Source: Cystobacter fuscus (GTDB lineage Bacteria > Myxococcota > Myxococcia > Myxococcales > Myxococcaceae). From it: a stretch of DNA of 64,000 bases. The DNA is taken from assembly GCF_002305875.1 (NCBI RefSeq), contig NZ_CP022098.1, positions 1,612,001-1,676,000 on the forward strand, given 5' to 3'. Shown here one piece after another: positions 1 through 64,000 of the stretch; within the stretch, counting starts at the first letter, position 1; every line of letters begins with the position of its first letter. The position numbers and the translations under genes are program-made. The notes below the pieces were generated by a model. The model was not told the origin of the DNA and made no database searches. It was given only the letters and a program-made list of their open reading frames with translations.

Positions 1-164
1 TCCTCGTCCACCCACTTCTCGGCGGCCTTCTCCAGGGCGGCCACGTCCACCTGTGGCTGCGCGGTGGCGGCGGGCTTGTCTCCCTCCGCCGGCTTCGACT
101 CCTTCTTGCAGCCCGCCACCGGAACGGCCAGTGCCAAGGCCAACGTCCATACGGTCTTCTTCAT
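1..164 (-). CDS. glpV: Solute-binding lipoprotein of glycerol-type ABC importer (partial)
   Basis: Only the first 54 codons are in the window; the gene runs off the left edge. The product begins with a positively charged lipoprotein signal peptide whose lipobox VAGC places the lipidated cysteine at residue 19, followed by a charged, proline/alanine-rich linker. It starts 4 nt after the stop of the DUF2160 gene and is the last gene of a six-gene minus-strand operon with two ATPases and two permeases. In the rhizobial GlpSTPQUV glycerol transporter the binding protein has this same last position. The function is therefore inferred from position and lipobox; the ligand-binding fold itself is outside the window. 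Confidence 0.75.
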   Translation of the reverse strand, partial: MKKTVWTLALALAVPVAGCKKESKPAEGDKPAATAQPQVDVAALEKAAEKWVDE

Positions 165-168
165 CGGT

Positions 169-447
169 CTACCCCCAGCGAGAAACGAAGACGAGGAACA
201 GCAACGACAGAGCGGTGGCCACCCAGACGGACGCATCCGTCAGGCCCACCCAGGCCAGGTGCACGAAGGCGCTGCCCAGCAGCCCGACGAAGAGGCGGTC
301 TCCGCGGGTGGTGCTCATGGGCAGCAGGCCCTTGCGAGGCAGGGACGGGGATCGGATTCCCCAGACGGTGTAGGCCGCGAGCACGAGCACGATGAAGCCG
401 AAGAAGCCGGCCGTGGGGGCCGTCCACGCCATCCATTCCATGTCCAT
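169..447 (-). CDS. glpU: DUF2160 small membrane protein of glycerol ABC importer
   Basis: A 92-residue membrane protein with an N-terminal hydrophobic span (about residues 13-30) and one or two more between about 53 and 90. It fits the DUF2160 family, which sits between the permeases and the binding protein in GlpSTPQUV glycerol transport operons; its exact role there is not established. The start at ATG 447 has GGGAGGG about 10 nt upstream, inside the 3' end of the upstream permease gene. A longer in-frame opening extends far upstream but only mirrors the permease coding sequence in another frame. It lies 5 nt after the permease stop and 4 nt before the binding-protein start, so it is surely cotranscribed. 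Confidence 0.82.
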   Translation of the reverse strand: MDMEWMAWTAPTAGFFGFIVLVLAAYTVWGIRSPSLPRKGLLPMSTTRGDRLFVGLLGSAFVHLAWVGLTDASVWVATALSLLFLVFVSRWG

Positions 448-452
448 GGGGC

Positions 453-1240
453 TCACACCCTCCCCAGGGCGAAGCCCTTGGCGATGTAGTTGCGCACGAA
501 GTAGATGACCACCGCGCCCGGCACGAGCGTCAGCACGCCCGCCGCGGCCAGCACGCCCCAGTCCATGCCCGCCGCGCTCACCGTGCGCGTCATGGCGGCG
601 ACGATGGGCTTGGCCTCCACCGACGTGAGCGTGCGCGCGAGCAGCAGCTCCACCCAGCTGAACATGAAGCAGAAGAACGCCGTCACGCCCACGCCCGAGC
701 GGATGAGCGGGAAGAAGATGCGCAGGAAGAAGCGCGGGAAGCTGTAGCCGTCGATGTACGCCGTCTCGTCGATCTCCCGGGGCACGCCGGACATGAAGCC
801 CTCGAGGATCCACACGGACAGGGGCACGGTGAAGAGCATGTGCGCGAAGGCCACGGCCCAGGGCGTGTCGAACAGGCCGATGCTCGAGTAGAGCTGGAAG
901 AAGGGCAGGAGGAACACCGCCGGGGGCGACATGCGGTTGCTCAAGAGCCAGAAGAACAGGTGCGTGTCGCCGAGGAAGCGATAGCGCGAGAAGGCATACG
1001 CCGCGGGCAGCGCGAGCAGCACCGAGAGCACCGTGTTGATGCTCACGTAGGTGAGCGAGTGCACGTAGCTCATGCTCCACGAGGGGTCCGTGAAGATGGT
1101 GGTGTAGTTGTCGAGCGTGGGCGAGCGCGGCCAGGCGGAGAAGTCGCCCAATATCTCCTCGTTCGTCTTGAGCGACATGCACACGAGCCAGTAGATGGGC
1201 ACGAAGCTCAGCGCCAGATAGAGGGGGACGGCGAGGCGTC

Positions 1241-1244
<4 letters not shown>
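453..1244 (-). CDS. glpQ: ABC transporter permease, glycerol/sugar type (MalG-like)
   Basis: A 263-residue inner-membrane permease of the carbohydrate ABC class. It has an N-terminal transmembrane helix, the PIYWLV signature near residue 16, and several further helices. The cytoplasmic coupling (EAA-type) loop reads REIDETAYIDGYS near residue 156, which docks on the ATPase. Its ATG overlaps the stop of the preceding permease gene in an ATGA arrangement (1241-1244), indicating translational coupling. With GlpP it would form the transmembrane pore for glycerol uptake. The assignment rests on family resemblance plus operon order, which matches GlpSTPQUV; another polyol cannot be excluded from sequence alone. 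Confidence 0.85.
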
Positions 1245-2107
<863 letters not shown>

Positions 2108-2150
2108 GAAGTCGGATCCTGAGAAGAAAAGGGGGTTCTCGTTCGGGGAT

Positions 2151-3225
<1,075 letters not shown>

Positions 3226-3239
<14 letters not shown>

Positions 3240-4344
3240 GCGCGGCCTCCTGGCGGGCGAACGGCGGCGCGGCCACGAGCCGGCCTCCGGGGGCGAACAC
3301 GAACAGGCGCGAGGGCGGAGCGAACAGCTCCACGGGCGCGCCAGAGTGGTGGCGGTGCACGCCGTCCACCTGCGCGGCGAGCGCGAGCCCGGCGTGCGCC
3401 GCGTGCAGCAGTGTCTCCGAGCCGCTCACCTCCTCCAGCTCCACGTGCGCGGGGATGCGCACGTCCGTGGAGGACGCGGGGGCCAGTCGCAGGTGGTGGG
3501 CGCGCAGGCCCAGGCGGTAGCGCCCCGGCGCGAGCCCCTGGAGGTGGCCGGACAGGGGGAAGTCCACCTCGGGGGACAGGCGCATGCGCGCGTCCTGTGT
3601 CACCTCCGCGTCCCACAGGTTCATCTGGGGATCGCTGAACACCTGGCCCACGTGCTCGGTGGTGGGGGCCTGGTACACCTCCAGCGTGGGGCCCGTCTGC
3701 AGCACGCGCCCCTCGTGGAGCACCACCGTCTGGCCGCCGAGCAGCAGCGCCTCGGTGGGCTCGGTGGTGGCGTACACCACCACGGCGGGTCGGTTCCGGA
3801 AGAGCTGGCGGATCTCCGTGCGCAGCTCCTCGCGCAGCTTGTAGTCCAGGTTGGCCAGGGGCTCGTCGAGCAGCAGGAGCGAGGCGTCCTTGGCGAGCGC
3901 GCGCGCCATGGCGGTGCGCTGTTGCTGGCCTCCGCTCAGCTCCGCGGGCAGCCGTTGCAGGAAGGGCTCCAGGCGGAGCGCCGCGGCGGTGTCGCGCACG
4001 CGCCGGTCCAGCTCCTTCGCGTCCAGCCTGCCCGCCAGCCGCAGCGGCGAGGCGATGTTCTCGTAGACGGTGAGGGAGGGGTAGTTGACGAACTGCTGGT
4101 ACACCATGGCCACGTCGCGCTTGCGCACGTCCACGCCGGTGACGTCGGTGCCGTTCACGCGCACCTTGCCCCGCGTGGGCTTGTCGAGTCCCGCCAGCAG
4201 GCGCAAGAGTGACGTCTTGCCCGCGCGCGTGCGGCCCAGCAGCACGTGGAAGGAGCCGGGTTCGAGCGTCAAGTGAATGTCCGCGAGGTGCGTTTCTCCG
4301 CCGACCACGCGTGTGATTGCGTCCAGCTCGATGCCTTGCTTCAC
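3226..4344 (-). CDS. glpS: ABC transporter ATPase, glycerol importer first subunit
   Basis: A 372-residue MalK-type ATPase and first gene of the operon. Walker A is GRTRAGKTS (37-45), the signature LSGGQQQR is intact, Walker B is LLLLDEPLANLD, and the residue after the H-loop strand reads YATTEPTEA. The usual switch histidine is therefore replaced by threonine. The Q-loop region YQQFVNYPS is typical of the glycerol/UgpC group. The start codon is GTG at 4344. About 130 bp separate it from the divergent protease gene, and that gap must hold both promoters; no clear operator was seen there. The canonical signature here with a canonical H-loop in GlpT suggests the two subunits complement each other. 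Confidence 0.87.
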
Positions 4345-4475
4345 CAGATGTATCCCTCGTTGCTCCAGGCCGCTGTCATCGCGCGCGCACTGTAGGGAGA
4401 AGGTTCTCGCCCGGTCCAGGGTCAGGCGAGTAAGGAGTCGGAATCTCTCGCCGTCCAGATTGTTGGAGGGTCCTC

Positions 4476-6644
4476 ATGCGTCCAAGGAAAACCCGCATGT
4501 TCCGTCGTCTCGCCCTGTTGGGGTTGTTGTCCGTTTCCGCCTGCAACCTCGAGGATCTCGTCGATCCCGAGCCGGGTTCGCCCACGGCCACGGGCACGGT
4601 GAAGGGCACCCTGACGCCCTTCCGTCGGCAGTCCGCCACGTCCACGGCCGCCTGGCCCGAGAAGTTGAAGGATCCGGCGGTCCGGCGGCGGCTGTCCGAC
4701 TCCCTGACGCGGGCCGTCACGGCGCAGAAGGCGGCGCGGCGCTCGGCGCTGTCCGCGCAAGGGACGCAAGGCGTGGACTCCGTCCCGGGTGAGGTCATCG
4801 TCCGCTTCGAGGAGGCGGACCTCTCCGGGTCCGAGGCCCTCTCGCGCGTGCAACTGTCCGGCTACCGCGCGGTGTACAAGGGCGCCATCACCGAGCACCT
4901 GCACCTCATCGGCTACGAGCCCCTGTATCCCGGGGTCATGCGGGCACTCGCGACGGAGTCCCTCGCCCAGGAGGTGGAGGGGATGCGCGGCGTGCGCTAC
5001 GCGGAGAAGAACGCCCGGGTGTACGCCTTCAAGACGCCCAATGATCCGGGCTACTCGCGCCAGTGGCACTACCGGATGATGAACCTGCCCGCCGCCTGGG
5101 ACATCACCACGACGGGGGTCGCCGTGGGCATCATCGACTCGGGCATCGTCAAGCACCCGGACCTCAACGGCCGCGTCGTGCAGGGCGTGGACCTCATCTC
5201 CGATGTTTCCAGCTCGGGGGACGGCGACGGGCGCGACATGGATCCCACGGACATGGGCAAGGACCAGCCCAACGGCAGCTCCTCGTGGCATGGCTCGCAC
5301 GTGGCGGGCACCATCGGCGCGGTGAGCAACGAGGGCGCGGGCGTGGCGGGTGTCACCTGGTCGGGCCCCATCGTTCCGGTGCGCGCGCTGGGCTCGGATG
5401 GCGGCTCGTTCGCCGACATCGCCGCGGGCATCCAGTGGGCCGTGGGCCTGTCGGTTCCCGGATTGAGGACCAACGCCAATCCCGTCCAGGTCATCAACAT
5501 GAGCCTCGGCGGGGCGTCTCCCCCGAGCCAGGCGCTCCAGGAGGTCATCGACAACGCCGTGGCCAGGGGCGTCATCATCGTCGTGGCGGCGGGCAACGAC
5601 AATGTCGACGCGAGCGCCTTCTCTCCGTGCAACCAGGACAAAGTCATCTGCGTGGGCGCCACGCGCTTCAACGGCAAGCGCGCCAGCTACTCCAACTACG
5701 GCGCCAATGTGGACGTGATGGCCACTGGCGGTGAGGTCGCGGAGGACCTCGATGGTGATGGCAAGCCGGACGGCGTGCTCTCTCCCGTCCTGGACGACAA
5801 CAACACGCCCGTGTGGGCCTACTACCAGGGCACCAGCATGGCCTCGCCGCACGTGGCCGGCATCGTGGCGCTGATGAAGGCGCAGAATCCGGCTCTCACC
5901 TCGGCCGAGGTCGAGCAGATCCTCACCGCCACCGCGGATCCGGCGAGCAAGTGCAGCGAAGGTTGTGGCGAGGGGCTCGTCAACGCCCAGGCCGCCGTGT
6001 TGGCGGCCAGGAATGGGCTGGATCCCGACGCCCCGTCGAAGCTCGGCGTGGGGGCCAACCAGATCTCCTTCCAGGGCACCGGCACCCAGTCGCTCGCGGT
6101 GCGCAACCTTGGCGGCGGCTCGCTCAAGGTGACCGTGAAGGCCTCGGGGACGTACGCCTCCGCGCTGTCCTTCCCGAGCGGCAACACCGTCACCGTGTCC
6201 GCCTATCGCTCGGTCTCGCTGCCGGTGGCCGTCGACACCGGGAACCTGTCGCGCGGCGAGTACCCGGCGCAGCTCACCCTGACGGGCGACAACGGGCAGT
6301 CGGCCACCGTGGCGGTGAAGATCCAGGTGGGAAGCATCGAGGACAAGGACATCATCCTCGCCTTCTTCTTCGAGGATGCCGCGGGTGACCTGGACCTCGA
6401 GGAGGAGGGGCTGGCGCTGGTGCCCTCGTCCAGTGGCTACTCCTACAGCATGAAGCTCACCCCGCGCACCTACTACGCGATCGCCACCATCGACGAGGAT
6501 GGGGACGAGGAGTTCTTCGAGGACGGAGAGCGGGTGGGCGCCTGGCGTGACGCCGCCAACATCGAGCCCATCGAGGTGAGCGCGTCCAAGACTGTGAGTG
6601 GCATCAACTTCGCCCTCACACCCACCGAGTCCTCCCCCGACTAG
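4476..6644 (+). CDS. Subtilisin-like S8 serine protease, lipoprotein
   Basis: A 722-residue secreted protease. A signal peptide with lipobox SVSAC puts the lipidated cysteine at 23. A propeptide-like region (about 100-185) follows, then an S8 catalytic domain with D221 (IIDSG), H272 (HGSHVAGT), oxyanion N374 (AAGN) and S454 (GTSMASPHVAG), so the triad is complete. After residue 520 comes a beta-rich tail, ending in acidic DxDxDGDxE-like stretches that could bind calcium. The start ATG at 4476 has GGAGGG 7 nt upstream. It is divergent from the glp operon and monocistronic. A role in extracellular protein digestion, as expected of a predatory myxobacterium, is inference; the fold and active site are directly visible. 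Confidence 0.92.
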   Translation: MRPRKTRMFRRLALLGLLSVSACNLEDLVDPEPGSPTATGTVKGTLTPFRRQSATSTAAWPEKLKDPAVRRRLSDSLTRAVTAQKAARRSALSAQGTQGVDSVPGEVIVRFEEADLSGSEALSRVQLSGYRAVYKGAITEHLHLIGYEPLYPGVMRALATESLAQEVEGMRGVRYAEKNARVYAFKTPNDPGYSRQWHYRMMNLPAAWDITTTGVAVGIIDSGIVKHPDLNGRVVQGVDLISDVSSSGDGDGRDMDPTDMGKDQPNGSSSWHGSHVAGTIGAVSNEGAGVAGVTWSGPIVPVRALGSDGGSFADIAAGIQWAVGLSVPGLRTNANPVQVINMSLGGASPPSQALQEVIDNAVARGVIIVVAAGNDNVDASAFSPCNQDKVICVGATRFNGKRASYSNYGANVDVMATGGEVAEDLDGDGKPDGVLSPVLDDNNTPVWAYYQGTSMASPHVAGIVALMKAQNPALTSAEVEQILTATADPASKCSEGCGEGLVNAQAAVLAARNGLDPDAPSKLGVGANQISFQGTGTQSLAVRNLGGGSLKVTVKASGTYASALSFPSGNTVTVSAYRSVSLPVAVDTGNLSRGEYPAQLTLTGDNGQSATVAVKIQVGSIEDKDIILAFFFEDAAGDLDLEEEGLALVPSSSGYSYSMKLTPRTYYAIATIDEDGDEEFFEDGERVGAWRDAANIEPIEVSASKTVSGINFALTPTESSPD

Positions 6645-6707
6645 CCTTCCTGGCGACAGGTGGACACTTGAGCGCCGGGCTTGTTTCCCGGCCTTCTCCC
6701 CACATCC

Positions 6708-7325
6708 ATGCTTGGAGGGGTGTTGCTCTCCCTCGAGTCCCCCAACCTGTTGCAGTCGTTGAAGGCGGAAACCCGCCCCCACCATGAGCGCGCCGAGAGC
6801 GTGGTGCGTCTCATGGCGCCGGAGCTCTCCGTGTCCGGCTACCGCGCGCACCTGGAGGCGCTCCACGCGCTCCATGCCTTCCTGGAGCCGGCCGTGGCCG
6901 AGCACCTGGAGGTGTCCCATCCCGAGTTGCGCGTGAACGAGCGCCGCAAGCTGCACCTGTTGCGCGAGGATCTCCTGGCGCTCGGTCACGACGCGCTCTC
7001 CCTGGCCCGGCTGCCGCCCCTCGCGCGCCCTCCCGCCCTGCCCGGGGTACCCGAGGCGTTCGGGGCCCTCTACGTGTTGGAGGGCTCGACGCTCGGAGGC
7101 CAACTCATCCTGCGCCACCTCGTGCGCCACTTCGAGGGCAGGCCCGTGGGGCGCTTCGCTTTCTTCCGCGCCTATGGCGAGAACGTGGGTCCCATGTGGA
7201 AGTCCTTCGGTGACGCCCTGCTGCGCGCCTGTCCCGAGCCCGCTCTCGCTCCCCGTGTCATCCGGGGGGCCCAGGCCACGTTCGACGCTTTCGAAGCCCG
7301 TTTCCGTGAGGTCTCCCGTTCATGA
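6708..7325 (+). CDS. bphO: Heme oxygenase (biliverdin-forming), BphO type
   Basis: About 205 residues, all-helical, of the bacterial heme oxygenase family. The N-terminal SLKAETRPHHERAE segment carries the expected proximal histidine, and GSTLGGQLI matches the distal-helix glycine motif that lies over the heme. It would open heme to biliverdin IXalpha, the chromophore needed by the bacteriophytochrome encoded directly downstream, whose ATG overlaps this stop codon by 4 nt. The start is uncertain. ATG 6708 is chosen because it gives a complete N-terminal helix; an upstream TTG at 6681 and downstream GTG 6720 are possible, and none has a well-spaced ribosome site. Operon position makes the BphO assignment strong. 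Confidence 0.86.
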   Translation: MLGGVLLSLESPNLLQSLKAETRPHHERAESVVRLMAPELSVSGYRAHLEALHALHAFLEPAVAEHLEVSHPELRVNERRKLHLLREDLLALGHDALSLARLPPLARPPALPGVPEAFGALYVLEGSTLGGQLILRHLVRHFEGRPVGRFAFFRAYGENVGPMWKSFGDALLRACPEPALAPRVIRGAQATFDAFEARFREVSRS

Positions 7326-9562
7326 ATCCCCCTGTCTCCCAGACCGAACTCACGGAATGTGACCGGGAGCCCATCCACCTGTTGGGCGGCATCCAACCGC
7401 ACGGCGCCCTGGTGGCCTTTTCCGAGCCGGACCTCACCCTGCGGGTGGTGAGCGCCAACATCGAGGCCTGGTTGGGACGGGCGCCCCAGGCCCTGCTGGG
7501 CCAGCCGCTGGCGGAGTTCCTCCACCCCACGTCGCTCGCCCTGCTCACCCGGGCCCTGTCCCAGCATGCACCCGTCGGCACCCTGCGCATCGAGGCCGCG
7601 GGGCACGCCTTCGTGGGGCTCCTGCACCGCAGCGATGGGCTGGCGGTGCTGGACCTGGAGCCCGTCACCGGCGACGTCGGCGAGGAGGGGGCCCTGGTCA
7701 TGGTGGATCAGATCCTCTCGCCCCTGACGCGGGCCAAGGGGCCACGGGCGCTCCTGCAGGAGGTGGCGGGCGCGGTGCGCACGCTCTCCGGCTTCGACCG
7801 GGTGATGGTGTACCTCTTCGACAGTGACTGGCATGGCGAGGTGGTGGCCGAGAGCAGGGATCCGGCGATGGACAGCTTCCTGGGGTTGCACTTCCCCGCG
7901 AGCGACATCCCCGTGCAGGCCCGTGCGCTCTATGTCCGCAACACCCTGCGGCTCATCGCCGACGCGCGTGCGCGGCCCGTGCCGCTGGTACCCGCGGTGC
8001 TTCCCGAGCTGGGGCGGCCGTTGGACCTGTCCGGCGCGGCCCTGCGCAGCGTGTCGCCGGTGCACCTGGAGTACCTGGCCAACATGGGCGTGGGCGCGTC
8101 CATGTCCATCTCCCTGCTGCGCGAGGGCGCGCTGTGGGGCCTCATCGCGTGCCATCACCGCACCCCCTTGAAGGTGCCGGCCGCCGCGCGTCGGGCGTGC
8201 GACGTGCTGGCCCGGCTGGTGTCGCTGCAACTGGCGTCGGAGGAGCGCGCCGCGACGGCCGCCGAGCTCGCCCGCCGGGCGCAATTCCAGACGCAGTTGA
8301 TGGAGCGCCTGTCGGCGGGCTCCAGCTCCCTGCCGGTGTCGCTCTCGCGCGAGGCGGACTCGGTGCTGGGACTCACGGGCTCGACGGGCGCGGCGCTCCT
8401 GCTCGGTGAGGCGCCCATCCTCATGGGGGCCACGCCCACCCTGGACGAGGTGAAGGCCCTGGGCGAGTGGCTCGCCCGGCAGTCCTTCGAGGGCACCACC
8501 TTCCACACCGAGCGGCTCGGTCAGGTGTACGAACCCGCGCAGGCCTACCTGGACGTGGCCAGTGGCCTGCTCGCGGTGCGTCTGGATCCGAGCGCTCCCC
8601 GCTTCGTCATCTGGTTCCGTCCGGAAGTCACGCGCACCGTCACCTGGGCGGGCAATCCCTCCAAGCCCGTCGTCCAGGGCCCCGGCACCCAGCGGCTGCA
8701 CCCGCGTGCCTCCTTCGTGGCCTGGCAGGAGACGGTGCAGGGGGCGAGCCTGCCGTGGACATCGGAGGATCGGACCGCCGCCGCCGGACTGCGTGGGGCC
8801 CTGGTGGGCGTGTTGTTGCGCCATGCCGCCGCCCTCACTCGCTCCAACGCGGAGCTGGATGCCTTTGGTGGCACCGTGGCGCACGATCTCAAGGAGCCCC
8901 TGCGCGGCATCCAGCAGTACGTGAGCTTCCTCCTGGAGGACGTGGGGGAGGCCGTGGGCAGCGAGGGGCGCAAGCAGTTGGAGGAGGTGCGCTGGCTGGC
9001 CGGGCGCACCCAGGGGCAGATGGAGGCGCTCTTCGAGTACAGCCGGGTCGGACGCGTGGAGCTGTCCTGGGGCCAGGCGGACATGCAGGAAATCCTGGAG
9101 GACGTGTTGACCATCGTGTCGTCGCGCATCCATGAGAACCAGATCGAGGTGCGAGTCCCTCGTCGGCTTCCCGTGCTGGCGTGCGACCGGGTGCGCATCC
9201 ACCAGGTCTGGTCCAACCTGCTCACCAATGCGGCCAAGTACCACCAGGCAGGCAAGCCACGCTGGGTGGAGGCGGGCTTCATCACCCCCGAGGAGCCCCT
9301 GTCCAACCCGGCGCGTCGGCGGGCGGATGAGTACGTTTTCTACGTGCGCGACAATGGCATCGGTATTTCGGAGCGGTTCCACGAGACCATCTTCGAGATG
9401 TTCCGTCGCCTGCACCCCGCGCATGCATATGGAGGAGGCAATGGGGCGGGATTGGCCATCGCGCGCCGGCTCATTCAATTGCACGGTGGCGATCTCTGGG
9501 TGGAATCCGCGCCCGGTCAGGGCTCCACCTTCTATTTCACCCTGGGCAAGGGGCCCGGATGA
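7322..9562 (+). CDS. bphP: Bacteriophytochrome histidine kinase
   Basis: A 746-residue red/far-red photoreceptor with PAS, GAF, PHY and histidine-kinase domains. C13 in TECDREPIHL is the biliverdin-linking cysteine. The GAF domain has PASDIPVQARALY (192-204) and both conserved chromophore-pocket histidines, H248 and H278. The PHY tongue has TWAGNP and PRASF. The kinase has H521 (AHDLKEPLR), an N-box around NLLTNAAKYH, and G-boxes RDNGIGIS and GGGNGAGLA. The gene is translationally coupled to bphO upstream and to a receiver gene downstream (ATGA overlaps). Light-driven isomerisation should control phosphorylation of the downstream receivers. All residues tested for photochemistry are present, unlike one Stigmatella phytochrome known to lack a pocket histidine. 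Confidence 0.95.
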   Translation: MNPPVSQTELTECDREPIHLLGGIQPHGALVAFSEPDLTLRVVSANIEAWLGRAPQALLGQPLAEFLHPTSLALLTRALSQHAPVGTLRIEAAGHAFVGLLHRSDGLAVLDLEPVTGDVGEEGALVMVDQILSPLTRAKGPRALLQEVAGAVRTLSGFDRVMVYLFDSDWHGEVVAESRDPAMDSFLGLHFPASDIPVQARALYVRNTLRLIADARARPVPLVPAVLPELGRPLDLSGAALRSVSPVHLEYLANMGVGASMSISLLREGALWGLIACHHRTPLKVPAAARRACDVLARLVSLQLASEERAATAAELARRAQFQTQLMERLSAGSSSLPVSLSREADSVLGLTGSTGAALLLGEAPILMGATPTLDEVKALGEWLARQSFEGTTFHTERLGQVYEPAQAYLDVASGLLAVRLDPSAPRFVIWFRPEVTRTVTWAGNPSKPVVQGPGTQRLHPRASFVAWQETVQGASLPWTSEDRTAAAGLRGALVGVLLRHAAALTRSNAELDAFGGTVAHDLKEPLRGIQQYVSFLLEDVGEAVGSEGRKQLEEVRWLAGRTQGQMEALFEYSRVGRVELSWGQADMQEILEDVLTIVSSRIHENQIEVRVPRRLPVLACDRVRIHQVWSNLLTNAAKYHQAGKPRWVEAGFITPEEPLSNPARRRADEYVFYVRDNGIGISERFHETIFEMFRRLHPAHAYGGGNGAGLAIARRLIQLHGGDLWVESAPGQGSTFYFTLGKGPG

Positions 9563-10014
9563 TGGATGAGCTCAAACGGCCAGTGCTGCTCGTCGAGGAC
9601 AGCGATCCCGACGCCGAGGCGTTGCAGCGTCTGGTGCGCAAGCTCTCGCTGTCGTGGCCCATCATGCGGGTGGCGGACGGGGAGTCGGCGCTCGACTATC
9701 TGTTCCAGCGGGGCGCGTACGTGGATGCGCCCCGGCCCATGCTGGTGCTGTTGGACTTGCATCTACCCGGAGTCGGGGGACGGGAGATCCTCGCCACGCT
9801 CAAGGCGGATGCCCACCTGCGCTCGCTGCCCGTCATCGTCTTCTCCAACTCCAAGCGCGTGGAGGACGTGGATGGTGCCTATGAGCTGGGCGCCAACAGC
9901 TATCTCTTCAAGCCCAGCAGACTCGAGGAGCTCGAGGACGTCGTGAGCGCCCTGCATCACTTCTGGTTCAACGTCGCGCGGCTTCCCGGGCTCGGAGGTC
10001 TGCCCCTGGGATGA
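9559..10014 (+). CDS. Single-domain response regulator (phytochrome partner)
   Basis: A 151-residue receiver domain without output domain, resembling the Rcp1-type partners of phytochrome kinases. The acidic pair is E13-D14, the phospho-acceptor is D66 (LLDLHLPG), and the conserved lysine lies in SYLFKPS. It overlaps the bphP stop by 4 nt and overlaps the next gene by 4 nt, so it is made together with its probable kinase. A second ATG three bases downstream is an equally good start. With no output domain it probably relays phosphate or docks on another protein; the neighbouring receiver-kinase is the obvious candidate, but that link is inference. Confidence 0.9.
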   Translation: MMDELKRPVLLVEDSDPDAEALQRLVRKLSLSWPIMRVADGESALDYLFQRGAYVDAPRPMLVLLDLHLPGVGGREILATLKADAHLRSLPVIVFSNSKRVEDVDGAYELGANSYLFKPSRLEELEDVVSALHHFWFNVARLPGLGGLPLG

Positions 10015-11192
10015 GCTTGCGCGTACTCCTTGTCGACGACAGCCTGGCGGATCAGCAGGCACTGCGGCGAGCCTTGGAGAAGGACACCGGGACGCGCTGG
10101 GAGGTGGAGCTCGCGGGCTCGGCCGAGGAAGCCCTGGAGCGGCTCGAGCGCCCCCCGATGCCCGATGCCCTCGTGCTGGATTTCCACCTGCCGGGCATCG
10201 ATGGCATCTCGCTGTTGCAGCGGCTCAAGGAGCGCTGCGGCGAGCAGATGCCGGCGGTGATCGTCTTCACGGGCAGCGGCAACGAGCGCGTGGCGGTGGA
10301 CGCGATGCGCGCGGGCGCCCATGACTATCTCCTCAAGGACGGTTTCTCCCCGGAGCGTCTGCGCCACAGCCTGCACAACGCGGTGGAGGCCATGCGCATG
10401 TCGCGCGAGCTGGAGGCGCGGCGCCTGCAAGCGGAGGTCGCCGAGCAGGCGGCCCGGGCGGCGCTGGCGGTGCGCGATGAGTTCTTCGCCATCGCCACGC
10501 ATGACCTCAAGGGCCCGCTGCAGAGCATCCTCCTGAGCACCCAGCTCCTGCGGCGCCAGCTCCCCCAGGAGGCGCAGACGCCGGGCGTGGAGGCGCGGCT
10601 GGCGCAGATCCTCCGGGGCACGCAGCGCATGAGCGAGCTCATCGACCACTTCCTCGCGGTGTCCAAGGGAGGCGAGCGCCCCCTGCAGCGCGCGTCGGTG
10701 GATCTGCTCGCGCTGGTGCGCACCAAGGTGCGCGAGCTGGGGCCGCTGGCGGCCACGCACCCGGTACGACTGCACGTGGAGGGCGTGGACTTCCAGGGCC
10801 AGTGGGACGCGTCGAGCCTGGAGCGGGTGTTGGACAACCTGCTGGGCAACGCCGTGAAGTACTGCCCGCGCGGAGGCACCATCGACGTGTCGTTGAGCGA
10901 GGAGTCTCCCGGCCCCGAGGGCTGGGTGCGGCTGTGCGTGAGGGATCAGGGCATGGGCATCCCCGCGGAGGACCTGCCCCACATCTTCGAGCGCTTCCGC
11001 CGCGGCCGGAACGTGGCGCCGGCCATCTCCGGCAGCGGCGTGGGTCTGGCGAGCGCCTACCGGATGGTGACGATGCACGGTGGCACCCTCACCGTGGAGA
11101 GCGAGGAGGGGCGGGGCTCGGCCTTCACCGTGCGCCTGCCCCGCGAGACGCTCTCTCAGGGGACGAGCCCCAAGCCCGAGGCCCACCCTTGA
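10011..11192 (+). CDS. Receiver-histidine kinase hybrid
   Basis: A 393-residue cytoplasmic protein with an N-terminal receiver domain (D57 in VLDFHLPG, lysine in YLLKDG), a helical linker (about 120-155), and a HisKA/HATPase kinase core with H164 (ATHDLKGPLQ), N-box NLLGNAVKY, and G-boxes RDQGMGIP and SGSGVGLA. This receiver-first layout lets an upstream kinase switch the C-terminal kinase on or off. It is the last gene of the bphO-bphP-receiver-kinase operon, overlapping the previous gene by 4 nt, and ends 19 bp from the convergent DUF420 gene. No transmembrane segment is present. The output regulator of this light pathway is not in the window. Confidence 0.9.
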   Translation: MSLRVLLVDDSLADQQALRRALEKDTGTRWEVELAGSAEEALERLERPPMPDALVLDFHLPGIDGISLLQRLKERCGEQMPAVIVFTGSGNERVAVDAMRAGAHDYLLKDGFSPERLRHSLHNAVEAMRMSRELEARRLQAEVAEQAARAALAVRDEFFAIATHDLKGPLQSILLSTQLLRRQLPQEAQTPGVEARLAQILRGTQRMSELIDHFLAVSKGGERPLQRASVDLLALVRTKVRELGPLAATHPVRLHVEGVDFQGQWDASSLERVLDNLLGNAVKYCPRGGTIDVSLSEESPGPEGWVRLCVRDQGMGIPAEDLPHIFERFRRGRNVAPAISGSGVGLASAYRMVTMHGGTLTVESEEGRGSAFTVRLPRETLSQGTSPKPEAHP

Positions 11193-11211
11193 GTGAGCCG
11201 CCCGGCCCGCT

Positions 11212-11781
11212 TCAGGGCGAGGAGGGCAGGCTGCCGCGCAGCATGAAGAAGATGACCACGCCCGTCACGGACACGTAGAGCCAGATGGGCGCCAGCCACC
11301 GCGTCACCTTGCGGTGCCGCTCGAAGGCGTTGCGCCACGCGAAGTAGAAGGCCAGCAGCGCGCCCGGCACCACGGCGGTGGACAGCAGCACGTGGCTGGC
11401 CAGGATGAGCAGGTACACCACCTTGAGCGCGCCGCCGCCCGCGTAGCGCGTGTCCCCGTGCACGTAGTGGTAGGCCAGGTAGCACACCAGGAAGAGCGAC
11501 GAGGACGCGAAGGCAGATACCATGAGGTACTGGTGCGCGCGCCGGGCCTTCTGGCGGATGGCCACCCAGCCCGCGGTGAGGAACACCGCCGCCAGCGCGT
11601 TGAGGCTCGCGTTCACCGCGGGCAGGAAGCGCAAGTCCACCCCTCCCACCGCGCCTCCCCTGCGGATGAGCAGCAGCCAGGCCAGGAACGCGAGCGCCGC
11701 GGTGGAGACCACCGCGGTGAAGATGTAGAAGGGACGATCGTTCTCCCCCCGGGACAGGGGGGCACCGGCGGCGTTGGACAT
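11212..11781 (-). CDS. DUF420 membrane protein (CtaM-like)
   Basis: A 189-residue inner-membrane protein with five predicted helices and the DUF420 pattern: polar/histidine residues HQYL, YLAYHYVHGD and SHVLLS inside or beside helices. Family members related to CtaM assist assembly of heme-copper terminal oxidases in Gram-positive bacteria, and in myxobacteria DUF420 genes usually accompany oxidase or copper genes. No oxidase genes are adjacent here. The gene converges on the phytochrome operon and is divergent from the cytochrome/DUF1501 cluster, about 155 bp away. Family assignment is firm; a role in respiratory oxidase maturation is inference. Confidence 0.82.
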   Translation of the reverse strand: MSNAAGAPLSRGENDRPFYIFTAVVSTAALAFLAWLLLIRRGGAVGGVDLRFLPAVNASLNALAAVFLTAGWVAIRQKARRAHQYLMVSAFASSSLFLVCYLAYHYVHGDTRYAGGGALKVVYLLILASHVLLSTAVVPGALLAFYFAWRNAFERHRKVTRWLAPIWLYVSVTGVVIFFMLRGSLPSSP

Positions 11782-11936
11782 GGGCCCGTCTTTTGACCCG
11801 GCCGCGCCCTCGATGCAACCGAACCGTGGGGACGTGATTTTCCCGCCTAATGAGAAAGGCCCCTATTCATTGGTTTGAATTCATGCCATAACGCGCGACT
11901 GCGGTTTCCCCCCACCCGCAGTCCCAGGAGGTGCCC

Positions 11937-13991
11937 GTGCCCCTTGCACGCAGCGTCCTCGCCCTTATGGCCGCCGCACTGATTCTCGGGTCGACGCCCG
12001 TTCTGGCCGAGGATGGGCCTGTGTGCGCCCCGGTCACGAAGCTTCCCCTGGAGCGCTACCTGCGCCAACTGTCATTGGATCTGCTCGGCCGCCCGCCCAC
12101 CGTGGAGGAATACGCGGCGGTGCGGGCCAAGGGCGAGGTGTCGGTCGAGGACGTGCGCTCGATGATGAACTCGGAGGAGTTCTACAATCGCATGCGCGGC
12201 TATCACCGCGCGCTGCTCTGGAGCAACGTCAACGGCAGCGTCAATAACAACACCAACTCGCGCCTGTTTGGCGCGGGGAGCGCGACGGACGCCCTGTCCA
12301 TGCGCGGCAACAGCAGTGTCCCGTTGCGCGGGGCCAATGGCATTGGCTGTGACAGCTACATTCCCCAGGACTCGTGCGCCACCGCCCCCCGGCAGGATCC
12401 TCACGCCGAGCCCACCACGACCAAGGCCTGCTACGACGCGCGGGGCGTGCCGCTGCCGGTGAGCTGGGACTACGACACCACCTCCTATTACCAGTGCAGC
12501 CGGTTGGATCTGGTGCCCAACGCCGACCCCACCAAGGAGCCCGTTCCCGATCCGGCCATCAACTCGTGCGAGGCGGCGACGAAGAAGACGGTGGGGGACC
12601 GTCTGGATCCCAAGTACATGTACTTCTGCGACATGAGGCGGGTGGGCACCGCGCTGGTGCCGCACCTGTGCAAGCCGCACCCGACCAAGGCGTCCACGTC
12701 CGCGCTCACCGCGGAGGAGACGGACGCCTCGGGCAAGGTGGTGGCCTTCACGCATCCCAATCCGTCCAGCACCACCACGCTCACGCGGCTGGACCGGTGC
12801 ACGCTGACGATGAGTCCGCGCAACGGCGTGGAGGGCACCTACGTCCCGCAGCGCGGGTGCTTCCAGCGCGAGGGGTACGTGACGCGGCCCGCGCCCTTCT
12901 GGAACATCGGTGGGCCGGAGGTGCGCATCTGCGCCATCGAGGCGCAGGAGCGCTCGGTCAACCCCTGGACGCTCGAGTCGTGCACCACGGCGCGCTTCAA
13001 TGGCGACCGCAGCTGTGGGTGTGGCGAGAAGATGCGCCGCTGCGAGGACTCGGCGACCTCCACCACGGCCGCCGTCACCCACGCCTCCCGCGTGTCGGCG
13101 ATCAACACCGAGCCCGAGCTCATCGCCGACGCGGTGGTGCGCAACGACGAGCCGTATTTCAACCTCCTCACCACGCGCCGCTCCTTCGTGAATGGCCCCC
13201 TGTCCGAGCTGTATCGGGATCCCCAGCAGGGCGTGGGGGTCTTCTCCCTGTCCTCGCCCGCCCCCGCCGAGTCGATGCCGGTGTTGCCGTTCGCGGACGC
13301 GAACACGTGGCGCGAGTACGTGCGCGGCTCCCAGCACTCGGGCGTGCTCACCACGCCGGCCTGGCTCTACCGCTTCCCCACCCAGCGCGCGCGCGTCAAC
13401 CACTTCTACTCGGCCTTCCTGTGCAAGACGTTCGTGCCGTCCAACAACCGCCCGCCCGCGGCCGAGGACGCGTGCAACCGCGACAACAACCTCGCCACGC
13501 GCTGCGCCTGCAAGGACTGCCACGCCACCATCGAGCCCACGGGCGCGCACTGGGGCCGCTTCGCCGAGCGCGCCGCACTCTACCTGGAGCCCTCGCGCTT
13601 TCCCCGCTTCGATCCCAAGTGCTACGACTGCGCCATCGCGGGCAACACGTCCTGCAACGGCGAGTGCTCCCAGTACGTGATGCAGGCCTATGACGAGGAG
13701 GGCGCGCGCGCGCTCGGCACGCTCACCTCGTACCTCTACCGCAACGCCGCCGAGGAGCAGAACATCGAGGGCGGGCCCCAGATGCTCGTGCAGCGCCTCA
13801 TGCAGGGCGGGGACCTGGAGCGCTGCGCGGTGCGGCGCATCTGGCAGGAGTTCCTCGGCCGCCCCATGTCGGCGCAGGAGCAGGCGCTCTATCTCGAGCA
13901 GTTCTCCACGGACTTCGCCGCCAACAACCACAGTCTCAAGGGTCTCATCGAGCGTCTGCTGTTGTCCGACGCCTACCGGAGGATCGACTGA
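11937..13991 (+). CDS. Secreted cysteine-rich protein with cytochrome c site (DUF1549-like)
   Basis: About 684 residues with a Sec signal peptide ending near AEDGPVC. The N-terminal part has LSLDLLGRPPT, and the C-terminal part repeats a related FLGRPMS/SDAYRR pattern; both occur in planctomycete-type DUF1549/DUF1592 proteins. A CKDCH motif at residues 525-529 is a probable covalent heme c site. Many other cysteines suggest disulfides in the periplasm or outside. GTG 11937 is chosen over GTG 11931 because AGGAGG lies 5 nt before it and overlaps the latter. It opens a five-gene plus-strand cluster and overlaps the next gene by 1 nt. The function is unknown; electron transfer or redox attachment is suggested by the heme site. 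Confidence 0.75.
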   Translation: MPLARSVLALMAAALILGSTPVLAEDGPVCAPVTKLPLERYLRQLSLDLLGRPPTVEEYAAVRAKGEVSVEDVRSMMNSEEFYNRMRGYHRALLWSNVNGSVNNNTNSRLFGAGSATDALSMRGNSSVPLRGANGIGCDSYIPQDSCATAPRQDPHAEPTTTKACYDARGVPLPVSWDYDTTSYYQCSRLDLVPNADPTKEPVPDPAINSCEAATKKTVGDRLDPKYMYFCDMRRVGTALVPHLCKPHPTKASTSALTAEETDASGKVVAFTHPNPSSTTTLTRLDRCTLTMSPRNGVEGTYVPQRGCFQREGYVTRPAPFWNIGGPEVRICAIEAQERSVNPWTLESCTTARFNGDRSCGCGEKMRRCEDSATSTTAAVTHASRVSAINTEPELIADAVVRNDEPYFNLLTTRRSFVNGPLSELYRDPQQGVGVFSLSSPAPAESMPVLPFADANTWREYVRGSQHSGVLTTPAWLYRFPTQRARVNHFYSAFLCKTFVPSNNRPPAAEDACNRDNNLATRCACKDCHATIEPTGAHWGRFAERAALYLEPSRFPRFDPKCYDCAIAGNTSCNGECSQYVMQAYDEEGARALGTLTSYLYRNAAEEQNIEGGPQMLVQRLMQGGDLERCAVRRIWQEFLGRPMSAQEQALYLEQFSTDFAANNHSLKGLIERLLLSDAYRRID

Positions 13992-14659
13992 TGCGCCGCC
14001 TGCTCCTGCTCGCGCTCGTCGCGCTCGGCACCGCCGCGTGTGACCAGAGCGGTTCCTCTGGCACGCTCACCCCCGTGGACGTCCAGCAACCCCCCGACGA
14101 CGACCTCCACGGCAATGGGGGCGTGGTTCCCCTGCCGGATCCGGAGCAGCAGGACGGCCGCGTGGGCCGCTCCGCGCGCCGCCTCACCGTGGATCAGCTC
14201 GGCGCCTCCATCCAGACGGCGCTGGGTCAGCCCTGGTCGAAGCTCAGCAGCCGGGCGGCGTCGCTGGGCCGCGCGGACTACGCGCTCGTCAACGCGGAGA
14301 GCACCGAGGCCAACCTCGTGTTCGCCAAGTTCCTCGACGACGGGGCGCGCGAGGTGTGCGTGGCCCGGGCGAGCGCGGACCTGAAGCTGACGGTGGCGAA
14401 GGATCGGGTACTCGCCCGCACGCTGCCCGAGGGCACCGTGGGCGACCTGCGCAAGCTCACCGACGCCCAGGTGCGCGAGCTGCTCGTGTACCTGTCCACC
14501 CGCTTCTGGGGCTCGCCGTTGCATGACGAGGAGCTGACGCGCTGGGCGGGCTTGTTCACCCAGGCGGCCATTCGCGCCGAGACGATCAAGAAGCGGGATC
14601 AGGCCATCGCGGTCCTGTGCATCGCGATGATGACCGACTCCCGCTTCCTCACCTACTGA
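13991..14659 (+). CDS. Hypothetical lipoprotein of the DUF1501 cluster
   Basis: A 222-residue predicted lipoprotein with lipobox GTAAC (cysteine 17), a proline/aspartate-rich linker to about residue 55, then a helical domain. The domain begins RRLTVDQLGASIQ and ends with a stretch resembling the C-terminal halves of exported DUF1592-like proteins found next to DUF1501 genes. There is no heme motif. The TGATG junction with the upstream cytochrome-type gene (1-nt overlap) indicates coupled translation, and the DUF1501 gene follows after 21 nt. The product probably works with these two in the periplasm or outer membrane. No enzymatic motif is recognised. Confidence 0.75.
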   Translation: MRRLLLLALVALGTAACDQSGSSGTLTPVDVQQPPDDDLHGNGGVVPLPDPEQQDGRVGRSARRLTVDQLGASIQTALGQPWSKLSSRAASLGRADYALVNAESTEANLVFAKFLDDGAREVCVARASADLKLTVAKDRVLARTLPEGTVGDLRKLTDAQVRELLVYLSTRFWGSPLHDEELTRWAGLFTQAAIRAETIKKRDQAIAVLCIAMMTDSRFLTY

Positions 14660-14680
14660 CCGCTCCGGGGAGATGCACCC

Positions 14681-16072
14681 ATGAAGAAGAACCACGACAT
14701 GTCCGCCGGACGCCGCAGCTTCCTCAAGGCCGCCGCGGGCTTCATGGGCACCACCCTGTTCGGGAGCGTGCCCTTCCGCGCCTTCGCGCAGAGCACCGCG
14801 CTCAAGCCCTCCGAGCGTTGCTTCGTCTTCGTCTACTTCGATGGCGGGTGGGACCAGTTGCTCGCCTTCGATCCGAGGGATCCCGACGTCTTCACTCCGG
14901 ACCGGGTGTCCCAGACGCGCATCCAGCCGGGCTACAGCTTCACCGATCCGAGCATCCCCACCCGGCCCATCGTGCCGGACAAGCGCGCGGGCGCGGCCCT
15001 CTCCAACATCACCTTCGGTCCGGCGGTGAGCACCCTGGCGGACCACTACGATCTCATGACGGTGGTGCGGGGCATCAACATGACCACGCTCGCGCATGAG
15101 GAGGGCAGGCGCTACTTCATCACCGGCAAGCGTCCCATTGGTGCCTCGGCGCGGGGCTCGTCCACGGCCACCGAGGTGGTGGGGCAGATGGCGCCTCCGG
15201 TGCCCATCCCCTCCATCGCCTACAACGTGGAGACGTACAACGATCGCTACCCGGGCGCCGCCAACGCGCTCAAGGTGAGCAAGTCGAGCGATCTGCTGCT
15301 CGCGCTCGCGCCCAGCCCCACCCAGCTCGACAGCGAGCTGGAGAAGCAGCTCGTGGACTTCAGCGGCCAGCCCATCTCCTGCGAGGCGGCCGCCTATGGC
15401 GCTGGTGGAGTGGGCTCCATGTACTCGTCCAGCCGCGGCCAGATGCGGCAGGTCATCTCCAGCCGCCTGGACAACGCGTTCCGCTTCGAACAGAACACCG
15501 ATGAGGCCAAGGCGGTGCGGGCCGCCTATGGCCTGGGCGAGAGTGGTCCGTACGACGACGCGGCGGGGCGTGCGGCGCTGGTGGCCACGGCGCTCAAGAA
15601 GGGCATCAGCCAGTGCGTGTCCATCAACCTGGCCGGAGGGCTGGACACCCACTTCGGCTCGCAGACGACGCATGCGCTCAATCTGCGCAAGGGTTTCGAA
15701 TCGCTCGCCATGCTGGTGAAGGACCTGCGCGCCACCCCGCACTGGGCCGGGGGCAACTTCATGGACCACACCACCATCCTGGTCTACTCGGAGTTCGCCC
15801 GCACGCCGCTGATGAACGCCGCGTCTGGCCGCGACCACCACCTCACCAACAGCTGTCTGATGATGGGCGCGGGGCTCAAGCACAACACGGTGTTCGGGCG
15901 CAGCGGTGACATCGCCATGGCACCGGCCGTGGTGAACCTGGGCACGGGTGAGTCCGATCCCATCAACGGCCAGAACATCCTTCCCGATCACATCATCGCG
16001 ACGGTGCTGGCGTCCGCTGGGCTGGACTACAGCATCACGCGTGTCGAGCCCCTGCGGTCCTTGTTGGCGTGA
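14681..16072 (+). CDS. DUF1501 protein, Tat-exported
   Basis: A 463-residue DUF1501 protein. The N-terminus has a twin-arginine signal, GRRSFLKAA, followed by a hydrophobic run ending FRAFAQ, so it should be exported folded, probably with a bound cofactor or metal. The body shows the alkaline-phosphatase/sulfatase-like fold signs of this family: FVYFDGGWDQ near the start, a central GGLDTHFGSQ segment and HTTILVYSEFARTP with the later histidine pair DHHLTN. The biochemical activity of DUF1501 is not established. ATG 14681 has GGGGAGATG about 10 nt upstream. It is the third gene of a five-gene cluster with two heme-c-motif proteins, so it may act on a polymer in a redox-linked assembly; that is inference. 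Confidence 0.86.
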   Translation: MKKNHDMSAGRRSFLKAAAGFMGTTLFGSVPFRAFAQSTALKPSERCFVFVYFDGGWDQLLAFDPRDPDVFTPDRVSQTRIQPGYSFTDPSIPTRPIVPDKRAGAALSNITFGPAVSTLADHYDLMTVVRGINMTTLAHEEGRRYFITGKRPIGASARGSSTATEVVGQMAPPVPIPSIAYNVETYNDRYPGAANALKVSKSSDLLLALAPSPTQLDSELEKQLVDFSGQPISCEAAAYGAGGVGSMYSSSRGQMRQVISSRLDNAFRFEQNTDEAKAVRAAYGLGESGPYDDAAGRAALVATALKKGISQCVSINLAGGLDTHFGSQTTHALNLRKGFESLAMLVKDLRATPHWAGGNFMDHTTILVYSEFARTPLMNAASGRDHHLTNSCLMMGAGLKHNTVFGRSGDIAMAPAVVNLGTGESDPINGQNILPDHIIATVLASAGLDYSITRVEPLRSLLA

Positions 16073-16076
16073 CGTG

Positions 16077-17627
16077 ATGAAGACCCGAGCCTCGAACTTC
16101 GAGTGCCGTGCGCCCTGGCGGTCGTGGGGCTGGCGGTGGGTGTGTCTGGTGGGGATGGGGCTGTGGGGGTGTGGCCCGTCCGTCGCGGTGGATCGTCCGA
16201 GCCCCGTGCCCTTCCAGCCCATGCTGGTGAAGGCGCAGGCGGACGTGGCGGCGGCGCCGGGCTTCGCGGACCAGACGGGGGGCGGCATCTTCGCGACGGC
16301 CTCGGGCGAGGCCATCCGCCTGCGACTGGACGGGACGCGGGGCGCGCTGGAGAACCATCCGGGCAACCGGGTGGCCCCGGGGCGGGTGCACGCGGCCTTC
16401 CGGATGGGGACGAACTCGGCGCTGGTGGAGGCGGCCAATGGCCTCTTCCTGGCCCAGGCGGGCTGGCTCATCGCGCCGCCCTGGCGCGAGCTGCTCGGCC
16501 CGGGGCTCAAGGCCACCGCGTCGACGAGCGAGGGCGTGGCGTGGCTCGCGCACGAGTCGGGCCTGTACCGGCTGCGCGACGGTCAGCTCGCGGCGCTCAA
16601 GGTGGAGGGGCAGACGCTGGATGGCATCACCTCGATGGTGGCGGCCCCGGCGGACAAGGTGGCCTCGGCGCTGTGGCTGCTGCGCGACGGTGAGCTGCGC
16701 GTCGCGGTGCAGACGGCGCTGGACGCGTGGCAGGTGCGTCCCGCCACGGTGCCGCTCCAGGACGGCGAGCGCGTGGTGGCGCTGGTGGGCCTGGGGGCCT
16801 CGGAGAAGGGCGGGGCGGAGGCGTGGGTGATGACGTCCGAGCGGCTGCTGCGGCACACGGCGCGGGGCTGGCGCGCGGTGTTGCTGGAGCGGCCGCCCAC
16901 CCAGGTGCTGGCCGCGGGCCGCTTCGTCTGGGTGAAGTCGGGCGACGCGCTGCTGTCCTATGACGCGGACGCGGACACGTGGGGCAGCGCCGCCAACGTG
17001 GACACCCGCGAGTTCCGCTTCCTGGCGGCCGATGAGAGCGGCTGCGCGTGGGTGCAGCTGGGCGCGGACACGCTGGCGCTCAGCTGGGGTCCGGTTCCCC
17101 GGGTGATTGGCCTGTACGAGGGCATGACGGTGGTGCAGGACACGCTGGTGGTGAGCGCGCGCGTGGCCCCGGGCGCGACGCCGCCCGAGCGCCTGTCCTT
17201 CGCGGTGGGGGGCGCGGAGGTGACCGTGGAGGGGCCGGCGTACAGCCTCGGGGGCGTGGAGGCGGACGGAACGCCCCGCTCCTACTCCTTCGCGGGCCTG
17301 GAGGCGGGCCTGCACACGCTGAGCGCCATGGCCACCTACGCGGATGGCACCCGGGCCCGGCGCTCGGTGGCCTTCTCCTACGAGCCGCTGAGCACGGTGG
17401 TGCTCGGCTGGGACAAGGACATCCGTCCCATCCACGTGGCTCGCTGCGCCAGGTGCCATGAGTCGACGGGGCCGGGTCGGTCGCTGTCCACGTACGAGCT
17501 GTGGAAGGAGAACTCCTCCCTCATCATCGCGGCGGTGCGTGAGCAGCGCATGCCCGCGGACGGTCCGTTGGATCCGCAGCTCATCACCCTCATCCAGCGC
17601 TGGGCCGCTACCGGCGCCAACCCCTGA
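16077..17627 (+). CDS. Lipoprotein with beta-propeller-like body and C-terminal cytochrome c site
   Basis: 516 residues. A basic N-terminus and hydrophobic segment end in lipobox GLWGC (cysteine 32). Residues about 55-340 contain repeated short blocks of the type 'GLYRLRDGQL' and 'ERLLRHTARGW', suggesting a beta-propeller. An Ig-like segment (about 350-440) follows, then a C-terminal module with DIRPIHVARCARCH, where C457, C460 and H461 form a heme c site of the planctomycete-cytochrome type. ATG 16077 lies 4 nt after the DUF1501 stop; the open frame extends 43 codons upstream through that gene but the signal peptide fixes the start. It is the second heme-motif protein in the cluster, suggesting electron transfer at the cell surface. 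Confidence 0.75.
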   Translation: MKTRASNFECRAPWRSWGWRWVCLVGMGLWGCGPSVAVDRPSPVPFQPMLVKAQADVAAAPGFADQTGGGIFATASGEAIRLRLDGTRGALENHPGNRVAPGRVHAAFRMGTNSALVEAANGLFLAQAGWLIAPPWRELLGPGLKATASTSEGVAWLAHESGLYRLRDGQLAALKVEGQTLDGITSMVAAPADKVASALWLLRDGELRVAVQTALDAWQVRPATVPLQDGERVVALVGLGASEKGGAEAWVMTSERLLRHTARGWRAVLLERPPTQVLAAGRFVWVKSGDALLSYDADADTWGSAANVDTREFRFLAADESGCAWVQLGADTLALSWGPVPRVIGLYEGMTVVQDTLVVSARVAPGATPPERLSFAVGGAEVTVEGPAYSLGGVEADGTPRSYSFAGLEAGLHTLSAMATYADGTRARRSVAFSYEPLSTVVLGWDKDIRPIHVARCARCHESTGPGRSLSTYELWKENSSLIIAAVREQRMPADGPLDPQLITLIQRWAATGANP

Positions 17628-17638
17628 GCCGCTCCCCC

Positions 17639-20600
17639 ATGAATCGAGCCTTCCGCGCCTCGCTCGCGCTCGCGTTGCTGTTGTCTGCCTGCACGGATCC
17701 CGGCGAGGATCCGATGGATTCCTGCGCGGGCCTCGCGCCCCTGGCCCTCACCGCGGATAGCACCCAGGTGCGCGTGAACGTGGGCGTCAACCTCAAGGCC
17801 ACGGGTGGCAGCGGTTACTACTCCTACCGCCTCGAGCCGGGTGGCTCCTCGGGCCAGGTGAACGGCTCGCGCTTCGTCGCCGGCCCCACGCCCGGCACGG
17901 ACACCGTGGTGGTGGAGGACATGCGCTGCCCCGGCGACGCGCGGTTGCAGCTGTCCGTGGTGGCGGCCTTCGGCGTGGCGCCCACGCGGGCCACGCTCAA
18001 GCCGGGCACGAGCTTCCAGGTGGAGGTGACGGGCCTGTTGGGCTCGGCCGTCTTCTCGTTGGACGCGGGGCCCACGGGCAGCACCGTGTCGCCCACGGGT
18101 GTGTACACGGCCGGCCAGGGCGAGGGCGTGGACCTGGTGCGCGTGCGCGATGCCCGCTCGGGTGACGTGGCCCAGCTCCAGTTCCAGGTGCGCAAGGACG
18201 CGATGCTGCGGGGCAGCCCGGCGTTCCTGGGACTGCCGGCGGGTTCGTCCATTCCGCTGCGGGCGGAGGGGGGCACCGACCGGATGCTCTGGGCGAAGCT
18301 GTCGGGCCCGGGCCGGGTGGAGGGCGGGCGCTTCGTGAGCTCGCCGGAGGAGACGGGCACGGCACAGGTGCAGGCGACGGACGCGTTCACCGGCGAGAAG
18401 GCGACCCTGTCGGTGCACGTGATGACGGAGCTGACACGCGAGACGCAGGCGCACGGGTTGCTCTCGGACGTGGCCTCGGTGGTGACGGCGGACTTCGATG
18501 GGGATGGGGTGGAGGACGTGGCCGTGGGCCGGCGCGAGAGCGACCTGGGCAGACCGTCCGGGGGCGCGGTGTTCATCTTCAAGGGCAGCCTGTCGGGCCT
18601 GCCCGCGCAACCCACCTGGGTGCTCGTCGGTGAGACGAACTCGGCCCTCTTCGGCGACACGGTGCTCGCGGGGGACCTGGACAAGGATGGCCGGGCGGAG
18701 CTGGTGGTGTCCTCGCCGGGCGCGGACACCACCATCGCCGACTCCGGCGCGGTGTACCTGTACCGCTTCGGCGCGAATGGCCCGGAGCGCATCGGCAATC
18801 CCGTGACCAGCACGGGCCGCGGCTTCTTCGGCTCGGGCCTGGCGCTCGCGGACATGGATGGGGATGGGGACCTGGATCTGGTGGTGGGCTCGCCCACGGC
18901 GGACCTGGCACCCACGTCGTCGGTGTCCAGCCGCGGCATCGTGGACATCTTCCTGCTCACCCCGGGCCAGACGGTGCCGCAGCTGCCGGCCATCCGCCTG
19001 GGCGGCGCGGACCTGGGCAAGAACGGCACGCTCGAGCCGCGCAAGAGCACGGAGCTGGGCCGCGCGCTGGTGGTGGCGGACCTGAACGGGGACGGGCTGG
19101 GAGACCTGGCGGTGCTCAGCAGGGCGTCGCGCTTCAAAGCGGATGGCTCCTACGAGGACGCGATGCAGCAGACCGTGGCGGTGTTCTTCGCGCGCGGGGA
19201 CGGCGAGCGCGTCCGCTCCACGCCGGACCTGATCGTCCTGCCCTCCAACCTGGCGGATGAGCTCGAGGGGACGTGGCGGCTGGCGACGGTGCCGGGCGAG
19301 GGCTCCCGGCCTCCCTTGTTGATGGTGTTGGCGGACCGGGCGGACGCGCCGGACCTGCGCACCAGCGGTGGGTTGGGCACGATGACCGACGCGGGGGGCG
19401 CGCTGCTCTTCGACCTGAGCGCGTACAAGCCCCAGGGCGCGCCCACGACGACTCCCGTGCAGGTCAAGCGCGAGGCGGCCTTCGCCCGTCTGTATGGGGA
19501 CACGGCGGGCGGCGTCGCGGGGCGGAGCTGGGCGGTGATGGACGTGGATGGCAACCCCGGTCCGGAATTGCTGCTGGGCGAGCCCTACGTGTCCCCGAGC
19601 ACGCCGCTGCGCCTGGCGGGGAGGATCATCGTCCACCCCCTGGCGACCCTGACCAAGGGGGCGGTGCTCAACAAACCCCTCCTCGCCCTGCAGGGGCAGG
19701 CGAAGTCGGACATCCTGGGCGCGGGGCTCGCGGCGTGGTCGCTGCCCGGCACCTCGGCGCTGGTGGCCTTCGCGGGACGGGCCTCGGGTCCCGGGCTGGC
19801 CTTCACCGGCCGTGTGGATGCCTACTTCAAGGCGGGGGCCTCGCTCGCCGAGTGGACGCGCACGAGCGCCCTGGTGCCGGCGCGGCCGAGCAAGGAGCGC
19901 TATGGGGAGGGCGTGGCGGTGGCCAGGAGGGCCCAGGGTGGCGCGGTGGCGCTGATTGGCTCGCAGGGCTGGGGGGGCCCGGGGCCCAACGAGGATGGGA
20001 ACGACCTGAACGCCGGCCGCGCCTGGGTGCGCGACGCCACGCGGGCCACGCTCGTGGCGGAGGGGGCTTCCGCGCCGATCTGGCGCGGGCGCAACGTGGG
20101 CACGGATGTGGCCTTCACGGACTTCAACGGGGATGGGAGGGCGGACGCGGTGGTGGGGGCCAGCAACTTCACCCAGCCGGGCGCCAGCGTGCGCACCACG
20201 GAGATCGCCCCCTACTTCAAGGAGAACGCGGCGTGCGTGCCGGCGTCGAGTCTGGCGGGCGCGGGCGGGGTGCTGGTGTCACTCGGCCAGGAGGACGGGA
20301 GCTTCAAGCAGGCCTACTGGCTGTGGGCTCCGGGGTCCATCGCCGGCTGCACCGAAACAGGCTCCGCCTGTCAGCGCCGCGCCCTCGGGCGCTCGGTCCT
20401 GGGGGGCTTCGACTTCAATGGCGACGGCAAGCAGGACATCGGCGTGCTGCGCAACAACGGCTTCGAACTCTTCCTGGGCCGCGCTCCGGATGACGTTTCG
20501 TTGGCGAAGCTGTCCATGGGGTGCGATCCCGTCTACTCGTCGCCGTACTACGACCGGCAGACCTCGGTCCCGGCGGCGCTGGGCGACCTGGATGGTGACG

Positions 20601-21304
20601 GGTGCGACGAGGTGGCGTGGCGCGCCGCGGATGGCTCGGCGTCGAACGTCATCATCCTGTTCGGCTATGACGCGAGCGGCGCGAAGTGCGGGCGCAAGGT
20701 GCCGACGACGGTGCGCCTGGCGGATCGGCAAGCCGACGCTCCGGGTCTCTTCGCCGGGCTGGGGGGCTCGACGGCGCGCGTGGGCCGGGTGCTCGGGAAG
20801 ACCGGCCCGGACTATCTGGCGGTGACCGCGACCAACATTCCCTATGAGGGCGTGACGCAGCCGTCGGTGTTGCTGATCGACGTGGCGGAGGTGCTCAAGC
20901 GCCGGCCCACCACGGGCGAGGTGAACGTGAAGGCCGTGGATCTCAATCCCGTCATGGTGGTGAGTCCGACGCGGGCCGTGAATTTCGGAGCGGCGGTGCG
21001 CGGCAACGTGGACCTGACGAACGATGGCGTGCCGGAGCTGATCGTGAGCGCCTCGGGCGCCTCGATGGCCTCGGACGGTGGGGGCGCGGTGTTCGTGTAC
21101 GAGGGCGGGCCGGCCATCAAGGGGGCGCCCTCGCCCTGGCTCCTGCTCACGGGCGACACGGCGGAGCGCTCCAACTTCGGCCAGTCCCTGGCGCTCACCC
21201 CCGGGGACGGCAAGACGCCGCCCACGCTCGTCATCGGCGCGCCGCTCAGCTACCGCACCGGCGCGGAGAACGGCACGGCGTTCATGTTGCCGCTCACCTT
21301 CTGA
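17639..21304 (+). CDS. Large FG-GAP/VCBS repeat lipoprotein
   Basis: 1221 residues, lipobox LLSAC with cysteine 18. Two or three Ig-like beta domains (about 35-260) precede a series of FG-GAP repeats with calcium-loop motifs such as ADFDGDGVEDVAVG, GDLDKDGRAELVV, ADMDGDGDLDLVVG, TDFNGDGRADAVVG and FDFNGDGKQDIGV. These fold as integrin-alpha-type seven-bladed propellers, probably two of them. It is likely an outer-membrane or surface scaffold or adhesin. It starts 12 nt after the preceding lipoprotein gene and ends the five-gene cluster; a hairpin just beyond the stop may end transcription from both sides. The association with two cytochrome-c-motif proteins and a DUF1501 protein is the notable feature. 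Confidence 0.85.
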   Translation: MNRAFRASLALALLLSACTDPGEDPMDSCAGLAPLALTADSTQVRVNVGVNLKATGGSGYYSYRLEPGGSSGQVNGSRFVAGPTPGTDTVVVEDMRCPGDARLQLSVVAAFGVAPTRATLKPGTSFQVEVTGLLGSAVFSLDAGPTGSTVSPTGVYTAGQGEGVDLVRVRDARSGDVAQLQFQVRKDAMLRGSPAFLGLPAGSSIPLRAEGGTDRMLWAKLSGPGRVEGGRFVSSPEETGTAQVQATDAFTGEKATLSVHVMTELTRETQAHGLLSDVASVVTADFDGDGVEDVAVGRRESDLGRPSGGAVFIFKGSLSGLPAQPTWVLVGETNSALFGDTVLAGDLDKDGRAELVVSSPGADTTIADSGAVYLYRFGANGPERIGNPVTSTGRGFFGSGLALADMDGDGDLDLVVGSPTADLAPTSSVSSRGIVDIFLLTPGQTVPQLPAIRLGGADLGKNGTLEPRKSTELGRALVVADLNGDGLGDLAVLSRASRFKADGSYEDAMQQTVAVFFARGDGERVRSTPDLIVLPSNLADELEGTWRLATVPGEGSRPPLLMVLADRADAPDLRTSGGLGTMTDAGGALLFDLSAYKPQGAPTTTPVQVKREAAFARLYGDTAGGVAGRSWAVMDVDGNPGPELLLGEPYVSPSTPLRLAGRIIVHPLATLTKGAVLNKPLLALQGQAKSDILGAGLAAWSLPGTSALVAFAGRASGPGLAFTGRVDAYFKAGASLAEWTRTSALVPARPSKERYGEGVAVARRAQGGAVALIGSQGWGGPGPNEDGNDLNAGRAWVRDATRATLVAEGASAPIWRGRNVGTDVAFTDFNGDGRADAVVGASNFTQPGASVRTTEIAPYFKENAACVPASSLAGAGGVLVSLGQEDGSFKQAYWLWAPGSIAGCTETGSACQRRALGRSVLGGFDFNGDGKQDIGVLRNNGFELFLGRAPDDVSLAKLSMGCDPVYSSPYYDRQTSVPAALGDLDGDGCDEVAWRAADGSASNVIILFGYDASGAKCGRKVPTTVRLADRQADAPGLFAGLGGSTARVGRVLGKTGPDYLAVTATNIPYEGVTQPSVLLIDVAEVLKRRPTTGEVNVKAVDLNPVMVVSPTRAVNFGAAVRGNVDLTNDGVPELIVSASGASMASDGGGAVFVYEGGPAIKGAPSPWLLLTGDTAERSNFGQSLALTPGDGKTPPTLVIGAPLSYRTGAENGTAFMLPLTF

Positions 21305-21311
21305 CGCCCCG

Positions 21312-21334
21312 CCCCCGTCCGTCAGGAACGGGGG
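21312..21334. terminator. Hairpin between convergent genes
   Basis: A perfect 7-bp stem (CCCCCGT / ACGGGGG) with a 9-nt loop sits between the end of the FG-GAP gene and the convergent CBS gene, overlapping the latter's stop codon. There is no T-run, so termination is inferred from placement and stem strength. Confidence 0.4.
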
Positions 21335-21738
21335 TGCACGAAGATCTCCTCGTCCTCCGGGGGCGCGGTCCTGGGCCCCCGTTGGAGTTCACCGAGGCCC
21401 ACGCTGCCCAGCAGCCGCTCCTGCCCGTCCAGGACGAACAGGCGGCGCACGCGCAACTGCCGCATCCGCTCGGCGACCTCCCGCACGTCCTCCTGGGGCT
21501 CGCACCCGGGCACGTGCCGGGCCATCACCCGGACGATCGGCGTGGCGCGCGGATCGAACCCCAGGGCCAGCCCCTTCACGACGATGTCGCGATCGGTGAC
21601 GAGGCCAATGACCCGCTCGTCCTCGACGACCGGAAGGGTGTCCACGTTGAGCAGCCGCATCATCTCGGCGGCGGCCATCAGCGTCGTCTCCGGATGGGCG
21701 GAGACCGCGTCCGGGGTCATCACCTCATGAATCTTCAC
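21322..21738 (-). CDS. CBS-domain protein
   Basis: A 138-residue protein made of two CBS motifs and little else. The first is KIHEVMTPDAVSAHPETTLMAAA with the GLVTDRDIVVK strand; the second begins RVMARHVPGC and includes RLFVLDGQERLLGSVGLGEL. Such stand-alone pairs bind adenine nucleotides and often sense energy state or regulate a partner. The GTG start at 21738 is preceded by GAGGTG. A much longer frame upstream is low-complexity arginine/glycine/proline sequence and is not used. About 230 bp separate it from the divergent ferritin-like gene. No partner can be named from context. Confidence 0.87.
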   Translation of the reverse strand: MKIHEVMTPDAVSAHPETTLMAAAEMMRLLNVDTLPVVEDERVIGLVTDRDIVVKGLALGFDPRATPIVRVMARHVPGCEPQEDVREVAERMRQLRVRRLFVLDGQERLLGSVGLGELQRGPRTAPPEDEEIFVHPRS

Positions 21739-21971
21739 GGCACACCTCGCGCCCGGTGGAAGAACTGCTCCCGGCCACACGGTGGGCCCTCCTGGCGGGA
21801 AATGCCGCCCGTCCCGCGGGCCCGCCCCACTGTTCCCCGGGGCGGACGCACGGCGAGGGCCCGCCCGTCCGCCCGCTGTGCGGACGGACACCAGGGGGGT
21901 GGGATTGGCCGGACCGGGTCCCCGAAACAGATTTGCGCGAACCGTGAATTCTAGATGGGGGAGGACTCGAG

Positions 21972-22439
21972 ATGGCGATCATTCCCGAGGTGGAGAAGCT
22001 CAGGAGCCTGGCTCAACTGGACGTGGACGCGGTGGGGACCTACGAGGCCGCCATCGCCCGCGTGAAGGATCAACTGGTGCGCGAGCGCCTGAACGAGTTC
22101 CGCGTGGACCATGTGCGGCACGTGCAGGATCTCAACGTGTTCATTCGCCAACAGGGGGGAGAGCCGGTGGAACTGCGGCCGGATCTCAAGGGCGCGGTGA
22201 TGAAGGGCATGACGGCCATCACGAGCATGATGGGGACCGAGGCCGCGCTGGTGGCCATGCTCGGCAACGAGGAGCTGACCAACCGCACCTACGAGCTGGC
22301 GCTGAGCTTCGACTGGAGCCCCGAGGTGCGTCAGCTCATCGAGAAGAACCGCGAGGACGAGGCGCGGCACCTGGCGTGGATCAAGGATGCGGTGCGCATG
22401 CGCCCCTGGACGAGAGAAGAGGCCGGGGCCCACATCTGA
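21972..22439 (+). CDS. Ferritin-like (DUF2383-type) four-helix protein
   Basis: 155 residues, four long helices. It carries ferritin-like di-iron style residues: E in GTYEAAI (helix 1), H in DHVRHVQDL (helix 2), the stretch ELTNRTYELAL (helix 3) and EDEARHLAWI (helix 4). It resembles the PA2169/DUF2383 group, whose function is not settled; roles in stress or metal handling are suspected. The ATG at 21972 has GGGGGAGGAC just upstream. It is monocistronic, between the divergent CBS gene and the deacetylase. Fold is probable, metal binding is inference. Confidence 0.78.
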   Translation: MAIIPEVEKLRSLAQLDVDAVGTYEAAIARVKDQLVRERLNEFRVDHVRHVQDLNVFIRQQGGEPVELRPDLKGAVMKGMTAITSMMGTEAALVAMLGNEELTNRTYELALSFDWSPEVRQLIEKNREDEARHLAWIKDAVRMRPWTREEAGAHI

Positions 22440-22561
22440 CGCGCCGCACGGAGCGCTCCGCTCGGGGCGCTCTTCCCCTGGGACAAGGCCGTCCGAGGGT
22501 CTACAGTCCCAGCCCGGGCGCCGCGTGACGCGCGGTGGCCCGAGCCTCGGAGGCCCTCCCG

Positions 22562-23725
22562 ATGAGTGACACCCTGCCCGCGCTGCGCGCCACGCTGGCC
22601 GAACTGGTCGCGGTGGACACGACGTCTTCCCGCTCCAACGCGCCGCTGGTGGAACTGGCGCGGGGCAAGCTGGAAGCGGTCGGCTTCCAGGTGGAGCTGC
22701 TGACCTACCGGGACGACGCCGGGGTGGAGAAGGTGAACCTCGTGGCGGTGCTGGGCGGCGCGCTGGAGGAGCGGGCCGCCCTGGTGCTCGTGGGGCATAC
22801 GGACTGCGTGCCGTACGACGCGGCGTGGACGGACGCGCTGCGCCTGACCGAGCGCGAGGGGCGGCTGTATGGCCGGGGCGCGTGTGACACGAAGGGCTTC
22901 ATCGCCTGCGCGCTGCACGCGGTGACCCATCTGCCGCGGCCGCCGAGCGCGCCCCTGATGGTGCTGCTGACGGCGGACGAGGAGCTGGGGTGCGAGGGCG
23001 CCAAGCAGCTCGTGACGCTGGGCAAGGGCCGGGCGCGGCATGCCATCGTCGGCGAGCCCACGCGCCTGGTGCCGGTGCGCGCGCACAAGGGGTATTGCCT
23101 GGCGGAGGTGGAGGTGCTGGGCCACGAGGGGCACAGCGCCTATCCGGACGAGGGCGCCTCGGCCATCTTCCGCGCGGGGCGCTTCCTGCAGAAGCTGGAG
23201 ACGCTGGCGCGCACGCGGCTGCGCGAGGAGCGGGACGACTCCTTCGAGCCTCCCTTCACCACGGTGAACGTGGGCCGGATCAGCGGCGGCAAGGCGTCCA
23301 ACATCATTCCCGGCGCGTGCCGCTTCATCGTGGAGTGGCGGCCCCTTCCGCGCCAGCCCCGGGAGCGGGTGTTGGAGTTGCTGGAGTCCATCCGCCAGGA
23401 GCTGGTGCGGGACGAGCCCGGCTATGAGGCCCGGATCCGCCTGGTACGGGCCGAGCCCGCGGTGGACACGCGCGCGGACGCGGAGGTGGTGCGGGTGCTC
23501 GCGAAGCTCTCCGGCAATGCCCCCATCACCGTCCCCTTCGGCACGGAAGCCCCTCAACTCACGGAACTCGGGGCGCAGGCGGTGGTGTTCGGCCCGGGAG
23601 ACATCCGCGTGGCGCACCAGACGGGGGAGTACGTGCCGGTGGAGGACCTGGTGCGGTGCGAGGCCTACCTCTCCCGAGCCATCGCGCACTTCTGTGGGGA
23701 CGGCTCCTCGCGTGTCGGGGAGTAG
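22562..23725 (+). CDS. argE: M20-family deacetylase, acetylornithine deacetylase-like
   Basis: 387 residues. A two-zinc M20 peptidase-fold enzyme with VGHTDCVP (metal histidine and aspartate), GRGACDTKGF (bridging aspartate), ADEELGCEG (general-base and metal glutamates), and a dimerisation domain between about 180 and 290 containing GHEGHSAYP. It most resembles ArgE, which removes acetate from N2-acetylornithine in arginine synthesis, although succinyl-diaminopimelate desuccinylase and carboxypeptidase-like enzymes share these motifs. ATG 22562 is chosen because GGAGG lies 8 nt upstream; an upstream GTG at 22535 is open but less likely. There are no arginine genes beside it, so the substrate is moderately sure only. 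Confidence 0.82.
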   Translation: MSDTLPALRATLAELVAVDTTSSRSNAPLVELARGKLEAVGFQVELLTYRDDAGVEKVNLVAVLGGALEERAALVLVGHTDCVPYDAAWTDALRLTEREGRLYGRGACDTKGFIACALHAVTHLPRPPSAPLMVLLTADEELGCEGAKQLVTLGKGRARHAIVGEPTRLVPVRAHKGYCLAEVEVLGHEGHSAYPDEGASAIFRAGRFLQKLETLARTRLREERDDSFEPPFTTVNVGRISGGKASNIIPGACRFIVEWRPLPRQPRERVLELLESIRQELVRDEPGYEARIRLVRAEPAVDTRADAEVVRVLAKLSGNAPITVPFGTEAPQLTELGAQAVVFGPGDIRVAHQTGEYVPVEDLVRCEAYLSRAIAHFCGDGSSRVGE

Positions 23726-23974
23726 GGCACCCGGACTTCCGGTACCTGCTCGGCTCGAGCCCATGGCGTGAATGAGCGGGGGGGGGCATGTCTGGCGGGC
23801 AGGCTCCCCGCGTATGCTTCGTTGCGTGGCGAGGGAGTGGGGGAGCGCATCCGCACAAGAGGGTTCCTCTTGGGATGGAAGGGACGACGCGGGGGGGGGG
23901 TCGCGGGGGCGCGGTTCCCCGGCCCCTTGCCTTCCTCGGCGATCCCGCTTGATAGCCTGAGCTCGGAGCGGACC

Positions 23975-25639
23975 ATGGTTGCATTCACGAACAGCCTCAG
24001 TACGACCGGTCGTGTCCTTCTGGTGGATGACAGCATCATCGCCCTCGAAACCATCGGCTCGCGCCTGAAGGAGAGCGGGTTGGAGGTGGCGATGACGACC
24101 TCGCCCCTGGAGGCGCTGGCGCTCGCCACCGAGGGCCCCCAGCTCTTCGATCTGCTCATCGTGGATGTGATGATGCCGCAGATGAATGGCCACGAGCTGA
24201 CGCGCCAGCTCCGAGGCCATGCCCGCACCCTCAACACGCCCATCCTCCTGCTCACCTCGCTCGACTCCACGGATGATCGTGTCACGGGGTTGAAGGCGGG
24301 CGCCGACGACTTCTTCACCAAGACGGCTCCCGACGCCGAGATGATCGCCCGCGTGCGCTCGTTCATCTCGCTCGGCAAGATGCGCGCCCAGCTCCAGGCC
24401 CAGCACGAGGCCATGGCGCGCGTCATGCGCGAGCCGGAGGCCCCCCTGCCGCCCCAGGCCCGGGTGGAGATCATCCACCACCTGCCCGTGATGGGCGAGC
24501 GGCTCGCCCGGGCGCTGCGCGGCTCGCCCCTGTGCGGCGACTTCCACCTCACCCTGCGCGCCCCGTCCCAGCAGCGCATGACCACCACGGAAGCGGACCT
24601 GCTCGTGGTGAGCTACCCGGTCGCGCTCGAGGGAGACCAGCCGCTGCTCAAGCGCTTCGGCTTCGACGAGGAGGCGCCCGCCATCATCGTGGTGGACGAG
24701 GTTGAGTCCACCTCGCGGCGCGTCTCCGCGTTCGACTCCGGCGCCGACGACTACCTCACGCTGAACACGCCCATGGCCGAGCTCATCGCCCGCATGGGGA
24801 CGGCCCTGCGCCGCCAGCGCCGCCAGAGCCAGCTGCGCACCTCGCGCGACCGCGCCATGCTGGTGGCGGTGACGGATCCGCTCACCGGGCTGTACAACCG
24901 CGCCTACTTCCACGAGGCGCTCGGCGTCGAGTTCCGGCGCGCCCAGCGCTACAAACACCCCATGACGCTGGTGCTGTTGGACCTGGACCACTTCAAGCAG
25001 GTCAACGACACGCTCGGCCACACCGCGGGAGATCAGGCCCTGCGCGAGGTGTCCACGCGGCTGCGCCAGACGGCGCGCTCCACGGACGTGGTGGCGCGCC
25101 ACGGCGGCGAGGAGTTCGCGATGATCCTCCCCGAGACGGACCTGGAGCAGGGCTTGATCGCCGCCGAGCGCTTCCGGGCCGCGGTGGAGGGCGCCGTGGT
25201 GAAGGGCGCCCGGGGCGGCAGCCGCGCGTTGACGATCAGCGCCGGGGTGGGCTGCTACCCCGCGCACGCCTCGTCCGTCACCGAGCTCATCGAGCTCATC
25301 GACGCGGCGCTCTACAAGGCCAAGCGCCAGGGCCGCAACCGCGTGTGCGCCGTCTCCAACCTCCCCGAGGCTCCCGCGGCGGCCTCCGCTCCGCCGCCGG
25401 CTTCGCCGCCCAATCCCCTGGAGCGGCTGCGCCGGCTGGTGGCCGAGGACCTGGACGGCCCGCTGTCCGCCACGCGCACGGCCGCCCGCATGCTGCACGA
25501 GGCCAGTGCTCCCGGTGACTCGCTGCACATCCTCACCGCTCAGCTTCGCCAGTCCTCCGACGCCGTCCGCCAGGAGCTGCTCGCGCTCATGGACGAGCTG
25601 TCCCGCAACATCCTCGAGTCCAGGCGTGACTCCCACTAG
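23975..25639 (+). CDS. Diguanylate cyclase with two receiver domains (PleD-like)
   Basis: A 554-residue REC-REC-GGDEF protein. The first receiver is complete (D18-D19, phospho-acceptor D64 in LIVDVMMPQ, lysine in FFTKTAP). The second (about 165-280) is degenerate: its expected acceptor position reads LLVVSYPVA without aspartate, as in adaptor receivers. The cyclase domain has GGEEF at 377-381 and an inhibitory RSTD site at 368-371, so product inhibition by c-di-GMP is likely. A proline-rich linker and about 70 helical residues follow, unlike PleD. The ATG at 23975 is downstream of a 249-bp gap containing a run of ten G. Phosphorylation should drive dimerisation and c-di-GMP synthesis; the cognate kinase is not adjacent. 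Confidence 0.9.
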   Translation: MVAFTNSLSTTGRVLLVDDSIIALETIGSRLKESGLEVAMTTSPLEALALATEGPQLFDLLIVDVMMPQMNGHELTRQLRGHARTLNTPILLLTSLDSTDDRVTGLKAGADDFFTKTAPDAEMIARVRSFISLGKMRAQLQAQHEAMARVMREPEAPLPPQARVEIIHHLPVMGERLARALRGSPLCGDFHLTLRAPSQQRMTTTEADLLVVSYPVALEGDQPLLKRFGFDEEAPAIIVVDEVESTSRRVSAFDSGADDYLTLNTPMAELIARMGTALRRQRRQSQLRTSRDRAMLVAVTDPLTGLYNRAYFHEALGVEFRRAQRYKHPMTLVLLDLDHFKQVNDTLGHTAGDQALREVSTRLRQTARSTDVVARHGGEEFAMILPETDLEQGLIAAERFRAAVEGAVVKGARGGSRALTISAGVGCYPAHASSVTELIELIDAALYKAKRQGRNRVCAVSNLPEAPAAASAPPPASPPNPLERLRRLVAEDLDGPLSATRTAARMLHEASAPGDSLHILTAQLRQSSDAVRQELLALMDELSRNILESRRDSH

Positions 25640-25689
25640 CCTTTCGGGCATATGCTTGGAGCTTCAACCTGTATTCCAGGAGAACCCGA

Positions 25690-26517
25690 ATGCGGTCCAG
25701 GCTGCTGATCTCCCTTTGCACGTTCATGCTCACCACCGGTTGCGTCACCCAGGGCAAGTACGACCTGGCGATGCAGAACGCGCGGACGCTCGATGAGCAA
25801 CTCCAGGCGGAGAAGACGGCGCGCACGGCGGCGGAGGAGAAGGTGGGCCAGTTGGAGGAGCAGGTGAAGGGGCTGGAGGCGGAGAAGGAGGCGTTGAACA
25901 CGCGCCTGAACACCGCGGAGGCGGGACTGTCCGCGGGGACGGCCGAGCGCCGGGCGCTGGAGCAGAAGAACGCGGAGCTGACGGCGCTCAACCAGGAGCT
26001 GGCGCGCTCGACGAAGAAGCTCGCCGAGGCCAAGGAGGCGCTGGAGAAGAAGAGCGCCGAGTACGAGAACCTCTCCAAGAGCCTGGAGAAGGAGATCGCC
26101 GAGGGCAAGGTGGAGCTGTCGGAGCTCAAGGGCCGGATGACGGTGAACCTCAAGGACAAGATCCTCTTCGCCTCGGGCTCGGCGCGGGTGGGCAAGGAGG
26201 GGGACGAGGCGCTGAAGAAGGTGGCCGAGGCGCTCAAGGGCGTGCAGGGGAAGATCATCCGGGTGGAAGGGCACACGGATGACGTGCCCACGGATCCGAA
26301 GGGGCAGTTCCCGTCGAACTGGGAGCTGAGCCTGGCGCGGGCGATGGCGGTGGTGCGGGCGCTGCAGGACGCGGGCGTGGACCCGACCCGGCTGTCCGCC
26401 GCGGGCTATGGGCCCTACCAGCCCATCGCCGCCAACGACTCTCCGGAGAACCGCAGCCTCAACCGGCGCATCGAGATCGTCCTCGCGCCGGGCGACCAGG
26501 CCAGCGCGGCGCGCTAG
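25690..26517 (+). CDS. OmpA-family lipoprotein with coiled coil
   Basis: 275 residues. Lipobox TTGC gives lipidated cysteine 18. Residues about 25-150 are an alanine/glutamate/lysine-rich coiled coil with heptad spacing. The C-terminal domain has the OmpA/MotB peptidoglycan-binding pattern: ILFASGSARV, EGHTDDVP, NWELSLARA, and the closing NRRIEIVL. It probably spans the periplasm from the outer membrane to the peptidoglycan. AGGAGA lies about 9 nt before ATG 25690. It follows the cyclase gene by 50 bp and may share its transcript. No partner specific to it is visible. Confidence 0.88.
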   Translation: MRSRLLISLCTFMLTTGCVTQGKYDLAMQNARTLDEQLQAEKTARTAAEEKVGQLEEQVKGLEAEKEALNTRLNTAEAGLSAGTAERRALEQKNAELTALNQELARSTKKLAEAKEALEKKSAEYENLSKSLEKEIAEGKVELSELKGRMTVNLKDKILFASGSARVGKEGDEALKKVAEALKGVQGKIIRVEGHTDDVPTDPKGQFPSNWELSLARAMAVVRALQDAGVDPTRLSAAGYGPYQPIAANDSPENRSLNRRIEIVLAPGDQASAAR

Positions 26518-26544
26518 GACTCCTTCACCGCTTGCGTGTGAAGT

Positions 26545-27015
26545 TCAGGCTTCTTCGTCAGGCAGAAGCGTGAGCAGGAGTTCGTCGTCGGGGCCGAGCG
26601 GTTTCCACCCGGGCGGAGGCGGTGTGGCGCGGAGTACGGCCCTGGCCTGCCTGACGCGCTCCTTGTGAGTTTCAGGGGTGAAGGACGTCCAAAAGCCGAG
26701 CGCCTTGGCAATCTTGAAACGAATTGCGTCGTCCATCTCGGCGGGCCACCCCTCGGGGAGAGCCTCGTACAATTCGCGAACGAACTGTCCGCGCACCAAA
26801 CGTGTGAGCTGATGGTTCCGCTCCGCCTCGGCCACCAATCCGCTGAATACCTGCACTGCGTTGAGGTCATCCTTGCCAAGCTCTTCAGCCAGCTCCACCA
26901 ACGAGGCGGTGGGACGTGTTTCGGCGAAGGCGGTGAGTGAATCATGACCGCGCTCGCGAACCCGCTCGTAGAGGCGGACCCTCCAGTTGCCGTCCCAGGA
27001 ACGTCCCTCGCTCAT
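26545..27015 (-). CDS. Paralogous small protein, copy A (candidate immunity protein)
   Basis: 156 residues, mostly helical, of unknown biochemical function. It is one of three related genes in this window (others end at 45132 and 45643). Copies A and B have the same length, align without gaps and are about three-quarters identical by my count. Shared blocks are RSWxGNW, VRLYERVRERG, DSLTAFxE, LAEELGKDD, TPETH and PPPPGWxPLGPDDELL. The start is placed at ATG 27015 because similarity of the protein proper begins there in all three. The frame stays open upstream to 27105, but that stretch is a remnant of another gene. It sits between the OmpA-like lipoprotein and an AlkC-like gene, away from copies B and C. 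An immunity role is inferred from the toxin-tail-like remnants in front of the copies. Confidence 0.65.
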   Translation of the reverse strand: MSEGRSWDGNWRVRLYERVRERGHDSLTAFAETRPTASLVELAEELGKDDLNAVQVFSGLVAEAERNHQLTRLVRGQFVRELYEALPEGWPAEMDDAIRFKIAKALGFWTSFTPETHKERVRQARAVLRATPPPPGWKPLGPDDELLLTLLPDEEA

Positions 27016-27123
27016 CGGTCCCCTCCAGCGAACGAAGTTCATCGGGATTTTGTAACGCTGCATGGCCTCCACAGCGATGTCCAGAACCTCGTTCCGCGCC
27101 AACATCCGGCCAGCTTCGATTGA
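27016..27123 (-). pseudogene. 3' tail remnant of a lost upstream gene before copy A
   Basis: About 36 codons in the frame of copy A, reading IEAGRMLARNEVLDI near the start and YKIPMNFVRWRGP at the end. The same tail, with a 1-nt length difference, precedes copy B, and its last eight codons precede copy C. It therefore looks like the C-terminal end of a gene normally positioned directly before this family, whose remainder is missing here. In B the tail ends in a stop codon overlapping the start ATG; in A the tail has fused in frame with the small gene. Confidence 0.5.
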
Positions 27124-27209
27124 GCGCCTGGGGTCGTGGATGCTTCCTGGATCGGGGTGCGCTCAGGGGCATGGTGCCAGTCGCGGAGACGCGATAATTC
27201 CCCGTTCCC

Positions 27210-28319
27210 ATGCCGGAGCAGCTCAAGACCTTCTTCGACCAGCGCGTGGTGGAGCGCATCGCCACCATGCTGCGTGCCGTCCATCCCTCCTTCCCGAGGC
27301 AACGCTTCCTGGCCGAGGCCACCGAGGGACTCGAGACCCACGAACTCCTGGGCCGTGCCCGCCACATCATGCGGGCGATGCACCGGGCGCTTCCCGCGGA
27401 CTTCGAGGACGCGGCTGAAATCCTCCTGCGGTCGCTCGGGCCGGAGCGCGAACGCGCGGAGAGCCAGGGGATGGAAGTCTTCATCTACCTTCCTCACACC
27501 ATGTACGTCGCGGAGCATGGCCTCGGCCATTTCGAGACGTCGATGCGAGCCCATTACGAGCTCACCCGACGCTTCACCGCGGAGTTCTCCATCCGGCCGT
27601 TCCTCGAGCGCTACCCTCGAGAGACCCTGGAGCGACTCTCCCAATGGGCGAAGGATCCGAACGTCCACGTCCGGCGGCTCGTCTCCGAGGGCTCGCGGCC
27701 GAGGCTGCCCTGGGCCTCCCGGCTGCGAGCGTTCCAGGAGGATCCACGTCCGGTGCTCGAGTTGCTCGAGCTGCTCAAGGATGATCCGGAGCTCTACGTC
27801 CGGCGCTCCGTCGCCAACAACCTGAATGACATTGGCAAGGACCACCCGGATGTCCTGGTGGACACCTGTGCACGGTGGAAGGATGGCGCCTCACCGGAGC
27901 GGCTGTGGATCATCCGCCATGCGCTCCGCTCCGCGGTGAAGCGAGGGGACACACGCGCGCTCTCGGTGCTCGGGTTCAGCGGTGGCGGAGCGCTCGAGGT
28001 GACGGCCTCATTCCCATCCAAGCGGGTCCGGATCGGCGAGAGCATCAAAATGACCTTGTCCGTCAGCAATCGCTCGGAGACGCGACAGCAGGCCATCGTC
28101 GACTTCGCCGTGCACTTCATCAAGTCGAACGGCTCGGCCAGTCCAAAGGTCTTCAAGGGGGGCAAGGTCGCTCTCCTCCCCGGTGCGTCCTGCACCCTCG
28201 AGAAGACGATCTCCTTCGCCACGATGACGACGCGCAAGCACTACGCGGGCTCGCACCGGGTCGAGGCCCTCGTGAATGGTCGGGCCACTGACCTGGGGAG
28301 CTTCACCGTCGTGGGCTGA
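27210..28319 (+). CDS. AlkC-like DNA alkylation repair glycosylase
   Basis: 369 residues. The helical HEAT-like repeat body carries the signature WAKDPNVHVRRLVSEGSRPR and a following repeat DDPELYVRRSVANNLNDIGKDHP, typical of the AlkC/AlkD DNA glycosylases that remove N-alkylated purines without base flipping. From about residue 255 a beta-rich Ig-like domain follows (ALEVTASFPSKRVRIG and SVSNRSE), an arrangement described for AlkC proteins. The C-terminal domain is thought to help hold DNA. ATG 27210 is the first start after the remnant region. It is monocistronic, convergent with the MFS gene and separated from it by a strong hairpin. Specificity for particular adducts cannot be read from sequence. 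Confidence 0.85.
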   Translation: MPEQLKTFFDQRVVERIATMLRAVHPSFPRQRFLAEATEGLETHELLGRARHIMRAMHRALPADFEDAAEILLRSLGPERERAESQGMEVFIYLPHTMYVAEHGLGHFETSMRAHYELTRRFTAEFSIRPFLERYPRETLERLSQWAKDPNVHVRRLVSEGSRPRLPWASRLRAFQEDPRPVLELLELLKDDPELYVRRSVANNLNDIGKDHPDVLVDTCARWKDGASPERLWIIRHALRSAVKRGDTRALSVLGFSGGGALEVTASFPSKRVRIGESIKMTLSVSNRSETRQQAIVDFAVHFIKSNGSASPKVFKGGKVALLPGASCTLEKTISFATMTTRKHYAGSHRVEALVNGRATDLGSFTVVG

Positions 28320-28329
28320 TGCCCTGACT

Positions 28330-28390
28330 GCTTTTGGATTGGCGTCCACCGTCTGGACCTTCCGAGACGGTGAACGCTGACTCCAAAGGC
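28330..28390. terminator. Extended inverted repeat, bidirectional terminator
   Basis: Between two convergent genes. The inner stem CACCGTCT/AGACGGTG with a 10-nt loop continues, after one mismatch, as GCGT/ACGC. It is flanked by a further near-complementary pair, GCTTTTGGA and TCCAAAGGC. This large palindrome probably ends transcription in both directions. Confidence 0.6.
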
Positions 28391-28414
28391 TTCGGCGACA
28401 TCGCCAGACGTCCC

Positions 28415-29671
28415 CTACGCGTTCTCCGGCACTCCGCTCGGCTGCTGGCCTCCAGCTCGGGCGCGGACAGCCGAGAGCACACCCGCCAGCACGAGCACGA
28501 GCGTGCCCGCGAGCGGCACCACGAGCAGTCCCACGCGCAAGCCCTCGGCGTCGGCGACGAGCCCGACGATGGGTGGAGACAGGAGGAATCCGAGGCGCAT
28601 CAGCCAGCTAACGACGGTGAGGCCGGTGCCGGCTCTCAGGCCGGGCAGTTCGTCGGCGCCGTGCATCGCGGCGGGCACCAGCGTCGCGACGCCGAAGCCG
28701 GCGAGTGCGAAGCCCGCGATGGTGCCTGGTATCGAGGGAAACAGCAGTGCCGCGCCCATGCCCGCCGCCGTGGTCACGCCTCCTGTCCGGGCCACGGCAC
28801 GCTGGCCGAACCTGTCGACGAGACCGTCGCCGAGCATCCGCCCGATGAACTGCGCTCCCACCAGCGCGATGAAGCCGAACGAGGCGACGGCGGCCTCGGC
28901 GCCGAGCGTGCCGGAAAGGTAGACGGCCGCCCAGGTACTGCCGGCGTCTTCGACGAGCGTGCCGCCGACGGCGATCAGGACGAGCGCCGCGATCATGAGC
29001 CAGATGCGACCGGGGACCCTCGCCCCGCGCCGTGCCGTGGAGTCGTCGGCCCGAGCGCCTTCTTCAGTGCGCTCGTCGGGCTCGATGGGCTCCGGGCCGG
29101 GGAGCGTGAAGCGCAGCGCCGTCAGCGCGACGACGGCGAAGAGCAGGGCCGAGATGCCCAGATGTACGCCACGCGGCACGTCGAGGCCCGCGGCGAGACC
29201 GCCCATGAGGCCACCGGTCACCGCGCCGATGCTCCAGACGGCGTGGAAGGAGTTGAGGATGGACCGGCCGTAGAGCCGCTGCACGCGCAGACCGTGCGAG
29301 TTCTGCGCCACGTCGGTGATGGCGTCCATGCAGCCAGCGAAGAAGAGCGCCCCGGCGAGCACCCCCCATGAGGGAGCGAGCCCCGCGAGCAGCACGCCCG
29401 CGCTGGTGAGCAGCGTGCCCGCCACGGCGACCCGCGACGACCGGAAGCGGCGGATGAGTGCTCCGGCGGCGAGCCCGGCCATCAGGGCGCCACAGGGGAA
29501 CGCCGCGATGGCGAGCCCGTATTCGGCGTTGCTGAGCCCGAGGTCGGCCTTGAGCCGTGGGTAGCGCGGCAGCAGGTTGGCGAAGATCGCGCCGTTGGTG
29601 AGGAACAGCGCCGCGACGGCGGCGCGGGCCGCCCGGAGCTGGCGGGGTACCAGGGGAGGAGAGGGGGTCAT
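28415..29671 (-). CDS. MFS transporter (YbjJ-like)
   Basis: 418 residues with about twelve transmembrane helices. Family marks include NSFHAVWSIGAVTGG in the first half, EDAGSTWAAVYL and the loop GRMLGDGLVDRFGQR in the second. It belongs to the major facilitator group related to YbjJ, probably a drug or metabolite exporter. It lies 12 nt downstream of a TetR-family regulator gene and is evidently in the same operon, controlled by the palindrome upstream of the regulator. The substrate is unknown. Confidence 0.86.
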   Translation of the reverse strand: MTPSPPLVPRQLRAARAAVAALFLTNGAIFANLLPRYPRLKADLGLSNAEYGLAIAAFPCGALMAGLAAGALIRRFRSSRVAVAGTLLTSAGVLLAGLAPSWGVLAGALFFAGCMDAITDVAQNSHGLRVQRLYGRSILNSFHAVWSIGAVTGGLMGGLAAGLDVPRGVHLGISALLFAVVALTALRFTLPGPEPIEPDERTEEGARADDSTARRGARVPGRIWLMIAALVLIAVGGTLVEDAGSTWAAVYLSGTLGAEAAVASFGFIALVGAQFIGRMLGDGLVDRFGQRAVARTGGVTTAAGMGAALLFPSIPGTIAGFALAGFGVATLVPAAMHGADELPGLRAGTGLTVVSWLMRLGFLLSPPIVGLVADAEGLRVGLLVVPLAGTLVLVLAGVLSAVRARAGGQQPSGVPENA

Positions 29672-29683
29672 GAGGGTCCAGGT

Positions 29684-30226
29684 TCAGCGTGAGAGGATGC
29701 GGCGCACGGCGTCACGCGTGATGGCGCGGTCGCGCGGGGTCGGGTCGAGACTGATGTGGATGAACAGCCCTTCGATCAAGGCGTCGAGCTCGTACGCCGT
29801 CCGGGCATCGACGAGCCGCTCGAGCACTTCGCGGCTCCGACGCATCCAGTCGTGGGTGAGCTGCCGGAAGGCGGGCTGGCGTGCGGCGAGTGTGTAGAGC
29901 TCGAGGCTGAGCACGAGGTCGTCCCGGCCGGTCGCGAGTTCATCGTGCACGAGGTGGACGACCGCCGTGGCCAGCGTGTCGAGATCGGTCGCCGCCTCGA
30001 GGCGCGCGGCGAAGCGCTCGCTCATGCGCGTGGCGAAGCGGGTGAACGCCTCGCGCAGCAACTCGTCCATGCTCGTGAAGTGGTAGGTCATCGAGCCAAG
30101 CGGCACCCCGGCGCGGTCGGCGACGCGACGGTGCGAGGTGCCGGCGACGCCGCCCTCGGCGATGACCGCGAGGGCGGCGTCGATGATTCGGTCGCGTCGA
30201 TCGGGGTCGTGCCGGCGGGTCACCAC
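29684..30226 (-). CDS. TetR-family repressor of the MFS operon
   Basis: 180 residues. The N-terminal helix-turn-helix reads RDRIIDAALAVIAEGGV...VADRAGVPLGSMTYHF, the TetR pattern, followed by a helical ligand domain. The tandem GTG at 30226/30223 has AGGAGA five nt upstream of the first, so 30226 is chosen. A longer upstream frame is discarded because it runs through the operator. A perfect palindrome lies about 50 bp upstream of the start, and the transporter gene follows directly, so autoregulation with ligand-induced export is the likely logic. Confidence 0.86.
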   Translation of the reverse strand: MVTRRHDPDRRDRIIDAALAVIAEGGVAGTSHRRVADRAGVPLGSMTYHFTSMDELLREAFTRFATRMSERFAARLEAATDLDTLATAVVHLVHDELATGRDDLVLSLELYTLAARQPAFRQLTHDWMRRSREVLERLVDARTAYELDALIEGLFIHISLDPTPRDRAITRDAVRRILSR

Positions 30227-30276
30227 TCGCGTCTCCTGGTTTCCGGGCAGGAGGGAGTGCCCGCGAAACAAGCCGT

Positions 30277-30298
30277 GATGTGTACGAACGTACACATC
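30277..30298. promoter_or_regulatory. Perfect 22-bp palindrome, probable TetR operator
   Basis: Arms GATGTGTACG and CGTACACATC are perfect reverse complements around a central AA. The site is about 50 bp upstream of the tetR start and the only strong palindrome in that 195-bp gap, as expected for the operator of the adjacent TetR protein. Confidence 0.7.
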
Positions 30299-30420
30299 GG
30301 CCGGTGTCAGGACAAGACCCCGTGGATGCGTGGTGGCTGCTCGCTGCCGCACCGGGCGGTCGAGGCAGCGTCGGGTCGGGCCGGGCGCGACCCCAGGGCG
30401 TGGCCCGACCCTCCGCCTCT

Positions 30421-31284
30421 TCAGAGGGAGGGAGGCAGGAAGCGCGTCTTCGTGAGCTGCTCCGAGCGTTCCCACAGGGCGCGCGCGCCTTCGAGGTCAC
30501 GCATCGACGGCCATGGCTCTTCTCTGCGCGCGGGGTCGGTCTTCCCCTTGCCCGGGCCGTAGACTTCGCCGCTCCGCACGTTCGCGCCCTCAGCCGCCTC
30601 GAGGGTCGGCAACGCACCGTTCGCCGCGGGCCGGCCGAACAGCGCGCTGATTCCGCGTGACACGACGCCCATCCACCCCGTGGGCTTCTGCTGCATCGGC
30701 GTCGCCGCCACCCCCGGGTGCGCGAGCACGCTCTTCACCGGCGAGCCCCTCGCGCGGAGCCGGCGGTCGAGTTCCGCGCCGAACAGCGCATTGGCGAGCT
30801 TGCTCTGCATGTACGCGGTGCCCTGGTTGTAGCCCTGGCTCGCGTCGAGGTTGTCGAGGTTCATCTTCCCCTTGCGGCCGAAGCCAGAAGACACCGTCAC
30901 CACCCGCGGGTCGGTGCCCTTCTCGAGTTGCGGCAACAGCAACGCGGTGAGCAGGAAATGCCCGAGGTGGTTCGCGCCGAACTGCGCGTACACACCTTCG
31001 GCCGTCCTGCGCAGCGGCGCGGTGCCGAGGCCGGCGTTGTTGATCAGCACGTCCAGCCCGAGCTGCTTCGCGCCGAGCGCACGCACGCTGTCGAGGTCCG
31101 CGAGGTCGACCTGCTCGAGTTCGAGTACGGCCCTCGGGTGCTCACGGAGGAGCTCCGCCCGTGCTGCTTCTCCACGGCCAAGGTCGCGCACCGCCATGAT
31201 GACGCGCTCGTTCTTCCCCGCGAGCGCGCGCACCGTTTCCAGACCGAGGCCGCTGTTGGCCCCTGTGACGAGATGGGTTCTCAT
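30421..31284 (-). CDS. Short-chain dehydrogenase (retinol dehydrogenase-like)
   Basis: 287 residues, Rossmann fold. The cofactor motif TGANSGLG is at residues 7-14, NNAG follows strand 4, the catalytic serine is in VVTVSSGFG, and the YMQSK segment provides tyrosine and lysine. It resembles the retinol-dehydrogenase/WW-oxidoreductase-like SDR group with NADP preference. ATG 31284 is chosen; a GTG eight codons upstream is also open but lies in an operator-like palindrome. No Shine-Dalgarno sequence is evident before either start. It is divergent from a TetR gene, with two matching operators between them, so the enzyme is probably induced by a ligand of that regulator. The substrate is unknown. 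Confidence 0.86.
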   Translation of the reverse strand: MRTHLVTGANSGLGLETVRALAGKNERVIMAVRDLGRGEAARAELLREHPRAVLELEQVDLADLDSVRALGAKQLGLDVLINNAGLGTAPLRRTAEGVYAQFGANHLGHFLLTALLLPQLEKGTDPRVVTVSSGFGRKGKMNLDNLDASQGYNQGTAYMQSKLANALFGAELDRRLRARGSPVKSVLAHPGVAATPMQQKPTGWMGVVSRGISALFGRPAANGALPTLEAAEGANVRSGEVYGPGKGKTDPARREEPWPSMRDLEGARALWERSEQLTKTRFLPPSL

Positions 31285-31305
31285 AAGCGGATTATTAATC
31301 CGCTT
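31285..31305. promoter_or_regulatory. TetR-type operator 1 (CGGAT-N5-ATCCG)
   Basis: Perfect inverted repeat with arms AAGCGGATT and AATCCGCTT around three bases, immediately before the SDR start codon. It shares the core CGGAT-N5-ATCCG with a second site 38 bp away. Binding here would block initiation of the SDR transcript or translation. Confidence 0.7.
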
Positions 31306-31322
31306 CACGTGCGGTGCAACAA

Positions 31323-31343
31323 AAACGGATTTCGTATCCGTTT
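31323..31343. promoter_or_regulatory. TetR-type operator 2 (CGGAT-N5-ATCCG)
   Basis: Inverted repeat with arms AAACGGAT and ATCCGTTT around five bases, about 20 bp before the tetR ATG. It has the same 15-bp core layout as operator 1, indicating one regulator binds both and controls both divergent genes. Confidence 0.7.
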
Positions 31344-31363
31344 GCTCGTGCTAACCTCCAGGC

Positions 31364-31891
31364 ATGGCCTCGAAGCGGTCGGACGCGAAGCAGAACCGGG
31401 CGCACCTGCTCGCCGTGGCGCGCGCCATGGCGAAGGACGGCGAGGTGCCTTCCTTCAACGAGCTGGCGAAGAAGGCCGAGGTCGGCGTTGGCACCGTGTA
31501 CCGGCACTTCGCGGATCAACAGGCGCTGCTGGCCGGGCTGGTGGAAGAGCAGCTCGAGGACTTTCGAGCGTTCATCGAGCACGCGGTGGCGAATGAAGAC
31601 GTCGACGCCGCACTCGAGGAGTTGTTCCGTGGAGCCGTCGAGCTCGTCGTTCATCGGCCGCTGGTGGCGAGGGTGCTCGCCGGCTCGAAGGACGAATTCC
31701 GCGCGATGGAAACGAAGGTGGAAGCCGTCGTCACACGCGCGAAGAAGGCGAAGGTGATCAGACCCGACGTGGGAGTGGGTGATTTCAAGCGACTGGTCTG
31801 CGGCATCGAGCTCGCGGCACGGGTGGGTCCGCAGCCAAGAGAGGCCGCACAGCGCTACGTGGAGATCGTTCTCGCCGGCATTCGCCTGTGA
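31364..31891 (+). CDS. TetR/AcrR-family repressor, divergent from SDR
   Basis: 175 residues. The helix-turn-helix region is FNELAKKAEVGVGTVYRHFADQ, a TetR signature; the remaining helices form the ligand and dimer domain, with no recognisable effector class. ATG 31364 lies 20 bp after the second of two identical-core operators in the intergenic space shared with the SDR gene. It is therefore probably autoregulatory and represses the dehydrogenase. A weak hairpin (CACGCAC/GTGTGTG, 31910-31928) follows the stop. Confidence 0.87.
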   Translation: MASKRSDAKQNRAHLLAVARAMAKDGEVPSFNELAKKAEVGVGTVYRHFADQQALLAGLVEEQLEDFRAFIEHAVANEDVDAALEELFRGAVELVVHRPLVARVLAGSKDEFRAMETKVEAVVTRAKKAKVIRPDVGVGDFKRLVCGIELAARVGPQPREAAQRYVEIVLAGIRL

Positions 31892-31940
31892 GATCGTGTC
31901 GTGAAGGAACACGCACGAAAAGTGTGTGAGGATTCTCTTC

Positions 31941-31975
31941 CCGTGCACCCTTCGAATCAACCCGGCGGTGCACGG
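31941..31975. promoter_or_regulatory. Inverted repeat in the P450 leader
   Basis: Perfect 9-bp arms CCGTGCACC and GGTGCACGG, 17 nt apart, end 14 nt before the P450 GTG. Each arm contains the self-complementary hexamer GTGCAC. It may be a dimeric operator or an RNA hairpin beside the ribosome site; the sequence does not decide. Confidence 0.4.
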
Positions 31976-31989
31976 ACTGGAGACCCTCC

Positions 31990-33180
31990 GTGACGACTCA
32001 ACGTGTGAACATCCTGGCGCCCGAGTTCCGGGCCGATCCCCATCCCCGCTATGCCGAGCTGCGCCGCAACGCGCCCGTCACCCAGGTGGAGCCCGCCGGG
32101 TTCTGGGCCATCTCCCGCTATGAGGACGTGGCTTTCGTCATCAAGAATCCCCAGCTCTTCTCCTCGCAAGGGTTCAAGGCGGCATGGCAGCCGGAGTGGG
32201 TGGGGTACAACCCGCTGGCCAACTCGATGCTCGTCCTGGATGGAGTGGGGCACGCCCGGATGCGCACCCTGGTGAGTCGGGCCTTCAATGCCAGCGCCAT
32301 CAGCCGGCTGGAGGTACGCATCCGCCAGCTCGCCAACCGGCTCGTGGATGAGCTGGCGGAGAAGGGTGAGGCGGACGCCGTCTCCTCGTTCGCCATGCCG
32401 CTGCCCGCCTTCGTCATCGGCGAGCTGCTCGGGCTGGACGTCTCCCTCCATCATCGGTTCAAGGACTGGTCGGACGACATCACCAGTGTCACGCCCGTGC
32501 CCCACAATCCCGAGCATGCCCAGCGCACGCTCACCGCCATCACGGACGCGACGCGCTACATCTCCGAGATCATCGAGGCCCGCCGCCGCTCGCCCGCCGA
32601 TGATCTGGTCAGTGATCTGATCCACGCGGAGGTGGAGGGTCAATCCCTGACGGATCGGGAGATCGTCGACTTCCTGGTGCTGCTGCTCATCGCGGGCCTG
32701 GAGACGACGGTCCACCTGCTGGCCCACTCCCTGCTCTTCCTGGCCGAGCGCCCGGAGGAGCAGGCCCGGTTGCGCGCGCAGCCCGCGCTGGTGCCAGGGT
32801 TCGTCGAGGAGATGCTGCGCTACGAGGCTCCCGTCCAGGCCTTGCTGCGCGTCGCCACCTCCGACGTGACGCTCTCCGGGGTGAAGATTCCCCAGGGGGA
32901 TGTGGTGCTCGCCCTCCTCGCCTCGGCCAACCGGGACGAGCGCCACTACACCGAGCCCGATCGGTTCGATGTCCACCGAGGGCAGCCTGGCCTCTCCTTC
33001 GGGTATGGCATCCACTACTGCATTGGCGCGCAGCTGGCCCGGATGGAAGCGCGCTGCGGTCTGGAGGCGCTGCTCTCCCGCTTCAGCGGCTTCACACGGA
33101 CCTCCACGGAGTTGAGCTGGGGCCAGGCCATCACGGTTCGTGGACCCCAACACCTGCCGCTCCGGTTCATCCCCGCCTGA
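31990..33180 (+). CDS. Cytochrome P450 (soluble bacterial type)
   Basis: 396 residues. The oxygen-activating I-helix motif is AGLETT (235-240), the K-helix ExxR lies in EEMLRYE, and the heme-binding loop FGYGIHYCIGAQLAR gives the axial cysteine C344. The pattern is that of CYP107-like bacterial P450s acting on secondary metabolites or fatty acids. The start is GTG 31990 with GGAG about 9 nt before it. No ferredoxin or reductase gene is next to it, so electrons must come from elsewhere. The upstream inverted repeat suggests separate regulation from the preceding tetR gene. Confidence 0.92.
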   Translation: MTTQRVNILAPEFRADPHPRYAELRRNAPVTQVEPAGFWAISRYEDVAFVIKNPQLFSSQGFKAAWQPEWVGYNPLANSMLVLDGVGHARMRTLVSRAFNASAISRLEVRIRQLANRLVDELAEKGEADAVSSFAMPLPAFVIGELLGLDVSLHHRFKDWSDDITSVTPVPHNPEHAQRTLTAITDATRYISEIIEARRRSPADDLVSDLIHAEVEGQSLTDREIVDFLVLLLIAGLETTVHLLAHSLLFLAERPEEQARLRAQPALVPGFVEEMLRYEAPVQALLRVATSDVTLSGVKIPQGDVVLALLASANRDERHYTEPDRFDVHRGQPGLSFGYGIHYCIGAQLARMEARCGLEALLSRFSGFTRTSTELSWGQAITVRGPQHLPLRFIPA

Positions 33181-33240
33181 GGCACGGGGTGCTCTGGGGT
33201 GGAGACCAGGACTCGAGCTCTCGGGAAAGAGCATGCTGCT

Positions 33241-34653
33241 TCACGAGCCGTCCCGCCGGGGCTCATTCGACGAGGGCGTGGCGGTAAACCGGATCGTCAC
33301 CCGGAATCCATGGGGCCGCGGACTCTGGGGGGTCGGCGTTTCATTGCGGGCAAAGGCAATCGTCCACCCGCTTCGCTCACACACCTCACGGGCGATCGCG
33401 AGGCCAAGGCCGCTTCCCTTGGCATCCCGGGTTCGCGCGGTGTGTCCGCGAAAGGCGCGGGTCCCCAGCCGGGGAAGCTCGTCGGGAATGACACCGGGAC
33501 CGTCATCCTCCACGACGACGCCGGTGGCGTCGAGCATGACCGAGACGTGGGTCCCCGGATCGCCGTAGGCGATCGCGTTGTCGAGGAGGTTCGTGAACGT
33601 CTGCTCGGTCGCGGTGGCGTCGCCTCGCACCTGCACGTGCTCGGCGAGGGTGCTCACGAGCTCGACTCCCCGGCGAAGTGCGAACGGCTGGGCGCGCTCG
33701 ACGACCCGACGGAGGATGGCACTCACCTCGATGGGAGTCGCATCCAGTGCGGGGCGTGGCTCCCGCGCGCCGCCCACCGGGTCCCGAGGTTGGAGCCGCT
33801 CGGCGAGCCGAAGGTTGCTGGTGAGGGACTTCATGTACATGAGATCGCTGAGCGCCCGGCGGAGCGCGGGGAGCGCCTCCTCGGAAGTCTGTTCGGCGAT
33901 CTCGTCGAGGGCGAGCTGCAGCGATGCGAGGGGTGTGCGAACGTCGTGGGTGAGCTCGGCCAGGAGCGCCTCGAGGGCGTCACCGCGCCCGCGCAGGTGC
34001 GTCGCATCGTCCAGGACACGAGCGTGGGCGTCGGCGAGCGCGCTGGCGACTGGCGTGGCCTCGGCGAGCACCACCGGGGGCGGCGTCCAGGCCGCGGTTC
34101 CGATCGATCGCGAGGCCTTCCCGAGCGCCTGGAGCTGCATCACGAAGGGACGCGCGACGAAGGCGATCACTCCGGCCGCGAGCGCCGCCCCCACGAGCGC
34201 CAATGAGGCGAGCAGCCACCCGCCGAGCGCGGTGTAGGCACGGCCAGCCGTCCGCCAATGCGCCTGGGCATAGGCGCAGCCGCCCGCGTCGGGAAGGGCG
34301 ATGAGCACCCGCACCTCTCGCATGTCCGAGGTGCCCGTGCTCCGCTCACCGCGAGAGAGCCGCGCGAGCAGGTGCGTGTCGAGTGGCGGCGCCCCAGGCG
34401 TGAGCGCCTCGCCCCGGGCGCCGTGGAAATGAAACTCCAGCGCCTCGGAGAGTCTCGCGGTCGATGGACGGCCCTCCCGGCAGGCCTGGAGCGCCGACGA
34501 CGGAATCGCCTCCGCCAGGACGGGAGCGAGCCGCTCGGCGGTGAGGCGCCGGGAAATGCCGCGACTGGCCACCAGCGCGAGGACAATCCCCAAGAAGGAA
34601 ATCCCCAGCGTGGTGGCCAGCAGCCGGGGGACCGTCGCCACGCGTGTTCTCAT
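33241..34653 (-). CDS. Sensor histidine kinase
   Basis: 470 residues. The first transmembrane helix is at about 10-30, the periplasmic sensor region at about 31-140 with no recognised domain, and the second helix at about 142-168. HisKA has H236 (ELTHDVRTPL), with an N-box around TNLLDNAIAYG and G-boxes EDDGPGV and GSGLGLA. Its ATG overlaps the stop of the upstream response-regulator gene (ATGA, 34650-34653), so the pair is coupled. The stimulus is unknown. It converges on the P450 gene, 60 bp away. Confidence 0.92.
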   Translation of the reverse strand: MRTRVATVPRLLATTLGISFLGIVLALVASRGISRRLTAERLAPVLAEAIPSSALQACREGRPSTARLSEALEFHFHGARGEALTPGAPPLDTHLLARLSRGERSTGTSDMREVRVLIALPDAGGCAYAQAHWRTAGRAYTALGGWLLASLALVGAALAAGVIAFVARPFVMQLQALGKASRSIGTAAWTPPPVVLAEATPVASALADAHARVLDDATHLRGRGDALEALLAELTHDVRTPLASLQLALDEIAEQTSEEALPALRRALSDLMYMKSLTSNLRLAERLQPRDPVGGAREPRPALDATPIEVSAILRRVVERAQPFALRRGVELVSTLAEHVQVRGDATATEQTFTNLLDNAIAYGDPGTHVSVMLDATGVVVEDDGPGVIPDELPRLGTRAFRGHTARTRDAKGSGLGLAIAREVCERSGWTIAFARNETPTPQSPRPHGFRVTIRFTATPSSNEPRRDGS

Positions 34654-35354
34654 CGCCCTGACTCCGTACGGGGGGCAGGGGGATCGAACCGGTAGCCGTG
34701 CCCCCACACGGTCCGGATCGCCGCTCCAACACTTCCCAGCTTCTTGCGCAGGCGCATGATGTGGACATCGAGCTGGCGAGGCGACGTTTCCTCGGGATCG
34801 GCGAGGGCGAGGGCGAGTTCGCTCCGGGCGAAGGCACGGCCGGGACGACGCACGAGCGCGGCGAGCAGCAGGAATTCCGTCGGGGTGAGCGAGACGGTGT
34901 CACCGTCCACCCGCACCTCACGCGCATCGAGGTCGATGGTGAGCGGACCAAAGCCGAGTGGAGCGCTGTTGGTTCCCACTGGAGCCGGACCCAGACGGGC
35001 GTGGATTCGCGCGAGCAGCTCCTCGACGAAAAAGGGTTTCGGGAGGTAGTCGACGGCTCCCTCCGCGAAGACCGCGATGCGTGTCTCGAGCTCGGTCTGC
35101 GCGGTGACGACGATGATCGGCGCTGGCGTGCAGGCCCGCAGGCGCTGGAGCACGTCGAGCCCCGAGAGTTCGGGGAGCATCAGATCCAGGACCACCAGCG
35201 CCGTCCCGGGCGCCCGCGCGAGCGCGAGGCCCCGCGGCCCATCGGTGGCGAGCGTCACCGAGAACCCAGCCCGCACGAGCGCGCGCACCACTGCTCCGGC
35301 GATCGCGGCATCGTCCTCGATCACCACGATGGATGGGGTTGGGGGCGCTGCCAT
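34650..35354 (-). CDS. OmpR-family response regulator
   Basis: 234 residues. The receiver domain has acidic residues E13-D15, phospho-acceptor D57 (VVLDLMLPE) and lysine in LPKPF. The C-terminal winged helix (about 130-225) contains LTPTEFLLL, the recognition-helix region RQLDVHIMRLRKKL and the wing RTVWGHGYRF. It is the partner of the kinase whose start it overlaps. It is divergent from an exported esterase gene about 115 bp away, which is a plausible target, but no repeated binding site was found there. Confidence 0.93.
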   Translation of the reverse strand: MAAPPTPSIVVIEDDAAIAGAVVRALVRAGFSVTLATDGPRGLALARAPGTALVVLDLMLPELSGLDVLQRLRACTPAPIIVVTAQTELETRIAVFAEGAVDYLPKPFFVEELLARIHARLGPAPVGTNSAPLGFGPLTIDLDAREVRVDGDTVSLTPTEFLLLAALVRRPGRAFARSELALALADPEETSPRQLDVHIMRLRKKLGSVGAAIRTVWGHGYRFDPPAPRTESGR

Positions 35355-35468
35355 GACTTACGACTATAGGCTCACCCCGCGGGGCCGGGCGAGGCACGCT
35401 CGCGTGCGAAGGGGGTGTTTCCGCTCGATCGCAACCGTTTCGAAAGATGCGCGCGGTAAAGCCTTCGC

Positions 35469-36470
35469 ATGCCCACACTTCCTCGCTCGTCCCATGTGCT
35501 GCTCACGCTGCTCGCGCTCGCCACCGCGTGCGGCGGACCGCCGATGGCCAGCGGCATCGCCGAGACCTCTTCCTCCCTGACCGTGAAGAGCAATCTCACG
35601 CTCGCCTCGTTTCCCCACCTCATCGATCTCTACATCCCCGCCAATCCGAAGCGGGTCGTGGTGTTCTTGCATGGCGGGGGCGGGACGAAAGAGGGCGGCG
35701 CGGAGAATCTCGGACTTCGGATCGTGAATGGGACGGTGGTTTCCTACGACACCGCGTGGATGGCCACGCATGACGTCGCCTTCGTCTTTCCCCAAGGACA
35801 GGCGCTCACGGGAACGAACGGGCGGACCTGGCGCAACCATGTCATGGATTCCGGCGTCGATGACGTGGCCTTCCTCTCCGCGCTCGCCGGTGCGATCCGC
35901 GCGGGGACCCTCGACCCGGCGCTCCCGGCCACCGCCCGGATCGCCGTGAGCGGCCATTCCAATGGCGGCATGATGACCAACCGGCTCTGGTGCGAAGCAC
36001 CCGCCTCCTTCGATGCCTTCATCGCCTTCGCGGGCCCCGCGTCGGTTCACCTGGGGGTGGGGGCCGATCATGCGTGCGTCCCGAGCGTCACCCGGCCCTA
36101 TCTCGGCTACATCGGGGGCAAGGACACCGTGCTCCAGACCGATGGGCACTGGCTCGACTCCGTCTGGACGGTCAAGCCGATCCTCGCCAATACACCGGGC
36201 TTCGTCGATCCGAACCTCGTCAACGAGCTCACCTTCCACAAGACCATCCGCGTGCCGAGGACGTGCGCGGGGACCGTCCACACGCCAGTCATTGGCGGCG
36301 GGGGCGCCTGGACGACCTGGAGCGACTGCGACGGAGCGCTTCAGCTCGTCCGCGTCACCGAGGCCGATCACTGCATGTCCGGCGACAACTGCTCCCACAC
36401 CTTCGAGAGCGACACGGGCCGCCGGATGATCGATGTGCTCACCGAGTTCTTCGTCGCGAAGGCACCGTGA
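35469..36470 (+). CDS. Exported esterase, PHB depolymerase/LpqC-like lipoprotein
   Basis: 333 residues. A signal sequence ends in ALATAC, making cysteine 21 a likely lipid anchor. It has an alpha/beta hydrolase fold with the nucleophile motif GHSNGG (S164), an oxyanion region FLHGGGG, a probable acid in GGKDTVLQ and a histidine in EADHCMSG. Paired cysteines near the end suggest disulfides. It resembles the LpqC/feruloyl-esterase/PHB-depolymerase group, secreted enzymes that cut polyester or aromatic ester bonds. There is no clear ribosome site before ATG 35469. It is divergent from a two-component pair and may be under its control. Confidence 0.82.
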   Translation: MPTLPRSSHVLLTLLALATACGGPPMASGIAETSSSLTVKSNLTLASFPHLIDLYIPANPKRVVVFLHGGGGTKEGGAENLGLRIVNGTVVSYDTAWMATHDVAFVFPQGQALTGTNGRTWRNHVMDSGVDDVAFLSALAGAIRAGTLDPALPATARIAVSGHSNGGMMTNRLWCEAPASFDAFIAFAGPASVHLGVGADHACVPSVTRPYLGYIGGKDTVLQTDGHWLDSVWTVKPILANTPGFVDPNLVNELTFHKTIRVPRTCAGTVHTPVIGGGGAWTTWSDCDGALQLVRVTEADHCMSGDNCSHTFESDTGRRMIDVLTEFFVAKAP

Positions 36471-36546
36471 TGGCCCCTGGCGCGGCGGTCTCGGAGCAGG
36501 GTGGGTCCTCGCGTATCCTGGACGTGAACCGCGAAGGAGTAGCCCC

Positions 36547-37185
36547 GTGCTCAAACTGCACCACCTCGTGAACTCCCGTTCGCAGCGCATCCTCTGGCTC
36601 CTGGAAGAGTTGGGGCTCGACTACGAACTCGTCATCTACCCGCGCGACCCGAAGACGAACTTCGCGCCCGCCGAACTCAAGGCCATCCATCCGCTCGGCA
36701 AGTCTCCGCTCCTCGAGGACGACGGACGGGTGCTCGCCGAGTCCGGTGCCATCATCGACTCCGTCGTGCGCCGCCATGGTCAGGGCCGGCTCGCGCCCGC
36801 GCCGGACTCGGCCGAGTACGACGCCTACGTGCACTGGCTGCACTACGCCGAGGGCTCGGCCATGTTGCCCTTGATTCTCGGGGTGTACATGGGACGTCTG
36901 GGCGAGGCCGGCGCGCCGCTCAAGCCGCGCATCTCCAGCGAGGTGACGAACCACCTGGGCTACATCTCGGGAGCGCTCGGGAAGCGGGACTACCTGGTGG
37001 GCAACGACTTCAGCGCCGCCGACATCCAGATGAGCTTCGTGCTGGAAGTGGCGCGGTCCTCGGGCGCCCTGGCGCCCTTTCCCAATCTCGGCGCCTATCT
37101 CGAGCGGTTGCACGGCCGCCCCGCCTATCAGCGCGCCATCCAGCGTGGCGGCTCCCTCGACATGGGCGGCCAGGGCAAGCGCTAA
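36547..37185 (+). CDS. Glutathione S-transferase family protein
   Basis: 212 residues. The N-terminal thioredoxin-like domain begins LKLHHLVNSRSQRILWLLEELG and includes GKSPLLEDDG and AESGAIID, the glutathione-binding signature. The helical C-terminal domain contains YLVGNDFSAADIQMSF, the N-capping motif of GSTs. The start GTG 36547 has AAGGAG 8 nt upstream; a longer frame upstream overlaps the esterase stop and is rejected. The catalytic residue is probably a serine near the N-terminus (NSRS). The cellular substrate is unknown. Confidence 0.9.
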   Translation: MLKLHHLVNSRSQRILWLLEELGLDYELVIYPRDPKTNFAPAELKAIHPLGKSPLLEDDGRVLAESGAIIDSVVRRHGQGRLAPAPDSAEYDAYVHWLHYAEGSAMLPLILGVYMGRLGEAGAPLKPRISSEVTNHLGYISGALGKRDYLVGNDFSAADIQMSFVLEVARSSGALAPFPNLGAYLERLHGRPAYQRAIQRGGSLDMGGQGKR

Positions 37186-37248
37186 CGGCTCTCTTGTCGC
37201 GTCCATGTACTCCCCGCTTCCAGGGCGTCCACGCGCGGCACGAAGGAA

Positions 37249-37277
37249 TTGACACCTTCAAGACGACCGGTCATATT
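37249..37277 (+). promoter_or_regulatory. Sigma70-like promoter with internal palindrome
   Basis: TTGACA (37249-37254) and CATATT (37272-37277) are 17 bp apart, upstream of the alpha/beta hydrolase gene. The 8-bp palindrome GACCGGTC fills the end of the spacer and could be a repressor half-site. It is one of the few consensus-like promoters readable in this GC-rich window. Confidence 0.5.
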
Positions 37278-37307
37278 GGGCATCGAGAGCACACTCAGGA
37301 GCACACC

Positions 37308-38165
37308 ATGTCCGCCCAATCCACCGCCGTCACCGCCAAGAACCAGTTCGTCCAGGGCGCGAACGGAGTCCGCTACGCCTACCGGCGGTTGGGGGCAGCT
37401 TCCCCTTCCGTGCCACCGCTGGTCTTGTTGCAACACTTCCGCGGCAACCTCGACAACTGGGATCCCGCGTTCGTCGACACGCTGTCCGCCAGTCGCGAGG
37501 TCATCCTGTTCGACAACGTGGGCGTGGGCCTGTCCAATGGACCCGTGCCGAGCACGGTCGCGCAGATGGCGCGCGACGCGATCGCGTTCCTCGATGCCTT
37601 GAACGTGACGCAGGCCGACCTGCTCGGCTTCTCGCTTGGCGGCTTCATCGCGCAGGAAATCGCGTTGATTCGCCCCGTGCTGGTCCGACGGCTCGTGCTC
37701 GCCGGCACGGGCCCGAAAGGGGCGCCCGGGATGCATGGCTGGCGGCAGGACATCACCGCTCATGCGCGCCGCCCGGAGCCGAGTGGGGAGGATCTGCTCT
37801 ACATCTTCTTCGCCCATACCCAGACCAGCCAGGCCAGGGGCGTCGAGTTCCTCGGCCGCTTCATGCAGCGCGGCGTGGAGCGCGACCAGCCCAGCTCGCT
37901 GGCCGCCCGCGATGCGCAGTACGACGCGATCCTGGACTGGGGTATTCCCGACCACGGCCAGCTGCAGCGCCTGACCGCCATCCAGCAGCCCACGTTCGTC
38001 ATCCAGGGGGATGATGACCTCATGATCCCGACCCGGCTCAGCCACCTCATGGCCGGGCTCATCCCCAACGCCAGGATCAAGATCTACCCGGACTCGGCAC
38101 ACGCCTTCCTGTTCCAGTACCCGGCGGAGGTCGCCGGGGACGTCAACGCCTTCCTGTCGGCGTGA
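37308..38165 (+). CDS. Alpha/beta hydrolase
   Basis: 285 residues. It has a classical fold order: LVLLQHF with oxyanion glycines, the LFDNVGVGLS turn, nucleophile elbow GFSLGG (S109), acid in QGDDDLMIP and histidine in DSAHAF near residue 264. The sequence is close to haloperoxidase-/hydrolase-type enzymes often induced by reactive compounds. ATG 37308 has CAGGAG 7 nt upstream. It is expressed from the TTGACA promoter just before it. The substrate cannot be named. A longer open frame upstream is not used because it crosses the promoter. Confidence 0.9.
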   Translation: MSAQSTAVTAKNQFVQGANGVRYAYRRLGAASPSVPPLVLLQHFRGNLDNWDPAFVDTLSASREVILFDNVGVGLSNGPVPSTVAQMARDAIAFLDALNVTQADLLGFSLGGFIAQEIALIRPVLVRRLVLAGTGPKGAPGMHGWRQDITAHARRPEPSGEDLLYIFFAHTQTSQARGVEFLGRFMQRGVERDQPSSLAARDAQYDAILDWGIPDHGQLQRLTAIQQPTFVIQGDDDLMIPTRLSHLMAGLIPNARIKIYPDSAHAFLFQYPAEVAGDVNAFLSA

Positions 38166-38254
38166 GGGGGGGCCCAGTACGTTGGCCCAGGGAAATTCGC
38201 GTTACGCCCGTAACTCGTATGCTCTGGGGCGCACGAGCTCCCAGGAGCATCTCC

Positions 38255-39475
38255 ATGTCAGGCAAGAAGGCATCGAAGCTGAACACGAACCTGGTCGCGG
38301 CCATCGAAGACACGGATGCCGAGGCGGTGGCGAAGCTGCTGGCCGCCGGCGCCGATCCCAACTCCCGCGACAGTGATGGCGCGCCGGTGCTGCTGCGGGT
38401 GGCCTCCGAGGAGGAGCTCGCGCTCGTGGAGCTGCTGCTCGGCGCGGGCGCGGAGGTCGATGCGGTCGACGCGCTCGGGATGTCGCCTCTGATGTATGCC
38501 GTCCTGTCCGGGAACATCGAGGTAGCGGAGCGGCTGATTGCCAGCGGCGCCGACGTCAACCATCAATGCGACGACGACCTGGGCAACACCGTGCTGACGC
38601 TGGCGCTGGACAAGAACGAGCTCCCGGGCGAGCCCTCCGCGGCCATGGTGGAGAAGCTCCTCCGCGCGGGGGCGAATCCGAACACCCCCAACGCGGTCGG
38701 CTGGCCTCCGCTCCATCGCGCGGCCAGCTTTCCGGACCTCTCCCTCATCGAGCTGCTGCTCGCGGCCGGAGCGGACGTCAAGGCGCCGAGGTCGAGTGGG
38801 TATCACGCCATCGACACCGCGCAGGCCCATGGCCAGCACGAGGTGGTCAAGCGCCTGCTCGCGGCCGGAAGTCCCTCGCTGGAGGAGACGGCGACCGCGC
38901 GGATGACGGAGGTCTGGACGCGCATCGAGGCGCGGTACGCGGAGCACTGCGCGCCGTACGCCGAGGCCTTGAGGAAGGCCCAGCGCGCGGCACCAGAGGA
39001 GCTCGCCGCCCTGGAGCAGGCCCTCGGAACCGGGCTGCCCCCGGACCTCCGTGCCTTCCTGCTGCGCTTCGGAGGTGGTGGAGCGCATCCGCCCGGGGGC
39101 GCAGGCGTCTTCGAATACTCCGGCATGAGCGTGGACCTCCTCCTGTCGCAGTGGAAGGGGCTGGCGGAACTCCGGAAGCAAGGCTCCTTCGAGACGGCCA
39201 CGCCTCACGAGCTGCCCGAGTCGGACCGAACCCTGCGGTGGACCTGGTGGCACCCCGGCTGGGTTCCCTTCGCCCGCGACAGCGGGGGCAACTTGTACTG
39301 TGTGGACCTGGCGCCCGGCCCCGAGGGGACCCGCGGGCAGGTGTTCAAGTGGGAGAGCCACGACGGGCCCCTCCCTCCCATCCGGGAATCGCTCCAGGAG
39401 TTCTTCGAGTGGTACCTGGATCAACTCGAGGAGGGGAGGTTCACCTTCGACGGTGAAACCCTGTTCCGCGGCTGA
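38255..39475 (+). CDS. Ankyrin repeat - SMI1/KNR4 (SUKH) protein
   Basis: 406 residues, cytosolic. Residues about 10-215 form five to six ankyrin repeats (for example LLAAGADPNSRDSDG, LIASGADVNHQCDD, LLRAGANPNTPNAVG). From about 225 to 400 the sequence matches the SMI1/KNR4 fold, with ALEQALGTGLPPDLRAFLLRFGGG at its start and a later GNLYCVDLAP. SUKH proteins are frequent immunity proteins of polymorphic toxin systems, and ankyrin proteins also serve that role. No toxin gene is adjacent, so it may be an orphan immunity gene; a general adaptor role remains possible. AGGAGC lies about 9 nt before ATG 38255. Confidence 0.85.
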   Translation: MSGKKASKLNTNLVAAIEDTDAEAVAKLLAAGADPNSRDSDGAPVLLRVASEEELALVELLLGAGAEVDAVDALGMSPLMYAVLSGNIEVAERLIASGADVNHQCDDDLGNTVLTLALDKNELPGEPSAAMVEKLLRAGANPNTPNAVGWPPLHRAASFPDLSLIELLLAAGADVKAPRSSGYHAIDTAQAHGQHEVVKRLLAAGSPSLEETATARMTEVWTRIEARYAEHCAPYAEALRKAQRAAPEELAALEQALGTGLPPDLRAFLLRFGGGGAHPPGGAGVFEYSGMSVDLLLSQWKGLAELRKQGSFETATPHELPESDRTLRWTWWHPGWVPFARDSGGNLYCVDLAPGPEGTRGQVFKWESHDGPLPPIRESLQEFFEWYLDQLEEGRFTFDGETLFRG

Positions 39476-39613
39476 CCGTCACGTGAGCCCGCTTCGCATT
39501 GCAGGATGGGCACACCCCTCGTCACCAGGGCACACGCTACCGCCAGGCGTCCACGAGACTCCGTGGTGTGAATGCACTTCCAGTGGATCAAGCCGGGGTT
39601 AGAGTGCGTGCCC

Positions 39614-40027
39614 ATGCCGTCTTTCGACTCGAACCTCTTCCCCCTCTGGCTCGTCCAGGTCCTGTGTGCGCTCTTCCTGGCCATCACCTTCCTCCAGTCC
39701 GGCCTCGACAAGGTCATCGACTGGAAGGGAAACCTGGGGTGGCTCACCGGACACTTCTCCAAGAGCCCGCTGCGCGGCGTGGTGCCGCTGCTGCTGGCCA
39801 CCCTCACGGTGCTGGAGCTGGCCGCCGGCGCGCTGAGCGCGGCCGGGGTCGCGTTCCTGGTGCTCTCTGGCGCCACGCGGGTGGCCATGTGGGGCGCGGC
39901 CCTCTCGGGGCTCTCCTTCGTGGCCCTCTTCTTCGGCCAGCGCATGGCCAAGGACTACGCGGGCGCCGCGGGCCTGGTTCCCTACTTCCTCGTCTCCCTG
40001 GTGGGCCTGCTCACCCTGCGCGGCTGA
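39614..40027 (+). CDS. DoxX-like membrane protein
   Basis: 137 residues with four predicted helices. The first carries FLQSGLDKVIDW and the loop NLGWLTGHFS, a pattern typical of DoxX/DoxD-like proteins; later helices contain LELAAGALSAAG and FFGQRMAKDYAGAAG. Family members are small membrane proteins sometimes tied to redox or surfactant stress; function here is unknown. ATG 39614 is chosen over an earlier opening at 39572 because the upstream residues show no membrane character. It converges with the tetR gene at 40046. Confidence 0.7.
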   Translation: MPSFDSNLFPLWLVQVLCALFLAITFLQSGLDKVIDWKGNLGWLTGHFSKSPLRGVVPLLLATLTVLELAAGALSAAGVAFLVLSGATRVAMWGAALSGLSFVALFFGQRMAKDYAGAAGLVPYFLVSLVGLLTLRG

Positions 40028-40045
40028 AACACCCTGACATCTTCC

Positions 40046-40621
40046 TCACCCCAGGTGGGCCTTCAATTCGTCGGCGGCGGACTTGAGGATCTCCCGGGAG
40101 AGCTTGTCGTCGTTCACCGCGCGGGCCATGGACACGGCGCCGACCAGCGTGGAGAGCGCGGTGATGGCCTTCTTTCTTCTCGCGGGTTGGGTGTCAGCGG
40201 CGATCAGCCGGGTGAGCAGCTCCAGGTACGTGCCCACCTGCTGTGTATAGGCGGACCTCGCCCGGTCGTTGCTGCGGGCCACGTCTCCGGCGAGGGTCGT
40301 GACGGCACAACTGGTCGCCAGATGATCGCGGTGCGCCGCGCTGAGGTAGCCATCCACCAGCGCCGCCAGGGGGGACTGCGAGCTGTTCGTCAGGACGGCC
40401 GTCGCCCGCTTTCCTCCATCCTGTAGCGCGCGCTCGATCGCTTCGGCCACCAGCTCGTCGCGCGAGGCGAAGTGCCGGTAGAAGCCGCCGTGCGTCAGGC
40501 CGGCCTCCTTCATGAGCTCTGCCACGCCGATGCCGTCGATACCCGCTTCGCGGAACCGCGCGGCGGCGATCCGCACGATGTGCTCGTGACTCTCTGCCTT
40601 GTCTTCCCGTGAATGGCCCAT
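40046..40621 (-). CDS. TetR-family repressor, divergent from tautomerase
   Basis: 191 residues. The helix-turn-helix segment GIGVAELMKEAGLTHGGFYRHFASRDELV is of the subgroup that controls small redox enzymes (TetR proteins with THGGFYRHF). The C-terminal part begins SQSPLAALVDGYLSAAHRD and contains a conserved cysteine in ATSCAV. ATG 40621 is chosen; the upstream frame runs into the operators. Two near-identical palindromes lie between it and the tautomerase gene. Confidence 0.88.
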   Translation of the reverse strand: MGHSREDKAESHEHIVRIAAARFREAGIDGIGVAELMKEAGLTHGGFYRHFASRDELVAEAIERALQDGGKRATAVLTNSSQSPLAALVDGYLSAAHRDHLATSCAVTTLAGDVARSNDRARSAYTQQVGTYLELLTRLIAADTQPARRKKAITALSTLVGAVSMARAVNDDKLSREILKSAADELKAHLG

Positions 40622-40655
40622 CCGAAAAATACCTCCTGCTGCTGGCTTGACAAGG

Positions 40656-40675
40656 AGGATGACGGTCGTCATCCT
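40656..40675. promoter_or_regulatory. TetR operator 1 for the tautomerase locus
   Basis: A perfect 20-bp palindrome, AGGATGACG-GT-CGTCATCCT. A TTGACA hexamer at 40647-40652 just precedes it, so the palindrome would cover the promoter spacer of the plus-strand tautomerase transcript. Confidence 0.75.
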
Positions 40676-40684
40676 GGTTCATGT

Positions 40685-40702
40685 GGATGACGGTCGTCAT
40701 CC
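40685..40702. promoter_or_regulatory. TetR operator 2 for the tautomerase locus
   Basis: An 18-bp palindrome, GGATGACG-GT-CGTCATCC, identical in core to operator 1 and centred 28 bp from it. The duplicated spacing suggests two repressor dimers on nearly the same DNA face. Confidence 0.75.
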
Positions 40703-40757
40703 TGATTGTCTTGCCGCGATCGAGTCCACCATCGCCCGAAGTGACGAGGAGCACCCC

Positions 40758-41180
40758 ATGCCCATGATTGATGTGTACGCCGTTGCGGGAACCTTCGGCA
40801 ACAAACGCGAGCTGACCCAGGCGCTCAACGCGGCGCTGATGAAGTGGGAGAAGGTTCCCAGGATCCCGCTGTTCCTGGACAATACCGCCGCGTTCATCCA
40901 CGACCTGCAACCCGACGCGCTCGCCACGGCCCGGGGAGACAGCAACTACGTCCGCGTCCAGATCCTGACCCCGGTCGGGACGCTCGACCGCGAGAAGAAG
41001 CTTGGCGTGGTCAAGGAGCTGACCGACATCATCGCCTCCGCGGCGGGGGATCCCAGCCTCGTGGAGCGCACCTGGGTCCTCATCGCCGAGGCACCGGACG
41101 GGGGGTGGGGCATCGATGGGCACGCCTACACCAATGCCGAGATCGCCGAGGCCGCTCGCCGCGAACTCTCGGGAAGGTAG
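40758..41180 (+). CDS. Tautomerase-family protein
   Basis: 140 residues. The mature protein would begin with proline after methionine removal (MPMIDVYAVAG), and this N-terminal proline is the catalytic base of the 4-oxalocrotonate tautomerase superfamily. The strand-helix units YAVAGTFGNKRELTQAL and GVVKELTDIIASAAG follow the family plan, with a C-terminal extension. GAGGAG lies about 7 nt before ATG 40758. The gene is divergent from tetR, with two operators between them, so it is probably induced by a small electrophile or aromatic compound. About 215 bp after the stop show nothing recognisable. Confidence 0.82.
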   Translation: MPMIDVYAVAGTFGNKRELTQALNAALMKWEKVPRIPLFLDNTAAFIHDLQPDALATARGDSNYVRVQILTPVGTLDREKKLGVVKELTDIIASAAGDPSLVERTWVLIAEAPDGGWGIDGHAYTNAEIAEAARRELSGR

Positions 41181-41396
41181 CGTTCACAGGAGACGATGGG
41201 ACGCGAGGCGATGGTGTCATCGCTTGCACCCATGCCAGCGTCCCGCCCTTGTTCAGGGGCTCCATCCTCGCCGCTGCCAAGGCGGCCGGCTCGCCACTCG
41301 CGGCTTCCACTCAGCAGTCGTTGCCCTCCAGTGGGATGCCCGCCAGGCGTCGTGCCCGGCGGGCGCGCTGGGGGATATCCGAGCCCCGGAGTCAGC

Positions 41397-43309
41397 TCAG
41401 TCGCCGTAGACCTGGGTTTCGTAGAACGATGCCGCACCACCGCTCGAGCCCGTCACCGTCACGCGCACGTAACGATACTTCGTGGTACTCGGCAGCGTGT
41501 CGTAACTCACGCCCGGGGTGGTATTTTTCGTCTTGTCCACCACGGTCGTGTATTTCGCGTCGTCGTTGCTGACCTCAATCTTGTATTTATAGGCGATCGT
41601 GGAGTTCTGATACCAGTGGGTCACGATCGAGCGCAGGGTCCTCTCCGAGCCGAGATCCACGCGCCACCACTGCGGGAAGGTGCTCGTCGAGGCGCTCCAA
41701 CGGTCGGCGGTGCTGCCGTTGTTGCCTTTACCCGAAGTGTTCGAGCCGTCGGAGGAGCTGGTCGTGACCGCTCTGCCCTGCGAGAGCAGGGTATTGGTCG
41801 TCTGCGCACCGGCTTCGAGCTGGACGGCGTCATACATGATGCCATAGGCGGGCCAGACCGGGCGCTCGCCAGTGTATGTGCCCGAGCCTGATTTGCGGAC
41901 GGTAATGGAGACCGTGTTCTGGCCGGCGTGGAGGAGACTGGCGTCGAACGTGATGGGATAGACCTGATACTCTCCCCGCAACACGGCATCCCGATACAAC
42001 GCCGCATCATCAGACGTATAGACTCCGCGATAGGTGTCCGGCGAGATATCGGTTCCGTTCACATACACATGGAATGCACCAAGGCCGGATGCGCCCGCGA
42101 GCGCCACCGTCAAAGTGCATGGGTTGGGCGGAACCGCTGGCAGGTTGAAGTTGATGTTCCACTTGTTCGAATGGTAGAGACCATCCGGTCCGGCGACGAC
42201 TGGCTGCGCATAATACCAGTCGTCGTTCGTGCTGCTGCCCACGGTGTAGGTGAGCTCGTCGCTACCCATTTCATCGTAATACCGGAACCACAGGCCAAAC
42301 TGCCGGGGCAGATTGCCGAAGCGGAACTCACCGGCGGAACGATTGGGTGTCCCCACGCGGAACAGCCGCTGCTGTTGCTGCGGCGGATTCCACGTCAACG
42401 TGCCCAGATCGGTCGTCGTGTTGGCGGTCACGGTCACGTTACCGAGTTGATAATCTCCCAGCACGCCGGGCACGTAGGCGTAGAGGGTGTAGGTGTGCGG
42501 GCGCAGCTTCGGCACGGTGAAATGGCCATTGGCATCCGCCTGGGTGGAGTAGATGTAGTTCATCGCGCCCTGGAAGATCCAATCCATGCCCGGATCCGCC
42601 ACGACGATCTGGGCGTTCGCGGTGGACTGTCCCGGGATCTTCAGCGTCCCCGTGATCGTGCCGCGATTGCGGGGATATACGCTCTCGCTGACCGCCAGCC
42701 AGGAGTAGGGCCAGGCGGCCACTTCCTGCGCGCCTTTCGTCTGCGCATCCTGCAGCAGCGCCGTGTGGCTGGTGCCGGTGTTCGCGTAGACCAGATACGG
42801 GCCATAGATCTTCTGCCAGACCTTGCCTGTCGGGAGGGTCTGGTCGGGGCCCTCGCCGCTCCCGTGGTTTTCGTTCGTGTTGATGTTCATCCCCATGCCT
42901 TGCACCGCCCCGCGCAGCTTCGTCGGGCCACCATTCAGGTATTCCTGGCTGCCGTTGAGGATCCAGATTCCATACTGGTCATTCGCGATGCCAAACGTGT
43001 TCAGCGACGAAGTCTCCGGGCCGGAGTAGACCGCCCAGTCATACTTGGTCCAGGTCGGCTTGAGATTGTAGTTCAGGCCGATCATCCCTTGCGGATTGGG
43101 CGTGTAGTCAGATTCGGGCTGCTGCCCGTTGTGAACTTCGTGATCGTGGCGTTGGCCTTGGTGACCGTGGCCGAGACGAGGCCGTTGGACAGGACGACAT
43201 AGGTGCCGTAGTCCGTCAGCGTGACGTTCTGTGCCTCCGCAATGGAGGCCAGGCCAACCATTGCAACTAACGCCGCTACCAGGAGGCGAGCTGTCGGGAT
43301 GCTTTACAT
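41397..43309 (-). pseudogene. Rhamnogalacturonan lyase (PL4-type) with discoidin domain, decayed
   Basis: GAGGAGG sits 6 nt before ATG 43309, but the second codon is TAA; reading on gives a normal signal peptide (SIPTARLLVAALVAMVGLASIAEA) and the mature start QNVTLTDYGTYVVLSNGLVSATV. The frame then changes between about 43,110 and 43,150. The rest continues in another frame to 41397 with NGSQEYLNGGPTK, a fibronectin-like and a carbohydrate-binding domain typical of family 4 lyases, and a final F5/8 type C module. Much of the usual N-terminal catalytic region is missing at the frame change, implying a deletion. AAA to TAA at codon 2 would explain the stop. A truncated product from an internal start is possible but would lack secretion and most of the active domain. 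Confidence 0.75.
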
Positions 43310-43594
43310 ATGCACCTCCTCGTGAGGATGAGACGGAGAGGGTCTTGTGGCTCAGGCTTTGTACCCGCTTGGGGGAGAGCGGGAGTCGAAGTCACGAAGA
43401 CCGCAATTGGGTCTCCCCTGGCCGGTGGGATGGACCGGGACCACATGTGCCGTGTCAGTTTACGTGAAACGCAAGGTCCGTACTAGCTGGGAAGGTAATA
43501 TTTCCATTTATTTCTGCTCTATCTGGATGTGGAGAATCTCCCCAAGCGAGTTCTGGTGTGGTGAAATGCTCCTCAGGGCGAGACAGGAGATGCA

Positions 43595-44116
43595 ATGACC
43601 CAGCACGACTCATGGTTGCAGCTGTCCAGACGGGCACTGCTCGGACGACCCGATGCCTCCGGCGCCAGCCGCCGGGCGATCGAGGATCTCATCATCGCGT
43701 ACGCCTGGCTCATCGATACGGGAGACTTCGCCGGAGTGGGTGCCCTGCTCGGTGCCGGTATCGTCACCGGCGGCGGCCCACCGATGACCGGCGCCGCGGC
43801 CATCGAGCAGTTCTACCGTGACACTCTCATCCTCTACGAGGATGGTACTCCCAAGACCCGCCACATCGTCAGCAACATCCTCGTCGATGTCGACGACGAG
43901 GCGGGGACCGCCATCGCCCGCTCCTCCTTCACCGCTCTGCAGGCCGTGTCCGGTCTGAGCCTGCAGCCGATCGCCGCCGGCCGCTACGACGACCGCTTCG
44001 AGCGCCGTGACGGGAAGTGGTGCTTCGTGGAGCGGCGTATGCACACCGAGCTCGTCGGCGACCTCACCCACCATCTGCAACCAGCGGTCCTGCGGCGCAT
44101 ATCCTGGCCGGGTTAG
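43595..44116 (+). CDS. SnoaL-like (NTF2-fold) protein
   Basis: 173 residues with an NTF2/SnoaL-like cone fold: helix IEDLIIAYAWLIDTGDFAGVGALL, then GPPMTGAAAIEQFYRD, TRHIVSNILVDVDDEAGTAIARSSFTAL and the closing GRYDDRFERRDGKWCFVERRM. Such proteins include ring-cyclising and dehydrating enzymes of secondary metabolism and many with no catalysis. Preceding GGAGATGCA supports ATG 43595. The 285 bp upstream, between it and the decayed lyase, are AT-richer and should contain the promoter, but no consensus was recognised. No biosynthetic cluster is adjacent. Confidence 0.82.
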   Translation: MTQHDSWLQLSRRALLGRPDASGASRRAIEDLIIAYAWLIDTGDFAGVGALLGAGIVTGGGPPMTGAAAIEQFYRDTLILYEDGTPKTRHIVSNILVDVDDEAGTAIARSSFTALQAVSGLSLQPIAAGRYDDRFERRDGKWCFVERRMHTELVGDLTHHLQPAVLRRISWPG

Positions 44117-44170
44117 CCCGTTCGCGCGGAGCGTCCCTCCACGGGTGGGATACCTTCCGCGCGAGTCAAC

Positions 44171-44190
44171 GCCGCCAGGACTCTGGCGGT
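44171..44190. terminator. Hairpin between convergent genes
   Basis: Stem CCGCCAG/CTGGCGG with a 4-nt loop, extended by one G-T pair, between the SnoaL-like gene and the convergent methyltransferase gene. No T-run; terminator role is inferred from placement. Confidence 0.4.
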
Positions 44191-44271
44191 ATGCCGATGC
44201 ATGGCGGCACTTCACCCGCGCCGGCGAACCGGTGACATGCGAGTCACCGATATGCAACCGATGCACTGTGT

Positions 44272-45135
44272 TCAGGCATGGGTATCAAGATGCAATGGCC
44301 TCCTCGCCACGACGAGCCATGTCACTCCGCCGAGCAGGACCTTCCCTCCTGTCCGATGGGGCTGGCATTCGCGGGCAACCTCCTCCTCCCACGCCCGTTG
44401 TGTCTCCGGCGGCAGCTCCTCCACGATCTTCGCCACGGGGCCCCCCAGCTCGCGAATCCATCGCACGACTCCTGTTCCATCCTCGGCTTCCATCACGGGC
44501 ACATGCATGGACTCGACGTGCTCCATGACGAACCCGGTGCGCGTCAACAACGGGCGCAGCAACTCGGGGTCGGAGAAGCGGAACACGCTCGGGGCCTCGG
44601 GCTCGACAGGGGGAAGCGGACGGAAGCGGGCCAGGCTCCTGCGCGGCAGCGATGCGTACTCGACCTGCCCGGGCCCCGCCCAACATGCGCACACCAGGGG
44701 AGCGGATGGACGGAGCGCCCGCCAGAGCCGCTCGAGTGCCCGCTCGGGCCGGGGCATGTACATCAACGCCCAGCGCACGGTCGCCGCATCGAAAGACTGC
44801 TCCGGCACCTCGAGCATTTCCGCATCTGCGGTACGAAACTCGATGTTCGAGAGGGCCTGGGCACGTGCCTTCTCCCGTGCGACCTCCAGCATGCCGTCGG
44901 ACAGGTCCGTTCCCAGCACGAAGCCGGAGGGGCCCACCCGGTGCGCGGCGCGCAGGGAAGGCTCGCCCATCCCCGAAGCCACATCGAGCACCCTCATGCC
45001 CGGCCGAAGGCAGGCCAGATCGAGCATCCGTTCGCTGACGGACGCCGTGAGGCGGGACTCCATCTCATCGTATCGGCGGACGGTGGCGAGGTGCTCGGCC
45101 CACCAAGTCTGCTGTGGTGGTCTCTGGGTTGTCAT
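44272..45135 (-). CDS. SAM-dependent class I methyltransferase
   Basis: 287 residues. The SAM-binding motif I is VLDVASGMGEPSL, followed by the acidic GTDLSDGML, the ADAEMLEVPEQSFDA region and motif-IV-like VRWALMYMPRPERAL. It belongs to the broad UbiE-like group acting on small molecules. Its ATG overlaps the stop of copy C of the repeated family (ATGA, 45132-45135), so copies B, C and this gene form one transcript. That linkage is curious, because the overlap implies coupled translation of a candidate immunity protein and a methyltransferase. The substrate is unknown. Confidence 0.85.
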   Translation of the reverse strand: MTTQRPPQQTWWAEHLATVRRYDEMESRLTASVSERMLDLACLRPGMRVLDVASGMGEPSLRAAHRVGPSGFVLGTDLSDGMLEVAREKARAQALSNIEFRTADAEMLEVPEQSFDAATVRWALMYMPRPERALERLWRALRPSAPLVCACWAGPGQVEYASLPRRSLARFRPLPPVEPEAPSVFRFSDPELLRPLLTRTGFVMEHVESMHVPVMEAEDGTGVVRWIRELGGPVAKIVEELPPETQRAWEEEVARECQPHRTGGKVLLGGVTWLVVARRPLHLDTHA

Positions 45136-45620
45136 GTCTTTTTCACCGGTCTGGGAAACTCATCGGGCAGGAGTGTGCGCAGCAACTCGTCGTCGGGGCC
45201 GAGTGGACGCCAGCCTGGCGGCGGTGGTGAGGCGAGGAGTGCATCGCTGGCCTGGTCGACGCACTCCTTATGGGTTTCTGGGGTGTAGGCAAACCACGAG
45301 CCGAGTGCCTTGGCGACCTTGAAACGGTTGGCGTCGTCCATCACTGCTGGCCAACCGCCGGGGACGCTTTGAGACCACAGGCGCACGAATACATCACGCA
45401 CAAAGCGCGTGACCTGCTTGCGCTGCTCCGCCTCGGCGAGCAGCCCGCGCAACACCTGCACCCCGGCGATGTCGTCCTCGCCAAGCTCCTTGGCCAGAGC
45501 CACCAGAGAAGCGGTGGGGCGCGCATCCGCGAAGGCAGTGAGCGAATCGTAACCACGCTCGCGGACTCGCTCGTACAGGCGGACCGCCCAGTTGCCAGTC
45601 CAGGACCGCTCCTCGCTCAT
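45132..45620 (-). CDS. Paralogous small protein, copy C (candidate immunity protein)
   Basis: 162 residues, the most divergent of three copies. It keeps RSWTGNW, VRLYERVRERGYDSLTAF, TPETH, PPPPGWRPLGPDDELL and LLPDE, and adds an eight-residue C-terminal extension. ATG 45620 aligns with the starts of copies A and B. Between this start and the stop of copy B lie only 22 nt, which still read LNFIPWRE-stop in the frame that, in B, reads MNFTRWGGR-stop. So this is a tandem duplicate retaining just the last codons of the upstream tail. Downstream it overlaps a methyltransferase gene. Biochemical function unknown. Confidence 0.65.
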   Translation of the reverse strand: MSEERSWTGNWAVRLYERVRERGYDSLTAFADARPTASLVALAKELGEDDIAGVQVLRGLLAEAEQRKQVTRFVRDVFVRLWSQSVPGGWPAVMDDANRFKVAKALGSWFAYTPETHKECVDQASDALLASPPPPGWRPLGPDDELLRTLLPDEFPRPVKKT

Positions 45621-45642
45621 TATTCTCTCCAAGGAATGAAGT

Positions 45643-46113
45643 TCAGACTTCCTCGTCAGGTAGGAGCGTTCGTAGCAACTCGTCGTCAGGCCCGAGCGGG
45701 CGCCATCCGGGCGGTGGTGGCGTGGCTCGGAGCGCCGCCTTGGCCTGCTCGACGCGCTTCTGATGAGTCTCTGGCGTGTATGTGCCCCAACGGGAGACTG
45801 CCACGGCAACCTTGAAGCGGTTTGCATCATCCATCACGGTCGGCCAGCCGTTTGGGAGTGCTTCGGCCAGCTCGCGCACGAGTTGGCTGCGCACCAAACG
45901 AGAGAGCCGACGACTCCGCTCCGCCTCGGCGACCAGCCCACTGAACACCTGCACTGCGGCAATGTCATCCTTGCCAAGCTCCTCGGCCAGCTCCAGCAGC
46001 GAGGCGGTAGGATACGCCTCGGTGAAGGCGGTGAGCGAATCATAACCTCGCTCGCGGACCCGCTCATATAAACGCACCTTCCAGTTACCTTCCCAGGAAC
46101 GGTCCTTGCTCAT
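45643..46113 (-). CDS. Paralogous small protein, copy B (candidate immunity protein)
   Basis: 156 residues, the same length as copy A and alignable to it without gaps. Helical, charged, cytosolic, no signal peptide or membrane segment. ATG 46113 overlaps the stop codon of a preceding coding remnant in the arrangement ATGA, the usual junction between a toxin gene and its immunity gene. The remnant has lost everything except about its last 36 codons. The divergent neighbour is a SitI6-type immunity gene that also has a tail fragment in front of it. An immunity role is inferred from this context alone. Confidence 0.67.
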   Translation of the reverse strand: MSKDRSWEGNWKVRLYERVRERGYDSLTAFTEAYPTASLLELAEELGKDDIAAVQVFSGLVAEAERSRRLSRLVRSQLVRELAEALPNGWPTVMDDANRFKVAVAVSRWGTYTPETHQKRVEQAKAALRATPPPPGWRPLGPDDELLRTLLPDEEV

Positions 46114-46218
46114 CTTCCACCCCAACGCGTGAAATTCATCGGGAGCTTGTACTCTTCATATACCTCGCGACGATGCCCAGGACTTCGTTTCGCGTCAATG
46201 TTCGCCCAGCTTCGATCT
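46110..46218 (-). pseudogene. 3' tail remnant of a lost gene before copy B
   Basis: Reads IEAGRTLTRNEVLGIVARYM and, after a 1-nt frame change near 46,158, YKLPMNFTRWGGR followed by TGA overlapping the ATG of copy B. The matching stretch in front of copy A lies at 27,016-27,123. Similarity to A stops near the IEAGR segment, so both loci kept about the same amount of the lost gene. Confidence 0.5.
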
Positions 46219-46227
46219 CGGCGTCGC

Positions 46228-46326
46228 ATGGCTTTTCCCCTGGCCGAGGAACTCCGGGAATGGTTCTATCGCTTTGAACTGACGGGCCCCATCATGCCAT
46301 ACCGCCACGGAGGTCAGGTGAGATGA
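46228..46326 (+). pseudogene. C-terminal remnant of a SitA-type lipoprotein toxin gene
   Basis: About 32 codons, ending in YRFELTGPIMPYRHGGQVR and a TGA that overlaps the ATG of the sitI6-like gene (46323-46326). From memory, FELTGPI-type endings are typical of myxobacterial SitA-family lipoprotein toxins encoded just before double-CXXCG immunity genes. No lipoprotein start or nuclease domain precedes it; the sequence upstream is the oppositely oriented tail of copy B. It is best read as the stub of a deleted toxin gene. Confidence 0.5.
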
Positions 46327-47057
46327 CGAAGTTCTACCGGCTCCGAGCGCCAAGACAATCACGGTACACAGGTCACCTCAGCGCCACTCACAAGTGGGCC
46401 CTTCCCGGGCTGAGCTGCCCTGAATGCAAAGCCACCTGGGCCGGGGGCTTCACCGCGTACCCGGGCGTGGACATGTCCGCCATCCCCGAGCGCGGCGAGT
46501 ACGAGACGCCCAGGCCGGAGCCATTCGACGAGTTCACGCGGCTACGTGAGCGGGTGCGGCCCCTCGTGCCTCCCGAGAGCCCGTTGCTGCCTGGAACGAG
46601 ATTCGGCCCACTGGTGGGCACGGCCACCGGCACCTTCAGCCCGCTATTTTTCCACTACGTCGAGATGCCATTGGTGCATCCCGAGGCACTGGAGCGGCTG
46701 CGGGCCGCAGGAGTGCGGGGCTTGCGAGGATTCCGAACGGAGCTGAGCTTCCGGCAGAAGAACCCCCCCGAGTTGCTGGAGTTGGAGATTCCTCCCCATG
46801 GCCGTCTGCACCCGGACTGCACGCCGGAGCGGCCCCCCAAGTGCCCCAAGTGCGGCTGGGACGATTTCGCCTTCCCGGAGGACCCCATCCTGGATGCAGC
46901 GTCGCTTCCGGCTCACATTGATCTGTTCCGGCTGAGCGACTTCGAGACCATCTTCATCGCCACCGAGCGCTTCGTGGACACGGTGAGGCGCCTGAATCTG
47001 ACGGTGAGGCGCCTGAATCTGGAGGAGATCGACTTCCGCGAACTGCCCACGCGCTGA
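46323..47057 (+). CDS. SitI6-family double-CXXCG immunity protein (orphan)
   Basis: 244 residues. Two zinc-ribbon-like pairs are present: CPEC at 32-35 (followed by K, where family members usually have G) and CPKCG at 174-178. Between them come VGTATGTFSP, FRTELSFRQKNPPELLELEI and HGRLHPDC, matching the Myxococcus double-CXXCG paralogous family now known as SitI6, which protects against the SitA6 lipoprotein toxin exchanged between kin cells by outer-membrane exchange. The C-terminus has a perfect in-frame duplication, TVRRLNL twice. The ATG overlaps the stop of a toxin-like stub, but no full sitA or sitB is present, so it is an orphan immunity gene. Confidence 0.82.
   Translation: MTKFYRLRAPRQSRYTGHLSATHKWALPGLSCPECKATWAGGFTAYPGVDMSAIPERGEYETPRPEPFDEFTRLRERVRPLVPPESPLLPGTRFGPLVGTATGTFSPLFFHYVEMPLVHPEALERLRAAGVRGLRGFRTELSFRQKNPPELLELEIPPHGRLHPDCTPERPPKCPKCGWDDFAFPEDPILDAASLPAHIDLFRLSDFETIFIATERFVDTVRRLNLTVRRLNLEEIDFRELPTR
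46980..47021 (+). repeat. Tandem 21-bp duplication inside the sitI6-like gene
   Basis: Two perfect adjacent copies of a 21-bp unit (46980-47000 and 47001-47021), encoding TVRRLNL twice. The identity of both copies at the nucleotide level indicates a recent slippage event that kept the frame. Confidence 0.9.
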
Positions 47058-47210
47058 GGTAGACTGTCCGGGCGCCACATGGCTCATCGCAAACGGGCCG
47101 ACGAAAACACCGCCCGTGTCCGCAGGTTGGGGGGCGACTGGTAGGGAGCAAAGTGCTGGTACGAGTTCTTTAACACCTTCCAGGGTGGAAGAGGGACCGA
47201 ACTTTATCCC

Positions 47211-47837
47211 TCATAACGTGCCCTTCGTCCTCCTGTGCTCGATAAGTTCATCCAAGAGTTCTTCAAGTGCGTTGAGCGACATTATCAACTCCATACCAGC
47301 GAATTCATCTCCCTTGTCATTCGTCACCAAGATCCACTCTTCTTGGGATGCTTGGGCGGCGATAAGCCAGTCGACGGTCGCGCTGTAGCGCTTACCTCTC
47401 TTCTTGAGTTCCTCCGAATCCGTCAGCCCGAGACTCTTAACGTAGCGCAATCGCTTCGCCTCACGCCAAGCATCAATGTCGGGAAATTTCCCGGCGATCC
47501 GTTCGGCGGAGCGCTCGGAATGACGCTTCTCGAAAGCGACAACGTGAAGTCCCTTGTCCTGAAGGCCTTGATCAACCACGGAAGCATCATAGCGCATGCC
47601 CCTCTTAGAGAGTTTTTGCCGGATGTCGAGAAGCATCTCCATGTGAACGATGGCCGGTACGCATAAACGAAGGTTGAGCCCTCTCGGACCTGCATTGAGT
47701 TGATTGACGCGATTGCAGAGTTCAGTCAGGCGCCTTCCTGCCCCAAACATTGCGTTTGTGTCGAGAGCAAGGGAGACTTCGCCTGCACGGATACGCGCTT
47801 CAGGACTGTTCATCGCCGTCATCACCCGGTTCTTCAT
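47211..47837 (-). CDS. PIN-domain nuclease (VapC-like toxin/effector)
   Basis: 208 residues, longer than simple VapC toxins (about 130-140). PIN acidic residues are visible: D26 (LALDTNAM), E67 (HMEMLL), D156 (TVDWLIAAQA) and D174 (LVTNDKGDEF), the expected metal-binding tetrad of an RNase. Residues about 75-150 are a lysine/arginine-rich insert. The gene overlaps the end of the ATPase gene; starts at 47837, 47822 and 47813 are possible, the last having GGGTGAT before it, and the longest is given. The ATPase ends in an AbrB/VapB-like domain, so this resembles a VapBC pair in which the antitoxin domain is fused to an ATPase. GC is clearly below the window norm. Confidence 0.75.
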   Translation of the reverse strand: MKNRVMTAMNSPEARIRAGEVSLALDTNAMFGAGRRLTELCNRVNQLNAGPRGLNLRLCVPAIVHMEMLLDIRQKLSKRGMRYDASVVDQGLQDKGLHVVAFEKRHSERSAERIAGKFPDIDAWREAKRLRYVKSLGLTDSEELKKRGKRYSATVDWLIAAQASQEEWILVTNDKGDEFAGMELIMSLNALEELLDELIEHRRTKGTL

Positions 47838-49116
47838 CGAGTATCATCGCGAACTGCTCATCCGAGAGCATCTCGACGCGATTTTCACGCTCAAGAAACA
47901 TAACCCCCCCACCATTGGGTAGGCCCAACACCTGACGGATGCGCTCGGGCACGCGGACGATTCCATCCGTCGAGAGGTAACAATTGGCCGCGTTCATGCC
48001 AGGAGGAGTAACCTCTTGTGGAAAGCCAACGGCGAGTCGCGCCTGCTCGACCTTTCGCTTGGTCACTACTGGTCCCTTGGGAGTGCGCTCCATCTGGTAG
48101 AAAAAGGGACCCGACTCGAACGCGGGTGAGTGGCTTGTCAGGAAAATCTGGCTGGGTCCACCAAGAACTCCCACGAGCTTCTGTTTGAACACATCCCGGA
48201 GTCGTTCCTGAAGCGAGTAGCGGAGATTGAGTTCTGGCTCTTCAATGGAAACGATGGTCGCATTGGTCATCAGCAATAGGCCAACCAATGAGACACACTG
48301 TTGTACGCCAGAGCCTAGCAGGTGCAAGGGCATGCGTGCAAAAGATGTCTGATAGGATAGGTTTGCCTTGTTTTTATGTCTGTCGTAAATGGCAATAAAC
48401 ATGCCGTCGCCAAGAATGTCGGAAAAGGCACTCATGGCGTCCAGGAATTTTTCCCATCTCCGAGCCTGCTCAAGCTCTGGAGATTCCTTTGCATCATAGA
48501 GCTTGAGGGCAAGCTCTGAACTTGGGAGCCGCTCCACATCAATCAAGGCGAAGCGTTCAATCTGCTGCTTTTGAAACAAAGGATTCCAGGTTAGAAACGA
48601 CAAGAACTGACGGAGGAAATCCCTGGTGGGGATGGCCGGGTGTGCGCCTTGTTGTTTGACTCGGAGCTTGAAAGACACGACATCGAAATAATCGTCGAGC
48701 ACGAAGCTTTTCAAACTGAATAATACGTTGCCGACTTCTCTACGAAGCTCTATTTCGATACTTGCTTGATGAGTATCTGCCTCCGTCTCAAGACCTGCCC
48801 TGAGTAGTTCGTCCTCGTCGGTCTCAATCACCGTTTTCAAGGTGATAGGCTTGGGGCTCTCAAGGTTGAAAATCTCCGTTGGTTCAAAGCCCATTTCTTT
48901 AAGCCGGGTGCTCACATCTACGGACAGTTCTCCGACGGGTAGCCAATCGCCAAGCCGTGTACCTACCAGCGCGAAAAAGACCTGAATGGCCTGAAGCAGA
49001 TTGGACTTGCCCACGTTGTTAGGCCCGTGGATGACGTTGATGGGACCCAGTTCCTCCAGTTTCACGGGCTGCGTCAGATTCTTGAATCCCTGAACTTCAA
49101 AGGTGCGGAGTCTCAT
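47800..49116 (-). CDS. AAA ATPase (OLD/RecF-like) with C-terminal AbrB/VapB-like domain
   Basis: 438 residues. An SMC/OLD-like ATPase: MRLRTFEVQGFKNL start, Walker A GPNNVGKS (31-38), signature region LLGSGVQQCVSL (about 267-278), Walker B with glutamates in IVSIEEPEL (288-296), and sensor H329 (LTSHS). Instead of a TOPRIM nuclease, the C-terminus (about 381-425) reads LSTDGIVRVPERIRQVLGLP...FLERENRVEML, the strand-helix-strand pattern of AbrB/MazE/VapB antitoxin DNA-binding domains. It overlaps the PIN gene by 38 nt or less. Together they may act as a sensor-restrained nuclease in phage or plasmid defence. Start ATG 49116 is where homology begins; no good ribosome site is seen. Lower GC indicates recent acquisition. 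Confidence 0.75.
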   Translation of the reverse strand: MRLRTFEVQGFKNLTQPVKLEELGPINVIHGPNNVGKSNLLQAIQVFFALVGTRLGDWLPVGELSVDVSTRLKEMGFEPTEIFNLESPKPITLKTVIETDEDELLRAGLETEADTHQASIEIELRREVGNVLFSLKSFVLDDYFDVVSFKLRVKQQGAHPAIPTRDFLRQFLSFLTWNPLFQKQQIERFALIDVERLPSSELALKLYDAKESPELEQARRWEKFLDAMSAFSDILGDGMFIAIYDRHKNKANLSYQTSFARMPLHLLGSGVQQCVSLVGLLLMTNATIVSIEEPELNLRYSLQERLRDVFKQKLVGVLGGPSQIFLTSHSPAFESGPFFYQMERTPKGPVVTKRKVEQARLAVGFPQEVTPPGMNAANCYLSTDGIVRVPERIRQVLGLPNGGGVMFLERENRVEMLSDEQFAMILDEEPGDDGDEQS

Positions 49117-49552
49117 CTTGATGACCGCGAGGGCAAGGGGTTTACGACCGTCCCGCCTGCTTACTCCATGCACCCACCTTTCGGCCACCGTGCTCGTAGG
49201 GGGGCGGTGTCGTAGTGTTCGCCTCCCATGTCTCAGCCCTGCCCTCTCGTTGAGCTGAGCGAAGAGCTCTGCTCCACCCGTGCTGACCTGCTCCTCTACA
49301 CCTTCCTGGGCAATACGAGGATGGCTAGGAGGCCACGCTCATAGGCGGGGAACTGGCCATGCGTACGCCTCATTGGCGCCGCCCTCCAGGAACTGATCCT
49401 GCCTCGTTTGAGTGGCTCCACCGCATTTCATGTGGTTCCGCAGCCGCTGATAGGACGGCCACCCTCGTGAAGCCAGTCGAACGAGCGCATGGGAATCCCA
49501 CAACCTGTGGGAGAGCCACTCAAACGGAGCAGGCGCATGCGCGAGCATAGCC
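49117..49552. other. Gene-free stretch between mfd and the ATPase gene
   Basis: About 436 bp without a convincing gene. It must hold the promoter of the ATPase-PIN operon near 49,120-49,200, but no consensus was recognised. A 38-codon frame at 49228-49344 has no recognisable content. The right half is bounded by a 13-bp inverted repeat. Confidence 0.5.
49406..49525. repeat. 120-bp element bounded by 13-bp perfect inverted repeats
   Basis: GTTTGAGTGGCTC (49406-49418) and its exact reverse complement GAGCCACTCAAAC (49513-49525) enclose 94 bp, which contain a smaller hairpin CCCACA/TGTGGG. It is too long-looped for a simple terminator. It resembles a small non-autonomous mobile element or a remnant of one beside mfd; no target-site duplication was recognised. 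Confidence 0.45.
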
Positions 49553-52500
49553 CTAATGCTGCGGCTGGGCGCAGGTGAAGAGGTCGCGCATCACCTTCTT
49601 GGCCTCGGCGATGAGCGCGGGGCCCTTCACCTCGGCGCCGAGCTTCACCAGCAGCTTCATGTCCGGAGTGAGCCGGTAGTAGCCCTTGGATTTCTGCACC
49701 AGCGCGAGCAGCTTCGCTCCATCCAGCAGCGCGTCTCCGCCCAGAATCACCGACAGTCGGCCCGGTCCACCTTCCAACCCACGCAAGCGCAGCTCGCGCA
49801 TGTCGATCTTCACCAGTGCCTGCTCGCAGAGATTGTCCACCTCGTCCGGCGCCTCGCCGAAGCGGTCCACCAGCTCCGAGCGCAGGTCCTGTACCTCGTC
49901 TGGCGTGCCCGCCTGGCTGAAGCGCTTGTAGAACACCAGCCGCTGGTGCACGTCCGCCACGTAGTCGTCCGGAATGAGCGCCGCCATGGGCAGCGTCACC
50001 TCGGGCTCGATGCTCACCTGGGGTGGCTCGCCCCGCACCTCGGACACCGCCTCCTCGAGCAACTGCGCATACATGTCGAAGCCGATGGCCGAGATGGAGC
50101 CCGACTGCTCGGCACCCAGCAGGTTGCCCGCACCGCGGATCTCCAGGTCATGGCTGGCGATGGAGAAGCCCGCCCCCAGCTCGGTGAAGCGTTGCAGCAC
50201 CTCCAGCCGCCGCTGCGCGTCCTTCGTCACCGTCTTGCGCGCCGGCACCAGCAGGTACGCATAGGCACGCTCGCGCGAGCGCCCCACGCGTCCGCGCAAC
50301 TGGTAGAGCTGCGCCAGCCCGAACGTGTCCGCCCGGTCGACGATCATCGTGTTGGCGCTCGAGATGTCGATGCCGCTCTCGATGATGCTCGTGCACAACA
50401 GCACCTGGTACTTCTTCTCGGTGAAGTCGAGCATCACCTTCTCGAGCTGCCCCTCGCCCATCTGCCCGTGCGCCACGCCGATGCTCACCTGCGGCACCAG
50501 CTCGCGCAGCCGCGTCTCGGTGGCGGGCAGTGACTCCACGCGGTTGTGCACGAAGAAGACCTGGCCGCCACGGGCGATCTCCCGCTCGATGGCCTCCTTG
50601 ATGGTGGCCGGGTCGTACTTCATCACGAAGGTGCGGATGGCGCGCCGGTCCTGCGGCGGCGTGGCGATGATGCTCATCTCCCGCACGCCCGACATCGCCA
50701 TGTGCAGCGTGCGCGGAATGGGCGTGGCCGACAGCGTCAGCACGTCCACCTGCGAGCGCAGCCGCTTGATCTGCTCCTTGTGTTTCACCCCGAAGCGCTG
50801 CTCCTCGTCCACCACCAAGAGCCCCAGGTCCTTGAACGCCACGTCCCCGCCCAGGAGCTTGTGCGTGCCGATGAGGACGTCCACCTTGCCCTCCTTGGCG
50901 CGCTTGAGCAGCTCTCGCACCTCGGCGGGCTTCTTCAGGCCGGAGATGACCTCCACCGTGACGGGGTAGTCCTTGAAGCGCTTCTTGAACGACAGGTAGT
51001 GCTGCTGCGCCAGCACCGTGGTGGGCACCAGCACCGCCACCTGCTTGCGATCCAACGTGGCCTTGAAGGCGGCGCGCATGGCCACCTCCGTCTTGCCATA
51101 GCCCACGTCACCGCAGACCAGCCGGTCCATCGGCTCGCTCTTCTGCATGTCCGCGAGCACGTCCTCGATGGCCTTGGCCTGGTCGGGTGTCTCCTCGAAC
51201 TCGAAGTCCGCCTCGAACTGGGCGAAGTAACGGTCCGGCGGCGTGAAGGCGTGGCCCGGGTGCGCTCGGCGCGCCGCCGCGATGTTGAGCAGCTCCGCCG
51301 CCATCTTGAGCAGCTGCTCCTTGACCTTCTTCTTCGTCTTCTCCCAGGACGTGGTGCCCAGCTTGTCCAGCGTCACCTGGGCGGGGTCGCCTCCGGTGAA
51401 CTTCTGGATGAGCCGCATGCGCCCCACGGGCAGGTAGATCTTGTCCTTGCCCGCGTACTCGAGCACGAGGAAGTCCCCGGGCACGTTGTTCACCTGCATC
51501 TTCGTCAGGCCCTGGTAGCGCCCGATGCCGAAGTCGGTGTGGACGATGAGGTCGCCTTCCTTGAGATCCTTGAAGCCCGCGGCGAAGGCATCCAGGCTCT
51601 TGGAGCGCCGCGCACGGCGGCGCGAGCGGGCTCCAAAAATCTCTTCGTCCGACAGCAGCGCGAAGCCCCCGGCTCCCGGGTCCACGAAGCCGTGGCTCAC
51701 CTCGAGCGTGAAGAGATGGGCGGAGATGGCGGGATCGTAGAGCCGGGCGGCGTCCGCGAGCGGCTCGGTGTGCACGCGCACCATGACGTTGCGGTCGAGC
51801 AGCAGGCGCTTGAGCCGGTCCGCCTGGCTCAGAGTGCCGCACGCCACGGCGCAGGGGATGTGGTTGTCTCTCCAGCGCTGGAGCCGTTCGATGAGCGGGG
51901 TGAGCGCGCCCTCCTCTCCGTGGTGCGCCAGGATGGCCTCGCGCACGTCCTGCGTCGTGCCGTAGGGGAAGAGCACGGGGGGCTCGCCCTGGGAGAGCGA
52001 CAGGCCTCCGCCCTCCATTACCCGGAAGGCGCGCAGCCGCTGCTCGGCCTGCTCCCGGGTGAGGAAGTGCTCCTCGGGGGGCAGGGTGAGCTCCTGGCGC
52101 TCGTTGGCGGACTGGGACGCGCGCGCGAGGTCGGCCCACAGGTCCTCGGCGGCGCGCTCGAGGCTCAGCGGATCATCCAGGTAGAAGAGCGGTTCGGCGC
52201 TCCACTGCGCCAGGTAGTCGAAGACGGTGCCGAGTCCTCCCGGGAAGAAGCCGGGCAGGAGCCCCTCGAGCCCGAAGCCGGGCAGTCCCTCGTGGAGGGC
52301 GTCGAGCTGCTCGCGCAGCTTCGTGGTGGGCAGGTTGATGCGATCGGCCACGGCGCGCGCGGCCGCCTCGGCGTGTCCGCGCGTCTGCTCGGAGAAGATG
52401 ACCTCGCGCGCGGGCAGGAGGATGATCTCCTTGAGCGAGTCCACGGTGCGCTGGGTCTCCGGATCGAAGACGCGGATGGACTCGATGGTGTCGCCGAAGA

Positions 52501-53134
52501 ACTCGATGCGGATGGGCTTGTCGTGGAGCGGGCCGAAGATATCGACGAGGCCGCCGCGCACGGAGAACGTGCCCAGGTCCTCGACGAGGGGGCTGGACTG
52601 GTAGCCCATGTTGGCGAGCTTGCGCGCCAGCTCGTCGCGATCGAAGTCCTGACCCACGGACAGCCGCTCGGACAGCTCCTTCATCACCTTGGGGGGCAGC
52701 ACCTTGCGCAAGAGCCCGCGCAGGGACAGCACGAGCGCGGGAAAGCGCGTGCCCTGGTTCAGGTGGAAGAGCGCGCCGAGCCGGTCCGCGACGACGTCCG
52801 CGTCCGGGGACAGCTCGTCGTAGGGGAGGATCTCGTCCGCGGGGAGCCGCAGGACGCGGGGCTCGCGGGGCGTGCCCGGGCCTCCCAGGAAGAAGGCGAG
52901 ATCGTGGGCGAGGGCGTCCGCGGCCTCCTCGTCGGGAGCGATGCACACCAGGGGCGCCTTGAGGGTACGTAGCAGCCGGGCGAGCGCATGGCCGCGAGCC
53001 GCCCCCTGCAGTCCCTGGGTACGGACGCGCTGGCCGGGGCGCAGCAGCTCCACGACGCGCGCCACGGGGTCACCGGCCACTGGAGGCGCTCGGAGGCCCT
53101 CCGCATCAAGCTTCTGGGTAAAAGGAGTGTCCAT
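49553..53134 (-). CDS. mfd: Transcription-repair coupling factor
   Basis: 1193 residues, full length for Mfd. The N-terminal UvrB-like damage module is followed by the RNA-polymerase-interacting domain (FAAGFKDLKEGDLIVHTDFGIGRYQGL region). A RecG-like translocase follows with Walker A GDVGYGKTE near residue 672 and the Walker B box DEEQRFGVKHKEQ near 773. The motif RGRVGRSRERAYAYLL is motif VI, and the TRCF domain closes the protein. It pushes stalled RNA polymerase off lesions and recruits UvrA. It has its own promoter region shared with a divergent space at 53.13-53.25 kb. It marks the return to core genome after the accessory region. Confidence 0.97.
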   Translation of the reverse strand: MDTPFTQKLDAEGLRAPPVAGDPVARVVELLRPGQRVRTQGLQGAARGHALARLLRTLKAPLVCIAPDEEAADALAHDLAFFLGGPGTPREPRVLRLPADEILPYDELSPDADVVADRLGALFHLNQGTRFPALVLSLRGLLRKVLPPKVMKELSERLSVGQDFDRDELARKLANMGYQSSPLVEDLGTFSVRGGLVDIFGPLHDKPIRIEFFGDTIESIRVFDPETQRTVDSLKEIILLPAREVIFSEQTRGHAEAAARAVADRINLPTTKLREQLDALHEGLPGFGLEGLLPGFFPGGLGTVFDYLAQWSAEPLFYLDDPLSLERAAEDLWADLARASQSANERQELTLPPEEHFLTREQAEQRLRAFRVMEGGGLSLSQGEPPVLFPYGTTQDVREAILAHHGEEGALTPLIERLQRWRDNHIPCAVACGTLSQADRLKRLLLDRNVMVRVHTEPLADAARLYDPAISAHLFTLEVSHGFVDPGAGGFALLSDEEIFGARSRRRARRSKSLDAFAAGFKDLKEGDLIVHTDFGIGRYQGLTKMQVNNVPGDFLVLEYAGKDKIYLPVGRMRLIQKFTGGDPAQVTLDKLGTTSWEKTKKKVKEQLLKMAAELLNIAAARRAHPGHAFTPPDRYFAQFEADFEFEETPDQAKAIEDVLADMQKSEPMDRLVCGDVGYGKTEVAMRAAFKATLDRKQVAVLVPTTVLAQQHYLSFKKRFKDYPVTVEVISGLKKPAEVRELLKRAKEGKVDVLIGTHKLLGGDVAFKDLGLLVVDEEQRFGVKHKEQIKRLRSQVDVLTLSATPIPRTLHMAMSGVREMSIIATPPQDRRAIRTFVMKYDPATIKEAIEREIARGGQVFFVHNRVESLPATETRLRELVPQVSIGVAHGQMGEGQLEKVMLDFTEKKYQVLLCTSIIESGIDISSANTMIVDRADTFGLAQLYQLRGRVGRSRERAYAYLLVPARKTVTKDAQRRLEVLQRFTELGAGFSIASHDLEIRGAGNLLGAEQSGSISAIGFDMYAQLLEEAVSEVRGEPPQVSIEPEVTLPMAALIPDDYVADVHQRLVFYKRFSQAGTPDEVQDLRSELVDRFGEAPDEVDNLCEQALVKIDMRELRLRGLEGGPGRLSVILGGDALLDGAKLLALVQKSKGYYRLTPDMKLLVKLGAEVKGPALIAEAKKVMRDLFTCAQPQH

Positions 53135-53248
53135 CCGGAGGTGCGAGCAAGCGCCTTCCGGTAATTAGGAGCCGAACTCCGGGGGGTCAACGGAAGAGCG
53201 CGGGAAGCGATGGGTGGAGGTCACCCAGAGTCCCAGGCGTCCGACCAC

Positions 53249-53452
53249 CTACGCGTGCACCACGTGGAAGTCCTCGTCGTCGTCATCCCCTCCGCTCCCC
53301 CCGTCCTTTTCACCGTTCCCACCGCCCTTGGACAGCGAGGTGCCCGTGGGCTGGGCGTCCGCCGGGCCCGGGCGAGCGGCCGAGCGGTCGGACAACCGCG
53401 AGGCGAAGGTCAGGGCGAGCAGGGAGACGAGGGCAAAGGTCAGCGTGCGCAT
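53249..53452 (-). CDS. Small secreted acidic-tail protein
   Basis: 67 residues: a clear signal sequence (MRTLTFALVSLLALTFAS), a short linker, a glycine-rich stretch, and an acidic tail DDDDEDFHVVHA. AGGAGG 7 nt before ATG 53452 strongly supports translation. No family is recognised. It lies 61 bp downstream of a cytochrome c gene on the same strand and may be cotranscribed with it. The acidic and histidine residues could bind metal, which is only a suggestion. Confidence 0.65.
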   Translation of the reverse strand: MRTLTFALVSLLALTFASRLSDRSAARPGPADAQPTGTSLSKGGGNGEKDGGSGGDDDDEDFHVVHA

Positions 53453-53513
53453 GGGTGTGCCTCCTGGCCGGCGAGGACGCCGGGGTCCACGGAGATATTC
53501 AGCCCCGGGCGGA

Positions 53514-53840
53514 TCAGCTCTTCTGGAACCCGCGGACGTACGCCACGAGGGCGTCGATCTGTTGAGGGGTGAGCTTGTCCTTGTAGCCCTTCATCTTCTT
53601 GTTGTCGTGAGAGCCCTCGGCGATGACCTCGCGGATCTGCGCGTCCGTCCTGGATTTCTGCCAGGAGGGCAGGGACAGGTCCTGAATGGCCTCCTTCTTG
53701 CCCATCTGGGTCTGCGCCTTGCCGTCCGGGCCATGGCAGGACTTGCACTTGGCCGTCCACGTCTCGGCGACGGTGTCCTCCTGGGCCTGGGCGGCGGTGG
53801 CCGCGAGGGAGAGCATCAACAGGGCGAACCGGAACTTCAT
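53514..53840 (-). CDS. Periplasmic c-type cytochrome
   Basis: 108 residues with a cleavable signal peptide (to about residue 20, AAQAQ). The heme site CKSCH is at 32-36, the probable axial methionine is in KKMKGYKDKL, and the closing helix is IDALVAYVRGF, the class I cytochrome c plan. The start is ATG 53840; the longer upstream frame has no signal character. It would carry electrons in the periplasm; the partner is not obvious from neighbours. A small secreted protein gene follows on the same strand. Confidence 0.9.
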   Translation of the reverse strand: MKFRFALLMLSLAATAAQAQEDTVAETWTAKCKSCHGPDGKAQTQMGKKEAIQDLSLPSWQKSRTDAQIREVIAEGSHDNKKMKGYKDKLTPQQIDALVAYVRGFQKS

Positions 53841-54014
53841 GTGGGACCTCCAGTCGGGCGTCAGCCCGGCGCGATGTGTTGATGTCAACTCATCGGGCCG
53901 GAGATGGCCAGGGAGAAACCCACCCTCTTCCTGGGTTTCCCCGGTGGCCGTGGAGGCGGCGTGCCGGTGGGGCGGAGGCTTCCCCGTTCCCCCGGCGCGG
54001 ACGTTCATGGAGGG

Positions 54015-57297
<3,283 letters not shown>

Positions 57298-57427
57298 GGC
57301 TCCGTGCCTATCACACCCCCGGCTTCCGCGTGGGGCGGGACGCACTCTTCGGAAAAGCGACATCCGAGGCCGCCTGGTTTCACGGCGGCTCCTGTCCCAT
57401 GAGGGGGGACGGTAGGTCGCGGCCTTC

Positions 57428-58726
57428 TCAAGGGCTGGGAGCCACCACGCCCTTGTCCTGGCGGAAGGGCTGGGCCTTGCCGTACGTCAGCGAGCGCCAC
57501 AGCCACTCGGCCGGACCGAAGCGGAAGCGGGCGAGCCACGCATGGCTGAAGGCCACCTGCACCGCGAAGACGGTCAGGGTGAGTGCGATGCTCGCCGCGG
57601 GGCCCACCCGGCCCATGAGTCCCAGGCCGAAGCCGTAGTACATCAGGAGGCCGAGCACGCTCTGGCCGAGGTAGTTCGTCAGGGCCATACGGCCCACGGG
57701 GGCGAGCACCCGCAGCCGTCGCCGCCACCCCTCGCGCTGGAAGAGGAGCACCAGGCCCGAGGCATAGAAGGCGGCGAGTCCCAGCTCGCCGAGCTGGCGC
57801 ACCGGGCGCAGGTAGTACTGGGACAGCCCCTGCGAATCCAGCAGCTTCTGGCGGAGCAGGTACTGCGCCCCGAGCGTGGCGATCGTGCCGAGCGCTCCCA
57901 CGACGAGGCTCCAGCGCAACAGCGAGCGGAAGAACGGCAGGTGCCGGGACACCTCGTGGAAGAGGCGACGCCGCCCGGCGAGGAAGCCCAGCAGGAACCG
58001 GCCGAAGAGGGCACACAGCATGGGCGGCAGCCTCCCGACGAACTCGCCGAAGAAGAACCGGGCATGGGCGCGCACCACGTCCGGGTAGGAGCCGTGCAGG
58101 AAGGTGTCCATCCGCTCGGCCCGGGTCGCGGCTGCCTGTTCCTTCAGCACCCGGGCCGCCTCCGTCCCCGCCGCGGGTTCCGGCCCGGACAGCCACTGCA
58201 TGCCGGCGGCCACGCCCATGGGGAGTACGAGGATGAGCAGGGTGGCCCAGACGAGCAGCTCCTTGTCCGAGCGTCCTCGGAACAGCAGCAGCAGCAGGCC
58301 CACGGGCGCGTAGGTGGTGAGGATGTCGCCGTACCAGACCCCCAGCAGGTGCACGGCGCCGATGAGGAACAGCACACACAGCCGCCGCGTGTAGAGCGGG
58401 ACGATGGAGGCTCCGCGCGCCTCGGCCCGGAGCAACTGCACGGAGAAGCCCAGTCCGAACAGGAACGAGAACAGGGTCATGAACCGGCCGTTGACCAGGG
58501 CCGCGACGCCGTGGATGGCGAGCGCGTCCCACCAGGGCCCCGTGTCCTGGGCGGCCTGGAGCTGTTCTCGCGACACGAAGGCGCGGCCGCTGAACCACCC
58601 GAAGACGTTGGACACGAAGACGCCACCCAGCGCGAAGCCGCGCAGCACGTCCAGCAGGACGAGCCGCTCGTTGGTGTCGATGGGCCGGGCCTCGTCCGCG
58701 AGGGCGGGGGAGGGGGGTGGGTTCAT
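57428..58726 (-). CDS. DUF418 membrane protein (YeiB-like)
   Basis: 432 residues, about ten transmembrane helices. N-terminal LLDVLRGFALGGVFVSN and FSFLFGLGF, then the C-terminal DUF418 signature GRMALTNYLGQSVLG and the closing WLARFRFGPAEWLWRSLTYG. YeiB-like proteins are related to membrane acyltransferases; their substrate is unknown. The gene is separate from the operon downstream (130 bp gap) and divergent from the nucleotidyltransferase-like gene about 90 bp away. Confidence 0.92.
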   Translation of the reverse strand: MNPPPSPALADEARPIDTNERLVLLDVLRGFALGGVFVSNVFGWFSGRAFVSREQLQAAQDTGPWWDALAIHGVAALVNGRFMTLFSFLFGLGFSVQLLRAEARGASIVPLYTRRLCVLFLIGAVHLLGVWYGDILTTYAPVGLLLLLFRGRSDKELLVWATLLILVLPMGVAAGMQWLSGPEPAAGTEAARVLKEQAAATRAERMDTFLHGSYPDVVRAHARFFFGEFVGRLPPMLCALFGRFLLGFLAGRRRLFHEVSRHLPFFRSLLRWSLVVGALGTIATLGAQYLLRQKLLDSQGLSQYYLRPVRQLGELGLAAFYASGLVLLFQREGWRRRLRVLAPVGRMALTNYLGQSVLGLLMYYGFGLGLMGRVGPAASIALTLTVFAVQVAFSHAWLARFRFGPAEWLWRSLTYGKAQPFRQDKGVVAPSP

Positions 58727-58814
58727 GACCCCCTGGTTTCTATACCGTTCGGAGAATGGCGGGGCCGTGGTCTTCCGATTGCGTCCCGGGCGCGGGAGTC
58801 GCTAAAGCGCTCCC

Positions 58815-59786
58815 ATGGCCATCAGTCTCCTCGACACCTTCCGCGTCCTCTCCTCGTTCGACCCGCCTCGGGGCTCGCTGCGCGGGGCGCCCTGGGAGCA
58901 ATACGTCGACTGGGCCATCGCCCAGGGACTGGCGCCGCTGGCGTCCTACAACCTCGAGTACCGCCTGCCCGGCTCGGGGGCTCCCGAGTGGGCGAGGGAT
59001 CGGCTGCTGAGCATCTATTCGGGCTCGGTCAACGACAACGTCATGAAGCTCGTCAACTTCAAGCAGTGCGTGGACGAGCTCGAGGGCCGCCAGCTCCTGT
59101 TGATCGGCGCCGCGTCCTTCGCCGACGCGCTCTACCCCCACGTGGGCTTCCGCCCCGTGCTGGAGATCCAGGTGCTGCTGCGGCGCATGGACGTGGAGGG
59201 CTTCACCGGCTACCTCGCCCAGCACGAGTTCCGCCCCGAGCCCGACGAGCCGCTCCACGGCGCCCAGAAGGTGCTGTCGGATACCCGCACCCCCATCTTC
59301 CTCTACGCCGACGTGCTCGGCTCCCAGCGCCAGGCCGAGCTGCGGGGCGTCTTCGAGCGCGCCAGGCCCCTGAAGATGTACGGCCCGTCGTTGTTCCGTC
59401 CGGACCTGGAGGACGCGCTGCTGCTGGTGTGTCTGGAGCATGCGCGCGAGGGCTACCAGGTGCCCTGGTTGTCCTTCGTGGACCTGCGCGAGCTGGTGCT
59501 GGGGGCGCCGTCGATGGGCGGCGTCTACTCGCGTCCCCTGGACGTGGCGGCGCTGCTGGAGCGGGCCCGCGCGTGGCGGCTGGAGCGGGCCCTCTACACC
59601 TCGCTGTCCATCGTCTCGCGGCTCTTCCCCGAGACGGCCGCCCTCGTCGCGCCCGCTCTCCCACCCCTGCGCCGGGCGACCCGGGAGCTGCTCGATCGGC
59701 TCGTCGTCCTTCCCTCCAGTGAACCCGGAAAGATGAGCCATGCGCGGGGGTCGGATCGCCTGCGCCGGCTGCTGACCGGCCAGTGA
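58815..59786 (+). CDS. Nucleotidyltransferase-like protein (NTP_transf_5-type), active site altered
   Basis: 323 residues. The plan of the 'uncharacterised nucleotidyltransferase' family is visible: RQLLLIGAASFADALYP at about 94-110, then FRPVLEIQVLLRRMD where family members usually have a DIDLL catalytic pair. Here the two aspartates are replaced (E and Q), so activity is doubtful. The C-terminal half is helical with DALLLVCLEHAREG and FVDLRELVLG. Such genes occur in polysaccharide clusters; UDP-glucose dehydrogenase follows 73 bp downstream on the same strand. Family call is moderate. Confidence 0.6.
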   Translation: MAISLLDTFRVLSSFDPPRGSLRGAPWEQYVDWAIAQGLAPLASYNLEYRLPGSGAPEWARDRLLSIYSGSVNDNVMKLVNFKQCVDELEGRQLLLIGAASFADALYPHVGFRPVLEIQVLLRRMDVEGFTGYLAQHEFRPEPDEPLHGAQKVLSDTRTPIFLYADVLGSQRQAELRGVFERARPLKMYGPSLFRPDLEDALLLVCLEHAREGYQVPWLSFVDLRELVLGAPSMGGVYSRPLDVAALLERARAWRLERALYTSLSIVSRLFPETAALVAPALPPLRRATRELLDRLVVLPSSEPGKMSHARGSDRLRRLLTGQ

Positions 59787-59859
59787 GGGCGCTCCCCCTT
59801 CCCTCGGAGCGTCGGTCGGCGTAAGAGCGGGAGCACACCTTCCGCCCACAAGGACGCTC

Positions 59860-61158
59860 ATGCACATCTCCATCATTGGCTCAGGTTACGTGGGACTCGT
59901 CGCGGGGACGTGCTTCGCCGACTCGGGCAACGACGTCATCTGCGTGGACATCAACGCGGAGAAGATCGCCCAGCTCCAGCGGGGCGAGGTTCCCATCTAC
60001 GAGCCGGGCCTGGAGGAGCTCATCCGCAAGAACACGCGGGAGCGGCGCCTGTCCTTCACCACGGAGCTGGCCACGGCGGTGGCGCGCTCGCAGGTGGTGT
60101 TCATCGCCGTGGGCACGCCCGAGGGCGAGAGCGGCGAGGCGGACCTCCAGTACGTCCTGTCCGCGGCGGAGCAGATCGGCCGGGCCATCCAGCAGTACAC
60201 GGTGGTGGTGGACAAGAGCACCGTGCCGGTGGGCACCGCGGACAAGGTGCGCGAGACCATCGCCCGGGTGACCCAGGTGGAGTTCGACGTCGTCTCCAAC
60301 CCCGAGTTCCTCAAGGAGGGCGCCGCGCTGGACGACTTCCTCAAGCCGGACCGGGTCGTCATCGGCACCGAGTCCGAGCGGGCGCGCAAGGTGATGGGCC
60401 AGCTCTACGCGCCGTTCGTGCGCACGGAAAACCCCATCCTCTACATGGACACGCACTCGGCGGAGCTCACCAAGTACGCCGCCAACGCCATGCTCGCCAC
60501 GCGCATCTCCTTCATGAACGACATGGCCGCGCTCTGCGAGAAGGTGGGCGCGGACGTGGACTTCGTGCGCAAGGGCATGGGCGCCGACAAGCGCATCGGC
60601 TACCCGTTCCTCTTCCCCGGCGTGGGCTACGGCGGCAGCTGCTTTCCCAAGGACGTGAAGGCGCTGGTGGCCAAGGGGCGCGAGCTGGGGCTGGAGCTGG
60701 ATCTGCTCCGCGCGGTGGAGCGCACCAACGAGCGGCAGAAGCGCACGCTCGTGCAGAAGGCGCTCAAGCACTTCGGCTCGCTCGACGGGCGCTCCTTCGC
60801 GGTGTGGGGCCTGGCCTTCAAGCCCAAGACGGATGACATGCGCGAGGCGCCCTCCATCGAGGTCATCGAGGGGCTGCTCGCCAAGGGCGCCAGGGTGGCG
60901 GCGCATGATCCGGTGGCCGAGCGCACCGCGCGCCGCGTCTTCGGCGAGCGCATCCGCTACACCCAACTGCCCTACGAGGCCCTGGAGGGCGTGGACGCGC
61001 TCTTCGTCGTCACCGAGTGGAACGAGTTCCGCCACCCGGACTTCGAGCGCATGAAGAAGCTGATGAAGACGCCCGTCATCCTCGACGGACGCAACATCTA
61101 TGATCCGGAGCGCATGCGCGAGCTGGGCTTCACGTACATGGGCCTCGGCCGCCGGTAG
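59860..61158 (+). CDS. ugd: UDP-glucose 6-dehydrogenase
   Basis: 432 residues. The NAD motif GSGYVG is at residues 7-12, GTPEGESGEAD follows the second strand, KSTVPVGTADKVR and SNPEFLKEGAALDDF are present, and the catalytic cysteine is C261 in GYGGSCFPKD. The C-terminal domain includes WGLAFKPKTDDMREAPS. It oxidises UDP-glucose to UDP-glucuronate for capsule or exopolysaccharide. The start is ATG 59860 with AAGGAC upstream. It is followed by a two-tier hairpin, probably the terminator. Confidence 0.97.
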   Translation: MHISIIGSGYVGLVAGTCFADSGNDVICVDINAEKIAQLQRGEVPIYEPGLEELIRKNTRERRLSFTTELATAVARSQVVFIAVGTPEGESGEADLQYVLSAAEQIGRAIQQYTVVVDKSTVPVGTADKVRETIARVTQVEFDVVSNPEFLKEGAALDDFLKPDRVVIGTESERARKVMGQLYAPFVRTENPILYMDTHSAELTKYAANAMLATRISFMNDMAALCEKVGADVDFVRKGMGADKRIGYPFLFPGVGYGGSCFPKDVKALVAKGRELGLELDLLRAVERTNERQKRTLVQKALKHFGSLDGRSFAVWGLAFKPKTDDMREAPSIEVIEGLLAKGARVAAHDPVAERTARRVFGERIRYTQLPYEALEGVDALFVVTEWNEFRHPDFERMKKLMKTPVILDGRNIYDPERMRELGFTYMGLGRR

Positions 61159-61162
61159 CCGT

Positions 61163-61226
61163 CACTCGAGCGGCCAGTCGGGGAAGGCGAGTTCCACGGC
61201 GCCTCCCCGAGTACGTCCTTCGAGTG
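61163..61226. terminator. Two-tier hairpin between ugd and the convergent lipoprotein gene
   Basis: Outer arms CACTCGA/TCGAGTG enclose an inner stem TCGGGGAAGGC/GCCTCCCCGA with one bulged A and a 12-nt loop. Located between two convergent genes, it probably terminates both. Confidence 0.5.
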
Positions 61227-61245
61227 GCCTGGTCATTCCCCCAGA

Positions 61246-61539
61246 CTAGCGGGACAGCCCACAGGCCAGCTTGCCTTCGTCGGTCTGGAGGATGTCGCAG
61301 CTGGCGCGATTGTCCGCCTGGATGGTGCACGTCTCCAGCCGCTGCTCGCAGGCCATGAGGTCCGCGTCGGTCGGCTCGACGTTGCGCTCGCGATTGGCCA
61401 CCTCGAGGACGCAGTCGGCGCGCTGATACTCATCGAGGCAGTCGCAGTAGAGCTCCGACAGCTGCCGGCACGGATTCTTGCAACCGGCGAGGGCGAGCAG
61501 GGCGGAGAAGCCCAGGCAGAGGACGGCGGATCGGCGCAT
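61246..61539 (-). CDS. Cysteine-rich small lipoprotein
   Basis: 97 residues. Lipobox ALAGC gives lipidated cysteine 20, followed by eight further cysteines in a 75-residue acidic domain (NPCRQLSELYCDC, ADCVLEVANRER, ACEQRLETC, ASCDIL), suggesting four disulfides. No family is recognised. It lies between ugd and astB on the minus strand with its own gaps (about 75 bp on the astB side). Function unknown. Confidence 0.75.
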   Translation of the reverse strand: MRRSAVLCLGFSALLALAGCKNPCRQLSELYCDCLDEYQRADCVLEVANRERNVEPTDADLMACEQRLETCTIQADNRASCDILQTDEGKLACGLSR

Positions 61540-61614
61540 GAGGGGGCCGAAGATGCCAGATGGGGCCCCGGATGCAAGCGGAGGCCACCTGGGCGCGGGG
61601 GGAGCGTGCGAGGG

Positions 61615-62940
61615 CTACTTCTGGAAGTCGTAGACGGGGCCCAGGTGCAACAGCCGCGTCAGTTCGTCGAGCGCCGTCATCGTCTCGCGCGCGAGCCGGG
61701 GATCCCTCAAGTCCTCCGCGCGCAGCTCCTCGCGGTAGTGCCGCGTCACCCAGTCGGCGAGCGAGGCGTGCAGCTCCGGCGTGTAGAAGACGTGGGCCTT
61801 CACCGCGGCGCGCTCGGCGTCGGTGAGCCACACGCGCTGGCGCAGGCACGCCGGACCACCTCCGTTGTTCATCGACTGGCGCACGTCCAGGTAGTGCACC
61901 GCCTTCACCGGGTTGTTTCCGGCCACCACGCGCTCGAGGAAGCGCCGCGTGGTGGGCGTGTCCCGGCTTTCCTCCGGGGCCACGATGGCGAGCGAGCCGT
62001 CCGGCAGCGCGAGCACCTGGGAGTTGAACGGGTAGGCCTTCACCGCGTCGCGCACGGGCAGCTCGTCCTCGGTGGCGAGCGCGTACGTGAAGCCCTCGCC
62101 GAGCCGTTCGCCCAGCGTGCGCAACAGCCCCGGCGCGTCCACGAAGGCCAGCTCGTGCAGCATGAGGAAGCCCCCACTGCCCACCGCCAGCACGTCCGTG
62201 TGGAAGGCGCCCGCGTCGATGCCCTCGGGGGCTTGCTGGGGCAGGAGCACCTGGGCGGGAGCGAGCTGGTTCAACCGCGCCAGTGCCTCGCTGGCCTCCA
62301 GCGTCTGCCGGGCGGGAAAGCGGGTGGGGTGGCGCACGTCGCCGCGCCACGCGCTGCGGCCCCACGCGAGCAGGTGCACGGCGCGATGGCCGGGCGTGAC
62401 GAGCCGGGTGTGGTTGGCCGCGCCCTCGTCCGCGAAGTGCCCGCCTCCGGGCAGCGGCGCGTGGATGGCGAAGTGGCGCTCGTCCGCGAAGATGGCACGC
62501 AGCACCGCGTGCGTCGTCTCCGCCTCCAGGGCCCGGTGGAACATCTGCTGGAGGTTGGCCACCGTCAGGTGCATGCGCCCGTCCGCGGTGTCCTCGCTCG
62601 GCGCCCCCGTGGCCGCGTTCGCCGTCCACATGGCGGCGCTGCTGGAGGTGAGCCGCAACAGGTGCTCCGCCTCGCGGGCCGCCCGGGTGATGAGCTCCTC
62701 GTCCGTGCCGGTGAAGCCCAGCGCGCGCAGCGTCTTGAGCGAGGGCCGGGGATGGGGGGGCAACACCGCCTGGCCGACACCCAGGCCCGCGACGAAGCGC
62801 ATCTTCTCCAACCCCTGCAGCGCCGCCGTGCGGGGATGGCTCACCGTGCCGCCATGCTGGGCCGAGGCGAGGTTGCCGGGCGAGAGACCGCCGTAATTGT
62901 GCGTGGGACCGACGAGGCCGTCGAAGTTGTATTCGCGCAT
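61615..62940 (-). CDS. astB: N-succinylarginine dihydrolase
   Basis: 441 residues, close to the enterobacterial length of 447. It starts REYNFDGLVGPTHNYGGLSPGN as expected, has TSSSAAMWTANAAT, HTRLVTP and HFADEGAANH, and the nucleophile C365 in NNGGGPACLRQR, the same position as in E. coli AstB. It cleaves two ammonia from N2-succinylarginine in the AST arginine-degradation pathway; other ast genes are not adjacent. ATG 62940 is fixed by homology. The acyltransferase gene starts only 5 bp away in the opposite direction. Confidence 0.95.
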   Translation of the reverse strand: MREYNFDGLVGPTHNYGGLSPGNLASAQHGGTVSHPRTAALQGLEKMRFVAGLGVGQAVLPPHPRPSLKTLRALGFTGTDEELITRAAREAEHLLRLTSSSAAMWTANAATGAPSEDTADGRMHLTVANLQQMFHRALEAETTHAVLRAIFADERHFAIHAPLPGGGHFADEGAANHTRLVTPGHRAVHLLAWGRSAWRGDVRHPTRFPARQTLEASEALARLNQLAPAQVLLPQQAPEGIDAGAFHTDVLAVGSGGFLMLHELAFVDAPGLLRTLGERLGEGFTYALATEDELPVRDAVKAYPFNSQVLALPDGSLAIVAPEESRDTPTTRRFLERVVAGNNPVKAVHYLDVRQSMNNGGGPACLRQRVWLTDAERAAVKAHVFYTPELHASLADWVTRHYREELRAEDLRDPRLARETMTALDELTRLLHLGPVYDFQK

Positions 62941-62945
62941 GAGGT

Positions 62946-63872
62946 ATGGACACGCTCGTGGAGCGTCCTCCCCTAACAAAGCGCCTCAAGCGCTTCCTCC
63001 GCTACCTCCTCGTGCGCGCCGCCCTCGCCCTGGTGGGGGCCCTGCCGCTCGGTTTCGCCCGGTGGCTCGGCGCGGGCTTCGGCCGCCTCGCCTTCGCCAT
63101 GGCCGGGGGGGAGCGGCGCAAGGCCTTGAAGTCCCTCGCCCGCGCCTTCCCGGAGAAGCCCGACGCGGAGCGTCATGCGCTCGCCCGCGCCTCCTTCCGG
63201 CACCTGGGCATGGCCGCCTTCGAGGTGGGGGCCACTTCGTCCATGGATAGACAGTTGGAGCGGCTGGTGCGCTGGGGGGACGCGGACCGGCGCGTGCTCG
63301 ACGCGGCGCTCGCCCGGGGCAAGGGAGTCGTCTTCGTCTCGGGGCACGTGGGCAACTGGGAGCTTCTGGCGCGGCGGGTGTCGCGCGCGGGCTACCCGAG
63401 CCAGAGCATCGCCAAGGAGACGACGGACCCGCGCCTCACCGCGCTCGTCGGACGCTTCCGGGAGCTGGGCGGGGTGCGCAGCATCTGGCGCGGCCAGGAA
63501 GGCGCGGCGCGCGCCATGCTGCGCGCGCTCAAGGCGGGGGAGATTCTCGGGCTGCTCATCGACCAGGACACGCGGGTGCAGTCGCTCTTCGTGCCCTTCT
63601 TCGGGGAGCTGGCGGCCACGCCCCGGGCGGCGGCGGACCTGGCGCTGCGCACGGGCGCGGCGGTGGTGGTGGGTTTCTGCCAGCGCGAGGGCGAGGGCTA
63701 CCGCTTGTGGATGGAGGAGGTGGCGTGGCGGGCGGGGACGGACCGCGAGGCGGACGCCCTGGCGCTCACCGCGGCGCTCTCCGAGCGCATCGAGGCCGCC
63801 ATCCGCCGTGCTCCCGAGCAATGGGTGTGGATGCACCAGCGCTGGAAGACCCGGCCTCCCCCGGCCTCCTGA
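62946..63872 (+). CDS. Lipid A-type lauroyl/myristoyl acyltransferase (LpxL/HtrB family)
   Basis: 308 residues. An N-terminal membrane helix (about 18-38, ALALVGALPLGFARWLG), then the acyltransferase motifs SGHVGNWELLAR (catalytic histidine), LLIDQDTRVQSLFVPFFG and the closing WVWMHQRWKTRP, as in LpxL/LpxM. It would add a secondary acyl chain to lipid A precursors in the inner membrane. ATG 62946 lacks a proper ribosome site (GAGG ends two bases before it); GTG 62958 is another option. The divergent astB starts 5 bp away, so its promoter must lie within astB coding sequence. Confidence 0.88.
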   Translation: MDTLVERPPLTKRLKRFLRYLLVRAALALVGALPLGFARWLGAGFGRLAFAMAGGERRKALKSLARAFPEKPDAERHALARASFRHLGMAAFEVGATSSMDRQLERLVRWGDADRRVLDAALARGKGVVFVSGHVGNWELLARRVSRAGYPSQSIAKETTDPRLTALVGRFRELGGVRSIWRGQEGAARAMLRALKAGEILGLLIDQDTRVQSLFVPFFGELAATPRAAADLALRTGAAVVVGFCQREGEGYRLWMEEVAWRAGTDREADALALTAALSERIEAAIRRAPEQWVWMHQRWKTRPPPAS

Positions 63873-63873
63873 C

Positions 63874-64000
63874 TCACGCGCGCGCGAGCACCACCAGCGC
63901 CAGCGCGATGGTCGCGGGCACCGTCTGCACGAAGAGGATGCGCCGGCTCACCGTGGCCGCTCCGTACAGGCCCGCGATCATCACGCACGCCAGGAAGAAG
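63874..64000 (-). CDS. Membrane protein, C-terminal fragment (partial)
   Basis: Only the last 41 codons are inside the window. They read FFLACVMIAGLYGAATVSRR followed by a second hydrophobic span ending in LVVLARA and TGA, that is, two transmembrane helices. The gene continues beyond the right edge. The family cannot be told from this piece. It converges on the acyltransferase gene, overlapping nothing. Confidence 0.6.
   Translation of the reverse strand, partial: FFLACVMIAGLYGAATVSRRILFVQTVPATIALALVVLARA

Follow-up and report, generated by a model that had tools for sequence, protein, structure and literature searches.

The window, a stretch of 64,000 nucleotides from Cystobacter fuscus, carries on its minus strand a disrupted gene related to PL4 rhamnogalacturonan lyases. 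Read on that strand from 43321 to 43304, the gene begins with GAGGAGG-TGCAT-ATG-TAA, that is, a ribosome-binding site (43315–43321) located 5 nt upstream of an ATG (43307–43309) that is followed directly by a TAA stop at codon 2 (ATG and stop together, 43304–43309). An earlier sequence-only reading had described an ideal ribosome site, an ATG and an immediate stop in front of a signal peptide, and both its coordinates and its strand are correct. Beyond the TAA, the same frame encodes SIPTARLLVAALVAMVGLASIAEAQNVTLTDYGTYVVLSNGLVSATVTKANATITKFTTGSSPNL before further stops are met. This 5′ remnant (43115–43303, minus), which was aligned to 15 homologues, consists of a signal-peptide-like stretch, after which come the initial strands of the N-terminal lyase domain; the signal peptide and the ribosome site were both judged by eye. 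Two other starts were considered and rejected: a start further upstream in frame still encounters the TAA, and the ATG at codon 17 would deprive the signal peptide of its positive end and leave the frame change ahead. A promoter scan found none, with a model that may not fit this organism, and the three terminator-like sites detected are near the chance expectation (mean 1.5).

The second lesion is a frame change combined with a deletion (43115–43133, minus). The homologous lyase frame restarts at about 43115 as ESDYTPNPQGMIGLNYNLKPTWTKYDW, in a different frame from the 5′ remnant, which places the junction at about nt 175–195 of the gene and bears out the shift at 170–200 nt noticed from the letters alone. 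The comparison with PL4 enzymes that the sequence-only reading had proposed for measuring the deletion was carried out on 15 homologues. Counted in residues between the ITKF column and the column of the TKYDW lysine, in the homologues relative to the window gene, the missing stretch has a median length of 117 residues (range 93–140 by homologue); if a single event caused it, 3n+1 bases were lost on balance. The nearest homologue (L029) has 120 residues more than the window gene across the gap. In the alignment, the nine residues that close the 5′ remnant fell within the gap, and the counts of 82–109 were hence not used. Of 23 homologues extracted from their loci, the 15 aligned comprise 14 from genomes sampled in Verrucomicrobiota, together with an Enterobacter plasmid gene whose annotation is polysaccharide lyase; L020, L023, L025, L031, L033, L034, L047 and L057, each of more than 1,100 residues, were omitted, and L032 (1,109 residues) was retained. 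The deleted portion is the middle of N-terminal domain I, including a conserved stretch of the type HYVLRxGxSGxYxY. An 84-residue segment of L029, used as a query to locate the missing piece at another place in the genome, gave no match at E≤1; this query also missed the 5′ remnant in the window and is thus too insensitive to carry weight.

Downstream of the junction, the homologous frame is open from 43115 and, from the ATG at 43085, encodes 562 residues (41397–43085, minus) that contain what remains of domain I, followed by domains II and III and by a discoidin domain. Domain II (Pfam fn3_3; 42405–42575, minus; 2.8e-15, 56 bits) is followed by domain III (Pfam CBM-like; 41817–42368, minus; 1.4e-31, 110 bits), both above the Pfam cut-offs and in the order that identifies a PL4 enzyme, and then by the discoidin domain (Pfam F5_F8_type_C; 41427–41768, minus; 1.2e-20), so that the distal modules are intact as had been claimed. 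Neither fragment has a Pfam match to domain I, although Pfam also fails to detect this domain in certain complete homologues, L030 for example. A PDB sequence search with the distal protein returned matches solely from residue 434 onward, in the discoidin part, and one with L030 returned no match.

The N-terminal beta-sandwich catalytic domain is incomplete relative to the 15 homologues, and in this respect the view that a large part of it is missing holds; however, the conserved residues presumed to be catalytic are kept after the gap. These are a lysine (codon 43044–43046, minus, in TKYDW) and a histidine (codon 42864–42866, minus, in NENHG), whose columns are invariant in all 15 homologues. 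The catalytic residues of the Aspergillus enzyme are K150 and H210, and, from these roles, we take the Lys and His of the window gene to be the corresponding pair, an assignment made by analogy. A structure-sequence comparison also revealed a solved chain with an alanine where 1nkg has the lysine of TRSKFYS.

The base composition of the two fragments is of a coding type, with GC3 values of 0.81 and 0.805 compared to 0.71–0.95 in eight neighboring coding stretches. Their GC1 is lower than in these eight stretches (0.52–0.54 versus 0.65–0.72), and the locus, with a GC content of about 0.61, lies below most nearby sequence (about 0.65–0.70). The distal frame, open over 562 codons, reflects either a young decay or a frame that has been kept.

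Matches to the gene were sought at the genome level in three phyla, Myxococcota, Verrucomicrobiota and Actinomycetota, the phylum labels of the sampled genomes resting on loci L013 and L014. In the sample of the window's own phylum (195 genomes, including its own), five genomes gave a match, namely its own and four with weak partial matches (20–26 bits), and nothing comparable to this PL4 was found in the other 194. Among 39 genomes from the genus, family and order, two carry PL4 domain III: the window's genome, with two copies, and G010, with one. The genus is represented by three further genomes, and these gave no match to the domain. Matches were obtained in 19 of 288 Verrucomicrobiota genomes and in 25 of 150 genomes of the family of G338, a set that partly overlaps with the 288. 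The best relative found, L029, is from the Verrucomicrobiota genome G338 and is 47% identical over query residues 7–429. None of 296 Actinomycetota genomes gave a match, an empty answer that carries no weight, and a locus search in named genomes yielded four loci that match at query residues 416–562, the discoidin end. In a tree of 24 rows (all 23 homologues and the window gene), the window gene pairs with L029 at 91/87 support, below the 95/80 that the program marks as firm, and the branches are long (0.76 for the window gene and 0.51 for L029). L029 has an in-frame TAG within its own domain I (L029:1249–1251), which could represent a pseudogene, a sequencing error or a split gene. Since no close PL4 occurs in the phylum sample and the nearest relative is found in Verrucomicrobiota, horizontal gain of the gene is likely, judging from these sequences, and the acquisition proposed in the sequence-only reading thus appears probable.

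A scar of the gene was identified in another species of the same genus (G003). A stretch of 33 nt (window 41392–41424), comprising the last 28 bases of the frame, with the last lyase codons and the stop codon, and five bases of 3′ flank, is identical in G003 at 33 of 33 positions. It is the sole lyase trace found in this genome, where no protein-level match was detected. In G003, the counterparts of window 39564–40029 (97% identical; presumably a DoxX-like gene, without a Pfam match) and of the stretch from 44269 onward (93% identical; which we take to be methyltransferase-like) are only 85 bases apart, and this gap holds a strong hairpin (−27.1 kcal/mol, z −4.5) followed by the 33 bases. When 39 genomes were searched with a 32-base piece of the remnant, allowing up to three mismatches, it had a single hit each in the window's genome and in G003, and no hit in the other 37; the reversed pattern, used as a control, was found in none of the 39. 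The local score of the G003 remnant is 33, whereas 100 shuffles scored no higher than 16. A chance origin was therefore rejected, given the complete identity and the two controls. No remnant was found in G001, the other close relative, in which the slot is rearranged and two intervals scored 10 and 10 against shuffle maxima of 15 and 17.

The presence of the remnant at the same place in G003 indicates that the lyase gene predates the split between the two species. The simplest reading of the sequences is that the gene was present in their common ancestor and that G003 deleted its copy. The two copies are damaged differently. In the proposed course of events, the gene would have been gained by horizontal transfer before the split; in the window lineage, codon 2 would have become a stop and about 350 bases (3n+1) would have been lost from within the N-terminal lyase domain, and the G003 lineage would have removed nearly the whole gene, leaving the last 28 bases. 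Alternatively, inactivation could predate the split, with G003 then deleting a gene that was already dead. We consider it possible, and put forward tentatively, that two sister species each disabled the same acquired lyase on their own, here through a point mutation and an internal deletion and in G003 through the loss of almost the entire gene, at a slot whose content changes. If true, the locus would document, on a small scale and in nature, how a predator sheds an enzyme for plant polymers and yet retains another that is intact.

The slot differs between the two genomes in other respects. A TetR-like gene, as we take it to be, and a tautomerase gene assigned by Pfam (window 40030–41391) lie beside the lyase remnant and are absent from this place in G003, where only the hairpin is found (L076:3064–3113); the slot is therefore variable on both sides. 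About 240 bases of the neighboring methyltransferase-like gene (window 44584–44828) are also missing in G003 (L076:3458–3464), a further sign of turnover beside the lyase slot. Other features were noted nearby. A low-GC (about 0.51–0.56) two-gene unit (47211–49188, minus), in which an AAA ATPase gene overlaps one for a PIN-domain protein, is possibly a defense or toxin-type module; the ATPase matches AAA_21/AAA_15, with AriA as the best PADLOC model (2.5e-23, one of 71 matching), and a comparison at the locus revealed that G003 has about 1 kb of other sequence in its place. A Gmx_para_CXXCG/SitI6-family immunity protein (46323–47057, plus), whose family points to a myxobacterial origin of the window, is matched by counterparts at the equivalent position in both G001 and G003. 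Window 45132–46125 and 26538–27120 encode a paralogous family of about 160 residues with the C-terminal end WRPLGPDDELLRTLLPDEE; its member at 45643–46125 has no Pfam, NCBIfam or PADLOC match, and a 42-base piece of the WRPLGPDDELLRTLLPDEE tail occurs at 85–95% identity in at least dozens of places in the four genomes of the genus together, among the best 40 candidates per genome.

Together, the TAA at codon 2 and the 3n+1 deletion bar a full-length product. The locus is thus, with high confidence, a pseudogene of a secreted PL4 rhamnogalacturonan lyase with a C-terminal discoidin domain, which was probably acquired horizontally before the split from G003 and then dismantled. The codon-2 stop, the frame change, the deletion and the domain matches all support the inactivated rhamnogalacturonan lyase gene of the sequence-only reading, and the product is presumably absent today, from a gene that presumably once functioned. 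Among the titles and abstract openings retrieved from the literature, none concerned this gene.

Errors of sequencing or assembly, with a gene that is intact in the organism, are very improbable as the source of both lesions, even though codon 2 and the junction are known from one assembly only: the genome is a single contig listed as 100% complete, the frames of the adjacent genes are open, a base substitution in the same gene as a missing block of about 350 bases would be an unusual pattern of error, and a separate genome, G003, has just a remnant of the gene at the same place. Slightly less probable still is that the distal 562-residue frame is translated into a useful truncated protein with sugar-binding or residual lyase activity, starting at the ATG at 43085 or elsewhere inside the gene. 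Such a protein would have a frame free of further stops, the Lys and His, and intact domains II, III and discoidin; however, it would have no signal peptide by eye and hence be cytoplasmic, away from pectin, and would be short of the roughly 117 residues of the lyase domain, the sole SD-like stretch (AAGG) nearly abuts the ATG at 43085, and the region is deleted in the sister species. A reversible switch-off by phase variation or recoding, for which a stop at codon 2 and a shifted frame might in theory serve, can practically be dismissed, as no simple repeat tract is visible by eye at either site and the absent residues are beyond any recoding. We therefore retain the pseudogene interpretation, that is, ordinary decay of a probably acquired carbohydrate enzyme gene. 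It represents a checkable case of a probably foreign gene of this kind in decay, with a scar in a sister species showing an age beyond the split.

The genome contains a second PL4 gene, which encodes 542 residues in an unbroken frame with RhgB_N, fn3_3 and CBM-like domains (domain III at G000:C1:5235724–5236218). Its product matches the Aspergillus rhamnogalacturonase B (1nkg) with 469 bits over residues 36–542 and is therefore of the Aspergillus type; NCBIfam has no family for either PL4 of the genome. The capacity said to have been lost is indeed lost at the lyase locus, but a loss by the organism is unsupported because of this second, intact enzyme. One dead gene is thus poor proof of a lost metabolic ability when an intact enzyme of the same family is present.

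The known PL4 rhamnogalacturonan lyases consist of domains I, II and III (Pfam PF06045/PF09284, PF14686 and PF14683). The window gene shares with them the order of domains II and III, the conserved Lys and His columns and, by eye, an N-terminus resembling a secretion signal, and cleavage of rhamnogalacturonan I by the ancestral enzyme is predicted from this family membership. In contrast to these enzymes, it is broken at codon 2, lacks about 117 residues of domain I and carries an additional discoidin domain at its C-terminus. The PL4-like L029 differs from the window gene in having a CBM96-like N-terminal part (E 7.6e-5, below the Pfam cut-off) and an InlB-repeat-like C-terminal domain, with no discoidin match. 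The second PL4 of the genome (L018:1492–3120, minus) has domains II and III as in the window gene, but differs from it in its intact frame and its RhgB_N catalytic domain (2e-91).
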